Shown here: one piece after another, positions 1 through 64,000 of the stretch | Numbering within the stretch: position 1 is the stretch's first letter | How the letters are laid out: every line of letters starts with the position of its first letter | NCBI RefSeq assembly: GCF_015645465.1 | Contig: NZ_JADOEL010000003.1 | Span: 248,001 to 312,000, forward strand | Length of the DNA stretch: 64,000 nucleotides | Reading direction: 5' to 3' | Source: Herminiimonas contaminans | Lineage (GTDB): Bacteria; Pseudomonadota; Gammaproteobacteria; Burkholderiales; Burkholderiaceae_D | The notes under the pieces: generated by a model | Database searches by the model: none | What the model saw: only the letters and a program-made list of their open reading frames with translations | What the model was told of the DNA's origin: nothing | Program-made: the position numbers and the translations under genes

Positions 1-519
1 TCCATCCTTGCGGAGGCGGAACTGATAAACCAGGCCCGGTGTATTGGACACCATCGTACTCAGGCGCGCTTCGCTGGCGCGCAATGCCTTGTCTGATTTG
101 TAGCGCGAACTGACATCATTGCCGATAGCGATGATGGCCGGTGTCGTGTCGGATGCCAGGTAGAACAACTGGAATTCGATCGGATAGCTGCTGCCATCCT
201 TGCGTGTGTGCTGGGTACTGATGGAGACGGAGGTATTGCTGTCGTTTTGCAGATCTCGGATAAACTGCGCGTACGCTTCTTGCGTGACATCCCTGGCGAT
301 GCAGGTGGGCGACATCGCACTTAATTCATCGTGGTTGTATTGCAGGTTTTTGCATGCACTTGGATTGACGTACTCAAAGCGTAATGTGTTGTAGTTTAAA
401 ACGTAGATTTCGCTGGACGATCCTTGCAAGATCGTTGGCAACCACTCAGCATGCATCGTGTTAATGACAATTCCCTTTTGTTCAATATGTCTTTTGCTTG
501 TAGCGCGGTGACCAGGCAT
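1..519 (-). CDS. PAS-domain signalling protein, N-terminal part (cut by window edge)
   Basis: An open frame of 173 codons runs leftward from an ATG at 519 to the window edge with no stop. AGGAG lies about 5 nt upstream of the ATG. Residues about 24-140 read like a PAS sensor domain (EIYVLNYNTLRFEYVNPSA, a KDGSSYPIEFQ segment, and a C-terminal RYKSDKALRASEARL linker). A second PAS-like segment appears to begin near residue 150. There is no signal peptide or membrane segment in this part, so it is probably a cytoplasmic sensor. The output domain (GGDEF/EAL, histidine kinase or other) lies outside the window and cannot be named. The domain call is sure; the overall function is unknown. Confidence 0.75.
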   Translation of the reverse strand, partial: MPGHRATSKRHIEQKGIVINTMHAEWLPTILQGSSSEIYVLNYNTLRFEYVNPSACKNLQYNHDELSAMSPTCIARDVTQEAYAQFIRDLQNDSNTSVSISTQHTRKDGSSYPIEFQLFYLASDTTPAIIAIGNDVSSRYKSDKALRASEARLSTMVSNTPGLVYQFRLRKDG

Positions 520-828
520 CTCGTCTCCTGCAAGCTAAATGTTGGATGTTATTTCAACTGAAAACAACTGCGACGACTTTAGCATAAGTTATTCGTATTC
601 ATGCTCGTAGTTATTTACAGTTGTAGGGGCGGGCGTTGATGTCTGCGGCAATTTATTGATGGCCCTATATCGGCCCGTCTTGAGAAAGACGGCAGATTGG
701 AGAACTGTCGAATGAGGGGTGCTACTTTGCGTGGAATGAGGAAAAATGCCTTTGTAGAATTATTTAGATAAAAAATTGCAATCAAGGCTTCCAATCTGAA
801 ATATAGTCATGCTATAATTTTTTCTTTC
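520..828. other. Intergenic region between PAS gene and tRNA-Arg
   Basis: No convincing gene is present. It holds the upstream region of the leftward PAS gene and, at its right end, the tRNA-Arg promoter. A small hairpin (CCGTCTT / AAGACGG, about 675-689) has no T-run and is not called as a terminator. Confidence 0.5.
789..818 (+). promoter_or_regulatory. Probable promoter of tRNA-Arg
   Basis: A perfect TATAAT (813-818) lies 10 nt before the tRNA. A weak -35 match, TTCCAA (789-794), lies 18 bp upstream of it. Only the -10 is strong. Confidence 0.45.
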
Positions 829-905
829 GCGGCTGTAGCTCAGCTGGATAGAGTACTTGGCTACGAACCAAGGGGTCGTGGGTTCGATTCCTGCCAGCCG
901 CACCA
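829..905 (+). tRNA. tRNA-Arg (anticodon ACG)
   Basis: The 77-nt sequence folds as a cloverleaf. The acceptor stem GCGGCTG (829-835) pairs with CAGCCGC, followed by discriminator A and an encoded CCA (903-905). The anticodon stem CTTGG/CCAAG encloses the loop CTACGAA, giving anticodon ACG. The T arm GTGGG-TTCGATT-CCTGC contains the usual TTCGA. Inosine at position 34 would read CGU, CGC and CGA codons. It is followed at once by an intrinsic terminator, so it appears to be a single-gene unit. Confidence 0.95.
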
Positions 906-910
906 GATAT

Positions 911-946
911 AAAGGGTCCATCGCAAGATGGACCCTTTTTTCTTTT
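911..946 (+). terminator. Intrinsic terminator after tRNA-Arg
   Basis: A 12-bp stem, AAAGGGTCCATC / GATGGACCCTTT, encloses a GCAA tetraloop and is followed by a T-rich run. Confidence 0.85.
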
Positions 947-1695
947 CTGGATTCGATTTGCCTCGTGTGCGATACGGCTAAACAAAGGCTTCCTCCTGTC
1001 CTGTTTTGCAAAGCTAAAAAGCGAACGGTTTGCTAAGTCCGCACCTCATTGGTGGGCGGTGTAGAGCTCCCAATTCTTTCTATTCTCCAAATTTGTATCC
1101 ATATCCTAAGTAATAGCGGATGGCGTCCTGCATCAGGTGGTTGGCTTGATCTCGTCGCTTGCATAGAAGTGCTTGTCGCATCGTCATGCGATGGGCGTTG
1201 CGGTAATTGGAATGCGTCCCGGCATGGTCCCGAATGGATGGATCGAACTTTTTAGCCGCAGGCACATGCTGTTCTCATCTTTGTTCGGGATTGAGGCGGA
1301 CTGCTAACTAGGGTGCAGGCGGCTCCTTGTGGTCAGGCGCGAGCGGTTTCTGATTGTGCATGCTGGTCGTTAGTTTTCCGCCGCAGCACAAATTTTCGGG
1401 TTGATTGTATGTGCCCTGTGTAGGTCACAGCCGGTCGTTTTCAGACTTGGCAGCACCCGGAATAATTGCAAGCGCCTGTTAGACGTCGATATTTTTCAAC
1501 ATATTTGTAACATGGCAGATAGCTTTTAGCTGCTTATCTTGTCGAATTGCACTAAAATAGTGCGCTCTGTGAAAGATGCAGATTCAGCCTATTCCTTCAC
1601 GTAGTAAAGCGACGCTATACATCAATTGCGATCGCAGACTGTGATCCGGTACTGAACCGGATGCGCACTTCCCCCATTTATTGTTAGGAGCAATT
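947..1695. other. Long intergenic region upstream of gdhA
   Basis: About 750 bp with no gene I can support; the short frames here have no family resemblance or good ribosome sites. One structured element is an exact inverted repeat GCACTA-AAA-TAGTGC at 1549-1563. It is about 130 bp upstream of the gdhA start and could be an operator. The gdhA promoter should lie in the right part, but no clear -35/-10 pair stands out. Confidence 0.4.
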
Positions 1696-3039
1696 TTGAC
1701 TCACGCCACCGTGGACGGCTTTCTTGCCATGGTCGCCAAGCGCGACCCTCATCAACCAGAATTTTTGCAAGCTGTTAAAGAGGTCATGCTCAGCTTGTGG
1801 CCTTTTATTGAAAAAAATCCGAAGTATGCAAAGGATGGTTTGCTGGAACGCCTGGTTGAGGCAGAACGCGTCATTCAGTTTCGTGTGTCATGGGTAGATG
1901 ATCGTGGCCAGGTGCAGGTCAATCGTGCTTTCCGTATCCAGCACAGCTCGGCGATTGGTCCGTTCAAGGGCGGTATGCGTTTCCACCCATCGGTCAATCT
2001 GTCCATCCTGAAGTTCCTCGCATTCGAGCAAAGCTTTAAGAATGCATTGACGACCCTGCCTATGGGCGGCGGCAAGGGCGGTTCCGATTTCGATCCTAAG
2101 GGCAAGAGCGATGGCGAAGTGATGCGTTTCTGCCAGGCTTTGATGTTTGAACTGTATCGTCACCTTGGTTCGGATACCGATATTCCGGCTGGCGACATTG
2201 GCGTTGGCGCGCGTGAAGTTGGTTACATGGCTGGCATGATGAAGAAGCTGTCGAATGATACTTCGGCCGTTTTCACAGGTAAGAGCCTGGCCTACGGTGG
2301 CAGCCTGATGCGTCCTGAAGCGACCGGTTACGGCACAGTCTATTTTGCTGAAGAAATGCTGCGTCATAGCGGCAAGTCATTCGACGGCATGACAGTTTCG
2401 GTTTCCGGCTCCGGTAACGTCGCGCAGTTTGCAGTTGAAAAAGCGATGGAGCTGAATGCGAAAGTCGTGGCGATGTCCGACTCCGGCGGTACCGTTTACG
2501 ATAAGGACGGCTTCAACGAAGAGAAGCTGGAAGCCATGAAAGAATTGAAGAACGTCAAACGCGGTCGTGTTGAAGAGTTCGCCAAACAATTCAAGTTGCA
2601 ATACGAAGAGGGCAAGCGTCCTTGGCATATCCCGGTACAGATCGCCTTGCCTTGCGCAACGCAGAATGAGCTGGACGGTAACGATGCGGCAACCCTGATC
2701 AAGAACGGTGTTGTATGCGTAGCCGAAGGCGCCAACATGCCTTCGACGCTGGAAGCGGTTGATGCTTTCATCAATGCACGTATCCTGTACGCACCTGGCA
2801 AAGCCAGCAATGCAGGTGGTGTTGCTACTTCCGGTCTGGAAATGTCGCAGAATGCCTTGCGCCTGTCCTGGCACCACGCTGAAGTTGACGAGCGTTTGCA
2901 TAGCATCATGAAAGAAATCCACGCCAACTGCGCACACCACGGCAAACGTGCTGATGGTTCTATCAACTATGTTGATGGCGCGAACATCGCTGGCTTCGTC
3001 AAGCTGGCAGACGCGATCCTGGCGCAGGGCGTTTATTAA
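1696..3039 (+). CDS. gdhA: NADP-type glutamate dehydrogenase
   Basis: This enzyme interconverts 2-oxoglutarate plus ammonium and glutamate in the cytoplasm. The 447-aa product matches the length of enterobacterial GdhA and keeps long near-identical stretches: SSAIGPFKGGMRFHPSVN, the catalytic Lys segment PMGGGKGGSDFDPKGKS, PAGDIGVGAREVGYM and GSGNVAQF of the nucleotide fold. A longer frame opens at 1681. I chose the TTG at 1696 because TAGGAG lies 6-7 nt before it and the resulting N-terminus (MTHATVDGF) gives the family length. The gene stands alone with its own terminator. A perfect inverted repeat about 130 bp upstream may be regulatory. Confidence 0.95.
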   Translation: MTHATVDGFLAMVAKRDPHQPEFLQAVKEVMLSLWPFIEKNPKYAKDGLLERLVEAERVIQFRVSWVDDRGQVQVNRAFRIQHSSAIGPFKGGMRFHPSVNLSILKFLAFEQSFKNALTTLPMGGGKGGSDFDPKGKSDGEVMRFCQALMFELYRHLGSDTDIPAGDIGVGAREVGYMAGMMKKLSNDTSAVFTGKSLAYGGSLMRPEATGYGTVYFAEEMLRHSGKSFDGMTVSVSGSGNVAQFAVEKAMELNAKVVAMSDSGGTVYDKDGFNEEKLEAMKELKNVKRGRVEEFAKQFKLQYEEGKRPWHIPVQIALPCATQNELDGNDAATLIKNGVVCVAEGANMPSTLEAVDAFINARILYAPGKASNAGGVATSGLEMSQNALRLSWHHAEVDERLHSIMKEIHANCAHHGKRADGSINYVDGANIAGFVKLADAILAQGVY

Positions 3040-3082
3040 GTAGTACTATTTGCTTAATACTTTGCTTCCTGGCATCAATCTG

Positions 3083-3112
3083 AACGCTTCCTTAACGGAA
3101 GCGTTTTTTTTT
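3083..3112 (+). terminator. Intrinsic terminator after gdhA
   Basis: A 9-bp stem AACGCTTCC/GGAAGCGTT encloses a 5-nt loop and continues directly into a run of T. Confidence 0.9.
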
Positions 3113-3174
3113 CTACGTGTTATCCCTCATCAACTAGCGTTGGTCGAGCATCCCAAACTGTGCCATTATGGGCG

Positions 3175-3211
3175 GATCGAATATCTGTCAGTCGGCGATC
3201 GAATATCTGTC
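3175..3211. repeat. Two tandem 15-bp direct repeats (22-bp period)
   Basis: GATCGAATATCTGTC occurs at 3175-3189 and again, exactly, at 3197-3211. The 22-bp period puts the copies on the same face of the helix, as for a regulator-binding site. They sit about 110 bp upstream of the small secreted protein gene. Any role is inference. Confidence 0.6.
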
Positions 3212-3321
3212 GGGCAGCAAACGCCGAAAAGATCTATAATTGCTTCATTGATGAAATAAATGAGTCGAATGGATTTTGCTTGTAACTGGTTTCACCTGTC
3301 ACTAGCGAGGTCACCTCAAAC

Positions 3322-3639
3322 ATGAAATCCCGTTCATCCTTTGTCTATATCTGGTTCGCCTTCCTGCTGCTGTTTTCGCAGCATGTTGCGTTCGCTGGTG
3401 CGCTGACATATGTACAACAAACGGCTTTCGACCATCAATGTACGCTCGAAGAGGGCGACTCCGCTGATGGTAATCTCTCCAAACACCTAGCATTAGACGA
3501 ATTCGATGATGGCGCATCGTCGCTGTCGATCCAACCGTTTGTGCCACAGATGATCGTGGCCAAGCTCGAAGTCACTTTCGAGCAATTCCTCTCGGTAGCC
3601 GCGCTACCATATCGCTCCCGCGCACCTCCAGTCGTATAG
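3322..3639 (+). CDS. Small secreted protein of unknown function
   Basis: The 105-aa product has a clear Sec signal: a positively charged start (MKSRSS), a hydrophobic core (about 8-20) and an AFAG cleavage region near residue 25. The mature part is acidic in the middle and ends in a basic, proline-rich tail (YRSRAPPVV). There are no cysteines apart from one, and no recognised domain. A GAGGT sequence lies before the ATG. The style (short, signal peptide, Pro-Arg tail) recalls small periplasmic accessory proteins beside transporters in beta-proteobacteria, but I cannot assign a family. The OxlT-type transporter gene follows 244 bp downstream on the same strand. Confidence 0.6.
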   Translation: MKSRSSFVYIWFAFLLLFSQHVAFAGALTYVQQTAFDHQCTLEEGDSADGNLSKHLALDEFDDGASSLSIQPFVPQMIVAKLEVTFEQFLSVAALPYRSRAPPVV

Positions 3640-3883
3640 CAGGCATTTGACGTAATGGCGTGCGCTGTTTCTATCCATGCGCGCACATCTGGCCGTGTTG
3701 GTCAACGTCATCAATCACACGAATAAGTCACAGATCGTCGATGGTCTTGACCCACATCGGAAACCTTACGTTTCCTTATTCGGATGCCTGCCGTCAAACA
3801 ATTCATTCGAAACAAGCTGGTGGCCCGTTATGGCCAGACCGACTCTGTTTCAACGTTTATGACTTCTTGAGAGGTGGTTAGAA

Positions 3884-5191
3884 ATGAGCAACAATCAAAC
3901 AAGCACGGCTGTACAAGCCGGCACAGGTTACAAAAATCGCTGGATGCAACTCGTCATCGGTATCGTATGTATGGGTTTCGTGGCGAACTTGCAGTATGGC
4001 TGGACCTTGTTCGTAACACCGATGGACAATGCCCATCACTGGGGCAAGGCTGCGATTCAACTCGCATTCTCGATCTTTATCGTGACCGAAACATGGCTGG
4101 TACCTATCGAAGGTTACCTGGTCGATAAATTCGGTCCTCGTCCTGTTGTTGCCGGTGGTGCAATCTGTGCTGGCCTGGGCTGGATCATCTACAGCTTCGC
4201 TTCGTCGCTGCCTATGCTGTACGCAGGTGCAGTTGTGTCGGGTATCGGCGCTGGTTGCGTCTACGGTACTTGCGTTGGTAATGCGTTGAAATGGTTCCCG
4301 GACCGTCGTGGTCTGGCAGCTGGTTTGACCGCTGCCGGTTTCGGTGCTGGTGCTGCGATCACAGTGATTCCTATCGCTAACATGATCCAATCGGCTGGCT
4401 ACGAAAAAACCTTTTTCACCTTCGGTATCATCCAAGGCGTAAGTATCTTCATCCTGTCGATGTTGCTGGTAAAACCAGTTGCACCTAAAGCCGCATTGGC
4501 TAAAGCCGGTTCCGCTACCAAGGTTGATTACACCACCAAGCAAATGCTGAAATCGCCAGTATTCTGGGTTCTGTACCTGATGTTCGTACTGGTTGCTTCC
4601 GGTGGCTTGATGGCAACTGCGCAATTGGGTCCTATCGCTAACGACTACGGCCTTGCTTCGCTGCCAGTTACCCTGTTCGGCGTTACCTTGCCACTGTTGA
4701 CCATGACCTTGTCGATCGACAACGTTGCCAACGGCATCACCCGTCCACTGTGTGGTTTCATCTCCGACAAAATCGGTCGTGAAAACACCATGTTCATCGT
4801 CTTCATCGGCGAAGGCCTGGCACTGTTGGGCTTGATGACCTGGGGCCACAATATGTACGCGTTCATGTTCTTCGCAGCTTTGATCTTCCTGTTCTGGGGT
4901 GAAATCTTCTCGATTTTCCCAGCAATCTGCGCTGACATCTTCGGTAGCAAATTTGCTGCTGGTAACTCGGGTACCCTGTACACCGCTAAAGGTACCGCTG
5001 CTTTGTTGGTGCCACTGGCATCGGTACTGGCTGCTGGTGGTGGCTGGAGCCGCGTATTCGTGGTTGCAGCAATCATCACAATCTTCGCTGGCTTGTCGGC
5101 AAAACTGATCCTGAGCCCTATGCGTAAAAACATGCAGGCTAAAGAAGCAGCATTGCAAGCTTCGTCGGAAGACAAGCGCGTTACAGCTTAA
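3884..5191 (+). CDS. oxlT: OxlT-type oxalate/formate antiporter (MFS)
   Basis: A 435-aa major facilitator protein with about 12 membrane helices. It keeps the OxlT signature features: NRW before helix 1, LQYGWTLF in helix 1, DKFGPRPVV after helix 2 and KWFPDRRGLAAGLTAAGFG in helix 5. The two charged membrane residues that OxlT uses for dicarboxylate binding have counterparts here: Arg near 287 (NGITRPL) and Lys near 369 (LYTAKGTAA). The expected role is exchange of oxalate for formate across the inner membrane. No oxalyl-CoA genes lie beside it, so the substrate is inferred from family only. The start has GAGGTGG upstream, and a terminator follows. Confidence 0.8.
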   Translation: MSNNQTSTAVQAGTGYKNRWMQLVIGIVCMGFVANLQYGWTLFVTPMDNAHHWGKAAIQLAFSIFIVTETWLVPIEGYLVDKFGPRPVVAGGAICAGLGWIIYSFASSLPMLYAGAVVSGIGAGCVYGTCVGNALKWFPDRRGLAAGLTAAGFGAGAAITVIPIANMIQSAGYEKTFFTFGIIQGVSIFILSMLLVKPVAPKAALAKAGSATKVDYTTKQMLKSPVFWVLYLMFVLVASGGLMATAQLGPIANDYGLASLPVTLFGVTLPLLTMTLSIDNVANGITRPLCGFISDKIGRENTMFIVFIGEGLALLGLMTWGHNMYAFMFFAALIFLFWGEIFSIFPAICADIFGSKFAAGNSGTLYTAKGTAALLVPLASVLAAGGGWSRVFVVAAIITIFAGLSAKLILSPMRKNMQAKEAALQASSEDKRVTA

Positions 5192-5280
5192 TCGGCTGGT
5201 AGTGAATTCTCAGGGCTTGCGCGCCGCCATGATCGTGGCGCCAGGCTCCTGAAGCAGCGCTCCCTGTGAGGAGGGCGATA

Positions 5281-5313
5281 AAAAAGGCTGATGCCATAAG
5301 CATCAGCCTTTTT
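5281..5313. terminator. Bidirectional terminator
   Basis: GGCTGATGC/GCATCAGCC with loop CATAA is preceded by five A and followed by five T. It can stop both the rightward oxlT transcript and the leftward lipoprotein transcript. Confidence 0.9.
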
Positions 5314-5349
5314 GTGTTTACGGACGTTTATTGCAAATTTGCCGTTGTT

Positions 5350-5859
5350 TTACATGCGCCCGAAGCCAAACATGCCATCCCGCTCAAAACGCATATCCTG
5401 CGCGTTTTGCATCATCTTGACTACGCCGTTATTGTCGAAATGCACATGCATCACGGAGTTCCAGACGCCAGCTTCCTTGTATGGATAGCTCCAGACTTCA
5501 AGTTGCAACCTGGAGAGGTAGGAAGTTTCCGAGGGGTGGCCTATGGTACGCAGCACATCATTCTTGATCGCGATGCCGGGTTTGATGGTGGCGAATTTTT
5601 CTACTGTTAACACTTGTTCATAGGAAACCAGCCTGCCGCTGCGGTCAAAGCGCGCCATATTGGTGGCCTGGCCCCACGGGTTGCGCGTATACTCCAGCAA
5701 ATACCCGTTTTTATCCTCGATCCGGGAGGTGGGTTGTCCCAGCTTGGAGATGACTGAAGCCTCGGGTTCGCCGATGTTGATAGGTGGTGGCATGAAGCTG
5801 GCGCAAGCGCCCAGCATCAGGAGTAATCCCCCCAAGATTGCTTTTTGACCATATTTCAT
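5350..5859 (-). CDS. Outer-membrane lipoprotein, BamE/SmpA-like fold
   Basis: The 169-aa product has a lipoprotein signal with lipobox LGAC (Cys at 19). The mature part contains two copies of a pattern seen in the SmpA/OmlA (BamE-like) fold: SVISKLGQPTSRIEDKNGYLLEYTR and, later, KNDVLRTIGHPSETSYLSRLQLEVWSY in pieces, each a short helix followed by G-x-P and beta strands. It is not BamE itself, which is shorter with a single motif, so it is best described as a BamE-like lipoprotein of unknown partner. It converges with oxlT on a shared terminator. Confidence 0.75.
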   Translation of the reverse strand: MKYGQKAILGGLLLMLGACASFMPPPINIGEPEASVISKLGQPTSRIEDKNGYLLEYTRNPWGQATNMARFDRSGRLVSYEQVLTVEKFATIKPGIAIKNDVLRTIGHPSETSYLSRLQLEVWSYPYKEAGVWNSVMHVHFDNNGVVKMMQNAQDMRFERDGMFGFGRM

Positions 5860-5890
5860 GCTGTTTTCCTCAAATAAATACGCTAAGTGT

Positions 5891-5919
5891 TTGAATCGGC
5901 TAGGTCTTTCCGTTATACT
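5891..5919 (+). promoter_or_regulatory. Probable sigma-70 promoter of rpsO
   Basis: TTGAAT (5891-5896), a 17-bp spacer and TATACT (5914-5919) lie about 90 bp upstream of the rpsO start. Confidence 0.75.
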
Positions 5920-6010
5920 GCGGGGCTGGTTAATTCGACCAGTTTTTTTAATCGTTGTTCACGGTGTGTGGGGTTCAGACTCTATGCATCGCATGTGAAA
6001 GGTAGTTTTT

Positions 6011-6280
6011 ATGTCTCTCGAAAAAGCAAGCAAGGCAGCTATTGTTGCCGATAACGCCCGCGGTCAAAACGACACCGGATCGCCGGAAGTTCAAGTCGCA
6101 TTGTTGACAGCTCGTATCAACGAACTCAACAGCCACTTCAAAGCACACACTAAAGATCATCATTCCCGTCGTGGTTTGATCATGATGGTTAATCGTCGTA
6201 AGAGCCTGTTGTCCTACCTCAAAGGTAAAGACGCTACTCGTTACCGCGATCTGATTGTAAAGCTCGGTCTGCGCAAGTAA
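6011..6280 (+). CDS. rpsO: 30S ribosomal protein S15
   Basis: The 89-aa product has the full length and sequence of bacterial S15, including [16 protein letters not shown], the [18 protein letters not shown] segment that binds 16S rRNA helices and the C-terminal [13 protein letters not shown]15 is a primary binder in 30S assembly. As in most proteobacteria it precedes pnp. A strong terminator-like hairpin lies between the two genes. Confidence 0.98.
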
Positions 6281-6316
6281 TTTCGTTGCGCTATTTTATC
6301 CGGCTTTCATAGATAA

Positions 6317-6357
6317 AAATGCCTGCGTCAGTTCTCTGATGCGGGCATTTTGTCTTT
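6317..6357 (+). terminator. Terminator / processing hairpin between rpsO and pnp
   Basis: A 15-bp stem (AAATGCC...GGCATTT outer part, two G-T pairs) closes a TTCT loop and is followed by a T-rich stretch. In E. coli this region also has an RNase III site that autoregulates pnp; whether that applies here cannot be seen. Confidence 0.8.
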
Positions 6358-6481
6358 TGGTGGTTTGTACTTGTTTGTAATGTAGTTAGTAATAAAAACA
6401 ATCGTTCATACTGCTCGATTGTTTGTGGTGAGGTGTACGACAGCGCCTGAAAATCTGTCGGTAAAATTAGAAAGGAACACC

Positions 6482-8617
6482 GTGTTTAATAAAGTCACTA
6501 AAACCTTCCAGTATGGCCAACATCAGGTCACGCTTGAAACCGGCGAAATCGCCCGTCAAGCATCTGGCGCCGTACTCGTCTCGATTGAAGACACCGTTGT
6601 ACTGGCTACTGTAGTGGCAAAAAAAGATGCCAAGCCAGGTCAGGACTTCTTCCCGTTGACCGTTGACTACGTAGAAAAAGCCTACGCTGCTGGCCGTATC
6701 CCGGGCGGTTTCTTCAAGCGTGAAGGCCGTCCTTCCGAAAAAGAAACACTGACATCGCGCCTGATCGATCGTCCGATTCGTCCGCTGTTCCCGGAAGGTT
6801 ATTTGAACGAAGTTCAGATCATCATTCACGTACTGTCGGTCAATCCTGAGATTGATCCGGACATCGCTTCCATGATCGGCGCTTCGGCTGCATTGTGCGT
6901 AGCTGGTATCCCGTTTGCAGGTCCTCTGGGTGCGGCTCGCGTTGGTTACATCGATGGTCAATACATCCTGAATCCGACTGCAACACAACTGAAAACATCG
7001 CAGATGGATCTGGTTGTTGCCGGCACTGAAACAGCAGTGTTGATGGTTGAGTCCGAAGCGCAGCAATTGTCGGAAGAAGTCATGTTGGGCGCGGTTGTTT
7101 ATGGCCACGATCAAATGAAAGCAGTCATCGACGCGATTCACGATTTGGTGCGTGATGGCGGCAAGCCAGAAGTGCAATGGGCGCCTCCGGCAAAGAACGA
7201 AGCGCTGATCGCACGCGTAACTCATTTCGCAGAAGCGAAACTGCGCGCTGCATACCAAACCAAAGACAAGCAAGCACGTACCACCAAGCTGAAAGATGCA
7301 TTTGCTGAAGTGAACAACGAGTTGGCGGCAGAAGCTGCTTCCATCGGCGCTGCGGCACCTGACGCAGCTGAAGTCGGCAACATTCTGTTTGATCTGGAAG
7401 CAAAAATTGTACGTTCGCAGATCCTCGAAGGCGAACCACGCATCGACGGTCGTGATACCCGTACCGTACGTCCTATCAGCATCCGTACTGGCGTATTGCC
7501 ACGTACCCACGGTTCGGCATTGTTCACCCGCGGTGAAACACAGGCTCTGGTTATCGCAACCCTGGGTACCGCACGTGACGAGCAAAAGATCGATGCATTG
7601 ATGGGTGAGTACTCGGATCGCTTCATGCTGCACTACAACATGCCTCCGTTCGCAACTGGCGAAACCGGCCGTGTCGGTACACCTAAGCGCCGTGAAATCG
7701 GCCATGGTCGTCTGGCCAAGCGTGCACTGGTTGCTGCCTTGCCAGCGCCGGAAGAGTTTAGCTACTCGGTACGTCTGGTATCGGAAATCACCGAATCCAA
7801 CGGTTCGTCGTCGATGGCTTCGGTCTGCGGCGGCTGCCTGGCGCTGATAGACGCTGGCGTGCCTATGCAATCGCACGTTGCCGGTATCGCTATGGGCCTG
7901 ATCAAGGAAGGCAGCAAATTTGCTGTTCTGTCCGACATCCTGGGTGATGAAGATCACCTCGGAGATATGGACTTCAAAGTGGCTGGTACCGCTAACGGCA
8001 TCACCGCTTTGCAAATGGATATCAAGATCCAGGGCATCACCAAGGAAATCATGCAAGTCGCTTTGGCGCAAGCTAAAGAAGGCCGCGTGCACATCCTCGG
8101 CGAAATGGAAAAAGCGGTACCTAGCGGTGTTGCTGGCGAGTTGTCCGATTTCGCGCCACGCCTGATCACCATCAAGATCAATCCAGAAAAAATCCGTGAC
8201 GTCATCGGCAAGGGCGGTGCAGTTATTCGTGCATTGACCGAAGAAACCGGTACCCAAATCGATATCAGCGATGAAGGCGTGGTCACCATTGCATCGGTAG
8301 ATGCAGCTGCTGGTCAGGAAGCCAAACGTCGTATCGAAGAGCTGACCGCTTCGGTTGAAGTCGGCAAGATCTACGAAGGTACAGTTCTGAAATTGCTGGA
8401 TTTCGGTGCCATCGTGCAAGTAATCCCAGGTAAAGATGGTCTGTTGCACATCAGCCAGATTGCCAACGAGCGCGTCAATGCAGTTGCTGATTACTTGCAA
8501 GAAGGTCAGCAAGTACGCGTTAAAGTTCTGGAAACAGACGACCGTGGTCGCCTGAAGCTGTCGATGAAAGCAGCGGTTGCGGAAGAGAATCCGGAACCAG
8601 CGGCAACACAAGAGTAA
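6482..8617 (+). CDS. pnp: Polyribonucleotide nucleotidyltransferase (PNPase)
   Basis: A 711-aa phosphorolytic 3'-5' exoribonuclease, part of the mRNA degradosome. Two RNase PH-like domains flank an alpha-helical linker. [12 protein letters not shown] is in the first core and the second core carries [10 protein letters not shown] and [21 protein letters not shown] domain with the [10 protein letters not shown] loop follows at about 560-620, and an S1 domain ([15 protein letters not shown]) at about 627-695. The frame is open from 6419, but I chose the GTG at 6482 because AAAGGAAC lies just before it and the protein then begins MFNKVTKTF like its homologues. Confidence 0.97.
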
Positions 8618-8642
8618 TCGACTCCTGACATACCAGATGGTT

Positions 8643-8679
8643 AAAAACCGCCCACCGCGCAAGCTGTGGGCGGTTTTTC
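8643..8679 (+). terminator. Intrinsic terminator after pnp
   Basis: The stem ACCGCCCAC/GTGGGCGGT is preceded by A and followed by TTTTT. Confidence 0.9.
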
Positions 8680-8760
8680 ATTCTGTCAGAGTGGTATGAC
8701 GTTTGACCATGCTCGCTGCAAGGGGATAGAATAGCGGGTTATTGAAATTATGGGTCTTAT

Positions 8761-9519
8761 ATGCGCCGCAAACTCGTCGCTGGCAATTGGAAAATGAATG
8801 GCAGCCTGGCTGCCAATGCGCTATTGCTGACGGAGATTGAAAGCGGATTAAAAAGCAATATGAGCAGCGCAACTTGTGATGTTGCTGTCTGTGTCCCAGC
8901 TCCTTATTTTGCGCAGTGCCAAGGCTTGTTAAATGGCTCTGCGATCACCCTCGGTGCGCAGGATGTCTCCGCCCACGAAGCAGGTGCATATACCGGTGAA
9001 GTATCGACCAGCATGCTGCAGGAATTCGAGTGCCGTTATGTAATCGTTGGCCACTCGGAACGTCGTGCCTATTTCGCCGAATCAAATGAATTGATCGCAC
9101 AAAAAACTGTGCGTGCACTGCAAGCAGGTTTGACTCCTATCGTCTGCGTTGGTGAAACGCTGGCGCAACGCGAAGCAGGGCAGACCGATAGCGTGGTTGC
9201 AGAACAACTGAATGTCGTGTTGGCAGCGATTGCTGTAAGCGATCTGGCAAAGATTGTTGTAGCATACGAGCCGGTTTGGGCAATAGGTACCGGTAAGACA
9301 GCAACGCCAGCGATGGCGCAGGAAGTGCATGCGATGTTGCGCAAGCAGCTGCAGGTCAAGAATGCCGAAGCCGCAGCACAAGTCAGAATTCTGTACGGCG
9401 GCAGCATGAAGCCGGACAACGCGAAAGAATTGCTTGCCATGTCAGATATCGATGGCGGTTTGATCGGTGGGGCAGCATTGAAGTCGGTAGACTTTCTCGC
9501 CATCATCCAAGCGGCTTGA
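8761..9519 (+). CDS. tpiA: Triosephosphate isomerase
   Basis: This 252-aa glycolytic enzyme interconverts dihydroxyacetone phosphate and glyceraldehyde 3-phosphate. It has the TIM-barrel catalytic residues: Asn/Lys in GNWKMN, His in IVGHSERR, and Glu in [11 protein letters not shown], the last with the flexible loop 6. The phosphate-binding GGS ([10 protein letters not shown]) and GGLIGGAAL segments are also present. The ribosome site is weak. secG follows after 44 nt, a pairing common in beta-proteobacteria. Confidence 0.97.
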
Positions 9520-9563
9520 GTTGCAACAGATTTATTACGAATTACCTCAATACTGGAACTTAA

Positions 9564-9950
9564 ATGAATAGCTTTCACACCATCATCGTCGTTGTTCAGG
9601 TTTTGTCTGCGTTGACGATTATCGGCCTCGTATTATTGCAGCATGGTAAAGGCGCTGACATGGGCGCATCGTTTGGTTCGGGTGCTTCGGGCAGCTTGTT
9701 TGGTGCGACCGGATCGTCCAACTTCCTTTCCAAATTTACCGGTGTTGCCGCGATCATATTTTTCTCTGCAACATTGGGTCTGGCATTCATCGGTAACAAG
9801 CCATCTACACCAAGCGCTGGTGTGATGGAAAACCTGCCAGCTTCAGCTGTTCCTGGCGCTGCTGCACCTGCACAAAATGCGCCTGCTGCTGCACCTGAAA
9901 CACCAGTTGCGCCGAGTGGAACTGGTCAATCAAATCAGATTCCAAAATAA
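9564..9950 (+). CDS. secG: Protein-export membrane protein SecG
   Basis: The 128-aa SecG is the small subunit of the SecYEG translocon. It has two membrane helices (about 5-24 and 53-72) joined by the conserved loop LLQHGKGADMGASFGSG, and a long Ala/Pro-rich C-terminal tail. It is longer than E. coli SecG because of that low-complexity tail, which is usual in this group. It sits between tpiA and tRNA-Leu and was probably co-transcribed with tpiA. Confidence 0.95.
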   Translation: MNSFHTIIVVVQVLSALTIIGLVLLQHGKGADMGASFGSGASGSLFGATGSSNFLSKFTGVAAIIFFSATLGLAFIGNKPSTPSAGVMENLPASAVPGAAAPAQNAPAAAPETPVAPSGTGQSNQIPK

Positions 9951-9995
9951 GCGTGTTTTATTCGCTGTTTGTTCTTGTTTTAATGCAATTGCGCA

Positions 9996-10025
9996 TTGAA
10001 CAAATGTGTCAAGGCGGGTTAGAAT
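9996..10025 (+). promoter_or_regulatory. Probable promoter of tRNA-Leu
   Basis: TTGAAC (9996-10001), an 18-bp spacer and TAGAAT (10020-10025), ending 9 nt before the tRNA. Confidence 0.7.
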
Positions 10026-10034
10026 AGAAGTCTT

Positions 10035-10119
10035 GCCGACGTGGTGAAATTGGTAGACACGCTATCTTGAGGGGGTAGTGGCGAAAGCTGTGCGAGTTCG
10101 AGTCTCGCCGTCGGCACCA
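10035..10119 (+). tRNA. tRNA-Leu (anticodon GAG)
   Basis: An 85-nt class II tRNA. The acceptor stem GCCGACG/CGTCGGC is followed by discriminator A and an encoded CCA. The anticodon loop TTGAGGG gives GAG. A long variable arm (TGGCGAAAGCTGT) and a T arm GCGAG-TTCGAGT-CTCGC complete the fold. It reads CUC and CUU. Confidence 0.95.
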
Positions 10120-10130
10120 ACAAAAATTCT

Positions 10131-10166
10131 AAGCCAGCAAGGGGGCATACCTAAGCTGGCTTTTTA
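10131..10166 (+). terminator. Terminator after tRNA-Leu
   Basis: The stem AAGCCAGC/GCTGGCTT with a 16-nt loop is followed by TTT-AT. It separates the tRNA from the nuo operon. Confidence 0.75.
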
Positions 10167-10238
10167 TCGACAAAACTGTCGTTTGATTTAACGGATTATT
10201 TTGCAAGCCAATTAATCGTTCAACATACTGCGCTAATC

Positions 10239-10598
10239 GTGAACCTCGAAAACTATTTCCCCGTATTGCTTTTTATTCTGGTCGGTATCGGCGTTGGTGT
10301 CGTACCACAAGTGTTGGGTCGTGTTCTGGCTCCGCATAATCCGGATGCACAAAAACTGTCCCCTTACGAATGCGGTTTTGAAGCGTTTGAAGATGCACGT
10401 ATGAAGTTCGACGTGCGCTACTACCTCGTCGCGATTCTGTTCATTCTGTTCGATCTCGAAGTTGCGTTCCTGGTGCCTTGGGCAGTAGCAATGCGCGAAG
10501 TAGGGATGCTGGGATTTTGGTCAATGATGATTTTCCTTGGAGTGCTGACCATCGGTCTGGTGTTCGAATGGAAAAAAGGCGCGCTGGATTGGGAGTAA
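10239..10598 (+). CDS. nuoA: NADH-quinone oxidoreductase subunit A
   Basis: The first gene of a complete 14-gene complex I operon. The 119-aa product has three membrane helices and the NuoA signature [25 protein letters not shown] in the loop (Glu and Cys of SPYECGF). It forms part of the membrane arm at the quinone-site interface. The start is GTG with no strong ribosome site. The gene ends 3 nt before nuoB. Confidence 0.96.
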
Positions 10599-10601
10599 GT
10601 C

Positions 10602-11078
10602 ATGGCAATTGAAGGCGTATTGAACGAAGGTTTCGTAACCACCACAGCTGACAAGCTGATCAACTGGACACGCACAGGCTCGATGTGGCCTATGACATTC
10701 GGTTTGGCATGCTGCGCAGTTGAAATGATGCACGCAGGTGCTTCGCGTTACGATCTGGATCGTTTCGGTGTTGTGTTCCGTCCATCCCCACGTCAATCCG
10801 ACGTGATGATCGTGGCAGGCACACTGTGCAACAAGATGGCACCTGCATTGCGCAAGGTGTATGACCAGATGGCTGAGCCGCGTTGGGTTATCTCGATGGG
10901 TTCCTGTGCCAATGGTGGCGGTTACTACCATTATTCGTATTCTGTTGTGCGCGGCTGTGATCGTATCGTTCCAGTCGATGTCTATGTTCCTGGTTGTCCT
11001 CCAACCGCTGAAGCGTTGTTGTACGGGATCATGCAGTTGCAAAACAAGATCCGTCGTACCAACACGATTGCTCGCTAA
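10602..11078 (+). CDS. nuoB: NADH-quinone oxidoreductase subunit B
   Basis: The 158-aa subunit carries cluster N2, the last iron-sulphur centre before quinone. Its four cysteines are present in GLACCAVEM (adjacent pair), [10 protein letters not shown] and [11 protein letters not shown]. It is soluble, in the connecting module with NuoC, D and I. Confidence 0.98.
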
Positions 11079-11091
11079 GGCTGGTTTTTAA

Positions 11092-11688
11092 ATGACGATC
11101 AAACTTGAACTCCTTGAAGCCGCTCTGCGCAATGCGCTCGGCGACCAACTTCAAAGCCTGACTCAGGCATTGGGCGAAGTCACCATTGTTGTTAAGTCGC
11201 ATGACTATGCGTCTGCAATGCGTGTACTGCGTGACCACGCTGACCTGCGCTTTGAAGAAATGATTGATTTGTGCGGTGTCGATTACTCGACATATGGTGA
11301 TGGTTTGTGGGAAGGCCCGCGCTTCGCTGTGGTTTCGCACTTGCTGTCGATCAAGCATAACTGGCGTGTTCGCGTACGTGTATTCGCCGCTGACGACGAA
11401 ATGCCGGTAGTCGCATCAATGATCGATATCTGGCCTTCGGCTAACTGGTATGAACGTGAAGCTTTCGACTTCTACGGCATCCTGTTTGAAGGCCACAACG
11501 ATTTGCGTCGTATCCTGACTGACTACGGTTTCATCGGTCACCCATTCCGCAAAGATTTCCCAGTCTCTGGCTATGTTGAAATGCGTTACGATCCGGAACA
11601 AAAACGCGTCATTTATCAACCTGTAACGATAGACCCGCGCGAAAATGTGCCGCGCGTCATTCGTGAAGAACAATACGGGGCGAAATAA
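11092..11688 (+). CDS. nuoC: NADH-quinone oxidoreductase subunit C
   Basis: The 198-aa product is a separate NuoC, not fused to NuoD as in E. coli. It carries the family signature [18 protein letters not shown] followed by [19 protein letters not shown]. Its stop codon overlaps the nuoD start (TAATG), which supports coupled translation of equimolar subunits. Confidence 0.97.
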
Positions 11689-12941
11689 TGGCCGAAATTA
11701 AGAACTACACCCTCAACTTTGGTCCTCAGCATCCTGCCGCGCACGGTGTGTTGCGTCTGGTTCTGGAGCTCGACGGCGAAGTTATCCAGCGTGCTGATCC
11801 GCATATCGGCCTGTTGCACCGTGCGACAGAAAAGCTGGCTGAGCAAAAAACCTATCTGCAATCCGTGCCTTACATGGATCGCCTCGATTACGTCTCGATG
11901 ATGTGTAACGAGCACGCGTATGTGATGGCTATCGAAAAGATGCTGAACATCGAAGTGCCGCTGCGTGCACAGTACATCCGCGTGATGTTCGATGAAATCA
12001 CCCGTATCCTGAATCACCTGATGTGGCTCGGCGCGCATGCGCTGGACGTTGGTGCGATGGGCGTGTTCCTGTACGCATTCCGCGAACGTGAAGACCTGAT
12101 GGACTGCTACGAAGCAGTGTCGGGTGCACGTATGCATGCTGCTTACTACCGTCCAGGTGGCGTATATCGCGATCTGCCGGATGCCATGCCGCAACATAAG
12201 GCGTCGATCATCCGCAATGCAAAAGCGATCAGCCAGTTGAACGAAAACCGTCAAGGTTCCTTGCTCGACTTCATCGAAGACTTCACCAATCGTTTCCCGA
12301 CCTATGTCGACGAATACGAAACACTGTTGACCGATAACCGTATCTGGAAACAGCGTCTGGTCGGTATCGGTGTTGTGTCGCCAGAGCGTGCAATGGCCAT
12401 GGGCTTCACCGGCGCGATGCTGCGTGGTTCGGGCGTTGAGTGGGATCTGCGCAAGAAACAACCATACGAAGTGTATGACCTGATGGACTTCGACGTTCCA
12501 GTCGGCACCAACGGCGATTGCTATGATCGTTATCTGGTACGCGTTGAAGAAATGCGTCAGTCGAACCGCATCATCAAGCAATGCGTGGAATGGCTGCGTA
12601 ACAACCCGGGTCCTGTGATGACGAACAACCACAAGGTTGCGCCGCCATCGCGCGTCGGCATGAAGTCGAACATGGAAGATTTGATTCACCACTTCAAACT
12701 GTTCACTGAAGGCTTTCACGTGCCGACAGGTGAGGCATATGCAGCGGTGGAACATCCGAAGGGTGAGTTTGGCGTGTATCTGATTTCGGATGGCGCGAAC
12801 AAGCCATATCGCATGAAAATCCGCGCACCGGGCTTCCCGCATTTGCAAGGCCTGGATGAAATGGCCAAGGGCCACATGATTGCCGATGCAGTAACCATCA
12901 TCGGCACACAAGATATTGTGTTTGGTGAGATTGACCGCTAA
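11688..12941 (+). CDS. nuoD: NADH-quinone oxidoreductase subunit D
   Basis: The 417-aa 49-kDa-type subunit, related to the hydrogenase large subunit, forms the quinone pocket with NuoB. Conserved parts include [15 protein letters not shown] with the quinone-site His, [14 protein letters not shown], and the C-terminal DIVFGEIDR. Length and start agree with the family. Confidence 0.98.
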
Positions 12942-12968
12942 TCGCGGCTCAATATTTGAGGCATAGAC

Positions 12969-13448
12969 ATGCTGTTATCAGAGCAAACGTATAAAAAAAT
13001 CGACCGCGAGGTCGCCAAGTTCCCTCCGGACCAGAAGCAGTCCGCCGTGATGGCTGCGCTGCAGATCGCCCAGGATGAAACCCGTTGGCTGCCGCCTGAA
13101 GTCATGCAAGATATTGCAGACTACCTGGGCATGCCTGCGATCGCGGTGCAAGAAGTTGCGACCTTCTACAACATGTACAACACCAAGCCGGTCGGCAAGT
13201 ACAAGATCTCGGTGTGTACAAATCTGCCATGCCAATTGTCTGGCGGCGAGAAGGCTGCGCATTACCTGAAACATAAACTCGGTATCGATTATCGCGAAAC
13301 CACGGATGATGACCTGTTCACCCTGGTTGAAGGCGAATGCATGGGCGCGTGCGGTGATGCGCCTGTGATGCTGGTCAATAACAAGCGTATGTGCAGCTTT
13401 ATGTCGGATGACAAAATCGACGCCCTGGTAGAGGAATTGAAGAAATGA
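12969..13448 (+). CDS. nuoE: NADH-quinone oxidoreductase subunit E
   Basis: The 159-aa 24-kDa-type subunit holds the 2Fe-2S cluster N1a. The four Cys ligands are seen in [12 protein letters not shown] and [20 protein letters not shown] before the ATG is the ribosome site. It overlaps nuoF by 4 nt (ATGA). Confidence 0.97.
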
Positions 13449-14740
13449 CCAGTCTGCATAATCGTCATATCAAGCCATTGATTTTCGCTGGCCTCACCGG
13501 TGATAACTGGGGCCTGGAAGAGTATGTCAAGCGCGGTGGCTACGCTTCGTTGAAGCGCATCCTGAGCGAAGGCATGACCCCTGACCAGGTCATCGCTGAA
13601 GTCAAAGCATCGACCCTGCGTGGTCGCGGTGGTGCGGGCTTCCCTAGCGGCCTGAAGTGGAGCTTCATGCCTAAGAATTTCGCGGGCCAAAAATATCTGG
13701 TCTGTAATTCAGATGAGGGCGAACCAGGTACTTTCAAGGATCGTGACATTCTTCGTTACAATCCGCATTCCGTGATCGAAGGCATGACCATTGCTGCTTA
13801 TGCGATGGGTGTCAGCGTTGGTTACAACTACATCCACGGCGAAATTTTCGCTGAGTACGATCGTTTCGAAGAAGCGCTGGAGCAAGCACGCGCAGCTGGC
13901 TTCCTGGGCGATAACATTCTGGGTTCGACACACAGCTTCCAACTCCATGCATTCCATGGCTTTGGTGCGTACATCTGCGGTGAAGAAACTGCCTTGCTGG
14001 AATCGCTGGAAGGCAAAAAAGGCCAGCCACGCTTCAAGCCGCCTTTCCCTGCAAGCTACGGTCTGTACGGCAAGCCAACCACGATCAACAACACTGAAAC
14101 ATTTGCTGCAGTACCGTTCATCTTCCAGGTGGGCGCTGAAGCATATGCAGCATTGGGCAAACCGAACAACGGCGGCACCAAGATTTTCTCGGTATCCGGC
14201 GACGTCGAGCGTCCAGGCAACTACGAAATCCCATTGGGTACACCGTTTGCTGAATTGCTGGAGCTCGCCGGTGGCGTGCGCGGCGGTAAAAAGCTCAAGG
14301 CTGTGATCCCTGGTGGTTCGTCGGTGCCGGTAGTGAAGGGCGACCTGATGATGGCTACCGATATGGATTATGATTCGGTCGCGAAAGCAGGTTCGATGCT
14401 GGGTTCGGGTGCTGTCATCGTGATGGATGAAACACGTTGCATGGTCAAAGCGCTGTTGCGACTGTCTTACTTCTACTTTGAAGAGTCCTGCGGTCAGTGC
14501 ACACCTTGCCGCGAAGGTACTGGTTGGTTGTATCGCATGGTGCATCGTATCGAGAACGGTCAAGGCCGTCCGGAAGATATCGATATGCTGAATTCGGTCG
14601 CCGACAATATTCAGGGTCGTACCATCTGCGCACTTGGTGATGCAGCTGCGATGCCTGTACGCGCAATGATTCAGCAGTTCCGTGAAGAATTTGTATATCA
14701 CATTGAGCATAAACATTGCTTGGTGCCCGCTTACATTTAG
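13445..14740 (+). CDS. nuoF: NADH-quinone oxidoreductase subunit F
   Basis: The 431-aa subunit oxidises NADH. It binds FMN and NADH through [18 protein letters not shown] and [11 protein letters not shown]. It holds 4Fe-4S cluster N3 through the [11 protein letters not shown] cysteines and a fourth Cys in [11 protein letters not shown]. The [20 protein letters not shown] motif is intact. Confidence 0.98.
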
Positions 14741-14802
14741 CCGATCACTTCGTTTAGCAGCACAAACCTAGTGAGAACACTGAAGTCAACAAAAGCAAAG
14801 CC

Positions 14803-17142
14803 ATGGTTGAAATCGAAATAGACGGTAAAAAAGTCGAAGTGAAAGAAGGCAGCATGGTGATGGACGCTGCCAATAAGCTTGGCACTTACATCCCACACTT
14901 TTGTTACCACAAAAAATTGTCCATCGCGGCGAACTGCCGTATGTGCCTGGTAGAGGTTGAAAAAGCACCTAAGCCATTGCCAGCCTGTGCGACTCCTGTC
15001 GCCCAAGGCATGATCGTCCGCTCCAATAGCGAGAAGGCCGTCAAAGCGCAAAAAGGCGTGATGGAATTCCTCCTGATTAATCACCCGCTCGATTGCCCTA
15101 TCTGCGATCAAGGTGGCGAATGCCAATTGCAGGATCTGGCAGTCGGCTACGGCGACTCTTCTTCGCGTTACGAAGAAGAAAAACGCGTAGTAGCGCCGAA
15201 AGATGTCGGCCCGCTGATCTCGATGAAAGAGATGAGCCGTTGCATCCACTGCACACGCTGCGTCCGTTTCGGCCAGGAAGTTGCAGGCGTGATGGAATTC
15301 GGTATGTTGAATCGCGGTGAGCACGCAGAAATCACTTCCTTCGTTGGCAAAACTGTAGACTCCGAATTGTCGGGCAACATGATCGATCTGTGCCCGGTCG
15401 GCGCGTTGACATCGAAGCCGTTCCGCTACAGCGCCCGTACCTGGGAATTGTCGCGTCGCAAATCAGTCAGCCCACACGATAGCCTCGGTGCAAACCTGAT
15501 CGTGCAAGTTAAAGCTGGCAAAGTCATGCGCGTGCTGCCGTTGGAAAACGACGACGTCAATGAATGCTGGATTTCGGATAAGGATCGCTTCGCCTATGAA
15601 GGCTTGAACAGCGAAGACCGTCTGACCAGCCCGATGATCAAGCAAGACGGCAAATGGCAGGAAACTGACTGGCAAACCGCCCTGGAATACGTTGCGCACG
15701 GTCTGCGTAACATCAAGCACGAACACGGTGCTGACTCCATCGCTGCGTTGGCTACGCCGTACTCGACACTGGAAGAAATGTCGCTGTTGCAAAAACTGGT
15801 GCGTGGCATCGGTTCGGAAAACATCGACTTCCGCCTGCGCCAATCCGACTTCTCGCTGGATGCTGGTGTTACTCCTTGGCTCGGCATGTCGATCGCAGAG
15901 TTCGGTGCATTGAAACGTGCATTCGTCATCGGTTCCTTCCTGCGCAAAGATCACCCATTGCTGGCAGCGCGTCTGCGCCAGGCAGTGAAGCAGGGCGCCA
16001 GCGTCAGCATCTTGCACGCAAGCGACGACGACCTGTTGATGCCAGTTGCAAACAAAATGATCAAGGCACCGTCGGATTGGTTGTCGGCCCTGAGCGAAGT
16101 CGTTGCTGCCGTGGCACAAGCCAAAGGCATCTCGGCACCAGCCGGTTTCGACGCGATCCAGCCTTCGGCTGAAGCGAAACAAATCGCAGCCAGCCTGTTG
16201 TCCGGTGAGCCTAAGGCAGTCTTGTTGGGTAATGCAGTATTGCAGCACCCACAGGCAGCGAAATTGCACGCAGCAGCACAATGGATTGCACAAAACACCG
16301 AAGCCAAGTTCGGCTTCCTGACCGAAGCAGCCAACAGCGTTGGTGGCTATCTGGTCAATGCAGTTCCAGGTGCCAACGGTGCTAACGCAGCGCAAGCATT
16401 TGCGCAGCCACGTAAAGCATACGTTTTGCTGAACGCAGAACCAGAACTCGACAGCTTCAACCCGCAAGTAGCACGTGCTGCGTTGAACCAGGCTGAAATG
16501 GTTGTTGTGATGTCTGCATACAAGCACGGCAATGATTTTGCTGACGTCTTGTTGCCGATCGCACCGTTCTCCGAAACCTCGGGTACTTTCGTCAACTGCG
16601 AAGGTCGTGCACAAAGCTTCAACGGTACCGTCAAGCCTCTGGGCGACACACGTCCGGCATGGAAAGTATTGCGCGTACTCGGTAACCTGCTGGAACTGAG
16701 CGGTTTCGACTACGAAACATCGGAAGCTATCCGCAATGAAATCATCGGTGCGAACGCTCCTGCAGATGCAAACCTGGTACCACGTCTGAACAACCTCGGC
16801 AAAGCAGCGCCGCAGGCAGAAGTCGCTGCAGCTGGCTTGCAACTGGAACGCGTTGCTGATGTATCGATTTACGCAACTGACGCGATCGTACGTCGCTCGC
16901 TGCCTCTGCAACAGACCAACGACGGTGCTGCACCTAAGGCATGGTTGTCGGCTGATCTGGCAGGCAAGCTCGGCGTCGCGGCTGGTGATCAGGTCAAGGT
17001 AACGCAAGGTGCGGGTAGTGCAGTGCTGGTTGCCGCCATCGATGCGAAGTTGCCGGTTAATGTGGTGCGCGTAGCGGCAGGACATCAGTCCACAGCCGGT
17101 CTGGGCGCGATGTTTGGTTCTATCAGCGTGGAGAAAGCGTAA
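14803..17142 (+). CDS. nuoG: NADH-quinone oxidoreductase subunit G
   Basis: The 779-aa 75-kDa-type subunit carries the N-terminal 2Fe-2S ferredoxin domain ([17 protein letters not shown]...PACATPV). Next come the His/Cys N5 site ([18 protein letters not shown]) and N4 cysteines ([13 protein letters not shown] and [13 protein letters not shown]). The rest is a molybdopterin-oxidoreductase-like domain, degenerate in catalysis as usual for complex I. It lacks the extra E. coli-type N7 Cys cluster. Its stop overlaps the nuoH start (TAATG). Confidence 0.97.
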
Positions 17143-18215
17143 TGGATCAATTGTTTGCATCCATCCACGCGACGGGTCAATCTTTCCTTGGATACTATTG
17201 GCCGTTAGTTTGGAATCTGGTCAAAATTATTGCAGTTGTCGCGCCATTGATGGGTGCCGTAGCTTATTTGACTTTGTGGGAACGTAAGGTCATCGGCTGG
17301 ATGCACGTGCGTCATGGCCCCAACCGTACCGGTCCTGCAGGTTTGCTGCAACCGATCGCCGACGGCGTCAAACTCTTGCTGAAAGAGATTGTTGTTCCGG
17401 CCAAGTCGAGCAAAGCTTTGTTCGTCATTGCTCCTATCATGACTATCATGCCGGCACTGGCCGCATGGGCTGTGATTCCGTTCGGACCAGAAACCGTATT
17501 GGCCGACGTCAATGCAGGTTTGCTGTTCGTGATGGCGATTACTTCGCTGGAAGTATATGGCGTGATCGTCGCAGGCTGGGCATCGAACTCCAAGTACGCT
17601 TTCCTCGGTGCGATGCGTGCATCGGCACAAATGATTTCGTATGAAATCGCGATGGGCTTCGTGTTGGTGATCATCCTGATGGTTACCGGCAGCATGAACC
17701 TGACGACTATCGTGAACTCGCAAAACACTGGTCGCTTTGCCGAGATGGGCCTGACTTTCCTGTCGTGGAACTGGTTGCCATTGCTGCCTATGTTCTTCAT
17801 CTACATTATCTCGGGTACGGCTGAACTGAACCGCCATCCGTTTGACGTGGTTGAGGGCGAATCGGAAATCGTTGCCGGTCACATGGTTGAATACTCAGGT
17901 ATGTCGTTCGCGATGTTCTTCCTGGCTGAATACGCCAACATGTGGTTGATCTCGATCATGGCTACCCTGATGTTCCTGGGCGGCTGGACATCGCCGATCG
18001 ATATGGCGCCGTTCACCTGGGTACCAGGCTGGATCTGGTTGGGTCTGAAGACCTTGATGGTCGTAACCATGTTTATCTGGTTCCGTGCATCGTTCCCACG
18101 CTATCGCTACGATCAAATCATGCGTTTGGGTTGGAAAGTGTTTATCCCACTGACACTCGTTTATCTGTTGATCGTCGCGATCTGGATGAAGACTCCGTGG
18201 AATATCTGGAATTAA
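17142..18215 (+). CDS. nuoH: NADH-quinone oxidoreductase subunit H
   Basis: The 357-aa membrane subunit has eight or more helices and contacts the quinone tunnel. The signature [19 protein letters not shown] and the acidic loop segment [21 protein letters not shown] are present. Confidence 0.98.
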
Positions 18216-18247
18216 TGCAGCAGGGCTGAGCAAAAAGGGAAGCCAAG

Positions 18248-18736
18248 ATGGAAGCAATTAAGGATTTTTTCGGTAGCTTGATGCTGCGCGAGCTCTTCAA
18301 AGGGCTGGCGCTGACAGGTCGCTACATGTTTGCACGCAAAATTACCGTGCAGTTCCCGGAAGAGAAGACTCCGCAGTCGCCACGTTTCCGTGGTTTGCAT
18401 GCGCTGCGTCGTTATCCGAACGGGGAAGAGCGTTGCATCGCATGTAAGTTGTGCGAAGCAGTGTGTCCTGCAATGGCAATCACGATCGAATCGGACCAGC
18501 GTGAAGACGGCACCCGCCGTACCACCCGTTACGACATCGATCTGACCAAATGTATTTTCTGCGGCTTCTGCGAAGAGTCGTGCCCGGTCGATTCGATCGT
18601 GGAAACACATATTCTGGAATACCACGGCGAGAAGCGCGGCGACTTGTACTACACCAAGGAAATGTTGCTGGCAGTAGGTGATCGCTACGAACCAGAAATC
18701 GCAGCAGCACGCACCGCCGACGCGGCCTATCGTTGA
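18248..18736 (+). CDS. nuoI: NADH-quinone oxidoreductase subunit I
   Basis: The 162-aa ferredoxin-like subunit has two 4Fe-4S motifs, [12 protein letters not shown] and [12 protein letters not shown], for clusters N6a and N6b. These carry electrons from NuoG towards N2 in NuoB. Confidence 0.98.
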
Positions 18737-18803
18737 TTTAATAGTATGGGTCGCTGTTACTGGCTGACCTCTTGCTGACTTTTTGCTGATTTTTAGACTG
18801 CTT

Positions 18804-19445
18804 ATGGAATTTACAACTGTCTTGTTCTACGTGTTTTCAGCGATACTCGTACTCGCTGCTATACGCGTTATCACCGAATCGAATCCGGTTCACGCGGCGC
18901 TGTTCCTCGTGCTCTCATTCTGTTCGGCTGCTGCACTGTGGATGTTGCTCAAAGCTGAGTTCCTGTCCATCGTACTGATCCTGGTCTATGTCGGTGCGGT
19001 TATGGTGCTGTTCCTGTTTGTGGTCATGATGGTTGACATCAAGCTCACCAAACTGCGTGAAGGTTTCTGGGGTTACCTGCCATTGGCAGCAACCATCGGT
19101 GTCGTGATCGTGCTGGAAATGGCAGCGGTATTGTTCCGCGGCTTCTGGCGCTCGCATACCCAAGTCCCTGAAGTGTCGTCGACCATCGGCAACGCCAAGG
19201 AATTGGGCAAACTGATCTACACCGACTATCTGTATGCGTTTGAGATTGCAGCGGTGCTGTTGTTGGTCGGTATGATCGCGGCAGTGGCGTTGACCATGCG
19301 CAAACGTAAAGACAGCAAGTACTTCGCTCCTGGCGACGCAGTTCGAGTTAAAGCCAGCGATCGTTTGCGTGTCGTAAAAATGAAGGCGGATTCCGCTCGC
19401 GCCAATGGCGATTCACCAGCTGCTCCTGCAGCAGAACAAAAGTAA
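18804..19445 (+). CDS. nuoJ: NADH-quinone oxidoreductase subunit J
   Basis: The 213-aa membrane subunit has five helices and the [16 protein letters not shown] segment with the pi-bulge of helix 3. The frame opens at 18783, but the ATG at 18804 ([12 protein letters not shown]) fits homologues. The C-terminal tail is charged and Ala/Pro-rich. Confidence 0.95.
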
Positions 19446-19455
19446 GGGGAGTGTT

Positions 19456-19764
19456 GTGGAGTTATCGCTCGTACATTACCTGATTCTTGGCGCGATTTTG
19501 TTCGCGATCTCGATCGTTGGTATTTTTCTGAATCGTAAGAACATCATCATCTTGTTGATGGCTATCGAATTGATGCTGTTGGCGGTGAATATGAATTTCG
19601 TCGCTTTCTCCTATTTCCTGGGTGATGCAGCCGGTCAGATTTTTGTTTTCTTCATCTTGACGGTGGCTGCTGCTGAAGCTGCGATTGGTCTTGCCATTTT
19701 GGTTTCCATGTTCCGTACTCTGGATACCATCAATGTCGAAGATCTTGACGGCCTCAAAGGCTAA
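19456..19764 (+). CDS. nuoK: NADH-quinone oxidoreductase subunit K
   Basis: The 102-aa subunit has three membrane helices and two conserved membrane Glu residues ([11 protein letters not shown] and AAAEAAIGL) of the proton path. I chose the GTG at 19456 over an upstream in-frame ATG at 19405 that would overlap nuoJ. GGGGAG lies immediately before the GTG and the protein then has family length. Confidence 0.95.
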
Positions 19765-19792
19765 TCCCAAAAAATAACGATAAGGTTCACTC

Positions 19793-21892
19793 ATGGCGGG
19801 GCAACTTAACCCACACCTCCTTCTAGTCGTACCGCTGGCACCACTTGCCGGCTCTATGATTGCTGGATTGTTCGGTACAAAATTTTTCGGTAACTTGATC
19901 GGTCGCAAGACGTCGCATACTGTGACGATCCTGGGCGTTCTGATTTCTTTCATCTTGTCATTGCACACGATGTCGCTGGTGTTGGATGGTGCGACTTTCA
20001 ATGGCAACCTGTACACATGGATGACGGTCGTCGGGCTCAAGCTTGAAGTCGGTTTCCTGGTCGATAGCCTGACCGCGATGATGATGTGCGTCGTGACCTT
20101 CGTGTCGCTGATGGTGCACATCTACACGATCGGCTATATGGAAGAAGACGAAGGCTACAACCGCTTCTTCTCGTACATCTCGCTGTTTACGTTTGCGATG
20201 TTGATGCTGGTCATGAGCAACAACTTCCTGCAACTGTTCTTCGGTTGGGAAGCAGTGGGTCTGGTTTCTTACCTGCTGATCGGCTTCTGGTACACCAAGC
20301 CAACTGCTATCGTGGCGAACATGAAGGCTTTCCTGGTCAACCGTGTCGGTGACTTTGGCTTCATCCTCGGTATCGGCCTGTTGCTGGCGTACGCTGGTTC
20401 GATGGACTACGCAGAAGTCTTCGCGAAGAAAGAACAACTCGCGACCCTGACCCTGCCTGGTACCGACTGGATGCTGTTGACCGTTGCCTGTATCTGCCTG
20501 TTCATCGGCGCGATGGGTAAATCGGCGCAGTTCCCGCTGCACGTCTGGCTGCCTGACTCGATGGAAGGCCCGACCCCGATTTCCGCACTGATCCACGCGG
20601 CGACCATGGTTACCGCAGGTATCTTCATGGTGGCTCGCATGTCGCCACTGTTTGAATTGTCGGATACCGCCTTGTCCTTCGTATTGATCATCGGTTCGAT
20701 CACTGCGCTGTTCATGGGCTTCCTGGGCATTATCCAGAACGATATCAAGCGCGTGGTTGCTTACTCGACCCTGTCGCAACTGGGTTACATGACTGTTGCA
20801 CTGGGCGCGTCTGCTTACTCGGTTGCTGTATTCCACCTGATGACCCACGCGTTCTTCAAGGCTTTGCTGTTCCTTGCCGCGGGTTCTGTCATCATTGGTA
20901 TGCACCACGATCAGGACATCCGCAACATGGGTGGCTTGCGTAAATACATGCCGATTACCTGGATCACTTCCTTGCTGGGTTCGCTGGCATTGATCGGTAC
21001 ACCGTTCTTCTCGGGTTTCTACTCGAAGGACAGCATCATCGAAGCAGTGCACGCAACCACTCTGTTTGGTTCCGGTTTTGCTAACTTCGCTGTATTGGCT
21101 GGTGTATTCGTTACGGCGTTCTACTCGTTCCGTATGTACTTCCTGGTATTCCACGGTGAAGAGCGTTTCGGTAAAGAACACGCACACCATGACGACCATG
21201 CACATGCTAAAGCTGCTCACGCTGACCACGGTCACGATGATCATGCACATGACGCGCATGATGACCATGGCCATGACGAACACCACGGTCTGGCCCCAGG
21301 TCAGAAGCCGCACGAGTCGCCTTGGGTTGTTACCTTGCCGCTGATCTTGTTGGCGATACCATCGGTATTGATCGGTTTCTTCGCGATCCAGCCTATGTTG
21401 CACGGCGACTTCTTCAAGGGCGTGATCACCGTCAGCGATACACACGGTGCGATGGCTGAGTTGAAAGAACACTTCCATGGCGCAGTAGCAATGGCGATCC
21501 ACGGTGTGTCGACCGCGCCGTTCTGGCTGGCACTGGCTGGTGTTGTGACTGCCTACTATTGCTACATGATCAATCCGCGTGTACCAGCATGGTTCTATAA
21601 GCACTTCCATGCTCTGCACACGCTGCTTGAGAACAAGTACTACATGGACAAATTCAATGAAGTTGTCATCGCTGGCGGTGCACGTCTGCTGGGTGGTGGC
21701 TTGTCCAAGGTCGGTGATAAGACATTGATTGATGGCCTGATTGTTAACGGTAGTGCCAAAGTAGTAGCTTGGTCCTCCCGCGTGATCCGTGTATTCCAAA
21801 GTGGCTACATTTATCACTACGCATTTGTCATGATTCTCGGCATGCTGGGTTTACTGAGTTATTTCGTGATATTCCCGTTGTTCGCCAAATAA
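19793..21892 (+). CDS. nuoL: NADH-quinone oxidoreductase subunit L, with His-rich insert
   Basis: The 699-aa antiporter-like proton-pumping subunit has about 16 helices and the long lateral helix at its C-terminus. Conserved parts include FGWEAVGLVSYLLIGFW, the Lys segment MGKSAQFPLHVWLPDSMEGP and HLMTHAFFKALLFLAAGS. Between helices, residues 463-498 form an insert with 15 His alternating with Asp and Ala, which could bind metal ions. Otherwise it is a typical NuoL. Confidence 0.97.
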   Translation: MAGQLNPHLLLVVPLAPLAGSMIAGLFGTKFFGNLIGRKTSHTVTILGVLISFILSLHTMSLVLDGATFNGNLYTWMTVVGLKLEVGFLVDSLTAMMMCVVTFVSLMVHIYTIGYMEEDEGYNRFFSYISLFTFAMLMLVMSNNFLQLFFGWEAVGLVSYLLIGFWYTKPTAIVANMKAFLVNRVGDFGFILGIGLLLAYAGSMDYAEVFAKKEQLATLTLPGTDWMLLTVACICLFIGAMGKSAQFPLHVWLPDSMEGPTPISALIHAATMVTAGIFMVARMSPLFELSDTALSFVLIIGSITALFMGFLGIIQNDIKRVVAYSTLSQLGYMTVALGASAYSVAVFHLMTHAFFKALLFLAAGSVIIGMHHDQDIRNMGGLRKYMPITWITSLLGSLALIGTPFFSGFYSKDSIIEAVHATTLFGSGFANFAVLAGVFVTAFYSFRMYFLVFHGEERFGKEHAHHDDHAHAKAAHADHGHDDHAHDAHDDHGHDEHHGLAPGQKPHESPWVVTLPLILLAIPSVLIGFFAIQPMLHGDFFKGVITVSDTHGAMAELKEHFHGAVAMAIHGVSTAPFWLALAGVVTAYYCYMINPRVPAWFYKHFHALHTLLENKYYMDKFNEVVIAGGARLLGGGLSKVGDKTLIDGLIVNGSAKVVAWSSRVIRVFQSGYIYHYAFVMILGMLGLLSYFVIFPLFAK

Positions 21893-21918
21893 GTTAGCGA
21901 AATAAAGTAAATAAAAAC

Positions 21919-23409
21919 ATGATGCAGTCAACTTTTCCCCTCTTGAGTCTCGCGATCTGGCTACCAATCGCGTTCGGTGTGTTCATCCTGGCCGTAGGCC
22001 GTGATACCAATCCAAACGCGGTGCGCGTCCTGTCGCTGTTTGGTTCTATCGTCAGCTTCCTCGTGACTTTGCCTATCGTGGCAAAGTTCGACAATGCCGC
22101 TCACGGCATGCAGTTCGTCGAGAAGCTGAAATGGATCGACATTTTCAACATTAACTACTCGCTGGGCGTAGACGGCCTGTCGATGTGGTTCGTCATCCTG
22201 ACTGCCTTCATTACGATTTTCGTCGTGATCGCAGCATGGGAAGTGATTGAAAAGCGCGTGGCTCAGTACATGGGTGCCTTCCTGATCCTGTCCGGTCTGA
22301 TGATCGGCGTGTTCAGCGCATTGGATGGCGTACTGTTCTATGTATTCTTTGAATCGACACTGATCCCGATGTTCATCATCATCGGTGTATGGGGTGGTGC
22401 GAACCGTGTTTACGCTTCGATCAAGTTTTTCCTCTACACTTTCTTCGGTTCGTTGTTGATGCTGGTGGCATTGCTGTACCTGTACTTCAAGTCCGGCCAC
22501 AGCTTTGACATCCTGGCATGGCACACATTGCCGTTGCCTATGGATGCACAGATCCTGATCTTCCTGGCATTCCTGATGGCGTTTGCGGTCAAGGTTCCGA
22601 TGTGGCCAGTACATACATGGTTGCCTGATGCCCACGTGGAAGCACCTACCGGTGGTTCCGTCGTACTGGCAGCGATCATGCTGAAACTCGGTGCATACGG
22701 CTTCCTGCGTTTCTCGTTGCCGATCACACCAGACGCCAGCCACTACCTGTCGGGCTTCATGATTACTTTGTCGCTGATCGCTGTTATCTACATCGGTCTG
22801 GTCGCTCTGGTACAAACCGACATGAAAAAGCTGGTTGCTTATTCGTCGATTGCACACATGGGCTTCGTTACCCTCGGCTTCTTCATGTTTAACGACATGG
22901 CAGTGCAGGGCGGTATCGTACAAATGATTTCGCACGGTTTCGTATCCGGCGCAATGTTCCTGTGTATCGGTGTCCTGTACGACCGCATGCATACCCGTAA
23001 CATCGCTGACTACGGTGGCGTTGTGAATGTCATGCCTAAGTTCGCTGCATTCTTCGTACTGTTCTCGATGGGTAATGCAGGCTTGCCAGCAACCTCCGGT
23101 TTCGTCGGCGAATTCATGGTTATCCTGGGTGCAGTCAAATTCAATTTCTGGATAGGCCTGCTGGCAGCAACCGCTCTGATCCTGGGTGCAGCGTACTCGC
23201 TGTGGCTGGCTAAACGCGTGATCTTTGGTGCTATCACCAATCACCACGTGTCTGAGATGAAAGATCTGAACAAACGTGAATTCCTGATGTTGGGCCTGTT
23301 GGCTATCGCTGTATTGGCGATGGGTCTGTACCCAGCTCCATTCACCGATGCGATGCAAACTTCGGTTACTGACCTGCTGAAGCACGTCTCGATCTCGAAA
23401 CTGAATTAA
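21919..23409 (+). CDS. nuoM: NADH-quinone oxidoreductase subunit M
   Basis: The 496-aa antiporter-like proton-pumping subunit keeps FYVFFESTLIPMFIIIG (Glu of helix 5), KVPMWPVHTWLPDAHVEAP (Lys of helix 7) and KKLVAYSSIAHMGFV. Two ATG codons stand side by side at the start; either gives a normal N-terminus. Confidence 0.97.
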   Translation: MMQSTFPLLSLAIWLPIAFGVFILAVGRDTNPNAVRVLSLFGSIVSFLVTLPIVAKFDNAAHGMQFVEKLKWIDIFNINYSLGVDGLSMWFVILTAFITIFVVIAAWEVIEKRVAQYMGAFLILSGLMIGVFSALDGVLFYVFFESTLIPMFIIIGVWGGANRVYASIKFFLYTFFGSLLMLVALLYLYFKSGHSFDILAWHTLPLPMDAQILIFLAFLMAFAVKVPMWPVHTWLPDAHVEAPTGGSVVLAAIMLKLGAYGFLRFSLPITPDASHYLSGFMITLSLIAVIYIGLVALVQTDMKKLVAYSSIAHMGFVTLGFFMFNDMAVQGGIVQMISHGFVSGAMFLCIGVLYDRMHTRNIADYGGVVNVMPKFAAFFVLFSMGNAGLPATSGFVGEFMVILGAVKFNFWIGLLAATALILGAAYSLWLAKRVIFGAITNHHVSEMKDLNKREFLMLGLLAIAVLAMGLYPAPFTDAMQTSVTDLLKHVSISKLN

Positions 23410-23454
23410 TAAACGCCGCGACCGCGAAAGTAAACGCACAAGAACTGCGACAAA

Positions 23455-24939
23455 ATGAATAATTTGAATCTGATACCCGTCCTTCCTGAAATATTCCTGG
23501 CAATTGCGATTTGCGCAATTTTGCTGATTGACTTGTTTCTGAAGGACGAGAAACGCCACATCACTTACGTGCTGTCGATTATTGCATTGCTGGTTTGCGG
23601 TGTGCTTAGCCTGTCTGACTTCAATACAGGTGCGACTGTCTACACCTTCAACAATATGTTCGTCTCGGATCCGATGTCGAGCTTGTTGAAGATCTGTTCG
23701 TATGTTGCAGTTGGCCTGACACTGATTTACTCGCGCCAATACGGTCTGGACCGTGAAATGGTAAACGGCCGCCTCGGCGGTGAGTTCTACCTGCTTGCGC
23801 TGTTCTCGCTGCTGGGTCAGATGGTCATGATCTCGGCCAACAACTTCCTGATCATCTACCTGGGTCTGGAACTGATGTCCTTGTCGCTGTACGCACTGGT
23901 TGCTATGCGTCGTGACCACGCGGTCTCGACAGAAGCGGCGATGAAGTACTTCATCCTGGGTGCGCTGGCTTCCGGTTTCCTGTTGTACGGTATCTCGATG
24001 TTGTACGGCGCGACCGGTTCGCTCGACCTGACCGAAGTGGCACGTGCTACTGCGGCTGGTACTGTGAACAAACCTATCCTGATCTTCGGCCTGGTATTCC
24101 TGGTCTCTGGTCTGGCGTTCAAACTGGGCGTGGTACCGTTCCACATGTGGGTACCTGACGTTTATCAAGGTGCACCTACATCGGTGACCCTGTTGCTGGG
24201 TGGTGCGCCTAAACTGGCTGCATTCGCAATTACCATCCGTTTGCTGGTGGAAGGCTTGCCAGCACTGGCGATCGACTGGCAGCAAATGCTGACCATCCTG
24301 GCTGTACTGTCGATGGCGATCGGTAACGTTACTGCGATCGTGCAAACGAATATCAAGCGCATGCTGGCGTATTCGACGATTTCGCAAATGGGCTTCATCC
24401 TGCTCGGTTTGTTGTCCGGCGTGGTGGTTGGTGCTGATGGCACCACTACCAACGGTTACAGCGCAGCGATGTTCTACTCGATCACCTACGTGCTGACTAC
24501 CCTGGGCATCTTCGGCGTCATCATGTTGTTGTCGCGTGCCGGTTTCGAAGCTGAAAACATCGACGACTTCAAAGGCCTGAACCAACGCAGCCCATGGTTC
24601 GCGCTGGTTACACTGATGCTGATGTTCTCGTTGGCAGGTGTGCCTCCAGTCGTCGGCTTCTACGCCAAGCTGTCGGTATTGCAAGCTGTATTGAGCACAG
24701 GCCAAATCTGGCTGGCGATCGTAGCGGTATTGTTCTCGCTGATCGGTGCTTACTACTACCTGCGTGTGGTCAAAGTCATGTACTTCGACGAGCCACTGGA
24801 TAACTCCAAGATCGTGGTCAGCAAGGACGTTAGTGTTGCACTGAGCATCAACGGCGCATCCTTGCTGGTGCTCGGCCTGGTGCCGGGTCCTTTGATGACA
24901 GCTTGTGCTGCTGCTATCGTCAAGACGCTCGCGTCCTGA
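23455..24939 (+). CDS. nuoN: NADH-quinone oxidoreductase subunit N
   Basis: The 494-aa antiporter-like proton-pumping subunit is the last complex I gene. It keeps [35 protein letters not shown] and [16 protein letters not shown]. No terminator separates it from the next small gene. Confidence 0.97.
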
Positions 24940-24950
24940 TCTGTCACTGA

Positions 24951-25256
24951 GTGGATGTCTCGCTTGCCAGCTGGTTTGTGATTTTGTTGGCGCTATTCAG
25001 CGCCAACCTTCCATTCTTCAATGAACGGCTGTTCGCCGTTCTCCCCTTGTCTTCTTCCAGTAAGCCGGTCTGGCTGCGTCTGATCGAACTGTTCGTCCTG
25101 TATCTGGTCGTCGGTTTGGTCGCACGCGGACTGGAATCCCGCATCGGCAGTGTGTTCCCACAAGGCTGGGAATTTTTCGCTGTGACCAGCTGTCTATTTA
25201 TTGTGCTGGCCTATCCAGGCTTTGTCATGCGCTATATGCGCAAGCGTCATCACTGA
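24951..25256 (+). CDS. DUF2818 membrane protein
   Basis: The 101-aa product has three hydrophobic segments (about 6-22, 42-62 and 73-92) and ends in basic MRKRHH. It resembles the DUF2818 family, which in beta-proteobacteria is found just after nuoN; function is unknown. The start is GTG, 11 nt after the nuoN stop, so it is probably the last gene of the nuo transcript and may help complex I assembly or stability (inference from position only). Confidence 0.75.
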   Translation: MDVSLASWFVILLALFSANLPFFNERLFAVLPLSSSSKPVWLRLIELFVLYLVVGLVARGLESRIGSVFPQGWEFFAVTSCLFIVLAYPGFVMRYMRKRHH

Positions 25257-25323
25257 CAGACTTTACTGACATCTTTCCCACATCGGCTTCCTCCCGGCCG
25301 CCGAGTGCCTACCGGAGCTGCAG

Positions 25324-25878
25324 ATGGATAATCACCTTAAAGAAATTCGCATCGACAGCACGCTTGCCTACGACGGTCATTTCCTGAAAGTACAACGCGA
25401 TACCGTGCGTCTGCCGAATGGCCAGCCGACTACGCGTGAGTACATCAAGCATCCAGGTGCGGTAGTGGTCCTGCCTTTGTTTGATGACGGCAAAGTGCTG
25501 ATGGAACGGCAGTTCCGCTATCCTATCGATCGCGTCTTCATCGAATTCCCGGCCGGTAAGATAGATGCGGGGGAGGAGCCGCTGGCCTGTGCAAAACGTG
25601 AATTACTGGAAGAGACCGGTTATACCGCGACTGACTGGCAGTTCGTCTGCACCATACACAATGCAATCGCTTATGCCGACGAGCATCTGGATTTATATCT
25701 GGCGCGCGGCCTGACGGCTGGTGAGCGCAAGCTGGATGACGAGGAATTCCTCGATATCTTTACGCTGGGTGCAGATGAATTACCTGGCTTGATACGCGAA
25801 GGAAAGATCACCGACGTGAAAACCGTGATCGGGGCATTCTGGCTGGAGAAGATCATCAGCGGGGAATGGAAGCTTTGA
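25324..25878 (+). CDS. Nudix hydrolase, ADP-ribose pyrophosphatase type
   Basis: The 184-aa product has a full Nudix box (GKIDAGEEPLACAKRELLEE then TGY), matching GX5EX7REUXEEXGU, which binds Mg and cleaves nucleoside diphosphate-X compounds. The N-terminal strand region (GHFLKVQRDTVRLPNGQ) and HPGAVVVLPL are like NudF/ADP-ribose pyrophosphatase, so ADP-ribose or another sugar nucleotide is the likely substrate. It lies 67 nt after the DUF2818 gene on the same strand and ends at a bidirectional terminator. Confidence 0.85.
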   Translation: MDNHLKEIRIDSTLAYDGHFLKVQRDTVRLPNGQPTTREYIKHPGAVVVLPLFDDGKVLMERQFRYPIDRVFIEFPAGKIDAGEEPLACAKRELLEETGYTATDWQFVCTIHNAIAYADEHLDLYLARGLTAGERKLDDEEFLDIFTLGADELPGLIREGKITDVKTVIGAFWLEKIISGEWKL

Positions 25879-25903
25879 GTTGATCACTATGTGATGCAAA
25901 ATA

Positions 25904-25935
25904 AAAAAGCCGCTGAAAAGCGGCTTTTTGTTTTT
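25904..25935. terminator. Bidirectional terminator between Nudix gene and ETF-QO
   Basis: AAAAAGCCGC/GCGGCTTTTT with loop TGAAAA has A and T runs on both sides of the stem. It lies between convergent genes. Confidence 0.9.
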
Positions 25936-27622
25936 ACATATTCGAATAGTTGGGACCGCCGCCACCTTCAGGTGTGACCCACACGATGTTTTGCGTCGGG
26001 TCCTTGATGTCGCAGGTTTTGCAATGCACGCAGTTTTGCGCATTGATTTGCAAACGGTCGTCACCGGCATCTGTTTTGACGAATTCATACACTCCGGCCG
26101 GGCAGTAGCGTGCTTCAGGACCCGCATACTCTGCCAGGTTAACCTGTACCGGTACATTCGGATCTTTCAGTGTCAAGTGGATAGGCTGGTCTTCGCTGTG
26201 GTTGGTATTCGAGATAAATACCGATGACAGTCTGTCGAAGGTCAGCTTGTTATCCGGCTTAGGATAAGCAATAGGCTGGAACTCGGAGGCTGGACGCAAA
26301 CAAGTGTGGTCAGCGTGTGTGTTACGCAGGGTCCACGGTGCCTTGCCGCGGAAGATGAGCTGGTCTATGCCTACCATTAGAGATCCGGTGTACAAGCCTT
26401 TGCTCATAAACGGTTTGAAGTTGCGTGCGACGTGCAGCTCTTCATGCAACCAGGATTGTTTGAAGGCGATAGGGTAGTCGCTCAACTCATCAGCCTGACG
26501 ACCTTCACCCAGGGCAACGAAAGCCGCGTCGGCCGCCATCATGCCGCTTTTCATCGCCGCGTGGCTGCCCTTGATGCGGCTGGCGTTGAGGAAGCCGGCG
26601 TCGCAACCGATCAGTGCCCCACCGGCAAACACCAGCTTGGGCAGCGATTGCAAGCCGCCCGCAGTGATGGCGCGCGCACCGTAGGAGATACGTTTGCCAC
26701 CGACGAAGAAGCGGCTGATTTCCGGATGCGTTTTGTAGCGCTGGAATTCTTCAAATGGCGATAGGTAAGGATTGTCATAGCCGAGACCGACCACATAACC
26801 GACTGCGACCTGATTGTCTTCCAGATGGTAGAGGAAGGAGCCGCCATAGGTATCGCTGGCGAGTGGCCAGCCTGCGGTGTGGATCACCAGGCCAGGTTGA
26901 TGCAGGGCCGGATCGATTTCCCACAATTCCTTGATGCCGATGGCATAGGTTTGTGGTGCCTTGCCTTCATTCAAATTGAATTTTTCCATCAACTGCTTGC
27001 CGAGGTGGCCACGCGAGCCTTCGGCAAACAAGGTGTACTTGGCATGCAACTCCATCCCCAACTGGAACGATGCGGTAGGCTCACCAGCGCGATTCACGCC
27101 CATATTGCCGGTCGCTACGCCTTTGACCGAGCCATCGTCGTTGTACAGGATTTCAGCAGCCGGGAAGCCTGGGAATACTTCCACGCCCAGTGCTTCGGCT
27201 TGCTGCCCCAGCCAGCGCACTACGTTGGCCAGTGAGACCACGTAATTGCCGTGGTTCTGGAAGCAGGCTGGTAACAGGAAGTTGGGTGTCTTGTAGGCTT
27301 TTTTCTCGCTCAGGAACAGGAAGCGGTCTTCGCTTACAGCTGTATTCAAAGGTGCGCCGAGTTCCTTCCAGTCGGGAAACAGTTCGGTGATCGCTTGCGG
27401 ATCCATCACGGCGCCGGACAGGATATGCGCACCCAGTTCGCCGCCTTTTTCCAGGATGCAGACGGATACTTCAGTATTTTTTTCAGCGGCTAGTTGTTTG
27501 AGGCGTATCGCCGCAGCAAGGCCTGCAGGGCCGCCGCCGACGATCACGACGTCGTATTCCATCGCTTCACGCGGGCCGTATTGTTCGAGCAGGCTGGAAT
27601 CGGAAGTTTGGGTATTGGTCAT
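25934..27622 (-). CDS. Electron-transfer flavoprotein-ubiquinone oxidoreductase
   Basis: The 562-aa membrane-associated flavoprotein passes electrons from ETF (fatty-acid and amino-acid oxidation) to ubiquinone. The FAD-binding VGGGPAGLAAAIR is at about 28-40, followed by ETF-QO regions such as LSGAVMDPQAI and GCDAGFLNASRIKGSH. The C-terminal ferredoxin-like part has four Cys (RYCPAGVYEF and NCVHCKTCDIKDP) for one 4Fe-4S cluster. It is usually named etfD or ETF-QO. The etfAB genes are not in this window. It diverges from an SDR gene. Confidence 0.95.
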   Translation of the reverse strand: MTNTQTSDSSLLEQYGPREAMEYDVVIVGGGPAGLAAAIRLKQLAAEKNTEVSVCILEKGGELGAHILSGAVMDPQAITELFPDWKELGAPLNTAVSEDRFLFLSEKKAYKTPNFLLPACFQNHGNYVVSLANVVRWLGQQAEALGVEVFPGFPAAEILYNDDGSVKGVATGNMGVNRAGEPTASFQLGMELHAKYTLFAEGSRGHLGKQLMEKFNLNEGKAPQTYAIGIKELWEIDPALHQPGLVIHTAGWPLASDTYGGSFLYHLEDNQVAVGYVVGLGYDNPYLSPFEEFQRYKTHPEISRFFVGGKRISYGARAITAGGLQSLPKLVFAGGALIGCDAGFLNASRIKGSHAAMKSGMMAADAAFVALGEGRQADELSDYPIAFKQSWLHEELHVARNFKPFMSKGLYTGSLMVGIDQLIFRGKAPWTLRNTHADHTCLRPASEFQPIAYPKPDNKLTFDRLSSVFISNTNHSEDQPIHLTLKDPNVPVQVNLAEYAGPEARYCPAGVYEFVKTDAGDDRLQINAQNCVHCKTCDIKDPTQNIVWVTPEGGGGPNYSNM

Positions 27623-27783
27623 TGTTTATTGCAGTCTAAATATCTTTCACGCGGAAGCCGATATTGTCCCTTGTTTTAGCGGCAATACGAAGGGCAAAAA
27701 CACGCATTACTGCGCTTTCGTGTAATCATAACGCGTAAGTCATGCATTTTTATTTGCAGTGCGTCAACAATCAGGGGAATTCA

Positions 27784-28560
27784 GTGGGTATAGAAGTCAA
27801 TTTTGAGGGCAAGGTAGCCCTTGTTACCGGTGCTTCCAGTGGTCTGGGTGCACGTTTTGCAAAAGTATTGGCGATGGCGGGTGCGCAGGTCATCTTGGCC
27901 GCACGTCGGGTCGATCGCCTGAAAGAATTGCGCGCCGAGATCGAAGCTGAAGGCGGAGCCGCCCAGGTCGTCAGCCTGGATGTCACTGATTACGCCAGCA
28001 TCAAGTCCGCAATCGCGCATGCCGAAACTGAAACTGGCGCGATTGATATCCTGGTTAACAACTCCGGCGTCTCGGCCAGCCAGCGCCTGGTTGATGTGAC
28101 GCCGGAAGATTATGCCCACATGATGGACACCAACCAGCGTGGCGCATTTTTCGTCGCGCAGGAAGTCGCGAAACGCATGATAACCCGCTACAAAGGCGAT
28201 CCCAAAAAGCAGCACCGCATTATCAACATCGGTTCGGTTGCAGGTTTGCGCGTGGTACCGGAACTGGGTCTGTATTGCATCAGCAAGGCTGCCGTGGTGC
28301 ACATGACCAAAGCGATGGCGCTGGAGTGGGGCAAGTTTGGTATTAACGTTAATGCCATTTGTCCCGGCTATATCGGCACCGAAATAAATGCTGACTATTT
28401 TAAGAGTGAACAAGGCCAACAAGTACTGGAAATGTTGCCACGCAAACGCATAGGAAAACCCGAGGATCTGGATGGTTTGTTGCTGTTGCTGGCGGCTGAG
28501 GAATCGCACTTTATCAACGGTGCCATCATGACTGCTGACGATGGCATGAGCGTGCAGTAA
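27784..28560 (+). CDS. Short-chain dehydrogenase/reductase
   Basis: The 258-aa SDR has TGASSGLG (nucleotide binding), NNSG, Ser in IGSVAG and the catalytic YCISK. A CPGYIGTEIN segment follows the active site. The frame is open from 27742, but GTG at 27784 has AGGGGA placed correctly and starts the protein at MGIEVNFEGKVAL. Its substrate is unknown. Divergence from ETF-QO hints at a role in acyl-CoA or branched-chain metabolism, which is inference only. Confidence 0.85.
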   Translation: MGIEVNFEGKVALVTGASSGLGARFAKVLAMAGAQVILAARRVDRLKELRAEIEAEGGAAQVVSLDVTDYASIKSAIAHAETETGAIDILVNNSGVSASQRLVDVTPEDYAHMMDTNQRGAFFVAQEVAKRMITRYKGDPKKQHRIINIGSVAGLRVVPELGLYCISKAAVVHMTKAMALEWGKFGINVNAICPGYIGTEINADYFKSEQGQQVLEMLPRKRIGKPEDLDGLLLLLAAEESHFINGAIMTADDGMSVQ

Positions 28561-28573
28561 TTCTGATGTCAAA

Positions 28574-28605
28574 GATTTCCATCTGACCGGCTTCAGATGG
28601 AAATC
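28574..28605. terminator. Perfect 13-bp hairpin between convergent genes
   Basis: GATTTCCATCTGA / TCAGATGGAAATC with loop CCGGCT sits between the ends of the SDR and DUF1801 genes. There is no clear T-run, so it is a probable but atypical terminator. Confidence 0.55.
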
Positions 28606-28615
28606 AGTGTTCGTT

Positions 28616-29020
28616 TCATTTCTTCAAGTGGTAGGTCAGGGCTGCGGCTATACAGATAGCCACTGCATCTTGCGGCGGCTCGTCTTCCAGTTTGAGGATC
28701 AGGGCACGGTTACCCTGGAATGCGAAGTCATGTGGAAACATGGTCCGGAACATTGCGACCAAACTGGTCTGGCAATGAAAGTACATTGCGTAGTTCAGTG
28801 GATCCTTTGCTTTCCAGTCCATACGTATCGTCGTGCCCGCCTTGTTTTTTCCGATGTAGGCCGGCTCGCCCCATTTCAGCGATTCTTCCAGTTCACCGAC
28901 CCCGTCCGTATTTTCCGCCGTCTGAAAAATCAGTTCACGCAGGTCTAGCAAGCGCCGACGTGCCTTGGCTGGGTATGCGTCAAATTTGGCCTGGACCTGA
29001 TGATGCGCAAAGGGTTTCAC
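28616..29020 (-). CDS. DUF1801 family protein
   Basis: The 134-aa product resembles the DUF1801 (YdhG-like) family: LLDLRELIFQTAENTDGVGE, then ESLKWGEPAYI, and KDPLNYAMYFHCQTSL. The fold is small and soluble and its biochemical role is unknown. The following leftward gene (29049-29435) is probably unrelated. Confidence 0.75.
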   Translation of the reverse strand: MKPFAHHQVQAKFDAYPAKARRRLLDLRELIFQTAENTDGVGELEESLKWGEPAYIGKNKAGTTIRMDWKAKDPLNYAMYFHCQTSLVAMFRTMFPHDFAFQGNRALILKLEDEPPQDAVAICIAAALTYHLKK

Positions 29021-29048
29021 GATGAAGCGCTCGGTGACGATCAGACGC

Positions 29049-29435
29049 TTACTGCCACTTCCCGCCTTGAGCCTGGCATCCCGATTTGGTAGAGGCTAAA
29101 GTCTTGGGGTCGCGTTTGTAATAGTGGCTGCTTAAAGGTTGCCCAAAGAATCCCACGCAGACGCCTTGTGCCTGGGCCGGGCAAGCTGCCATATAGGTCG
29201 TCTTGGCAGGTGGCCCGCCGAATGCTGCCGTCGCTTGCGACAGGCTATTGCAGGTTTCGACGAATTGCCCATGTGGGATGCCATTGTTTTGCAAACAATC
29301 CTTGATCTCTGTTTTTTCGCCTGCGACGGTGAAGCTGCCTTCCATCAGGCAAGCTTTTTGTTGCGCCATGGCGAGGAGGGGGAAAGCGAGGGTGAATATC
29401 GCAACAAGGCGAAGAGAACCAGGATTCGTGTGCAT
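29049..29435 (-). CDS. Secreted six-cysteine protein of unknown function
   Basis: The 128-aa product starts with a Sec signal (hydrophobic core, LLAMAQQ cleavage region near residue 25). The mature part has six Cys (ACLMEG, DCLQNN, TCNSLS, ACPAQ, VCVGFF and GCQAQ), enough for three disulphides in the periplasm. I do not recognise a family. Its start is not supported by a strong ribosome site. It is leftward, 28 nt upstream of the DUF1801 gene. Confidence 0.6.
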   Translation of the reverse strand: MHTNPGSLRLVAIFTLAFPLLAMAQQKACLMEGSFTVAGEKTEIKDCLQNNGIPHGQFVETCNSLSQATAAFGGPPAKTTYMAACPAQAQGVCVGFFGQPLSSHYYKRDPKTLASTKSGCQAQGGKWQ

Positions 29436-29520
29436 TTATCGGCTCCAGTCTTTGGGCAAAGGAGAAGGGCAGGATACAAGAACGCAGTAGCAAAAGGATG
29501 ATCTCTACTAGCGTTTAATT

Positions 29521-30105
29521 TTATATTTGACGCGCCACGCCGAGCAAGCGGTTCACCAATTCACTGGATGTGGTTGCGGTGAATTTCCGCATCAGCTTGG
29601 CCCGGTGCATTTCCACCGTGCGCGGACTGAGGCCGATTTGCTTGGCGATCAGTTTGCTGGTTTTGCCGTCTACTAGCAGCGCGGCAATTTCACGCTCACG
29701 TGGTGTCAGTTCGGCCGTGACCGGACGTTTCTCACTCAAATCTTCAAAAGTCCAGATGCCGGCAGCATGCGGGTCTTCGCTATGCAGCGCCCGTCCGCTC
29801 ACATGGCACCAGAATAATTGCCCGTCTGCACGCTTCATGATGCGCTCGTCCGAATAACAACCCTTGGCATTCATGATGGGAACGATGCGGGCGCCGGTCC
29901 GCTCAAATTCCACATAACTTGGGTAGAGCTGCGCGAATGAGAGTCCGTTCAGCGCGCCATGCTCATAGCCAAACATCACCGCCAGCGCGTGATTGCAGTC
30001 ATGCATGACGCGATGTTGCGATATGCACATGCCGATAGGCGCATGCCGGAATATGCTTTCATAATCGATGTCTGCGCGTTCATTCATGCCGGATTCAGCC
30101 TTCAT
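29521..30105 (-). CDS. PAS-LuxR family transcriptional regulator
   Basis: The 194-aa product has a PAS domain (about 12-120; FRHAPIGMCISQ through ISQHRVMHDCNHALAVMFGY, then RADGQLFWCHVSGRAL). This is joined to a LuxR/FixJ-type helix-turn-helix (ELTPREREIAALLVDGKTSK, then LSPRTVEMHRAKLMRKF). It has no phospho-receiver domain. It diverges from scoA across about 100 bp, so control of the scoAB genes is a reasonable guess. The ATG at 30105 has GAGGA almost touching it; the second ATG at 30087 (MNERADIDYES) is a possible alternative. Confidence 0.85.
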   Translation of the reverse strand: MKAESGMNERADIDYESIFRHAPIGMCISQHRVMHDCNHALAVMFGYEHGALNGLSFAQLYPSYVEFERTGARIVPIMNAKGCYSDERIMKRADGQLFWCHVSGRALHSEDPHAAGIWTFEDLSEKRPVTAELTPREREIAALLVDGKTSKLIAKQIGLSPRTVEMHRAKLMRKFTATTSSELVNRLLGVARQI

Positions 30106-30209
30106 TCCTCGTAGTTCTACGGTATTGTGACTATGACAGCGCCGCCGTATGCTGGCAGATGCACTTTTGTTGTTCCGTTGCGGTTTACTCTACACAAAGA
30201 AGGGTGCCT

Positions 30210-30908
30210 ATGAACAAAGTTTATCCTGATGCGGCTTCCGCACTGGCGGATATAGTCCGGGACGGACAAACCATCGCGGTCGGCGGTTTTGGACTGTGCG
30301 GTATCCCGGAAGCCCTGATTGCCGCCTTACGCGACTCCGGTGTGCAAAACCTGACCGCTATTTCCAATAATGCCGGGGTGGACGATGCCGGTCTGGGCCA
30401 GTTACTGCAAACACGCCAGATCAAGAAAATGATTGCCTCCTATGTAGGTGAAAACAAGGAATTCGAACGCCAGTACCTGGCCGGCGAACTGGAATTGGAA
30501 TTCACGCCGCAAGGAACACTGGCCGAAAAATTGCGCGCTGGTGGTGCAGGCATACCTGCTTTTTTTACTAAAACCGGTGTCGGTACCGTGGTTTCTGAAG
30601 GTAAGGATGTGCGCGAATTTGATGGCGAAAAATACGTGATGGAACGATCGCTGGTTGCGGATGTGTCGATAGTCAAAGCGTATATGGCAGACAAGGCCGG
30701 TAACCTCGTTTATCGCCGTACCGCGCGCAACTTCAATCCGAATGTGGCGATGGCCGGGAAAATCACCGTGGTCGAAGTCGAAAAGCTGGTCGAGATCGGC
30801 GAAATCGATCCGGATCACGTGCACACACCGGGCATCTTCATACACCGCATCGTGCTGAATGCACATCCGCAGAAGCGGATAGAGCAACGCACCCTGCGTG
30901 CAAGCTAA
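30210..30908 (+). CDS. scoA: 3-oxoacid CoA-transferase subunit A
   Basis: The 232-aa alpha subunit has the CoA-transferase family I glycine-rich start (GGFGLCGIPEALI) and NAGVDDAGLG, as in succinyl-CoA:acetoacetate CoA-transferase. With scoB it transfers CoA from succinyl-CoA to acetoacetate. The ATG at 30210 (MNKVYPDAAS) has AGAAGGGTG before it; the longer frame from 30159 has no support. A related 3-oxoadipate transferase is possible by sequence, but bdhA next door favours ketone-body or PHB use. Confidence 0.88.
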   Translation: MNKVYPDAASALADIVRDGQTIAVGGFGLCGIPEALIAALRDSGVQNLTAISNNAGVDDAGLGQLLQTRQIKKMIASYVGENKEFERQYLAGELELEFTPQGTLAEKLRAGGAGIPAFFTKTGVGTVVSEGKDVREFDGEKYVMERSLVADVSIVKAYMADKAGNLVYRRTARNFNPNVAMAGKITVVEVEKLVEIGEIDPDHVHTPGIFIHRIVLNAHPQKRIEQRTLRAS

Positions 30909-30926
30909 TCAACACGGAGACATCAC

Positions 30927-31580
30927 ATGGCCTGGACCCGGGAAGAAATGGCAGCGCGTGCAGCGCAGGAATTACAGGACGGTGCTTACGTCAACCTCGG
31001 CATAGGCTTGCCGACGCTGGTGGCGAATTACGTGCCGGACGATATCCATGTCTGGTTGCAATCGGAGAATGGCTTGCTCGGCATTGGACCGTTCCCGACT
31101 GAAGATGAAATCGATCCCGACCTGATCAATGCCGGCAAGCAGACGGTCACTTCCTTGCCTGGTTCATCTTATTTCAGTTCGGCCGATTCCTTCGGCATGA
31201 TACGGGGCGGCAAAATCGATATCGCCTTGCTGGGAGCGATGCAGGTATCCGCACAAGGCGACCTTGCGAACTGGATGATCCCCGGCAAAATGGTAAAGGG
31301 CATGGGCGGTGCGATGGACCTGGTTGCAGGTGTCAAACGTATCGTGGTATTGATGGAGCATGTGGCGCGTGCTAAGGACGGTACGGTATCGCACAAGATA
31401 TTGCCGCAATGCAGCCTGCCGTTGACGGGTGTTGCGGTGGTCGATCGCATCATCACTGATCTGGGTGTGATGGATGTGACACCGCAAGGTTTGCAGTTAG
31501 TCGAATTGGCGACAGGTGTCACGCTGGAAGAAATCCAGGCCGGCACCGGCGTACCGCTGGATAGCAGCAAGCTGCAATAA
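30927..31580 (+). CDS. scoB: 3-oxoacid CoA-transferase subunit B
   Basis: The 217-aa beta subunit has the catalytic Glu in SENG (E47) and the conserved [13 protein letters not shown] and [16 protein letters not shown] regions. It is 18 nt after scoA, so the two are co-transcribed. bdhA converges 22 nt downstream. Confidence 0.9.
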
Positions 31581-31602
31581 CGCTGAGAGCAGGGCGCTGG
31601 AC

Positions 31603-32397
31603 TTATTGTGCAGTCCAGCCGCCATCCATATTCCACGCAGCACCACGCACCTGTACTGCAGCCTCACTGCAGAGGAATACAGCGAGCGCACCCAATTGCT
31701 GCGGCGTGACAAATTCGCCGGACGGCTGCTTCTCTGAAACCAGATCCTTCTTCGCTGCCTCGTCCGACAAACCTTCACGGGTGGCGCGCGCATCCACTTG
31801 CTTCTGCACCAGCGGCGTCAAAACCCAGCCCGGACATATCGCATTGCAGGTAATGCCAGTATGCGCCATCTCCAGTGCTGTTACTTTGGTCAGGCCGACG
31901 ATGCCGTGCTTGGCTGCGACATAAGCTGATTTCTGTACCGAGCCGACCAGTCCATGTACGGATGCGATGTTGATGATGCGGCCCCAGTTCTTCGCCTGCA
32001 TCATAGGCAGTGCGAGGCGGGTAGTGTGGAAAGCGGAGGACAGGTTGATGGCGATGATGGCATCCCATTTTTCAACCGGAAAGTCTTCTATGGTTTCGGT
32101 ATGCTGGATACCTGCATTGTTGACGAGGATGTCAACAGCCCCAAACTGCTCGGCAGCAAAGGCCATCATGGCGGCGATTTCTGCCGGTTTCGACATGTCT
32201 GCCGGATGATGCACACACTTGACGCCATGCTTGCGCATCAATGCTGCTTGCAGTGTCTTGATCTCATTCGCATCACCGAAACCGTTGAGCACGATATCGG
32301 CACCTTGCTGCGCCAGTGCCTGCGCAATTCCCAATCCTATGCCCGAAGTCGAGCCGGTTACCAGCGCGGTCTTGCCGTGTAGAGGAGCTTTTTGCAT
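31603..32397 (-). CDS. bdhA: 3-hydroxybutyrate dehydrogenase
   Basis: The 264-aa SDR is close to D-3-hydroxybutyrate dehydrogenases: TGSTSGIGLGIA, NNAGIQH (typical of BDH), IINIASVHGLVGS, the active site YVAAKHG, CPGWVLTPLVQKQ and the C-terminal NMDGGWTAQ. It oxidises 3-hydroxybutyrate to acetoacetate with NAD, feeding ScoAB. The frame opens at 32475, but ATG at 32397 has GAAAGG upstream and family length. Confidence 0.92.
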   Translation of the reverse strand: MQKAPLHGKTALVTGSTSGIGLGIAQALAQQGADIVLNGFGDANEIKTLQAALMRKHGVKCVHHPADMSKPAEIAAMMAFAAEQFGAVDILVNNAGIQHTETIEDFPVEKWDAIIAINLSSAFHTTRLALPMMQAKNWGRIINIASVHGLVGSVQKSAYVAAKHGIVGLTKVTALEMAHTGITCNAICPGWVLTPLVQKQVDARATREGLSDEAAKKDLVSEKQPSGEFVTPQQLGALAVFLCSEAAVQVRGAAWNMDGGWTAQ

Positions 32398-32550
32398 GGT
32401 CTGCCTTTCAATCTGAAAGTTTCTGCGTAGCGATCTTTGGTAAGATTCTACGCGTAAGCGCAAAAAAAGAAGCAATAAAGAGACAAGAAATCAACAAGAG
32501 AAAACCGCAATTGTCGCGCACCACGCGCCGACTACCTGATGGCGAGACAT

Positions 32551-33417
32551 ATGACCCAGCTACAAATCAAGTCCGTGCAATGCCTTTCCCCGACTGGCTT
32601 GCATCAAATGGCATACAAGGAATGGGGCGATAGTAACAATCCCAAAACACTGGTTTGCGTGCATGGCCTGAGCCGTGTTTCCGACGATTTCGACATGCTG
32701 GCGCAAGAGCTGGCCCGTGATTATCGCGTGATCTGTCCGGATGTGGTCGGACGTGGTCGCTCCGGTCGCCTGCTGGATCCGCAGTACTACCAGATTCCAC
32801 AATACGTCAGCGATATGGTGACATTGATCGCGCGCCTCGGTGTAAGTGAGCTGCACTGGCTGGGAACATCGCTGGGTGGCGTAATAGGCATGGCACTTGC
32901 ATCACTGCCTGCGAATCCGATACGCCGACTGATACTGAATGATATCGGTCCGGAAATGGATGCGGTGGCCCTGGCACGGATAGGTGAATACGTTGGCAAG
33001 GATGTACGCTTCGCAACTTTTGATGAGGCATGGAATTATGTGCGGGCAATTTCGCTGTCCTTTGGTCAGCATAGTGATCCGCAGTGGCGCAAGCTGGCGG
33101 CGGACGTGATGCATCAGGATGCCGACGGGCAATGGGTGTTTACATACGATCCCGGGATTGCTGTGCCATTCAAGGCAACTACCGTGCATAGCGTGCAGGC
33201 AGACACCCAGCGTCTGTGGGCTGCCTACGATGCCATTACCTGTCCGACGCTGGTGATACGTGGTGCCGAGTCGGATTTGTTGTCGAACCAAACAGTGCAG
33301 GCGATGTCACAACGCGGGCCGAAAGCACAAATTGTCGAGTTGCCAGGGGTAGGCCACGCGCCGACTTTCCTGCATGCAGACCAGATTGCAATCGCGAAGA
33401 ATTTTTTGCTGGCTTGA
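32551..33417 (+). CDS. Alpha/beta-hydrolase
   Basis: The 288-aa hydrolase has the oxyanion HG motif (VCVHGLSR), nucleophile elbow GTSLGG, a late Asp in GAESDLL and His in GVGHAPTF, so the Ser-Asp-His triad is complete. The substrate is unknown. An in-frame ATG at 32539 exists; I chose 32551 because GGCGAG is placed before it. A RidA-family gene and relA follow on the same strand. Confidence 0.82.
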   Translation: MTQLQIKSVQCLSPTGLHQMAYKEWGDSNNPKTLVCVHGLSRVSDDFDMLAQELARDYRVICPDVVGRGRSGRLLDPQYYQIPQYVSDMVTLIARLGVSELHWLGTSLGGVIGMALASLPANPIRRLILNDIGPEMDAVALARIGEYVGKDVRFATFDEAWNYVRAISLSFGQHSDPQWRKLAADVMHQDADGQWVFTYDPGIAVPFKATTVHSVQADTQRLWAAYDAITCPTLVIRGAESDLLSNQTVQAMSQRGPKAQIVELPGVGHAPTFLHADQIAIAKNFLLA

Positions 33418-33447
33418 TATTTCCAGGTCGGTTTTTATATTGGATAC

Positions 33448-33801
33448 ATGATGAACATTACACGCTTGCACATAGGCGATACGCTGTCCGAAGTGGCGAT
33501 ACACAACGGCACGGTATACTTGGCGGGACAAATCGCCGAAGACACGACACAAAACATCCAGGGGCAGACCCGCGAAGTGCTGGGTCATATTGACCGTCTG
33601 CTGGCGGAAGCGGGCAGCGACAAGACGCGTATTTTGTCGTGTCAGATTTTTGTTGCCGACGTCAAGGATTTTGACGGGATGAATGAAGCGTGGAACGAGT
33701 GGGTGCCGGAAGGCCACACGCCGCCGCGCGCCACAGTGGGTGCGCAGTTTCCTGATCCTAAGCGCCTGGTAGAGATAATTGTAGTTGCAGCATCTTCTTA
33801 G
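33448..33801 (+). CDS. RidA/YjgF family protein
   Basis: The 117-aa product has the RidA fold signature: NGTVYLAGQIAEDT, LSCQIFVADVKDF, and the conserved Arg in PPRATVGA, followed by VEIIVVAA. Members deaminate reactive enamines/imines or bind small ligands. The closeness to relA (7 nt) suggests co-transcription, without proving a link. Either of two adjacent ATG codons may start it. Confidence 0.85.
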   Translation: MMNITRLHIGDTLSEVAIHNGTVYLAGQIAEDTTQNIQGQTREVLGHIDRLLAEAGSDKTRILSCQIFVADVKDFDGMNEAWNEWVPEGHTPPRATVGAQFPDPKRLVEIIVVAASS

Positions 33802-33808
33802 GTTTTAA

Positions 33809-36085
33809 ATGGTTTCCTTAGCTTCATCACAGAGCGATACGCAAGAGCTACTTCGCTCTGGTTTGACCGAACACGACAGTGCGCGCGTGATGGATGCGCT
33901 CGCCTTCGTCAAACCGATTTATAGCGGTAAAAATGTCTCGGCCGGACAGGATGCATTTGAAAGTGAACAGGATACCTTCGAGTTTGCGCAAGGCGTCGCC
34001 ACTGTTCTCTCTCAATTGGAAACTGATGCCGATACCCGGATTGCAGCCTTGTTGTTCGAGTTGGCAACCGTTGACCCGGCCGCGGCCGAGAAGATAGAAG
34101 AGCGCTTCGGTACGGAAGTAAATAATCTGGTGCAGGGTGTGCGGCAATTGATGCGTCTGCACGAAGTCACCTTCGTCCAGCATGAAGCTGCCCGCAGCAA
34201 GAATGCGGCGCAGGAAGCAGCAGCGCAACTCGAAGTCGTACGCAAGATGTTGCTGGCGATGGCATCCGATATGCGCGTGGTGCTGGTGCGTCTCGGCACC
34301 CGCGTGACCACGCTGCGCTATTTCGCTGATAACAAGGTACAGAACGAACGTTCGAAACAATATGCACGTGAGACTTTCGATCTCTATGCACCGCTGGCTA
34401 ACCGTCTCGGCGTGTGGCAGCTGAAATGGGAGCTGGAAGATTTATCTTTCCGTTTCCTGCAGCCGGAAGCCTACAAACGCATAGCCTCGCAACTCGAAGA
34501 AAAGCGCGTCGAGCGCGAAGCCTTCATCGCCAACGCGATCAAACGTTTGCAATCGGAAATGGCCGCTGCCGGTATCAAGGCGGAAGTCTTTGGTCGCCCC
34601 AAACATATCTTCAGTATCTGGAGCAAATTGCGCGGCAAGGCGATCGAGTTTTCCGATCTGTATGACGTACGCGCATTCCGCGTGATCGTCGACGATGTGA
34701 AAACCTGCTACACGGTGCTGGGCATCATCCACAACATCTGGGCGCCAATACCGGAAGAATTCGACGACTACATTTCGCGCCCGAAACCGAATGGCTATCA
34801 ATCGCTGCACACCATCGTCATTGCAGAGGACGGACGTCCGCTCGAAGTGCAGGTGCGCACCAACGATATGCACGACTTCGCCGAGTATGGCGTAGCCGCA
34901 CACTGGCGTTACAAGGAATCCGGCGGTTCGAACTTCTCCGGGCAAAAGTACGACGAAAAGATTGCCTGGTTGCGCCAGTTGCTGGCGTGGAAAAGCGAGG
35001 TGGTTGATACCGTCGTCGGACAGGAAGAAGTGCACCGCGACTGGGTCGAGAAACTCAAGTCGGCGACGCTGGATGATCGCATCTATGTCTTGACGCCGCA
35101 GGCGCGCGTGATCGAATTACCAAATGGCGCGACGCCTATCGACTTTGCCTATCACTTGCACAGCGATGTCGGACATCGCTGCCGTGGTGCGCGTGTCGAT
35201 GGCGTATTGGTACCGTTGAATACTGTGCTGAAGAACGGCCAGACCGTAGACATCATTACCGCCAAGGGCGTTAGCACCGTGACCGGTACTGTCGGTCCGT
35301 CGCGTGACTGGCTGTCACCTGGCTATGCGGCAAGCTCGCGTACCCGCGCCAAGGTGCGCGCATGGTTCAATGCGATCGATATGCAAGAGACCTTGTCGCA
35401 TGGTCGTGGCCTGGTGGAAAAAACCTTGCAGCGCGAAGGTAAAACAGCTGTCAACCTTGAAGAACTGGCGCACAAGCTGGGCTTCTCCAAGGTAGATGAT
35501 CTCTTCCTGGCGGTGGGCAAGGATGAGTTCAGCCTGCGTACGGTAGAGCAGGCCCTGCACGGCGAAGATCCGAATGCTGCCGAACCGGAAGATGCGGTCA
35601 TCCCGCGCAAGAGCCGTGCGTCCAGCGTGGTGCATGGCGCCAAGTCCGGCGTGCTGGTGGTCGGCACCGATGGCTTGATGACGCAATTGGCAAAGTGCTG
35701 CAAACCGGCACCGCCGGATGAAATCGTCGGTTTCATTACGCGTGGCAAAGGTGTGTCCATCCATCGTGCCGATTGCAAGAATTTCGTCGAGATGCGCAAC
35801 AAGGCACCGGAGCGTGTGATCCAGACTGCCTGGGGCAGGCCGGAGTCGGCCACTGTGTATCCGGTCGACATCTTCGTGCTGGCCGGCGACCGGCAAGGCT
35901 TGCTGCGCGACATCTCGGATATTTTCCTGCGTGAAAAAATCAATGTGATCGGCGTCAGCACGCAAAGCGTGAAAGGGCAGGCACGTATGGCCTTTACTGC
36001 AGAAATTGCTTCGACCGCGCAATTGCAGAAAGCGCTGAACGTGATCCGCGAAGTCAGCGGTGTGCTGGAAGCCAAGCGGCATTGA
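33809..36085 (+). CDS. relA: (p)ppGpp synthetase RelA
   Basis: The 758-aa long RSH protein makes (p)ppGpp on stalled ribosomes. The N-terminal hydrolase-like domain (about 20-190) lacks the HD metal motif. The synthetase domain carries EFDD at about 316-319, typical of monofunctional RelA rather than the RFDD of bifunctional SpoT, plus RPKPNGYQSLHT. A TGS domain begins near 419 and a C-terminal ACT domain near 681, with conserved Cys (LAKCCKPAPPD) between. The synthetase-only assignment follows from these residues. Confidence 0.94.
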   Translation: MVSLASSQSDTQELLRSGLTEHDSARVMDALAFVKPIYSGKNVSAGQDAFESEQDTFEFAQGVATVLSQLETDADTRIAALLFELATVDPAAAEKIEERFGTEVNNLVQGVRQLMRLHEVTFVQHEAARSKNAAQEAAAQLEVVRKMLLAMASDMRVVLVRLGTRVTTLRYFADNKVQNERSKQYARETFDLYAPLANRLGVWQLKWELEDLSFRFLQPEAYKRIASQLEEKRVEREAFIANAIKRLQSEMAAAGIKAEVFGRPKHIFSIWSKLRGKAIEFSDLYDVRAFRVIVDDVKTCYTVLGIIHNIWAPIPEEFDDYISRPKPNGYQSLHTIVIAEDGRPLEVQVRTNDMHDFAEYGVAAHWRYKESGGSNFSGQKYDEKIAWLRQLLAWKSEVVDTVVGQEEVHRDWVEKLKSATLDDRIYVLTPQARVIELPNGATPIDFAYHLHSDVGHRCRGARVDGVLVPLNTVLKNGQTVDIITAKGVSTVTGTVGPSRDWLSPGYAASSRTRAKVRAWFNAIDMQETLSHGRGLVEKTLQREGKTAVNLEELAHKLGFSKVDDLFLAVGKDEFSLRTVEQALHGEDPNAAEPEDAVIPRKSRASSVVHGAKSGVLVVGTDGLMTQLAKCCKPAPPDEIVGFITRGKGVSIHRADCKNFVEMRNKAPERVIQTAWGRPESATVYPVDIFVLAGDRQGLLRDISDIFLREKINVIGVSTQSVKGQARMAFTAEIASTAQLQKALNVIREVSGVLEAKRH

Positions 36086-36173
36086 TGAGCTGTTTTTCGC
36101 TGGCGAAATCAAATGGCGATGAATTTTTTGCACTTAGTTCACGGAAGCACTAGCTAAGTAAATAATTTGCCGC

Positions 36174-36179
36174 TATAAT
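36174..36179 (+). promoter_or_regulatory. -10 element of tRNA-Val promoter
   Basis: A perfect TATAAT lies 11 nt before tRNA-Val. No good -35 is seen at the expected distance. Confidence 0.5.
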
Positions 36180-36190
36180 TTCGCTTCTTT

Positions 36191-36267
36191 AGGCGCGTAG
36201 CTCAGCTGGTTAGAGCACTACCTTGACATGGTAGGGGTCGTTGGTTCGAGTCCAATCGTGCCTACCA
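36191..36267 (+). tRNA. tRNA-Val (anticodon GAC)
   Basis: A 77-nt tRNA. The acceptor stem AGGCGCG/CGTGCCT has one G-T pair and is followed by ACCA. The anticodon stem CTACC/GGTAG encloses TTGACAT, giving GAC. The T arm is TTGG-TTCGAGT-CCAA. It reads GUC and GUU. Confidence 0.95.
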
Positions 36268-36489
36268 ACGAAAAATTGGTAAAACCTGTAAGAGCGAGAA
36301 AGGCAACCCGGTTATGACACCGCGAACGGCAACCACATTGGTTTCCAGGCGACGCTAAGTCGGGTTCTTTTTCGTCATTACCATTGAAAAAGCGCGGCTA
36401 GCCCGCGTTTTTTTTCGTCCGCATTTTTTGTTGTTCAATTTATCCAGTCTAGCGTCAGCATGCAGGGTCCCGCTGAAACGGAGAGCAAA
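36268..36489 (+). promoter_or_regulatory. thrS: thrS leader region
   Basis: About 220 bp between tRNA-Val and thrS with no gene. It contains a terminator-like hairpin near its middle-right (36393-36415). Placement upstream of a synthetase gene would allow attenuation, but it may simply end the tRNA transcript. Confidence 0.35.
36393..36415 (+). terminator. Terminator-like hairpin upstream of thrS
   Basis: CGCGG/CCGCG with loop CTAGC is followed by eight T. Confidence 0.7.
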
Positions 36490-38397
36490 ATGATTACAGT
36501 CCGACTTCCCGATGGTTCGCAACGTGAATTTGATGCGCCTGTCACCGTAGCGCAAGTTGCCGCCAATATTGGCACTGGCCTTGCCAAAGCGGCATTGGCA
36601 GGCAAGGTCAACGGCGATGTGGTCGATACCTCGTATCTGATCGATAAAGATAGCGACCTGGCTATCATCACGGACAAGGATGCCGAAGGTATCGATGTGA
36701 TCCGTCATTCGACTGCCCACTTGCTGGCATACGCGGTCAAGGAATTGTTCCCTGATGCGCAAGTCACCATCGGCCCTGTGATCGATAACGGCTTTTACTA
36801 CGATTTCTCGTACAAGCGTCCGTTTACGCCGGAAGACCTGGTCGCGATCGAAAAGAAAATGACCGAGCTTGCGAAGAAGGATGAGCCGGTTACGCGCAAA
36901 GTCATGCCGCGTGATGAAGCTGTTGCCTATTTCAAATCGATAGGTGAGGCGTACAAGGCTGAGATCATCGAATCCATCCCGGCAGACCAGGAAGTTTCGC
37001 TCTACACCGAAGGCAAGTTCACCGACCTGTGCCGCGGACCGCACGTGCCGTCGACCGGCAAGCTGAAAGTATTCAAGCTGATGAAACTGGCCGGTGCGTA
37101 CTGGCGTGGTGATTCCAAGAATGAAATGCTGCAGCGTATCTACGGTACCGCCTGGGCCAAGAAGGAAGAGCAGGAAGCTTACCTGCACATGCTGGAAGAA
37201 GCCGAGAAGCGCGATCACCGCAAGCTGGGCAAGCAGCTCGATTTCTTCCATTTCCAGGAAGAAGCGCCAGGCTTGATCTTTTGGCATCCAAAAGGCTGGT
37301 CGATCTGGCAACAGGTTGAGCAATACATGCGCAAGGTCTACCAGGACAACGATTACCAGGAAGTCAAAGCACCGCAAATCCTGGATCGCGGCCTGTGGGA
37401 AAAAACCGGTCACTGGGATAACTATCGCGAAAACATGTTCGTGACCGAGTCGGAAAACCGTTCATACGCGCTCAAGCCTATGAACTGCCCGGGTCATGTA
37501 CAAATTTACAATAGCGATATGCGCAGCTATCGCGACCTGCCTTTGCGCTACGGCGAATTCGGCCAGTGCCATCGTAATGAGCCATCCGGCGCCTTGCACG
37601 GCATGATGCGCGTGCGCGGCTTTACGCAGGATGACGGCCATATCTTCTGTACAGAAGAGCAAATTGCTGAAGAAGTTACAGCATTCCACGCGCAGGCGAT
37701 GGCGGTGTATGCAGCTTTCGGCTTTGAAAATATTGATGTCAAACTGGCTTTGCGTCCGGATAGTCGTATCGGCACTGAAGAAAGCTGGGATATCGCCGAG
37801 GAATCGCTGCGTTCCGCGCTGCGTGCCTGTGGTGTTGCCTGGACTGAGTTGCCGGGCGAGGGCGCGTTCTACGGTCCGAAAATCGAATATCACCTGAAGG
37901 ACAGCCTGGGTCGCGCATGGCAAGTGGGTACGGTGCAAATTGATCCGTCGATGCCGGGTCGCCTGGGTGCCGAGTATGTCGCAGTTGATAACAGCCGTAA
38001 AACGCCGATTATGTTGCACCGGGCCATCGTTGGTTCGCTCGAGCGTTTCATTGGTATTTTGATCGAACATTACGCTGGTGCATTGCCATTATGGCTAGCT
38101 CCGGTGCAAATTGCCGTGCTGAACATCTCTGACGCACAGGCCGAATATGCACAGGCTGTTGCACAAAACCTGAAAAAACAAGGGTTTAGGGTGCACCTGG
38201 ATTTGCGTAATGAGAAAATTACCTATAAAATACGCGAGCATTCCGTTCAGAAGCTGCCGTACATCATCGTAATTGGCGATAAAGAACGGGACGCAGGTAC
38301 AGTGGCCGTGCGAGCGCGAGGCAATGTCGATCTGGGTGTAATGCCTGTCGATTTATTGGTGGAACGTCTCAAAAACGAGATGGATACCAAAGCCTAA
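36490..38397 (+). CDS. thrS: Threonyl-tRNA synthetase
   Basis: The 635-aa class II synthetase has an N-terminal TGS domain (about 1-61), the editing domain with [11 protein letters not shown], the catalytic core with [10 protein letters not shown], motif 2 [17 protein letters not shown] and the zinc site, and a C-terminal anticodon-binding domain. The frame opens at 36460, but the ATG at 36490 has GGAGAG correctly spaced and gives [11 protein letters not shown]. It heads the thrS-infC-rpmI-rplT cluster. Confidence 0.97.
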
Positions 38398-38455
38398 GGG
38401 GCAACCCATAGCGCAAGAGCACGGCTTAATTATTTGATTTTAAAAGGAAATTGCA

Positions 38456-38977
38456 ATAGCTACTGACAAGTCGCATCGGATCAACGGTGAAATTACAGCG
38501 CCTGAGCTACGTTTAACTGGTGTAGAAAACGAGCCGCTCGGTATCGTCACTCTGGCAGAAGCCTTCCGCCTGGCGGAAGAGGCTAATGTCGATCTGGTTG
38601 AGATTGCGCCAACTGCGCAACCACCAGTCGCACGCCTGATGGACTACGGCAAGTTCAAGTACCAGGAACAAAAGAAGGCGCACGAAGCCAAGCTGAAACA
38701 GAAGGTTATTCTGGTGAAGGAAGTCAAATTCCGGCCTGGTACCGATGATGGTGATTACAACATCAAGCTGCGCAACCTGATCAAATTCCTGGAAGACGGC
38801 GATAAAACCAAAATCACACTGCGTTTCCGCGGTCGTGAAATGGCGCATCAGGATATCGGCGTAAGAATGCTGGAACGTCTGAAACAAGATCTCGAACCAT
38901 ACGGCCAGGTTGAACAATGGCCGAAGATGGAAGGTCGTCAGATGATCATGGTTCTGTCGCCGAAGAAAAAGAAATAA
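38456..38977 (+). CDS. infC: Translation initiation factor IF-3, ATA start codon
   Basis: The 173-aa IF-3 prevents premature subunit joining and checks the start codon. The sequence reads [19 protein letters not shown], then [48 protein letters not shown] and [14 protein letters not shown]. No ATG, GTG or TTG can start the full protein; the first ATG is at residue 62. An ATA at 38456 lies 7 nt after AAAAGGA, ideal spacing. A rare start (AUU in E. coli) is a known infC feature that lets IF-3 repress its own translation. Confidence 0.9.
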
Positions 38978-38989
38978 GAATTTCGTGCG

Positions 38990-39044
38990 AATCGTCCGGC
39001 AACGGACGATTTACACAAAATAGCAGTGGACTTGATTCCGCTGC
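38990..39044 (+). promoter_or_regulatory. Two hairpins in the rpmI leader
   Basis: Just after infC lie AATCGTCCG-GCAA-CGGACGATT (38990-39011) and GCAGTGGA-CTTGAT-TCCGCTGC (39023-39044, one G-T pair). Neither has a T-run. They could be the L20-binding leader that represses rpmI-rplT, as in other bacteria, but the match to a known L20 site was not tested. Confidence 0.4.
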
Positions 39045-39138
39045 ATAACAAGTGAAAGCAGGCATCCAAGCGTAACGAAATTGTTGCCACCTGCAATCAT
39101 ATAAAATGGAACTGTCCCTTAAAAGGACAGAGTGTGTC

Positions 39139-39336
39139 ATGCCTAAAATGAAAACGAAAAGCAGCGCCAAAAAGCGCTTTCGTGTACGTCCGGGTGGTAC
39201 CGTTAAACGCGGTCAAGCGTTCAAACGTCACATCCTGACCAAAAAAACCACCAAAAACAAACGTCAATTGCGCGGTGCTGTCGGTGTCCATGACACCAAC
39301 ATGAATTCCGTACGCGCAATGATGCCTACCGCTTAA
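39139..39336 (+). CDS. rpmI: 50S ribosomal protein L35
   Basis: The 65-aa L35 has the typical basic start ([15 protein letters not shown]) and [16 protein letters not shown] chose the ATG at 39139 over the longer frame at 39106, which does not fit the family. Confidence 0.97.
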
Positions 39337-39364
39337 CCTCACACTCAATTATTAAGGAGTAATC

Positions 39365-39724
39365 ATGCCTAGAGTAAAACGTGGGGTCACAGCACGGGCC
39401 CGTCATAAGAAAGTCCTCGACCAAGCCAAAGGCTACCGTGGTCGTCGCAGCAAGGTTTACCGTATTGCCAAGCAAGCAGTTATGCGCGCTGGCCAATATG
39501 CATACCGCGATCGTCGTAACAAAAAACGCGTTTTCCGCGCTCTGTGGATCACCCGTATCAATGCAGCAGCACGTGAACATGGCGTTACATACAGCGTGTT
39601 CATGAACGGTCTGAAACGCGCATCCATCGAACTGGACCGTAAGGTCCTGGCCGACATGGCTGTGATGGACAAACCGGCATTCGCTGCAATTGTGAATCAG
39701 GTGAAAGCAAACATCGCTGCTTAA
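39365..39724 (+). CDS. rplT: 50S ribosomal protein L20
   Basis: The 119-aa L20 starts [15 protein letters not shown] and keeps [13 protein letters not shown] and [21 protein letters not shown] lies before the ATG. L20 binds 23S rRNA early in assembly and, in other bacteria, its own mRNA. Confidence 0.98.
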
Positions 39725-39738
39725 GTGTTGTGATCGTA

Positions 39739-39760
39739 TGCACCGTCTGCGGACGGTGCA
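39739..39760 (+). promoter_or_regulatory. Hairpin upstream of the pheST terminator/attenuator
   Basis: TGCACCGTC/GACGGTGCA with loop TGCG: a 9-bp perfect stem, without T-run, 13 nt upstream of the terminator hairpin. Confidence 0.5.
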
Positions 39761-39772
39761 GCAATATCCGAG

Positions 39773-39810
39773 CGGGGCAGGGTTCCATACCTATGCCCCG
39801 TTTTATTTTT
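39773..39810 (+). terminator. Terminator, possible attenuator, before pheS
   Basis: CGGGGCA/TGCCCCG encloses a 14-nt loop and runs into TTTTATTTTT. An ATG inside the stem opens a Phe-rich frame, so this may attenuate pheST in response to phenylalanyl-tRNA (see findings). Confidence 0.75.
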
Positions 39811-39853
39811 GCTTTCCTTTTCGGCTTCCTTGCAAAGGACGAGAACAAACCGC

Positions 39854-40870
39854 ATGAATCACCTCGAACAATTAGTCACCCAAGCCCAGACCGATTTCGC
39901 CGCCGCAGAAGATGCCGCCGCGCTGGAAAACGCGAAAGCGAAGTACCTCGGTAAAACGGGACAGATCACCGAACAAATGAAGAGCCTGGGCAAGCTCGCG
40001 CCGGAAGAGCGCAAGGCCCAGGGCGCTGTCATTAATTCCGCCAAAGAAAAGATAGAAGCAGCACTGACTGCGCGCCGCGATGCATTATCGAATGCACAGA
40101 TGGAAGCGCGTCTGAACGCAGAAGCTATCGACATCACCCTGCCAGGTCGCGGTCGCGGCACCGGCGGCATCCACCCGGTCATGCGCTCATGGCAGCGCGT
40201 GGAAGAAATCTTCGGTTCCATCGGCTTTGACGTTGCCGACGGCCCGGAAATTGAAAATGACTGGACCAATTTCACCGCATTGAACAGCCCGGAAAACCAT
40301 CCTGCGCGTTCGATGCAAGACACCTTCTACATCGAAGGCAAAGACACGCTCGGCAAGCCTTTGCTGCTGCGTACGCATACCAGCCCGATGCAAGTGCGCT
40401 ATGCGCGCATGAACAAGCCACCAATCAAAGTCATCGCGCCGGGTCGTACCTACCGTGTCGATAGCGATGCTACCCATTCGCCTATGTTCCATCAGGTCGA
40501 AGGCTTGTGGATCGATGAAAACATCAGCTTCGCTGACCTCAAGGGCGTCTACCTCAACTTCGTCAAAGCATTCTTTGAAACCGACGATTTGCAAGTACGT
40601 TTCCGTCCATCGTACTTCCCGTTCACCGAACCATCGGCTGAGATCGATATCGCTTTCGGTAGCGGACCGCTGAAAGGTCGCTGGCTGGAAGTATCTGGTG
40701 CGGGTCAGGTTCATCCTACCGTGCTGCGCAATATGGGTTTTGATCCGGAACAATTCATTGGCTTCGCGTTTGGCTCCGGCCTCGAACGCCTGACCATGCT
40801 GCGTTACGGCATCAATGATCTGCGCCTGTTCTACGAAGGCGATTTGCGGTTTCTCAAACAATTCAACTAA
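39854..40870 (+). CDS. pheS: Phenylalanyl-tRNA synthetase alpha subunit
   Basis: The 338-aa catalytic subunit has an N-terminal coiled coil. The class II core includes [40 protein letters not shown] and [14 protein letters not shown]. The ATG at 39854 (MNHLEQL) is preceded by AAAGGACGAG. The longer frame from 39809 is rejected because it would include the terminator T-tract. Confidence 0.97.
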
Positions 40871-40956
40871 AAGCAGTGACAAGCCGGAGCGTGCATGGGA
40901 TGTGCGCTCTGATTCTTTCTGTATTTTTGTGACGTCTGTGGCAAAAGGTTTTAATC

Positions 40957-43386
40957 ATGCAATTTTCCGAAAGCTGGCTCCGTACGATGGTCGATCCGAA
41001 CATGACTTCGGACGAATTGGCACACTTGTTGACGATGTCCGGCCTCGAGGTCGAAGAAGTCGAACCAGTCGCGCCGCCATTTTCGAATGTGGTAGTGGCA
41101 GAAGTATTGGAAGTCGCCAAGCATCCGAATGCTGATCGCTTGAATGTATGCCAGGTCAATGTCGGTACCGGCACCATGCTCAACATCGTCTGCGGTGCGC
41201 CTAATGTGCGCGCTGGCATGAAGGTGGTCTGTGCGATGGCTGGCGCTATCCTGCCGCCTGGTGAAGACGGCAAGCCATTCGAAATCAAGGTCGGCGCATT
41301 GCGCGGCGTTGAATCGCAGGGCATGTTGTGCTCGGCACGTGAACTGAAACTGTCGGACGAGCAGGGCGGCCTGATGGACTTGCCTGCTGATGCACCAGTC
41401 GGACAAAATTTCCGTGATTACTATCAACTGAACGACCTCAAGTTCACCATCAAGCTGACCCCGAACAAGGCAGACTGTCTGTCGGTTTTGGGCGTGGCAC
41501 GTGAAGTGTCGGCCCTGACCGGTACCGCGTTGAAAGTACCGACCTTCCAGCCGGTTGCAGCGACGATTACCGATGTATTGCCAGTCAAAGTATCGGCACC
41601 TGATTTGTGCGGTCGTTTTGCTGGTCGAATCATACGCGGCCTGAATGCCAAGGCGCAGACCCCGGACTGGATGAAGCAGCGCCTTGAGCGCAGCGGCCAG
41701 CGTCCGATCTCGGCACTGGTAGATATCTCCAACTATGTCATGCTGGAACTCGGCCGTCCTACGCACGTATTCGACCTGAGCAAAATCCACGGCGGACTGG
41801 ATGTACGCTGGGGCAAAAAAGGTGAGTCGCTGAAACTGTTGAATGGCAATACGGTTGTCATCGATGAGTGGATAGGCGTCATCGCGGACGACAAAGAAAT
41901 CGAATCGCTGGCCGGCATCATGGGTGGTGATGCCACCGCCGTATCGCTGGATACGCAAGACATCTACCTCGAAGCTGCATTCTGGTACCCGAATGCAATC
42001 CAGGGCCGTGGCCGTCGCTTTAACTTCTCTACCGATGCAGCCCATCGTTTTGAACGTGGTGTCGACTTCGCGACCATCGTTGAGCACATGGAGCGCATCA
42101 CCGCGCTGATCGTCGAAATCTGCGGTCAGAAAGAGCAGACCCAAGTCGGTCCTATCGATGACCACGTAGTGAACCTGCCTAAACGTGAGGCCGTCAGTGT
42201 GCGTACTGCACGTGCAGTCAAAGTCATAGGTGTACCGCTGACAGATGAGCAGATCGCTGACATCTTCACACGCCTCGGCCTCAGCTTCACGCACAAGGAT
42301 GGCGTGTTCTCAGTAACGCCGCCGTCATATCGCTTCGATATCGAAATCGAAGAAGACCTGATTGAAGAGATCGCACGCGTCTACGGTTTTGAAAACATTC
42401 CGGCCTTGCCACCAGTTGCGGCCAGTGCCATGCGCATCCCGCCGGAAAACACCCGCTCGCTGTTCACGATCCGTCGTCAACTGGCTGATGCGGATTACCA
42501 GGAAGTGGTCAACTTCAGTTTCGTCGAACAGGAATGGGAAGCGGATTTCGCCGGCAATACCAATCCGATCAAATTGCTGAATCCTATCGCCAGCCAGATG
42601 AGCGTCATGCGCTCTTCGATGATAGGCAGCCTGATCGCCAACGTGCGTTACAACCTGAATCGCAAAGTCAGCCGCATCCGCCTGTTTGAAATCGGTGCGA
42701 TCTACCTGCGCAACAACGTTGAGCAAGATGGTCCATTGTCGGTGGCCGGTTTCGACCAGCCTAAACGTGTGGCCGCGATTGCATACGGTTCGGTGGCTGA
42801 AGAGCAGTGGGGCATGGCCTCGCGCAACGTCGACTACTTCGATGTGAAGGCGGATCTGGAAGCCTTGTTTGCGCCGCAAACCTTAACATTTGTCAAAGTT
42901 GAGCATCCGGCATTGCATCCGGGACGCTCTGCCAGTATTTTGCTTAATGGTGAAGTAATTGGCTTTATCGGTGAATTGCATCCGCGCTGGCAGCAAAAAT
43001 ATGACCTGCCATTGGCGCCGGTATTGTTCGAAGTTAACGCCAGCGCATTGCAAAGTGTGGGCGTACCTTCCTACAAGGAAATTTCGAAATTCCCTGCGGT
43101 AACACGCGACCTTGCGCTGGTGGTCAAACAAGCGGTCCCCATGCAAGACCTGATGGATGCTTTTATTTCCGAAAAGAAATACAATCCAGTTTGCAATATT
43201 CTGCAAGTGGTTGTTTTATTTGATGAATATCGCGGGAAAGGTCTGGAGTCGGATGAAAAAAGCCTTGCTTTCCGCTTCACCTTACAAGATACTCAATTAA
43301 CCCTGCAAGACGATTTGGTTGATGCCGCAATGGCCGCATTTGTTGCTGCCGCCACTACGAAGCATGGGGCCAAATTGCGTGCATAA
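40957..43386 (+). CDS. pheT: Phenylalanyl-tRNA synthetase beta subunit
   Basis: The 809-aa beta subunit has the N-terminal tRNA-binding (EMAP-like) domain (about 40-150), the B3/B4 editing region, B5 and a C-terminal ferredoxin-like anticodon-binding domain ([14 protein letters not shown]). [14 protein letters not shown] is the standard start. It forms the alpha2beta2 enzyme with PheS. Confidence 0.97.
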
Positions 43387-43405
43387 ACAGGCAGGGACTA
43401 ACGAT

Positions 43406-43819
43406 ATGAATGACGTGAATTCAGCCGAACTCCAATCCGTATTAGCTGCTGATCTCAACCGTGCGATGTTGGAGGCACAAGTACGCTCACAAGCGGAAAA
43501 AAACCTCCCTACATTGACCAAGGCTGAGCTGGCGGAATTGCTGTTTGAACAAGTCGGTTTGAACAAACGCGAGGCCAAGGATATGGTCGAGACTTTCTTC
43601 GACGAAATCCGTAACGCACTGGAACGTGGCGAATCGGTCAAATTGTCCGGTTTCGGCAATTTCCAGTTGCGTGACAAGCCACAGCGTCCTGGTCGCAATC
43701 CGAAGACCGGGGAAGAAATCCCGATTACCGCACGCCGGGTCGTGACTTTCCACGCCAGCCAGAAGCTCAAGGGCATGGTGGAAGATTCCAGCCAACAGCC
43801 GCTCGTGCAAACAGCCTGA
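43406..43819 (+). CDS. ihfA: Integration host factor alpha subunit, extended N-terminus
   Basis: The 137-aa product carries the full IHF alpha core: [20 protein letters not shown], the DNA-bending arm with the intercalating Pro in [18 protein letters not shown], and [11 protein letters not shown] bends DNA in recombination, replication and transcription, including phage integration. Compared with E. coli (99 aa) it has about 35 extra N-terminal residues, as seen in beta-proteobacteria. The ATG at 43406 is chosen because the 43319 frame overlaps pheT. Confidence 0.93.
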
Positions 43820-43823
43820 TTAG

Positions 43824-44216
43824 ATGAACGAACGGATCCAGAAACCAGAATTGGTTGCGTTGCCGCCAATTCCCGCCAAGCGTTACTTCACCATCGGTGA
43901 AGTCAGCGAATTGTGCGGGGTGAAGCCACACGTCCTGCGCTATTGGGAGCAGGAATTCACGCAACTGAAACCAGTCAAGCGTCGTGGTAACCGTCGCTAT
44001 TACCAGCATCATGAAGTGCTGTTGATACGTCGCATACGTGAACTCTTGTACGAACAAGGTTTCACCATCAGCGGTGCACGTAACAAACTCGATAGCCGCA
44101 TCCTGGAAGCAGGTGGCGATGATGATGTGGTGCCGGACAGCGGACCTACGGTAGATGCGGATGAACTCAGCGCTATTCGTAATGAGCTGGTTGAGATACT
44201 GGCGCTGCTGAAATAA
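43824..44216 (+). CDS. MerR family transcriptional regulator
   Basis: The 130-aa product has a MerR helix-turn-helix and wing (RYFTIGEVSELCGVKPHVLR, then YWEQEFTQLKPVKRRGNRRYY) and a short C-terminal part ending in a leucine-rich helix. There is no metal-binding Cys set. It is regularly linked to ihfA in proteobacteria, 4 nt away here, with unknown targets. Confidence 0.9.
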   Translation: MNERIQKPELVALPPIPAKRYFTIGEVSELCGVKPHVLRYWEQEFTQLKPVKRRGNRRYYQHHEVLLIRRIRELLYEQGFTISGARNKLDSRILEAGGDDDVVPDSGPTVDADELSAIRNELVEILALLK

Positions 44217-44263
44217 GGCGGATGGAAGAATAAAACGGCTCGTGTATAACTGAGCCGGAAATG

Positions 44264-44305
44264 AAAAAGGGTTGTCAGCGAAATGCTGCAACCCTTTTTG
44301 TTTTT
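44264..44305. terminator. Bidirectional terminator between merR and tRNA-Pro remnant
   Basis: AAAAAGGGTTG/CAACCCTTTTT with an inner CAGC/GCTG stem works on both strands: for merR rightward and for the original leftward tRNA-Pro. Confidence 0.85.
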
Positions 44306-44353
44306 TGGTCGGGACGGTGTGATTCGAACACACGACCCCTTGCACCCCATGCA
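44306..44353 (-). pseudogene. 3' fragment of tRNA-Pro(GGG) = left attachment site
   Basis: Read leftward, the sequence gives anticodon loop ATGGGGT (anticodon GGG), the 3' anticodon stem GCAAG, T arm GTGTG-TTCGAAT-CACAC, 3' acceptor CGTCCCG and ACCA (44306-44309). There is no 5' acceptor CGGGACG or D arm; instead phage DNA begins, and the second pair of the anticodon stem is a C-A mismatch. So only about 48 nt of the gene remain. The intact tRNA should be rebuilt at the far (right) end of the prophage. Confidence 0.88.
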
Positions 44354-44400
44354 GGGCTTTTTCGCGCTAAGAGCCTTTGTTTTCAACGCTCTTTCTGTTC

Positions 44401-44478
44401 ACTGTCTAATATACAGTGGTTTATAAACGATGCTGCAACCCGCATGGCAGCGTGTTGCATATTTCGATATTAGACAGT
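44401..44478. repeat. 12-bp perfect inverted repeat beside attL
   Basis: ACTGTCTAATAT (44401-44412) and ATATTAGACAGT (44467-44478) flank 54 bp that contain a second inverted pair, TGCAAC/GTTGCA. The right copy covers the integrase stop codon. They may be integrase arm sites or a hairpin ending the integrase transcript. Confidence 0.7.
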
Positions 44479-45636
44479 TTTTTTGCTATCCAGCCAGGGT
44501 AATGGCAGGTCAATTGCTGACCTTTCTGGTACCGATTCTTTGATGTAAATCTCGGAAGTTTTGCCGGACGTGTGAGCAAGCCTGGTTTGAATGGCTTTCA
44601 TATTTTCGCCAGCTTTGGCTGCATCGGTTGCACCCAATGCGCGCAGGTCGCGGAACTGGATCCGTTCGTCTGGAGATGAATCCTTGTCGATTCCAATGCG
44701 ATCGCGTGCCCGGTCCCACATCGAGAACAAGCCGCTTTTCGTGTATGGCTTGCCGTCACGCGTAGGGAACAGATAAGGCGTAATCAGGGGTTGCCCCTTG
44801 ACCTTGTATTCCTTTTTAATTTCCCGCGCTCTATCAAGCACCTCGGCGATCTGGGGCGTAATGAAAATATCCACCGTCTTACCGCTGGACTTCATCGTCT
44901 TGCTTGGCTTGAAGCGGATATAGTCGCCGTCAATCTGTTGTTCTTTCAGCGTCCGGACATCGATCGCACGTTGCCACAGCAGGTAAGCAATATCGACCAG
45001 GCAGCCAAACATAGGGCCGCTTGCAATGGCAAAGCTTTTGCCGGTGTTCTTGTTTGGCATACTCATCATGCCGGCGGCTCTAATACGCTTCACCTGGTCA
45101 TGAGTGGGCAGCACTTCGCGTCTGGTGGTCTGATAGCCGGAAAGGTCGATCTGATCTATCGGGTTGTCCTGACGCAGACCAAGCTCGGAAATGATGAACT
45201 TGAATAATCGGCGTGCCAGTGCGGTGTACTTTTGAGCGGTGTTCTGCTTGTCCGCGAAATTGTCGCGCAGGAATTCAGCCCATGACTTAGTTGTCACCTG
45301 GGCCGCGCTGAAATCCTCGAATGCCGTGGCGATTGTGTCTAGGTAGTTACGATATGTCGCTTGTGTCTCTGTGCTGTAGCGCCCGAGTTTGATCAGTTTG
45401 AACTGGTTGCACACGTCCGGCATGCTACCCGCTATTGATTTCTTGTCTTGCAGAAGCTGGCCCAGCACCTGCAGCATTGCCGGTTCACCGTCGGCAACTG
45501 ACCCGAGCCTGATCCACTTGCGCGGGGTGCCGTCTTTGGGGTCGGGAATCGGTTCAGGCGAGACGAAGTGATACGCGCCGTGCTTAATGTACACGCGGCG
45601 CGGCAATCCTTTTCCGGTCTTTCTGGCTCGGTTCAT
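44470..45636 (-). CDS. int: Tyrosine-type phage integrase
   Basis: The 388-aa recombinase has a SAM-like core-binding domain (about 85-150) and a C-terminal catalytic domain. Catalytic candidates are Arg223 (WQRAIDV), Lys246 (KPSKT), Arg332 in FRDLRALG, His355 (LAHTS) and nucleophile Tyr364 (SEIYIK). The usual His of box II is Arg here (RDLR rather than HDLR), as in many phage integrases. The start overlaps the DUF4224 gene stop (ATGA). It lies next to the tRNA-Pro remnant and should catalyse integration there. Confidence 0.93.
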   Translation of the reverse strand: MNRARKTGKGLPRRVYIKHGAYHFVSPEPIPDPKDGTPRKWIRLGSVADGEPAMLQVLGQLLQDKKSIAGSMPDVCNQFKLIKLGRYSTETQATYRNYLDTIATAFEDFSAAQVTTKSWAEFLRDNFADKQNTAQKYTALARRLFKFIISELGLRQDNPIDQIDLSGYQTTRREVLPTHDQVKRIRAAGMMSMPNKNTGKSFAIASGPMFGCLVDIAYLLWQRAIDVRTLKEQQIDGDYIRFKPSKTMKSSGKTVDIFITPQIAEVLDRAREIKKEYKVKGQPLITPYLFPTRDGKPYTKSGLFSMWDRARDRIGIDKDSSPDERIQFRDLRALGATDAAKAGENMKAIQTRLAHTSGKTSEIYIKESVPERSAIDLPLPWLDSKKTV

Positions 45637-45839
45637 TTGCGTATTGGCTTGAGTTTTGGTTCGTCTGCAGCCGCTACTGTAGTAGGGTGCACCATGTGCA
45701 TACGCAGCACCAGGACGCTGTTATCTGGCCTGCGGCGTGCCGGTATGCCTAAACTCTTCAAGACTTCCAGCTGCTTGGTAGGGCGCGCGTAGCCGGTAAT
45801 TTCGTGAATTTCGATGTCTGAAAGGGCAAGGTCTGTCAT
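45633..45839 (-). CDS. DUF4224-like small phage protein
   Basis: The 68-aa product (MTDLALSDIEIHEITGYARP, then TKQLEVLKSLGIPARRRPD) resembles DUF4224 proteins found beside phage integrases. A role as recombination directionality factor is only inferred from position. ATGA overlaps both neighbours. The longer upstream frame from 45944 is rejected because it would overlap the HNH gene. Confidence 0.75.
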   Translation of the reverse strand: MTDLALSDIEIHEITGYARPTKQLEVLKSLGIPARRRPDNSVLVLRMHMVHPTTVAAADEPKLKPIRK

Positions 45840-46264
45840 GATTTTTCCTCGAAAAGATCGCCAATCGCCTTGCGTTCTCGCCTTGTAGCGCGTGCGTTCA
45901 TAGCATGGTGTGCTGCGTCGTAACGCAGATGGCAGCGCTGGCACCAGGCGCGCAAGTTTTCCGGTTCGCAGTTCTCTGGAGTGTGGTCAAGGTGTGCAAT
46001 CGTGAGGACGATGTCCACGCCTTTCCAGTCTGTTTCGTAGTCGGTCATGTGGCATCTGCCGAGCGCTTCGCCCGTATCTGCACAAAATACTCTGCCATCT
46101 CCGAGCATGTATGTGTCGGCGTCATCACCTTTGCCGCGCACAATTCGTTCGCCGTTCTTGACGAAACAATTTTCGCAGCAGTGACCGGCACGCTCAAGGA
46201 TGCTAGCGCGAATCTCCTTCCAGTTGGCCGGGTACCGCGCTTTGTTTTCTGGTTTGATCGGCAT
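45836..46264 (-). CDS. HNH-type phage protein
   Basis: The 142-aa product has a zinc-ribbon Cys set (HCCENC and WCQRCH) around an HNH-like core (IAHLDHTPENCEPENL, CHLRYDAAHH). HNH proteins cut DNA in packaging, restriction or homing. Here the location beside integrase rather than terminase leaves the role open. Confidence 0.75.
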   Translation of the reverse strand: MPIKPENKARYPANWKEIRASILERAGHCCENCFVKNGERIVRGKGDDADTYMLGDGRVFCADTGEALGRCHMTDYETDWKGVDIVLTIAHLDHTPENCEPENLRAWCQRCHLRYDAAHHAMNARATRRERKAIGDLFEEKS

Positions 46265-46266
46265 GG

Positions 46267-46515
46267 TTATACCTCCGTGGACGCTTCAATTCTCTGTGCT
46301 GCTTTCTTGATCATGCTGTTGAACCAGCGTCGTATGCAGTACGAACGGGCAATCGATATTGCCGTGTATATCAATCCGAGTTTCAGGTTTGTGGCTGCAG
46401 ATAGCTGCCAACCGAACAAAGGGAAAATCAGGGCATTCGCCGAAAAGTTGATTGCGAAACCGATCAGTACATTAATAATCGCCTCGATCAAAGAACCTCG
46501 TTTCGTCTGGCTCAT
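46267..46515 (-). CDS. Small phage membrane protein (DUF7220-like)
   Basis: The 82-aa product has two hydrophobic segments (about 12-32 and 40-56) and an amphipathic basic tail. The start MSQTKRGSLIEAIINVLIGF and the ...IARSYCIRRWFN segment resemble a family of small phage membrane proteins of unknown role. It overlaps the upstream gene by 4 nt (ATGA). Confidence 0.65.
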   Translation of the reverse strand: MSQTKRGSLIEAIINVLIGFAINFSANALIFPLFGWQLSAATNLKLGLIYTAISIARSYCIRRWFNSMIKKAAQRIEASTEV

Positions 46516-47450
46516 GGCTTCACCCCATCGGCTTGCGGTTGCGCGGTAGGGGCGGCAGACTTCAGGGCGCGGATGTCTTCAGCAAGTTCAGTCATTTCCC
46601 CGACATAAATTTCGCCATCGCCCGGGAACTCCACTGCCCCCGTGTCGCGATCATAAATTCCATGGTCGTCAACATAGTCTTGAACCTTTTGCTCAATCAG
46701 CTTCGCAGCTTTCTCGATGCCTTCTTCCAGCGCAGCATCACGCACTGCCGCCACATCAGCCTGTGCCGATGGTTGCGAGGCGAGTAGGGCGCGGGCTTGC
46801 CATGCTTCCCAGCAGCTCAAAGTGTAGCCATCAACATATACAGACCCATCGCCATGCCATTTATTGGTGCTGTAGCCTTTGCGAACGCACCATTGTTCAA
46901 ACGCTGCGCGCTCATCCGTCAGCGCCTTGGCTTGTACTGGCTGATTGGTGGATGCGTAGCGACGACCAGCAAGCCACCCATGACGCGCCATATCTATTTC
47001 AGAAACCTCGCCTTCAACTGGCGCTTCTTTTTCGTACCACTCAGCAAAGGCTTCGTATTCGTCTTGCGCTGGCGTCAAATCTTTCAGCGCCTTGGCTTGT
47101 ACTGGCTGATCGACCGGCACTGAATAGAGGGTATTCAGCCCCGGGCGCAGTAACGTGTCATCCGGCACGGTGCCAGATATTTCCCAGCACTTACGACCAC
47201 GGTTCATGTAGACCTGAACCTGCTCGACTGGCTCACTACTGGCGGCTACCTCCTGTTGAGGGGTTGCGGCCAGCAGTTCAGTGATCTGCATGATCAGCGC
47301 GCGCTCTGGCCGTCCTGGTATCTTCTTCCAACGGTTCGCCAGGTATTCAAGGCAATCGTCCAGCGTCATGTCGTCGCGCTCATGGCGGTGATAGGTCAGC
47401 TTTTCGAGGATGTCTGGACGTGCTGCCTGGTCGGTCTGTATGGTGGTCAT
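46512..47450 (-). CDS. Modular phage protein with internal repeats
   Basis: The 312-aa product is not recognised as a whole. It is built of phage-type cassettes: an N-terminal helical part, then two modules each beginning QPVQAKAL and followed by a Trp-rich segment (EYEAFAEWYEKE..., AAFEQWCVRKGY...SCWEAWQARALL). An acidic C-terminus follows. The repeat is also exact at DNA level. Such composite proteins are common in the b-region of temperate phages and have no known function. Confidence 0.65.
   Translation of the reverse strand: MTTIQTDQAARPDILEKLTYHRHERDDMTLDDCLEYLANRWKKIPGRPERALIMQITELLAATPQQEVAASSEPVEQVQVYMNRGRKCWEISGTVPDDTLLRPGLNTLYSVPVDQPVQAKALKDLTPAQDEYEAFAEWYEKEAPVEGEVSEIDMARHGWLAGRRYASTNQPVQAKALTDERAAFEQWCVRKGYSTNKWHGDGSVYVDGYTLSCWEAWQARALLASQPSAQADVAAVRDAALEEGIEKAAKLIEQKVQDYVDDHGIYDRDTGAVEFPGDGEIYVGEMTELAEDIRALKSAAPTAQPQADGVKP
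46919..47110. repeat. 27-bp exact direct repeat in the modular phage gene
   Basis: The 27 bp at 46919-46945 recur without change at 47084-47110, 165 bp (55 codons) apart, and encode the QPVQAKAL module boundary. This suggests recent duplication or recombination between modules. Confidence 0.85.
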
Positions 47451-47485
47451 GTTAGGATGCCTTTCTCACTACTTTGGAGGCTGAA

Positions 47486-47662
47486 ATGTCAAATGAAATT
47501 CGCGAAATTTGGACAAGATTCGACGAGTTGATCGCAAAGTCGGCAAATCCCGATACCAGTGCGGTCGTACAGGCGATCAAGCTGCAAACCGAGTTTATGA
47601 ACATTCGCCTTGCGCAGATGGAGCAGTCACTGGCATCGATAGCAAGAGGCGTAGGAAAGTAG
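47486..47662 (+). CDS. Small helical phage protein
   Basis: The 58-aa product (MSNEIREIWTRFDELIAKSA..., ending SLASIARGVGK) is probably helical with a heptad-like C-terminal half. GGAGG lies 7 nt before the ATG at 47486, which favours it over the in-frame 47474 start. It runs against its neighbours on the leftward arm. Unrecognised. Confidence 0.55.
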   Translation: MSNEIREIWTRFDELIAKSANPDTSAVVQAIKLQTEFMNIRLAQMEQSLASIARGVGK

Positions 47663-47666
47663 CTCT

Positions 47667-48581
47667 TCATACGACCCTCGCAATCTCTTGAATGATGTCC
47701 CGAGCCACCAGCGGCACGACTGCGTTGCCGAGCATGTGCATGGCTGTGCGCTTGTTTTCTGGCAGCTTGTAGTCGGTTGGGAAGCCCATTGCCGCACGGG
47801 CTTCCTGCACTGACAGCATGCGCATACGGTCACCATCGACTATTGCGTGTCGGTCGCGGGTAGTGATTGTCCCGATAGGGCGGTGGAGCGATCTGCCGCC
47901 TTTTTCATTCCCGTAGTAGCTGCTGATGAATCTGTCACCGTGTACACGACGACCGGCGGCAATGCGTGAAAGTGTGGCCGTAGCGCGCCCAGGCTTTTCG
48001 ATTGGCTGCCAATTACCAGCATTGAAATCCACGAAGCTGCTTGCCGGAACGTGTTCCCGCTTTTGCAAATTCAAGACGAGCGGGTGCTTAGCCCTAACCA
48101 TCACAATAAACAGCCGTTCCCTATGCTGTGGCGCGCCTTGGTCGGCCGCATCGACAATGGTAGGGGTGAGGCAGTAGCCCATTGATTCCATTGCCTGGCG
48201 CCACGCGGGAAATAGCGTCCAGCGCATGAACTCTGGCACGTTCTCAACCACAGACAAGTACGGACGATGAAATTCCGCCGACGAAACCACCGACCAAGCT
48301 GTAGACCGGCTTGCATCGTGCTGCGGGTTGCCGTCTTCTTTGCCACGCGCCCGGCTATGTCCCTGGCAGCACGGCGAGGCAAGCATAATGTCGTGCGCCG
48401 GTACTTGCTCCCATCGGGCTTGATGCAAGTCCTGGCAAACGTGCTGCGCGCCCGGATGGTTTAAAGCGTGGGTATTGACCGCATCCTGCCAGTGGTTTGC
48501 AGCCCATACGACTTTGCATCCGGCCATTGTCGCGCCGGTGCTGAAACCGCCTGCGCCTGCGAATAAGTCAATGGCATTCAT
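47667..48581 (-). CDS. Phage C5-cytosine DNA methyltransferase
   Basis: The 304-aa methyltransferase has motif I DLFAGAGGFSTG, motif IV ASPCCQGHS (catalytic Cys 72), motif VI ENV (113-115), motif VIII QHRERL (152-157), motif IX RPIGTITT and motif X GNAVVPLVA. The usual PPCQ is PCCQ here. No restriction gene is adjacent, so it is an orphan enzyme, probably protecting phage DNA. The longer frame from 48707 is rejected; the ATG at 48581 has GGGAGG upstream. The target sequence is unknown. Confidence 0.9.
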   Translation of the reverse strand: MNAIDLFAGAGGFSTGATMAGCKVVWAANHWQDAVNTHALNHPGAQHVCQDLHQARWEQVPAHDIMLASPCCQGHSRARGKEDGNPQHDASRSTAWSVVSSAEFHRPYLSVVENVPEFMRWTLFPAWRQAMESMGYCLTPTIVDAADQGAPQHRERLFIVMVRAKHPLVLNLQKREHVPASSFVDFNAGNWQPIEKPGRATATLSRIAAGRRVHGDRFISSYYGNEKGGRSLHRPIGTITTRDRHAIVDGDRMRMLSVQEARAAMGFPTDYKLPENKRTAMHMLGNAVVPLVARDIIQEIARVV

Positions 48582-48613
48582 GCTACGATCCCTCCCAAAA
48601 TAGGGAGAGAAGA

Positions 48614-49231
48614 ATGAAGAAGTCGTTTTACGAAACTGCGTTCGGTATTGGCATAGCAGCAGCCCTTTTTGTTTCCGGTGTCGTCTGCGCATACATATTC
48701 CGCGCACCAGTTCCTACCGACTGGTGGTCGCCTGTTGCTGCGCTTTCCACCACTGGCGCAGTTTTTGTGGCGTTGTGGACTACGAATCGACAAAGTGCCG
48801 ACACGATCAAAAGAGAAGTAGATGCCGACGCGGCAATCTTGCTGGGCTTTCAGCAACTGTCGAAGGAACTGACTAGGGCCTGCTTTTTGGCTGGCTATCA
48901 GACCGATTCGGAAGAGAACGAGACTCTCTATGCAGACATTTCTGCAGAATTCGCTGAGATTGCAAAAATGCTGTCTGATTTGCCTATGGAGATACTGGCA
49001 AAACACGGGCAGATTCCCCGATGCATGCACTTGCGTCGGATCGCAAATGAGAGTTGCCTCTTGTGGAAAGGCGTGACAAAACGTGATGGTTCGTTCTATA
49101 TGAATAATCGAACAAAGCTCACTGATCTCGAGCGCCGGGCGCGCAAAGAGAATATTGCGATTGCTGAGTATCTTGAAAAACTGTCCCCGACTCTTTATCA
49201 GCGGCATAAAGATTTGATTGAGAAAATGTAG
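48614..49231 (+). CDS. Phage membrane protein with helical cytoplasmic tail
   Basis: The 205-aa product has two N-terminal membrane helices (about 8-30 and 40-58) and then about 145 residues of charged, helical sequence. GGGAGAG lies before the ATG. It runs rightward, opposite to the arm, and its start is only 32 bp from the methyltransferase start. No family is recognised. Two helices plus a soluble tail is a layout seen in phage exclusion and defence proteins, but there is no motif to support that. Confidence 0.65.
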   Translation: MKKSFYETAFGIGIAAALFVSGVVCAYIFRAPVPTDWWSPVAALSTTGAVFVALWTTNRQSADTIKREVDADAAILLGFQQLSKELTRACFLAGYQTDSEENETLYADISAEFAEIAKMLSDLPMEILAKHGQIPRCMHLRRIANESCLLWKGVTKRDGSFYMNNRTKLTDLERRARKENIAIAEYLEKLSPTLYQRHKDLIEKM

Positions 49232-49233
49232 TT

Positions 49234-49374
49234 TCACGCTGATTCCTTCTGCTGTTGCTCACTCAATTGGCGCTTGAGTTCCACAATCTCGGCCTTCAGG
49301 CGGTCTATCTCTGGCTGTCTAAAGGCTTTGCCTTCTTCGTACGCCTGGCGAATTTTTCGGGCTTCGGTTGTCAT
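49234..49374 (-). CDS. Short coiled-coil phage protein
   Basis: A 46-aa frame (MTTEARKIRQAYEEGKAFRQ...) whose second half, EIDRLKAEIVELKRQLSEQQ, has clear coiled-coil heptads. It ends 2 nt from the stop of the facing membrane protein gene. The ribosome site is weak (GAG). Codon use and heptads make it likely real. Confidence 0.55.
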   Translation of the reverse strand: MTTEARKIRQAYEEGKAFRQPEIDRLKAEIVELKRQLSEQQQKESA

Positions 49375-49916
49375 TGTCTCAAGCGGCTGTTGTAGGGTTG
49401 CCGGTTACGTCTCCGGCGCGGGCTTTCACCGCCGTGTTGCACTCCAATGCATGGCTTTGCTTTTACGCGGAACTGTGTTGCTCCATGCTTACCCGCGTGT
49501 TGGTGGCCGGTACTGACTTCTTCCGGCCTGCTGGTAACACATGCTTGAGTTCTTGAACCCGCTACACTTTGCGGCGGCTGGACTATCCAGTTACAAGCAT
49601 TCGCGCATCAGCCTGCGCATTCACCAACACAGAAACGGTCTCGACATGCAGGTGCGCGTCACCCATCAAGACCTTGCTACGCGCTTCTGTTTTGGTGCTG
49701 GCCTTTAACGTCGCCAGCGCGGACGGTGCAGGGTTTAGCTATCACCAATCCCCGGATGTCCAGCCCTGCAAAGCTCTCCGGTTAAGCCATCCTCATTGGC
49801 TCCCTGTTGGCATGGATGACCTACCAACAGTTCAACGCCCTCTGGGGTATTCTTGCCGTCTGGATCACCGCCCGGCCACGGAATATGAAGAGACCCCGGT
49901 CCAGTGGGGAATTTTG
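49375..49916. other. Poorly coding stretch in the leftward arm
   Basis: Apart from a frameshifted small gene (49583-49745), no frame has a start, ribosome site and coding character. A hairpin at 49497-49540 (GGCCGG/CCGGCC inner, GTGTT/AACAC outer stem) lacks a T-run. It may hold a decayed gene or an untranslated RNA. Confidence 0.4.
49583..49745 (-). pseudogene. Frameshifted 53-codon phage gene
   Basis: A GTG at 49745 with GGGG upstream starts MIAKP, then the frame is lost at a CCC run (49731-49733). Removing one C gives an uninterrupted 53-aa protein, continuing PAPSALATLKASTKTEARSK and ending ARMLVTG. The downstream part alone could start at an ATG at 49666 (27 aa). Either a real +1 frameshift or a sequencing error. 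Confidence 0.5.
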
Positions 49917-50501
49917 TTACTCGACCGGTGCAGGCTTTCCGCTGAACTCCGCTTCAGCTTCGGCGCGGGTGGTTTTCTTGCTGCTCTTCGCACCTTTCAA
50001 CAGGTCGTCTTGTTCCTGCGGCTTCGGTGGTTCGATAACCAGGTCGATGTTTTGCTGGATGCGATCACACAACAGGCCGACGTGCGCGGTTTCCGGATGG
50101 ACGATGGCACGGAACATGACCAGGACTGTGCCGCCGTTCTGTGGCATGAAGCTGAACTTGTCCAGCTTGGTATCGGACAAGGTGATGTTGCTTTCACCGC
50201 CGAGGCCGTAATCAATCACCAGCTTGTTGCCGGTGGTTTCATAGTCCCATTTGAAACCGGACATTTTCGGAAAGCGTGGCGATGTGGCTGCGTCTGGATC
50301 CGCTTGCTCGGCCAGGTCAGGGTCGTCCGGCTTTTTGTAGAGCAGAGCGGCCAGATCCGGGTCGAAGTGGGCCAGCACGGAAGCTGGACATTGCGCTTCA
50401 AACTTGAGGTCAAATGCGGCTTTGCGTTCCTCGCCGTGAATCTCTGCGCGCGGATTGACCGACGCGAGTTTTACTTGCTGGTTGATTTTAAAAGGTTGCA
50501 T
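49917..50501 (-). CDS. Hypothetical protein of the phage recombination cassette
   Basis: The 194-aa soluble product (MQPFKINQQVKLASVNPRAE...) has beta-rich segments (HVGLLCDRIQQNIDLVIEPP) and a charged Lys/Glu-rich tail. It lies just downstream of the YqaJ-type nuclease and RecT genes, in the position where phages often carry single-strand-binding or accessory recombination genes. No motif proves that. It overlaps the 77-aa gene by 14 nt. Confidence 0.7.
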   Translation of the reverse strand: MQPFKINQQVKLASVNPRAEIHGEERKAAFDLKFEAQCPASVLAHFDPDLAALLYKKPDDPDLAEQADPDAATSPRFPKMSGFKWDYETTGNKLVIDYGLGGESNITLSDTKLDKFSFMPQNGGTVLVMFRAIVHPETAHVGLLCDRIQQNIDLVIEPPKPQEQDDLLKGAKSSKKTTRAEAEAEFSGKPAPVE

Positions 50502-50721
50502 CTTTGGTTTCCTTATCGGTCAGGTAGTTGGTGTACGGCAGGCGAATCATTTGGTGGAACAGGTGTTCTGCTACTTTGCTGGTGTCGATTTCTCGGCGGG
50601 ATTGCACGTCGCACATGGCTCTGACGGCGCGAACTGCAGTGCGCTCGTCAGATACCCCCAGAAACTGTTGGAATGCAACTTCCTTGCAGCGGAGGGCAAG
50701 CCATGTGCTTATGCGCTTCAT
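50488..50721 (-). CDS. Small hypothetical phage protein
   Basis: The 77-aa product starts at the ATG immediately overlapping the stop of the nuclease gene. It is basic and helical (MKRISTWLALRCKEVAFQQF...). Not recognised. Tight packing supports it as a real gene of the leftward operon. Confidence 0.6.
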   Translation of the reverse strand: MKRISTWLALRCKEVAFQQFLGVSDERTAVRAVRAMCDVQSRREIDTSKVAEHLFHQMIRLPYTNYLTDKETKDATF

Positions 50722-52370
50722 TAGGCGGCGATCTCGAAACGGAACTCGCTGGCAACCGCTGAAATGTGTTTGCTGATCGCCAGGCAGATGCTGCCGAAGT
50801 CGTCTTCGTGGTACAGCTTTGCGCCTTTCTCGATCGTGGCTGTAAAGCCCAGCCCGGCCAGAAATTCGGCATTGACGGTGAAGCCGAGGCGTTCACAGAT
50901 CTGGCCGAGGCGCAGAGTCGGTGGGGTGGCTATCGCTGTGGCTTGTGTCGGCTGTTTCACAGGCTCCGACTTGACCGCAGCGGAAACCGGTACCGGCGTG
51001 GCCACTGGTTCTGGTTGCGCCGCAGCTGCTTTGGCCTCTGCCTTGACACGTTCTTCTTCCGCAATGCGTTCACGTTCAGCAGCAAGGCGCTTTTCTTCGG
51101 CTTGTTTGTGTTCGCTGATACGGGCAGTGATTACCGCCTGGCAGTCATCTGCAGCCTTCAGCACCAGCTGGGCGGTATCGGAAAACAGGAATGCATAGTC
51201 CTTGGCCTGGTCGCGCAACGCTTTCAGGTTGATTTCGATCTTGTCTGCAGTGGCGTTGGCTTCGATCTTGGCTGTCGCAAGTGTGGTGCTGACGGCATCG
51301 CGCAGGCTGGTGACGGTTTTCTTGCCGCGCATAGCGCCAGCAAAGTCTGCCTGTACCGTGGGCATGTAAGGCTTACCCAGGCGGTCATTCAGGTGCGCAA
51401 TATGGTCGCGCAAGGCATTCACACCTTCGTTATAGATGTCGGTGCGTACCTGTTCCTTACGGGCTTTGACCAGCTTGTCCAGTTCAAGACGCGTGTTGCG
51501 TGCTTCGGCGGTGATGTCGTCGATCGCCTTGAACAGCACATCAATCGATTCCGTTTGGCTCAGTGCGTGCGCCTTGGCAGCTTTCAGACGGTCTTCGACA
51601 TCGCCGCACCATTTGACGGTTTTCTCAGCATCGGCAAAGTCCTGATCTGTTTTCAGGTCGCGATTGATACCGGCGAACACTTCCAGCGCGTGTTCCTTGA
51701 ACTGCGCCAGGTTACTGGCGGTGACCATGCCGGTAACTTCGATGCGCAGGGACGGCAGCGATTCAGGTGTGCGGCCTACAGATTCGGCTTTCACATCTGG
51801 CGGCGTGTATGTTTCAAGGTCTTTTTCGAATTGCTCCCAGCCTGTGCGGATTCGTTCGAACCAATCAGGCGACGGCTCAACTGCTGTCAAAGCGCATTTA
51901 TCTGGTGTGCCATCCGACACGACAAAGAACACTTTTGTGCAGCCGGTGACCATCATGATTTGCTGGCACTGCGGCATGTATTCGTCTGGCACGATTCCAC
52001 GTGTTACAGAGTCGCCCAGTTCTTCATTCCATAACTTGTGCTCAAATGCGATGTCTTCGCCCATCGTCAGGCCGTCACACGATGCCGATAAGATGCCTTC
52101 CGAGCAAGTGACTGGGAACAGATCTTCACCGAGCAAAGATTCAACGTGCGGACGTGCGGCGGCTTCGACTTCGTGGCCTTTGTCCAGAATTCTTTCCTGA
52201 ACAAATTTGCTGAATTCCTTTGCATTGCCTGTCCACTTCATGTGCAGCAGTTCCGAACGTTTCACCTTTGGCGACAGGCCGAGCATGGCAGCGGCTTCAC
52301 TGGCACCAAAGTGATTCAGTCGGAATTCGTCCCACTCTTGGGAGCCTTGTACGAGGTCGTGCGTGATCAT
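50721..52370 (-). CDS. YqaJ-type viral recombinase nuclease with long C-terminal extension
   Basis: The 549-aa product opens with a YqaJ/lambda-exonuclease-like domain (about 1-200): QGSQEWDEFRLNHFGASEAA, an Asp in SASCDGLTM and the E-x-K in AFEHKLW. It should make 3' overhangs for RecT. Residues about 200-400 form helical coiled-coil sequence, then an Ala/Glu/Lys stalk (EEERVKAEAKAAAAQPEP) and a small C-terminal domain (LGQICERLGFTVNAEFLAGL). This is more than twice the length of a plain exonuclease. RecT lies 4 nt upstream. Confidence 0.85.
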   Translation of the reverse strand: MITHDLVQGSQEWDEFRLNHFGASEAAAMLGLSPKVKRSELLHMKWTGNAKEFSKFVQERILDKGHEVEAAARPHVESLLGEDLFPVTCSEGILSASCDGLTMGEDIAFEHKLWNEELGDSVTRGIVPDEYMPQCQQIMMVTGCTKVFFVVSDGTPDKCALTAVEPSPDWFERIRTGWEQFEKDLETYTPPDVKAESVGRTPESLPSLRIEVTGMVTASNLAQFKEHALEVFAGINRDLKTDQDFADAEKTVKWCGDVEDRLKAAKAHALSQTESIDVLFKAIDDITAEARNTRLELDKLVKARKEQVRTDIYNEGVNALRDHIAHLNDRLGKPYMPTVQADFAGAMRGKKTVTSLRDAVSTTLATAKIEANATADKIEINLKALRDQAKDYAFLFSDTAQLVLKAADDCQAVITARISEHKQAEEKRLAAERERIAEEERVKAEAKAAAAQPEPVATPVPVSAAVKSEPVKQPTQATAIATPPTLRLGQICERLGFTVNAEFLAGLGFTATIEKGAKLYHEDDFGSICLAISKHISAVASEFRFEIAA

Positions 52371-52374
52371 GGGT

Positions 52375-53337
52375 TTAGCCTTTCGTGAGTCGTTCGAGGT
52401 TTGCTTTATAGACTTCGGTCAGAAATTTGACGTCGTCAGGGTCGTTAATGCCGCGGATCTGGTCAGCCAGCGCATGCAGGTCATCTTCGTTTTCCGCGTT
52501 ATCCATCTGGGCTTCCAGTGGATGCTTTTCATGCGTTTGCTCGGCTTCGTTCTCAATGACAGTGGCTGGCTTGATGTTGAGAATCTGCCGCTTTTGGTCG
52601 TCCGACAGAGTCGCTTTGCTCTGGACGGTTGCGATGATCTGGTCGGGCGTTTTCTTGCCATCGGTGATCAGCTTCGTCCAAGCCGGGAGATTCTTTGCAA
52701 ACTGGTCGGCTGCATAGGCTGGCCGCTCCGTGCGTGCCGCGCTAACTTCCTGAGCGGTACCCATTTCACGCGTGACCGGGCCAGCGTCGACCAGCTCATC
52801 GTCGGTATAGACCCCGAGGATTGCACCAGGGCAGTACAGGCGCGCCCAGTTCTTGACCTGCAGATAACCCAACTGCTGTTTAGGATTTGATTTCCACAGC
52901 GGTGAGTTTTGGGTTGTAACGTCGATTTTTCTCAGCCATTCGCCCCAGGTGACTTCGGTGTTACCGTGAAGGACGGCACCGACGCGGCATTCCAGGTTAT
53001 TGGCTTCGCCCTTGTATTCGTACTGAAAGGCTCCTTTGATCGCGCCGGAGGATTGAATAACCGCATTCACCAGCTGCGCTTCGTAGCCCAGCACTCCATT
53101 AACCAAGTGCGTTTTCTGCGCGACGGCAAAAGGATTCATGCCCCATTGCGCGGCCTGCATCGAGATTGCCAGGCAGTCGGCTGGCTTACCTTGCAGGTGC
53201 TTAGGGACGGTGACGGCAGATTTAGCCATCATTTCCGAGAACGAAACCAGCGCGCGCATATGCTCTGGATTCATCATCATTGCCGCTGAAGCAACGGCAA
53301 TCGGGTTTTCTTGAGTGGTGGTAGTAAGTTGACTCAT
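52375..53337 (-). CDS. recT: RecT family single-strand annealing protein
   Basis: The 320-aa product has the RecT core: FAVAQKTHLVNGVLGYEAQL, VNAVIQSSGAI and SPLWKSNPKQQLGYLQVKNW, then ARLYCPGAILGVYTDDE. It pairs with the YqaJ nuclease as a Red-like system. The C-terminal third is helical and acidic. The ATG at 53337 overlaps the upstream gene by 4 nt; the frame from 53415 is rejected. Confidence 0.92.
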   Translation of the reverse strand: MSQLTTTTQENPIAVASAAMMMNPEHMRALVSFSEMMAKSAVTVPKHLQGKPADCLAISMQAAQWGMNPFAVAQKTHLVNGVLGYEAQLVNAVIQSSGAIKGAFQYEYKGEANNLECRVGAVLHGNTEVTWGEWLRKIDVTTQNSPLWKSNPKQQLGYLQVKNWARLYCPGAILGVYTDDELVDAGPVTREMGTAQEVSAARTERPAYAADQFAKNLPAWTKLITDGKKTPDQIIATVQSKATLSDDQKRQILNIKPATVIENEAEQTHEKHPLEAQMDNAENEDDLHALADQIRGINDPDDVKFLTEVYKANLERLTKG

Positions 53338-53534
53338 TGCTTTTTGCTCCAGTTGTTGACGATGTTTTGAACGGAAGCCAGCTTTTCCTGCTGCTGGCAG
53401 TGTTTGCAGTTGCACGTTTGCGAGATACGCAGCCGTGCGGCCGATGCCGTCTGACGCGCAAGCTCGAGCGGACTCAGCGGCGGGAAGCCGAATTGATTGC
53501 GGCTGATCTCGGACATGGTTCGGGTGGTTTTCAT
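53334..53534 (-). CDS. Small phage protein with CxCxxC motif
   Basis: The 66-aa product has CNCKHC near residue 42, possibly metal-binding, and a helical N-terminal half (SPLELARQTASAARLRIS). TGAGG precedes the ATG. ATGA overlap with recT. Not recognised. Confidence 0.65.
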   Translation of the reverse strand: MKTTRTMSEISRNQFGFPPLSPLELARQTASAARLRISQTCNCKHCQQQEKLASVQNIVNNWSKKQ

Positions 53535-53541
53535 GCTGGCC

Positions 53542-53631
53542 TCAGAAGGTAGAAGAAATGAGCAGCAGCACCAGCAGGCCGGCGAGCGGAATCCACTGGT
53601 GACGATCGAGCAGGGCGGTTAGGCGGGTCAT
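53542..53631 (-). CDS. 29-residue membrane peptide
   Basis: The product MTRLTALLDRHQWIPLAGLL plus nine more residues is one membrane helix with a short N-terminal cytoplasmic part. Its ATG overlaps the upstream stop (ATGA) and it ends 7 nt before the next start, which supports translation. Function unknown. Confidence 0.5.
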   Translation of the reverse strand: MTRLTALLDRHQWIPLAGLLVLLLISSTF

Positions 53632-54119
53632 TGGGCACCATGATTGGTAAGTGCCGCTTGGCTGTAAGTACGTGCCCAGAGAATCCGGCGTTGAACCAGA
53701 TCCTTGAGGCGTTCGTCCTGAGACTCGGCAAGTACGTCAACAAGTCCTTCGATATACGCCGCTTCGAAACACATATCGGCTTGCCGGTGCTGCTCGACCA
53801 AGTTTGCGATCTGGTCTTCCAGCGTGGCAATGCGCGCCTGCTCACCGTAATGCGCGAGAGTTTGCGATTTTGCGCAAGTTGCGGCGCGCGCTTCCAGCAT
53901 GGCGTCGGCGATCTCGAAGCAGAGTTTTGCCGTGAGTTGGGCGTTTGGCGTTTCACCACCGACGAACGAAGCCAGCCAGCCTTGCAGCGCGCTCTGCGCA
54001 AACGTATCCCGCAGCTGCACGCGCTCCAGTTCGATCAGTTCCTCGATCTCGGCAGCGGCCTGCGCCTGGGTCAGGCTCCCGTGTTTCAGGGACATCAGGA
54101 TGTTCAGGACGGCGCTCAT
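53628..54119 (-). CDS. Helical phage protein of unknown function
   Basis: The 163-aa product is largely helical, with a central coiled-coil candidate (ARIATLEDQIANLVEQHRQA). The ATG at 54119 (MSAVLNILMSLKHG) overlaps the upstream stop by 4 nt; the frame from 54245 would overlap the upstream gene. Not recognised. Confidence 0.65.
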   Translation of the reverse strand: MSAVLNILMSLKHGSLTQAQAAAEIEELIELERVQLRDTFAQSALQGWLASFVGGETPNAQLTAKLCFEIADAMLEARAATCAKSQTLAHYGEQARIATLEDQIANLVEQHRQADMCFEAAYIEGLVDVLAESQDERLKDLVQRRILWARTYSQAALTNHGAQ

Positions 54120-54514
54120 GCTGTACCGCCTTTCAGTTCTGACGGGTACCAGCCAAAGCGCATCGCGGTGTACGTCGCGTTCTTCGCCCACTGCCAGAAG
54201 ACTGGGCCAATGGTGTCGCCAACCGATGCGACGTCCTTGACCCATTGCTGCGCCACAGCCACGTGCATCGCGTATTCAGTCGAAGCCGAGCGCGGCAGGG
54301 CACCCAGATTGTTTTCGAGGAAGATGTCTTTATTAGGGGCTGCTACCAGTTCAGCGATGAAGCGCTCGACCTGCTGATCCGCTGCGTAAGTAGTAGGGAA
54401 ACGGCTGGTGTGCGTTTCTTTGTCGAATTCGATTTCGTCCTTGCGGAAGAAGATCGCTGCGTCGCCTGGTTCCTGGCGGTCGTACTTGCTTTGTTCGGTG
54501 GCTAGTGCGCTCAT
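54116..54514 (-). CDS. First gene of the phage leftward operon, unknown function
   Basis: The 132-aa product (MSALATEQSKYDRQEPGDAA...) is soluble and unrecognised. Its ATG has AAGGG upstream and lies about 35 nt downstream of the promoter/operator cluster, making it the first gene expressed on induction of the leftward arm. Confidence 0.65.
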   Translation of the reverse strand: MSALATEQSKYDRQEPGDAAIFFRKDEIEFDKETHTSRFPTTYAADQQVERFIAELVAAPNKDIFLENNLGALPRSASTEYAMHVAVAQQWVKDVASVGDTIGPVFWQWAKNATYTAMRFGWYPSELKGGTA

Positions 54515-54530
54515 GGTTGCCCTTATTTAT

Positions 54531-54589
54531 TAGCAATGCTATGAACATAATTATTAGCTACGCTTTTTAATAAGTCAAGAGCAATGCTA
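54531..54589. promoter_or_regulatory. Leftward phage operator cluster (OL-like)
   Basis: Three dyads at exact 24-bp spacing: TAGCAATGCTA (54531-54541), a weaker TAGCTACGCTT (54555-54565) and GAGCAATGCTA (54579-54589). They surround the leftward promoter. The same dyad occurs at 56471-56506 beside the repressor gene. Confidence 0.75.
54550..54578 (-). promoter_or_regulatory. Leftward early promoter (PL-like)
   Basis: On the leftward strand TTGACT (54578-54573), a 17-bp spacer and AATAAT (54555-54550) make a strong sigma-70 match. It is overlapped by the operator dyads. Confidence 0.75.
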
Positions 54590-54617
54590 ATAAAAAATTC
54601 TAAATAATTTCAAAGGG

Positions 54618-54643
54618 CGAAAAAAAACCCGCCGAAGCGGGTT
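54618..54643 (-). terminator. Terminator of the repressor-lipoprotein operon
   Basis: Read leftward: AACCCGC-TTCG-GCGGGTT followed by a run of T, with a stable TTCG tetraloop. It separates the lysogenic operon from the leftward promoter. Confidence 0.9.
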
Positions 54644-54660
54644 GTTTCTGCAAAGAGCGG

Positions 54661-54849
54661 CTATTTCACGTTCGGCCAGCGCTTATAGGAGAATATCCAA
54701 AACGCGATGATATTCACAAGAGGGACAAGCAATAAAAAAGACCACCATCCAGAATGCCCAGTGCGCGTCAAAATGCGCCAGGTGGGTACGCCGAAAATCA
54801 CAAAATAGATGATTAATACTAGCCAATGCCAAATTGAAAAAGACCCCAT
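54661..54849 (-). CDS. Small phage membrane protein in the repressor operon
   Basis: The 62-aa product has two membrane helices (about 8-26 and 38-55) and a charged end (YKRWPNVK). The ATG at 54849 has GGGGAG 8 nt upstream, so the longer 54891 start is rejected. It lies between the PDZ lipoprotein gene and the operon terminator, and is probably expressed in the lysogen. Confidence 0.7.
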   Translation of the reverse strand: MGSFSIWHWLVLIIYFVIFGVPTWRILTRTGHSGWWSFLLLVPLVNIIAFWIFSYKRWPNVK

Positions 54850-54927
54850 ATTTAACTCTCCCCAAAAAAGATTGATTGTTCTGTGGATCAAGAAGCGGCG
54901 ATGGCACCAATTGCAGACAAGTGGTTT

Positions 54928-55704
54928 TTACTTGAGTGCTACGTTTTTTGTAATGATTTTGCCTTCGCGAAGTAATTCCATTGATATCTTTTCGCCGGTC
55001 TGGGCCCGTGCTATATCCATGAATTGTTGTGCTGAATAGATCGGCGATTGGTTTATTGCGGTGAGAATATCGCCTTTGAAAATGTCGCTATAGAAAGCCG
55101 GTGAATCTTTGACTACCGCCGAAATCATCACGCCTTTATTTGTACCGATTTCACGTCGCATTTCACCTTTGATCTCGTCTACATATATTCCGAGCCGTGG
55201 TGGCTTCGTCTTTGAATAATAAACTGCCAAATGATCGCTACGATCTACCGAGTAAGGGACATATGTCGTCTGGGTACCGTAAGTCGTGGTCTGCGCAACT
55301 CCGCTAAAAGGGCGGCCATAAGAGTTTCCGTTTACATATGTGTTTGATGTCGACGTGGTCGGCGTAACCATGGGCATCGCGCCAGATACAGTATTTGTGT
55401 AGCGCGAATAGAGAAGCACCACCGCAGCATTCACCTTCTTAGCTTGCACTACCGCACCGTTTTCATTCACTTTTCCAGCGTTGAAACTGGATTCGCCAAT
55501 CTTGTCGAAGCCGTTTTCTCTCATCCGGACAAGATCTTCCAAAGGAACGCCTCCTCTTTGGACGACTGGGTCTCCGTTGTACGGCACAAATCGAGGATTA
55601 TTGACAACGCCGACTCCGCCAGTGCTGTCTCTATAGAATTCTGAATAAGGTGCCGCGCAACCAGTAAGAGCCAACGTGAATAACGCGGAAACAAGAATTT
55701 TCAA
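54928..55704 (-). CDS. Phage-borne lipoprotein with C-terminal PDZ domain
   Basis: The 258-aa product has a lipoprotein signal with lipobox LTGC (Cys 16). A variable middle rich in Thr, Ser, Asn and Tyr follows, then a C-terminal PDZ-like domain (KDSPAFYSDIFKGDILTAIN, then EKISMELLREGK). I chose the TTG at 55704 because GGAGGA is well spaced before it and the signal then starts MKILVSALF; the 55737 ATG has no site and overlaps the repressor. It follows the repressor directly and is likely lysogenic-conversion cargo in the envelope. Confidence 0.75.
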   Translation of the reverse strand: MKILVSALFTLALTGCAAPYSEFYRDSTGGVGVVNNPRFVPYNGDPVVQRGGVPLEDLVRMRENGFDKIGESSFNAGKVNENGAVVQAKKVNAAVVLLYSRYTNTVSGAMPMVTPTTSTSNTYVNGNSYGRPFSGVAQTTTYGTQTTYVPYSVDRSDHLAVYYSKTKPPRLGIYVDEIKGEMRREIGTNKGVMISAVVKDSPAFYSDIFKGDILTAINQSPIYSAQQFMDIARAQTGEKISMELLREGKIITKNVALK

Positions 55705-55705
55705 T

Positions 55706-56425
55706 TTACTTCCTCCGGTATTTTTTTCGGTGTTCAACCATCACCCCAATGATGTATAGCGGCTGTGTGTCACTACGTAAAGTTGGGTAATCCTCGTTAA
55801 GCGGAGCCAGTTCAAATATTTCATTGCCAGCAGCATCTATTCCTCGCGGACGGTACTTTTTAAATGTCGCTTCTTGTTCACCATTCTTTGCGGCCACAAA
55901 ATCACCTGGCTGAGGACGCAAATCCGGCTCAATGATCACACGATCGCCGGGGCGGAAATCGGGCAGCATTGAATCGCCGTTGATTTCAAGAGCAAAAGCC
56001 CATTTCGATAAATCGTCGTCAGAGTAAATGATGTCGGTGCCTGCGCCTGGTGGATATGGATCTGAGATCTCTTTTAATGCTCCGGCCTGGATAGCCGAAA
56101 TAACCGGAATTGCTTTGAGTCCTATCGGCGCCGGTTTCACATTCGGCTCATACGACATCGCACTATCAATTTTCTCGGTCAACCTTGGGCTTATGGTTTT
56201 CGGATCGGCTTGAATGACGCGACAGACTGCGAGAAGGGCATCAAGATTTAGCGGTATTACAGCCCTCAAATACTGGCCAACTGCGCCTTGAGTACCTAAC
56301 CCTGCTTCAGCAGCAAGCCAAGTTTGATTTGCGCCTTTGTTTTCACCCTTGAAGGCAAGCCAAGCTGCGCTTAAACGCTCAGCCTCTGCTTTTTCTTCCC
56401 TGCTTAATTGTCGTCTGGTAGCCAT
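55706..56425 (-). CDS. CI-type phage repressor (HTH + S24 peptidase)
   Basis: The 239-aa repressor has an N-terminal helix-turn-helix region (about 30-65; TWLAAEAGLGTQGAVGQYLR) and a LexA/CI-like self-cleaving C-terminus. The cleavage site is Ala114-Gly115 (AIQAGALKE), with Ser152 (NGDSMLPDF) and Lys189 (EATFKKY) as the catalytic pair. It should hold lysogeny and be inactivated by RecA during DNA damage. It diverges from the Cro-like gene across about 97 bp containing operator dyads. Confidence 0.92.
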   Translation of the reverse strand: MATRRQLSREEKAEAERLSAAWLAFKGENKGANQTWLAAEAGLGTQGAVGQYLRAVIPLNLDALLAVCRVIQADPKTISPRLTEKIDSAMSYEPNVKPAPIGLKAIPVISAIQAGALKEISDPYPPGAGTDIIYSDDDLSKWAFALEINGDSMLPDFRPGDRVIIEPDLRPQPGDFVAAKNGEQEATFKKYRPRGIDAAGNEIFELAPLNEDYPTLRSDTQPLYIIGVMVEHRKKYRRK

Positions 56426-56465
56426 ACCGAATTCTATTAGCTTGCCTATTTTATGTTGAAACTAC

Positions 56466-56493
56466 TTGAAAAGCACTGCTTCTAATGTAGAAT
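56466..56493 (+). promoter_or_regulatory. Rightward early promoter (PR-like)
   Basis: TTGAAA (56466-56471), a 16-bp spacer and TAGAAT (56488-56493) lie 30 nt before the Cro-like start. One operator dyad overlaps the -35 end, the other the start point. Confidence 0.7.
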
Positions 56494-56506
56494 AAGAGCA
56501 TTGCTA
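56471..56506. promoter_or_regulatory. Rightward phage operator cluster (OR-like)
   Basis: AAGCACTGCTT (56471-56481) and GAGCATTGCTA (56496-56506) are 25 bp apart and match the dyads of the leftward cluster. A third, poorer match (TAGCTTGCCTA) is at 56438-56448. Confidence 0.75.
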
Positions 56507-56522
56507 ATTAAAAAGGTGTCCC

Positions 56523-56750
56523 ATGCACTTACAGCCGTTCCTCAAGGAAACAGGTATCTCGCAAGGCGATTTCGGCAAAAAGCTGGTGCCAACCGCCTCG
56601 CAAGGACTTGTTAGCCAGTGGATCCGAGGAATTACTCGGATCACTCTGGACTACGCACTTCAGATCAATTCAGTAACTGATGAAAAAGTGACGCCCCAAG
56701 ACTGCGCCGATATGTATAAGGCCCCTGAATCTGAGCAGGTCGCGTCATGA
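56523..56750 (+). CDS. Cro/YdaS-like DNA-binding protein
   Basis: The 75-aa product has a helix-turn-helix (GISQGDFGKKLVPTASQGLV, then SQWIRGITRITLDYALQI) typical of phage Cro/YdaS proteins. It is divergent from the CI-type repressor and should compete for the same operators. It starts 17 nt after an operator dyad. Confidence 0.85.
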   Translation: MHLQPFLKETGISQGDFGKKLVPTASQGLVSQWIRGITRITLDYALQINSVTDEKVTPQDCADMYKAPESEQVAS

Positions 56751-56762
56751 ATATCCGAAAAT

Positions 56763-57086
56763 TTATTCTGGCTTTAGTCGGCTCATCAGATCGCGCCAAG
56801 CGTGGTGCGCAACTCCATCCGGTGTCTGGTGGCCCTTTAAGTGTCCTTTCAGCTCTGCGCAGTGATCAACCAGCGCAGCAGTTGCGAGATCACTCCTATC
56901 CGAACCTAGCATCTGCGCTTGAGCGGCGGATAGCTGCAAATCAAAGTGGGCTTCAAAAGCTTCCGGATCAGGGTGCGTCCGAATTAGCGCCGACAGTGCG
57001 CAATAGTGAGCTTCCATGAGACCGAAGAGAACATCAATTTGCCATTCGACCGGCGGTTTGGTTGGTTTTGGTTTTTCATTTTCCAT
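56763..57086 (-). CDS. Leftward small gene embedded in the rightward early operon
   Basis: The 107-aa product (MENEKPKPTKPPVEWQIDVL...) has protein-like composition, an Ala/Leu-rich helical middle (LQLSAAQAQMLGSDRS) and AAAGGA 10 nt before the ATG. It faces the Cro-like gene. The opposite rightward frame (56747-57019) reads as its shadow. Unrecognised. Confidence 0.6.
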   Translation of the reverse strand: MENEKPKPTKPPVEWQIDVLFGLMEAHYCALSALIRTHPDPEAFEAHFDLQLSAAQAQMLGSDRSDLATAALVDHCAELKGHLKGHQTPDGVAHHAWRDLMSRLKPE

Positions 57087-57176
57087 GCGCATTCCTTTCT
57101 TTTCTACAGTTGATAGGGGTCAGATTCTCGATTGTGGCATGACTGCGAATGCGCACCAATTTTCAGAGGTACTGCC

Positions 57177-57491
57177 GTGAGCACAGAAACAGTTTCGCCC
57201 GAACAGATCGCAAGCACACGCAAGATCGCTGCATCTATTGAAAGCGACATATTGCGTCGGCTTGCAGAGGTAACGCAGGACCGTGCAGCGGCTTTCATGG
57301 ACGTTTCACCCAGCACGGTGAGTCGCATGCGTGAACGCATCAGCGAGATCGCTTTGTTGATGGCTGCGATTGGTTGCCAGACTACCGGCGCGGATTCGAT
57401 GGTGGTGAGTCAGAACGAACTCGCCGCGTTGAAGCTCCTCGGCTACAAGTATCTGCAGACGCAGATCGAACTCGACCGGCTGCGGGGGTAG
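57177..57491 (+). CDS. CII-like phage activator
   Basis: The 104-aa product resembles lambda CII: an N-terminal helix (KIAASIESDILRRLAEVTQD) and a helix-turn-helix (RAAAFMDVSPSTVSRMRERI). A short helical C-terminus may form the tetramer contact. The GTG at 57177 has GAGGT upstream; the longer frame from 57132 is rejected. Expected to activate repressor and integrase promoters early in infection. Confidence 0.8.
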   Translation: MSTETVSPEQIASTRKIAASIESDILRRLAEVTQDRAAAFMDVSPSTVSRMRERISEIALLMAAIGCQTTGADSMVVSQNELAALKLLGYKYLQTQIELDRLRG

Positions 57492-57496
57492 AACTC

Positions 57497-58393
57497 ATGG
57501 CACGCATACGCACGATTAAACCTGAATTCTGGACCAGTGAGCAGATCATGGAATGCTCGCCGCTGGCTCGACTGCTTTTCATCGGTATGTGGAATTTCTG
57601 CGATGACGACGGTAACCATCCGGCAAGTGCAAAGCGTTTGAAGGCTCAAATCTTTCCTTCAGACGATATTGCCTCGACAGATGTTCAGGTACTACTCGAC
57701 GAGTTATCGTCGAATTCCTTAATCGTCTTGTACACCGCACTGGGTAACGATTATTGGCATGTGACTGGCTGGGTTCACCAGAAAATTGACAAGCCAACCT
57801 ACAAATATCCCCGCTTTTCTGACGCTCTTGTGAAACCAGCTAGCGGAGGCCTCGACGACTCCTCACCCCCGGAAGGGAAGGGAATGGAAGGGATAGGTAA
57901 AGGAAAGGATGGGGAAGGGAATGGAAAAGAAAGGTCGTCTCATGCCTCAACCTCAGTAGGCGCGAGCGCGACCGAAAAAACTGACGACGACGGCCAAAAT
58001 CAAAACGGCGAAAAGCCAAAATCTCGCAACGTCGCTGTGGCAATCCTGCTGCGATCGCTCGACGTCAAGCCCATGACTTCCATGCATCCGAACTGCATCG
58101 AATGGGCTGAGAACCCGCGCATTACCGATGAAGTGCTGACGGCTGCTGTCGAGACAGCACGGCAGTACAAGCCAACCGGCGATATCCATCCGAACTACCT
58201 GGCACCCATCGTCACCGAACTGCTGCAGCCAAAGCGCGACGACAACAGCTGGAAGCGCAGCAACGAAGGCATTGAGCGCAAAGGGCGTGAGCTCGGCCTG
58301 TTCGCCACCCGGAACGAGGATTACAAGGGCTTTGCTGATCGCATCAGCAAGGAAATCGACAAGCGAAAACGTGATGGAGGTGCACCAGCATGA
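57497..58393 (+). CDS. Phage replication protein (lambda O-position)
   Basis: The 298-aa product starts MARIRTIKPEFWTSEQIMEC, a common phage replication family. It has a winged-helix-like N-terminal half (LARLLFIGMWNFCDDDGNHP), a Gly/Lys/Glu linker (about residues 124-148) and a helical C-terminal domain (RNVAVAILLRSLDVKPMTSM). It sits after the CII-like gene as lambda O does. The linker is encoded by a striking C-free purine-rich tract (57871-57934). Confidence 0.8.
   Translation: MARIRTIKPEFWTSEQIMECSPLARLLFIGMWNFCDDDGNHPASAKRLKAQIFPSDDIASTDVQVLLDELSSNSLIVLYTALGNDYWHVTGWVHQKIDKPTYKYPRFSDALVKPASGGLDDSSPPEGKGMEGIGKGKDGEGNGKERSSHASTSVGASATEKTDDDGQNQNGEKPKSRNVAVAILLRSLDVKPMTSMHPNCIEWAENPRITDEVLTAAVETARQYKPTGDIHPNYLAPIVTELLQPKRDDNSWKRSNEGIERKGRELGLFATRNEDYKGFADRISKEIDKRKRDGGAPA
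57871..57934 (+). repeat. 64-nt C-free purine-rich tract in the replication gene
   Basis: Repeats of GGAAGGGAA-type words with five T and no C over 64 nt. It lies inside the replication gene, where lambda has its origin. Confidence 0.8.
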
Positions 58394-58839
58394 ACGATCA
58401 CACCGTAGACCCAAGCCGTTGCGCTGCATACGGCTGTCCATGCCTCGGAACCACCACCAACAGCACCGGCGGTAGCGACAAGTGGTTTTGCGGCTATCAC
58501 GCCGGTACCGATGCCATCTCTTGGGCACGCATAAGCAACGAATTGAACCGCCTTTCGTTCATCGTCCTGGCAATGGAAAAGATCAATACCTACCGCAGCC
58601 GCTACGAGTGGACAAAGGTCTATCGCGAGATCCAGAACGAATTGCGTTTGAACCAGCGTGGTGATCTGTTGCTGGTCGAGGGTGAGAGCGTATCTGCCTG
58701 GTATAGCCGCCTGGATGCCGAACTCGAAAAGGTCTGCAAGGGCAATAAACCACAGCCTGAACTGCCTTTGCAAACGGTACCGACCGCTGAGGCCGACCAT
58801 TTCAAGCGCGTGCAATTGGCAGTGCCGGAACACGCCTAA
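58390..58839 (+). CDS. Phage protein with N-terminal Cys/His motif
   Basis: The 149-aa product has RCAAYGCPCLG and WFCGYHAG within the first 40 residues, a likely zinc site, followed by helices. It overlaps the replication gene by ATGA, in the position of lambda P, but shows no helicase-loader motif. Unrecognised. Confidence 0.65.
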   Translation: MNDHTVDPSRCAAYGCPCLGTTTNSTGGSDKWFCGYHAGTDAISWARISNELNRLSFIVLAMEKINTYRSRYEWTKVYREIQNELRLNQRGDLLLVEGESVSAWYSRLDAELEKVCKGNKPQPELPLQTVPTAEADHFKRVQLAVPEHA

Positions 58840-58846
58840 CGCCGCC

Positions 58847-58871
58847 ACATATACGCGCGCGTGCGCGCATT
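58847..58871. repeat. 25-bp alternating purine-pyrimidine run
   Basis: From 58847 to 58871 every step alternates pyrimidine and purine, with a central (CG)n block. It lies in the gap just upstream of the next phage gene. Confidence 0.8.
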
Positions 58872-58908
58872 TGAAGTTTTTCAACGCAGTACCAACCAGG
58901 AGAATTTG

Positions 58909-59301
58909 ATGAACACCGGAGCAGAACCGAACAAAGTGCAGGCGGCAACAAATTGCGAACAGGCTGTTTCGTACAGCAAAGAAGTTAGCCCACAGCGCAG
59001 TTGCATGAGCAGCGATGTATTGCGCGCTGCGGTGAAGGGATTGCACGCATCGGAGCAGGGATCTGGAACTTACGCGACCGCATCGTTTGCGGTCTATCAC
59101 GCTCTGTCTGGTGCGCATCGCGAAGCATTGTCGCAACTGGTGAAACAAGGTCCGGTGTACGACGGCGATGTCATTTCGAAGAGCCTGCGCGACGACTTGA
59201 TGCAACTCGGTTTGGCGACTCGCGTTTGCTACAAGGGTGAGCAGGGCTATACCGCTTCGAACTATGCAGGATGGGACGTTTTACGCTCGGTAGAACGCTA
59301 A
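58909..59301 (+). CDS. Hypothetical phage protein
   Basis: The 130-aa product (MNTGAEPNKVQAATNCEQAV...) has a C-terminal part like a small winged-helix domain (GPVYDGDVISKSLRDDLMQL then GYTASNYAGW). AGGAGA precedes the ATG at 58909; the upstream ATG at 58861 lies in the alternating run and is rejected. Confidence 0.65.
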   Translation: MNTGAEPNKVQAATNCEQAVSYSKEVSPQRSCMSSDVLRAAVKGLHASEQGSGTYATASFAVYHALSGAHREALSQLVKQGPVYDGDVISKSLRDDLMQLGLATRVCYKGEQGYTASNYAGWDVLRSVER

Positions 59302-59345
59302 GCATTGACCGCCCGGGCTTCGGCTCGGGCAAGCAGGGAGAGAAC

Positions 59346-59561
59346 ATGACCACATTCAAAACCACAATGGATGCCGAGTCCCAGAAACGCGCCGAATACC
59401 TGGCCGCAATTGGCCGCGCGCTGCCGGACGATGACGACGGACTTGAGTCTTTCGACGTGCAGGATCAATTCGGCGAGGTCATGGCCTGGGTATTTGGCAC
59501 GGCCATATTGCTGGCGATCATCGGCGTTGCTGCCTTCGTGGTGGGGATGACTCGGCCATGA
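59346..59561 (+). CDS. Small single-span membrane phage protein
   Basis: The 71-aa product has an acidic N-terminal half (ALPDDDDGLESFDVQDQFGE) and one membrane helix (about 47-67). GGGAGAG precedes the ATG at 59346. It overlaps the resolvase gene by ATGA. Unrecognised. Confidence 0.65.
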   Translation: MTTFKTTMDAESQKRAEYLAAIGRALPDDDDGLESFDVQDQFGEVMAWVFGTAILLAIIGVAAFVVGMTRP

Positions 59562-60082
59562 ATATCCTTTCGATCGATATCGGCACGACTACTGGCTGGG
59601 CTTTGGCCACTAGCGATGGAAAAGTGCGCGGTGGCAGCGTCAAAACTGCACCAACACGGATGGAAGGCCCAGGCGCACGCTGGTTGAAGTTCCGGGCATT
59701 CTTAGCCGAAACGCAGCGCAGCGTAGACCAGATCCACGTCGTGTACTACGAACGCGTGCTGCGCCACACCGCTGTGCAAGCTGCTCACGTCTATGGTGGT
59801 TTTGAGGCCATGTTGCAGGTCTGGTGTGAATCAAACCGCGTCCGAATGGTGGCGGTGCCCGTGCCGGTGATCAAGAAATCGTGGACGGGTAAGGGCAATG
59901 CGGACAAGGTCGCTATGGTCGCTATGGCCAAGTCGCGCGGCTTCAACCCGGTAGATGACAACCACGCAGATGCGCTTGCGCTGCTGGCTTATGCGCTGGG
60001 TATTGAGTGGCGTGCGCCGAGAACTGATCACTCTTTGATGGAGCCGCCTGCAGCGCCGTTGTTTGATGAGGTGACCGGATGA
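59558..60082 (+). CDS. RuvC-like Holliday junction resolvase
   Basis: The 174-aa product has the RuvC/RNase H fold catalytic acids: Asp7 (LSIDIGTTTGW), Glu65 (VYYERVLRH) and Asp134 and Asp138 (VDDNHADALALLAYAL). It should cut branched DNA before packaging or during recombination, taking the place of RusA or Rap in lambdoid phages. Confidence 0.82.
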   Translation: MNILSIDIGTTTGWALATSDGKVRGGSVKTAPTRMEGPGARWLKFRAFLAETQRSVDQIHVVYYERVLRHTAVQAAHVYGGFEAMLQVWCESNRVRMVAVPVPVIKKSWTGKGNADKVAMVAMAKSRGFNPVDDNHADALALLAYALGIEWRAPRTDHSLMEPPAAPLFDEVTG

Positions 60083-60113
60083 TCGATTCAATCACCCGGC
60101 CTGTAGGTGTGGA

Positions 60114-60401
60114 TCAGCGACTAGCTTGGCTTTTCGCCCAAGCAATGGCAGACCGTAAGCGTTCAACAAGTGATTGCTTTAAGGGTTCCGGGACTGTCGG
60201 GTCCGCAAGCGTGCCATTGGACAGTTCACGTGCGATGTCATCGATGTCGTCCAGGTACTTTTGCGGATTGCCACTCGCTTTTGCCTGCTTAAGCAGTATC
60301 GCGTTGATAAGAATTAAGTCGCCGGACGATGCTCCGTATGCTGCATTGCGCAGTTTGTCTATCTCGATTCTCAACGCGTCGAATTCTTGTTGCGATGCCA
60401 T
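60114..60401 (-). CDS. Leftward small gene in the rightward arm
   Basis: The 95-aa product (MASQQEFDALRIEIDKLRNA...) is helical, beginning with a coiled-coil candidate. AAGGAG lies 5 nt before the ATG, one of the best ribosome sites in the prophage. It opposes the late operon and could be an independently expressed lysogenic gene. The longer frame from 60488 is rejected. Confidence 0.7.
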   Translation of the reverse strand: MASQQEFDALRIEIDKLRNAAYGASSGDLILINAILLKQAKASGNPQKYLDDIDDIARELSNGTLADPTVPEPLKQSLVERLRSAIAWAKSQASR

Positions 60402-60656
60402 TTTCACTCCTTTTAAGTTGGGACAGCAACCATACCACGGTGGCTTGGTTGTACCCCAGTAAGGACAAACAGCGTTCTCATGACCCAAGCAAACCGAGGG
60501 GATATATCGGAAGCAGTACAGGCGCGGAGCCTTTCGCGATGCTGTTCCTTATTCGCGTGACTGTATCGGTGGCTGATAAGTGATCCCACTCACTTCCGAA
60601 AGGATAGGCCGCTGGTTGTTCCCCTTGTTTTGTTGTCGTGTATGGAGGAAATCGCC

Positions 60657-61022
60657 ATGAGTGAAATTTTAACCACCAATCAGAAGCGCCGGGACTGGTT
60701 CAAGATCATCCGGGTGGACTTGATCAATGCCGGTGTGTCGATGGCAAAGGTGGCTAGCGCTTGCGGCCGTGATCCGAAGACGATCGAGCACTGGACCATA
60801 GACGGCGAACCGAAAGACAGTGACGCCCGCGTCGTCCTAGCGCTTTACCAGAAGTTTTGCCCCCAGAAGTACGTCGAACACATGAAATCTCACGACGCAA
60901 ACTACACGCCGCCAGAGCACATATTTGCCCGGCCACCCGCGCCGCCAGTCAAGAAGCGCGAACAGCCGAAGACTCAAACGAATGATATGCAACACGAACT
61001 ATTTCAAGGCCTGAAGACATGA
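60657..61022 (+). CDS. Phage protein preceding terminase, HTH-like
   Basis: The 121-aa product (MSEILTTNQKRRDWFKIIRV...) has a helix-turn-helix-like region (VSMAKVASACGRDPKTIEHW) and a Pro/Lys tail. GGAGG precedes the ATG at 60657. It overlaps the terminase small subunit gene by ATGA, so it may act in packaging or late control. Confidence 0.7.
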   Translation: MSEILTTNQKRRDWFKIIRVDLINAGVSMAKVASACGRDPKTIEHWTIDGEPKDSDARVVLALYQKFCPQKYVEHMKSHDANYTPPEHIFARPPAPPVKKREQPKTQTNDMQHELFQGLKT

Positions 61023-61561
61023 AGAAGCCAGTAACACCGGGCAAGAAAGTGGCAGCGAAGAAACCAGCGGTCAAACGAGCTGCGCCGAGGCCGAAAGCGA
61101 CTCAGCACCCGCTGATGGTCGACGGCAGTGCATTTGACCGTCAGAAGGTCATGGACCACGTTTGCAATGAAACGGTGAGCAGCAACAAATCGGTGGTGAA
61201 GATTCTCGCTGCTGGATACCAGACTGGCGAAAAGACATGGCCGCTGCCCGATTATTCGAACTTCCACCGCTGGATGCGTGGCGACAAGGAACTGCGCACC
61301 CAGTACGAGGAGGCCAAGATGGAGCAGGCTGACTTTCTGGGGGAAGAGCTGCTGGAAATCTCGGACAAGGAACTGAAGACCGCCGTGGATGTGCAAGCAG
61401 CACGTCTGCAGTCCGACAACCGCAAATGGCTGATGTCGAAGATGAAGCCTCGGAAGTTTGGCGACAAGATGGCGCTCACGGATGGGGACGGTAAGCCATT
61501 GCCGTCAGCGCAGATCAATCCTGTTTTCAATCTCACGCTGACGCCAGATACCGAGGAATAA
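61019..61561 (+). CDS. Terminase small subunit
   Basis: The 180-aa product has a Lys/Ala/Pro-rich N-terminus, a DNA-binding helical region (PLPDYSNFHRWMRGDKELRT) and coiled coil. The C-terminus RKWLMSKMKPRKFGDKMALT is typical of phage terminase small subunits. It recognises the packaging site and hands DNA to the large subunit 1 nt downstream. Confidence 0.82.
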   Translation: MKKPVTPGKKVAAKKPAVKRAAPRPKATQHPLMVDGSAFDRQKVMDHVCNETVSSNKSVVKILAAGYQTGEKTWPLPDYSNFHRWMRGDKELRTQYEEAKMEQADFLGEELLEISDKELKTAVDVQAARLQSDNRKWLMSKMKPRKFGDKMALTDGDGKPLPSAQINPVFNLTLTPDTEE

Positions 61562-61562
61562 C

Positions 61563-63161
61563 ATGCTGTACTTCGGGTTTTCATTCCTGTTCAACTGGCT
61601 GCAATGCAACTTGGTCACCCCAAGTGCTGCCGGTTCTGGTCCGTCCTTTGATGTTAAATTCACCGCCAAGCAGAGCAAAGCACTGCGCTCGACTGCTACC
61701 GAAATACTCTATGGTGGCGCAGCCGGTGGCGGCAAATCTTTTTTCATGCGCGCGCTGGCGTGTATTCTATGCGGACTGATCCCCGGCCTGCAGGTGTATC
61801 TGTTCCGTCGGATATCTGGCGATTTGATCAAGAACCATATGGAAGGGCCGAAATCGTTCCATGTGTTACTTGCACCGTTCGTTGCTGTCGGCTTGGTAAA
61901 GATCGTTGAGTCCGAAATTCGATTCTGGAATGGCGCGAAGATCTACCTTTGTCACTGCCAATACGAATCTGACCTGAGCAAGTATCAAGGTGCAGAGATT
62001 CACGTTTTGCTGATGGATGAGCTGACCCACTTTACCGAATCGATGTACCGATATCTACGCCAGCGTGTCCGTGCACCCGGACTGGTGTTCCCGCCGAGTG
62101 CCTGCGAACAATTTATGTCTATGTTTGGCATTGATTTGCGCGCCAAAATCCCGCTGATCCTGTGTGGCAGCAATCCTGGCAGCATCGGCCACCAGTGGGT
62201 AAAGAATTCGTTTGTCGACATGTTGGATGAAATGGAAGTGAAGCGCATGTCTAGGGAAGAGGGCGGTATGCTGCGGCAATACATCCCCGCTCGACTGGAG
62301 GACAATCCTCAGCTCTTGATTGATGACCCAGGTTACGAAGACCGACTGTACGGTTTAGGCAGCAAGGAACTAGTCAAAGCATTTCGTTTCGGAGACTGGA
62401 GCATCGTTGCTGGCGCTTTCTTCGACAACATCAGCGAAATGAAGCACAAGCTGCCGAGCTTCACACCGCCAGCGCACTGGACGCGATTCCGTTCTATGGA
62501 CTGGGGCAGCGCAAAGCCGTTCTCCGTAGGCTGGTGGTGTATTGCTGAGGCTGAGTGGGTTAAGTTCAACGACGGCACCGAGCGCATGCTGCCGCAGGGC
62601 GCGATTATCCGGTACCGAGAATGGTACGGCTGCAAGCGTACTGAAGACGGCCGACCTATGCCAAACGTCGGTCTGCGCCTGAGCGTTGAGGCGGTAGGGC
62701 GCGGCATCATGGAACGAGAACGCGGCGAGAAGATTGACGAACAATTGAGCCGGGCCGATCCGTCTATGTGGAAAGAGGACGGTGGCCCATCCTTCATTGA
62801 GCGCATGATCAAGTGTGACTCGAAAAATCCAAATGCGATGGTGGGGCCACGTTTTGCGTCTGCTGACAATTCCCGTCCTCAGGGTTGGCAGCAGATGTAT
62901 TCACGACTGGCGTGGGAAGATGTGGACGATGGAGATCCTATGCTTTTTGTTACTGCTGACTGTAAGGACTGGTGGCGCACCGTTCCCGCTTTGCTACACG
63001 ATGACAAGCGAATGGAAGACGTCGACACGAAACTTGAGGATCATGCCGGTGACGAGACACGGTATGCCTGCATGGCACGTCCAGTCTCACGTGTGCCGAA
63101 ACCGAGGACTCAATCTGGCCCAGCGCCTTGGTCGCTCGACTGGGTGAACGCCAACGGGTAG
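61563..63161 (+). CDS. Terminase large subunit
   Basis: The 532-aa packaging motor has Walker A GGAAGGGKS (51-59), Walker B VLLMDE (148-153), a coupling-motif candidate CGSNP (201-205), and a C-terminal nuclease domain opening with Asp313 in RSMDWGS. GAGGA precedes the ATG. The N-terminal 20 residues are unusually hydrophobic (MLYFGFSFLFNW), so a later start is not excluded. Confidence 0.9.
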   Translation: MLYFGFSFLFNWLQCNLVTPSAAGSGPSFDVKFTAKQSKALRSTATEILYGGAAGGGKSFFMRALACILCGLIPGLQVYLFRRISGDLIKNHMEGPKSFHVLLAPFVAVGLVKIVESEIRFWNGAKIYLCHCQYESDLSKYQGAEIHVLLMDELTHFTESMYRYLRQRVRAPGLVFPPSACEQFMSMFGIDLRAKIPLILCGSNPGSIGHQWVKNSFVDMLDEMEVKRMSREEGGMLRQYIPARLEDNPQLLIDDPGYEDRLYGLGSKELVKAFRFGDWSIVAGAFFDNISEMKHKLPSFTPPAHWTRFRSMDWGSAKPFSVGWWCIAEAEWVKFNDGTERMLPQGAIIRYREWYGCKRTEDGRPMPNVGLRLSVEAVGRGIMERERGEKIDEQLSRADPSMWKEDGGPSFIERMIKCDSKNPNAMVGPRFASADNSRPQGWQQMYSRLAWEDVDDGDPMLFVTADCKDWWRTVPALLHDDKRMEDVDTKLEDHAGDETRYACMARPVSRVPKPRTQSGPAPWSLDWVNANG

Positions 63162-63208
63162 CCCTAAATCGGGAAAAAAGTTCTATCGGCATGCGTTGAA
63201 ATAGCGCC

Positions 63209-63682
63209 ATGTCAATTCAAACCGCCAACGTAGTTCCAAACTTCCTGACGCGTCGCAAAATCGACGCGCAAGACCTTCGTCGCTTGCAAGAACCGGTCGT
63301 GCTTTTCGAATATGAAGGACTCGACAGCGATGGCGAACGTTTCTACGTCTATACGGTGGCAGGCTTCCTCGACGGCAAAAACATCTGCACGGCACAAGGC
63401 GGCGCAACAGTAGGCGGCGACGTCATCACTATCCACGCCGACACCCGCGAGAACGCTGACGCGATCGCCTGCCTTGGCCTGTACGACACCATCAATGCGC
63501 TTGATCAAGAAGATCAACTGATGCTTGACGCGCTGGCGGCAAAAGCGCGTCTGGGCACCATCGGCGCACTCGATCGTATGGATCTGGCCAATCGCAAGGA
63601 CAAGCCGGATGCGTTCGTGGAAGACATGGACAAACTGACCGTGCTGCGAGGCGACGACATCATTGTCGCCTCCGGCCATTGA
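63209..63682 (+). CDS. Hypothetical phage protein after terminase
   Basis: The 157-aa product is acidic and soluble (MSIQTANVVPNFLTRRKIDA...). It has no recognised motif and no strong ribosome site. Its position between terminase and the head genes is typical of small connector or accessory proteins. Confidence 0.6.
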   Translation: MSIQTANVVPNFLTRRKIDAQDLRRLQEPVVLFEYEGLDSDGERFYVYTVAGFLDGKNICTAQGGATVGGDVITIHADTRENADAIACLGLYDTINALDQEDQLMLDALAAKARLGTIGALDRMDLANRKDKPDAFVEDMDKLTVLRGDDIIVASGH

Positions 63683-63690
63683 GGTCTGTC

Positions 63691-63912
63691 ATGCCATATA
63701 CCCTCGACGAATTAAAGGCTCACTGCGCAATCATCGATCACGTATTGAATGGACGTCACACGCCAGAGCAAGGCGAGAAGCTGCTTGGTGAATTGAAGGC
63801 TGAAATGCGCTCAAAGCGGGCGCAAGAAAAGGTGTTGATTGGCAGTTTCAAGGGAATGCCAGTTTATGCGAACCAAAGTTTTGCTGTAACGGCCGGTACT
63901 GGCCGTCGCTGA
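63691..63912 (+). CDS. Small hypothetical phage protein
   Basis: The 73-aa product (MPYTLDELKAHCAIIDHVLN...) is helical with a basic middle. TTGAGG precedes the ATG at 63691. Unrecognised; likely in the head operon. Confidence 0.6.
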   Translation: MPYTLDELKAHCAIIDHVLNGRHTPEQGEKLLGELKAEMRSKRAQEKVLIGSFKGMPVYANQSFAVTAGTGRR

Positions 63913-63959
63913 GTACCCGGATCGCAGGGCTGTTCTCTGCGGAAAACTTGGAGTAAATC

Positions 63960-64000
63960 ATGTCGTCAAAAATTCTTTCTTTGGGTTCCGCTGGTTCTGC
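63960..64000 (+). CDS. Start of a phage gene cut by the window edge
   Basis: An ATG at 63960 with GGAG 8 nt upstream begins MSSKILSLGSAGS and runs off the window. Position suggests a head-region gene; nothing more can be said. Confidence 0.5.
   Translation, partial: MSSKILSLGSAGS

Follow-up and report, generated by a model that had tools for sequence, protein, structure and literature searches.

Two clusters of a 15-bp palindrome as the probable OL and OR of a lambdoid prophage in Herminiimonas contaminans

What are the two groups of near-identical palindromes that flank a repressor gene in a prophage of Herminiimonas contaminans, and which proteins read them? The window analyzed here, i.e. 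the whole stretch of 64,000 nt (contig NZ_JADOEL010000003.1, 248,001-312,000; site coordinates are window positions), had been described preliminarily as carrying dyads at five places, one of them weaker, in two clusters reminiscent of OL and OR of phage lambda. The dyads are indeed found at these places, as four exact copies of AGCANTGCT and the weaker AGCTACGCT inside the middle OL site, and the centre spacings of 24, 24 and 25 bp and the cluster-to-cluster distance of ~1.9 kb that had been given are confirmed. We conclude that the two clusters are very probably the OL and OR of a lambdoid prophage immunity switch, composed of 15-bp palindromes that a CI homologue and a Cro-like protein would bind (Table 1).

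Table 1. Features of the switch region in window positions
Feature	Position	Strand	Remarks
OL3 operator (putative)	54529..54543		ATTAGCAATGCTATG; core 54532-54540; 5/6 frame letters
PL promoter (candidate)	54550..54578	-	TTGACT-17-AATAAT, 10/12; leftward; conserved with OL in relatives
OL2 operator (putative)	54553..54567		ATTAGCTACGCTTTT; core weak, outer frame full; overlaps PL -10
OL1 operator (putative)	54577..54591		AAGAGCAATGCTAAT; core 54580-54588; overlaps edge of PL -35
Terminator-like hairpin	54626..54643	-	After the cI-side genes, just ahead of OL/PL; 3 such found vs 2.9 expected
76-aa protein	54661..54891	-	DUF5684 match below threshold; lies between cI and PL, the place of rex in lambda
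269-aa PDZ-domain protein	54928..55737	-	Lipoprotein-like N-terminus (read by eye); also in the cI-PL slot
CI repressor, 239 aa	55706..56425	-	Lambda-type DNA-binding domain and S24 domain; Ala114-Gly115, Ser152, Lys189
PRM promoter (candidate)	56431..56459	-	TCAACA-17-TAGAAT, 9/12, weak; predicted start near cI ATG
OR3 operator (putative)	56436..56450		ATTAGCTTGCCTATT; degenerate core, full outer frame; half-site mismatched
PR promoter (candidate)	56466..56493	+	TTGAAA-16-TAGAAT, 10/12
OR2 operator (putative)	56469..56483		AAAAGCACTGCTTCT; core 56472-56480; overlaps PR -35
OR1 operator (putative)	56494..56508		AAGAGCATTGCTAAT; core 56497-56505; directly past PR -10
Cro-like protein, 75 aa	56523..56750	+	Recognition helix SQGLVSQWIRG
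CII-like activator	57180..57491	+	Sequence match

All four exact copies of AGCANTGCT in the 64-kb window fall within the two clusters. Their number is weak evidence by itself, because 1.59 copies are expected and at least four are reached in 9 of 100 shuffles; the signal is the clustering. The conserved unit is also longer than the 11 bp initially reported, as that dyad is real but belongs to a 15-bp operator, A-N2-AGCA-N-TGCT-N2-T, whose outer A at -7 and T at +7 had been missed. Upstream of CI, A occupies -7 in 237 of 280 half-sites of 140 distinct sites that match the dyad in at least 7 of 8 letters, position -7 having played no part in how these sites were picked. When sites adjacent to GAAA are removed, A at -7 is kept in 64 of 70 half-sites of close and 121 of 158 of distant relatives, and it is therefore more than a promoter signal. 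Eighteen sites in the window fit the outer frame, and pairs of them at 24, 25, 33 or 34 bp occur only in OL and OR.

Several similar palindromes thus lie between the divergent cI and cro genes, overlapping candidate PR and PRM promoters, and a second cluster of the same palindromes lies at a candidate PL upstream of recombination genes, where the promoters are sequence matches. PL and PR are positioned as previously claimed, but such matches are weak on their own, because five are found in the region vs 2.9 expected. To the left of PL are a 132-aa ORF, RecT and a YqaJ/RecE-like exonuclease gene, which would form an operon driven by PL. The two OR sites originally noted are both present, but a weak third one had been overlooked, 33 bp from the 56472 site (OR2) on the cI side and adjoining the -10 of candidate PRM. 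Across 29 regions (the window, L040 and 27 viral loci), AGY-N3-RCT is matched in 5 or 6 of 6 letters at this distance on the cI side of OR2 in 24, and at other offsets from 20 to 45 mostly in 0 and at the highest in 5. Among the five regions that do not fit at 33 bp, L212, L214 and L220 seem to carry OR3 at 31-32 bp instead, and the anchor taken in L226 and L228 is probably OR3 itself. OR2 and OR1 are separated by 25 bp in 13 regions and by 33-36 bp in 16. A third OL site like OL3 is seen in L040, L201, L211, L222 and L227, and the OL of L040 also has a weak middle site, as at OL2.

The repressor encoded between the clusters is a homologue of lambda repressor. CI has a Peptidase_S24 domain and matches a transcriptional-repressor PHROG, and a profile of CI and 26 relatives finds lambda repressor 3bdn over both domains (E 1.5e-47). 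With a lambda-type HTH N-terminal domain and an S24 C-terminal domain, it belongs to the lambdoid CI family. The self-cleavage residues Ala114, Gly115, Ser152 and Lys189 are invariant in 27 sequences, and from the Ala-Gly site and the Ser-Lys pair we would expect CI to cleave itself on stimulation by RecA and DNA damage to induce the prophage. In an AlphaFold model of CI (mean pLDDT 82.7, pTM 0.52), the N-terminal domain superposes at 1.3 A, over 83 columns and with a TM by target of 0.88, on lambda repressor in complex with its operator (1lmb). Taken as a whole, the model fits 3bdn poorly (TM 0.40), so its two-domain arrangement is uncertain. Five N-terminal domains all share Gln34, Gln46 and Gln51, and Gln46 begins helix 3 in the model. 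In lambda, the A at -7 is contacted by two glutamines; the match of the CI glutamines to the lambda residues is not certain, since a profile alignment to lambda repressor places the helix start one position differently.

From this arrangement a working scheme can be proposed, in which CI and the Cro-like protein would both bind the A-N2-AGCA-N-TGCT-N2-T palindromes. PL, as the leftward early promoter serving the recombination genes, would be covered by OL1-3, and OR1, OR2 and the degenerate OR3 would cover PR of cro-cII together with PRM of cI. A lysogen would have its OL1/OL2 and OR1/OR2 occupied by CI, which would shut PL and PR, and at OR3, beside the -10 of PRM, Cro (or excess CI) would shut cI. 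Activation of PRM via the lambda contact is doubtful, because OR2 lies ~51 bp before the predicted cI start and the corresponding distance in lambda is ~42 bp. The two clusters may in addition serve a lambda-like looping of the DNA between OL and OR by CI, for which the 1.9-kb distance and the match of the S24 domain to lambda C-terminal structures, including octamer 1kca, would speak. We regard this as possible but tentative, as separate repression of PL and PR suffices for the layout. Moreover, both clusters are retained in three relatives (L216, L219 and L226) whose CI ORFs, of 141-153 aa, show no Pfam S24 match, so that the two-cluster layout is not by itself evidence for looping.

The immunity-switch reading of OL and OR includes Cro as a second reader of the sites. 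The profile of the Cro-like protein (A3) matches the Cro/YdaS-type structures 8co2 and 8c7k (E 4e-10 and 5e-10) and the Cro proteins 3bd1 (Xfaso 1 Cro; 1e-7) and 2pij (5e-4), and the protein is thus related by sequence to Cro of the YdaS/Xfaso type. CI and Cro therefore match different groups of helix-turn-helix structures, which could mean that one of them alone reads the dyads and the other uses sites of its own; the overlapping footprints of PaaR2 and YdaS in prophage CP-933P, whose precise sequences were left open there (PMC8630535), would also leave room for a single reader. Nevertheless, this alternative appears rather improbable to us. The recognition helix of CI, TQGAVGQYLRA, is near-identical to that of Cro (Table 1), and Q-[GSA]-x-[VI]-x-Q-[YW] is common to both proteins of the window at this helix. 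A Cro ORF with the same helix signature was obtained in 25 of 30 close relatives, the simple ORF picker having given another frame or nothing in the other five, and no second class of similar weight is apparent among the exact 4-mer dyads upstream of CI. Most likely, then, judging from these helices, both CI and Cro read the sites.

If CI reads the dyads, they should be found with its relatives, and we collected these from the repressor protein with no regard to operators. A repressor match occurs in 15 of 100 genomes searched, including the own one, and a viral scan with an alignment of the CI N-terminal domain provided an operator-blind sample (the best 80 of 83 relatives; 67 non-redundant loci), which is mostly of one helix type because the recognition helix was part of the patterns used for searching. 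In the 220 bp upstream of CI, the exact AGCA-N-TGCT is present in 42 of these 67 loci and was not found in 25; it ranks first of 3,328 dyads, and at least two sites at 7 of 8 letters occur in 51 loci, all among the best 80 of 83 relatives. For 11 permuted half-sites in the 67 loci, the corresponding counts are 0-1 for the exact dyad and 0-4 for the two-site criterion. A close set of 29 loci (L201-L230, with the duplicate L225 left out) has the dyad upstream of CI in 25 and a downstream pair, i.e. the second cluster, in 28, compared with 5 and 7 for the best other half-site of 256. Here AGCANTGCTNTTGA, as at OL1, lies downstream of cI in 26 of 29 relatives, and TTGAAAAGCnnnGCT followed by TAnAAT, which combines the PR motif with OR2, lies upstream in 24 of 29. 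Thus, the dyads, promoter-like sequences and two-cluster layout behind the original lambda-like reading recur in relatives chosen by the protein.

Which part of CI the dyads accompany is indicated by relatives that share only one domain. L040 (same family, another genus) has a CI N-terminal domain 65% identical to that of the window and a weakly similar C-terminal domain (E 0.009), and carries both clusters, with OL at 5683/5730 and OR at 7988/8022. In L041, with an N-terminal domain 30% identical, sites at 7318/7342/7367 lie between CI and Cro and a second cluster at 10343/10368 lies ahead of its RecT/exonuclease-like genes. In the N-terminal relatives L042 and L043 the AGCA pair was not found, and dyads with other inner bases are present there. 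Fifteen loci related in the C-terminal domain only (L025-L039, of which L025/L032 and L027/L039 look like the same contigs, judging by identical length and range) have no exact pair in 360 bp around the assumed CI start, and C-terminal-domain relatives were accordingly rejected as the operator source. Among them, 7-of-8 sites are seen twice in L034, at a distance of 23 bp, and once each in L036 and L038, and L037 has a single, distant exact site. By these comparisons, which strongly support the lambda-like reading, the dyads follow the DNA-binding domain of CI and not its C-terminal domain.

The same association bears on whether a host regulator binds the dyads and puts the prophage PL and PR under a host signal. 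The preliminary description had proposed a genome-wide scan for equally good dyads outside the prophage, and pattern searches of the genome (4.04 Mb, 56 contigs) find single AGCANTGCT sites in number, 109 vs 59 for the reversed pattern (1.8x), as a host regulator would suggest. Two AGCANTGCT sites 10-40 bp apart, however, occur at only 2 places, which are the two clusters, and nowhere for the reversed control. In view of the genome total of 109 and the chance expectation of 1.59 in the window, counts of single dyads were dropped as proof. Exact 15-mers lie outside the prophage in 6 of 9 cases in the genome, the reversed control giving 5, and across the family a 24/25-spaced pair is found in 6 of 294 genomes, including the own one, and in 1 for the reversed control. 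As the pairs are confined to the prophage, the dyads in viral contigs go with the N-terminal domain of the phage CI, and no exact pairs lie in the 360 bp examined at the 15 CIs with another DNA-binding domain, we consider a host regulator very unlikely.

The reverse test, in which viral sequences were scanned for a dyad pair spaced by 24 or 25 bp, gave at least 120 stretches. Among the 120 matches listed, a CI- or Cro-like ORF lies somewhere in the fetched stretch in 69, compared with 0 of 25 for a control dyad, and no CI/Cro match was found in 51. The outer A and T, which played no part in choosing these sites, are both present in 130 of 154 sites in CI/Cro loci vs 15 of 110 in others, again among the matches listed. 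Chance or coding repeats, as suggested by pair matches that resemble short tandem repeats (e.g. L052, L060, L069 and L071), can practically be dismissed in the face of the genomic pairs found solely at the two clusters, the CI/Cro ORFs, the enrichment in the operator-blind and close sets, and this distribution of the outer A and T.

The outer frame reaches beyond the loci with AGCA, as loci without this dyad may carry it around another core (AGTC-N-GACT in L231, L232 and L043). Upstream of CI, A-N2-AG-N5-CT-N2-T occurs in 76 of 80 operator-blind loci and at least twice in 64 (the best 80 of 83 relatives, with near-duplicates kept), compared with 26 and 4 of 80 for the next best among 64 tested frames; L255, L263, L275 and L277 have no frame site in the 200 bp examined. 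When viral sequences were scanned for the frame occurring three times at 25-bp steps, neither inner base nor protein being specified, 21 stretches were obtained, several of them near-identical or from contigs already in the sample. A CI-like match lies within 1.2 kb in 17 of these (3 of them weak, E 5e-4) and further off in 3 (L305, L306 and L308), and L303 has none. In a pooled set that is partly dyad- or frame-chosen, 106 of 115 loci have at least one frame site. The inner bases are CA here, and TC, CG/TG and others elsewhere. We give an even chance to the proposal that a large branch of lambda-CI repressors uses one fixed frame in which the inner bases (-2, -1 and 0) alone vary by immunity group, and that this frame would be read through a shared Q-x-x-V-x-Q helix by CI as well as by a Cro from a different HTH group. 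A link between inner base and CI residue is not claimed, as Gly44 was a weak top match for -2 in a partly dyad- or frame-chosen set with 8 T loci of related lineages.

If the frame is fixed and the inner bases vary, it would be possible to assign immunity groups from the genome sequence. With a 15-bp consensus that follows one CI DNA-binding domain across many phages, OL and OR could be located from sequence alone, immunity groups could be proposed, and it could be predicted which prophages repress each other. Related switch genes of other phages are accompanied by these sites too, and the sequence may therefore also be used as a tag of the switch type. A constant frame with a variable core would further provide a natural test set for changes in HTH specificity in which CI and Cro are matched.

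As in lambda, the CI homologue has both domains, OL precedes the recombination genes and OR separates cI from cro, each cluster comprises three sites, and the strong sites follow at 24-25 bp steps. Positions -7 and -4 of the lambda half-site are likewise A. Unlike in lambda, the core in the window is AGCA-N-TGCT, and Cro is of the YdaS/Xfaso type; OR3 and OR2 are 33 bp apart, and ~23 bp in lambda. Pseudomonas phage D3 (AF165214) shares the CI/Cro/CII order and has three annotated putative operators at 24-bp steps. However, the D3 operators, such as ATGAGTATTCCCAT, differ, exact AGCANTGCT was not found in 26 kb of the D3 immunity region, and the window operators are not D3-type 14-bp sites. Pseudomonas phage phita81A (PQ738200; L168) has a CI with a related recognition helix, AGCANTGCT at 5928 and 5963, a 7-of-8 site at 5987, and sites at 8790/8816 downstream of cI, and no operators are annotated in this 12.8-kb stretch. 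The exact dyad pair was not found in the stretches fetched of D3, a Mannheimia phage and seven further named phages (L169-L175), where exact sites are limited to one in L169, downstream of cI, and two isolated ones in L167.

In the open literature, outside of which most subscription papers lie, we found no description of AGCANTGCT as an operator, and the passages containing the dyad letters, where inspected, are primers. Helices were compared with half-sites here as by Hall, LeFevre and Cordes 2005 for Cro recognition helices and OR half-sites, according to the citing text in PMC4997575. Similar in its proteins is CP-933P, a cryptic prophage of E. coli O157:H7, which shares with the window a CI-like repressor (PaaR2) and a YdaS-type Cro; footprints between the two are reported for it, as is repression of a reporter at a PL that has three operators (PMC8630535). 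It differs in its 18-bp repeats with consensus GTTTAGTAA and in its four intergenic palindromes (PMC8630535). The RacR/YdaS pair of prophage Rac likewise has three palindromic repeats between the repressor gene and ydaS, with RacR binding reported by EMSA and ChIP-qPCR, but the repeat there is GCCTAA/TTAGGC and RacR is 15% identical to lambda CI (PMC5700373). The architecture described here is already known from lambda, CP-933P and Rac.

The predicted operator class with an AGCA-N-TGCT core spans very different base compositions. In the viral loci L064, L088 and L101, which have G+C contents of 38-40% and 62%, one AGCANTGCT pair lies on each side of a CI-like ORF, the two pairs being separated by 0.9-1.0 kb.

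In the close viral relatives L216, L219 and L226, repressor ORFs of 141-153 aa adjoin the same operators and share the DNA-binding domain of the window CI, and a Pfam search found no match in them to its C-terminal S24 domain. Prophage induction in these relatives would possibly proceed without repressor self-cleavage; alternatively, the short ORFs may be frameshift products.

The integrase-like ORF, directly after IHF- and MerR-like genes when ORFs are read by eye, likely marks the left end of the prophage, and a product encoded in the left arm looks like a DNA cytosine methyltransferase. The ORF between cro and the CII-like gene matched nothing in Pfam or PHROG at E 0.001.

Features of the prophage and of the relatives' repressor loci
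Feature	Coordinates	Strand	Remark
Integrase-like ORF	44470-45636	minus	by-eye reading of ORFs
Putative DNA cytosine methyltransferase ORF	47667-48707		prophage left arm; by-eye ORF reading alone
Two cargo-like genes (76-aa protein; PDZ lipoprotein-like protein)	54661-55737		between cI and PL
109-aa ORF	56763-57092	minus	cro/CII-like gene interval
Short repressor ORF	L216:4980-5438		CI-type DNA-binding domain
Short repressor ORF	L219:5001-5447		CI-type DNA-binding domain
Short repressor ORF	L226:4995-5417		CI-type DNA-binding domain

Since the distance from cI to OL varies from 0.8 to 3.3 kb over the relatives measured, the slot between cI and PL appears to hold different cargo among them. In phage lambda, rex occupies the same position as the two cargo-like genes of this prophage.
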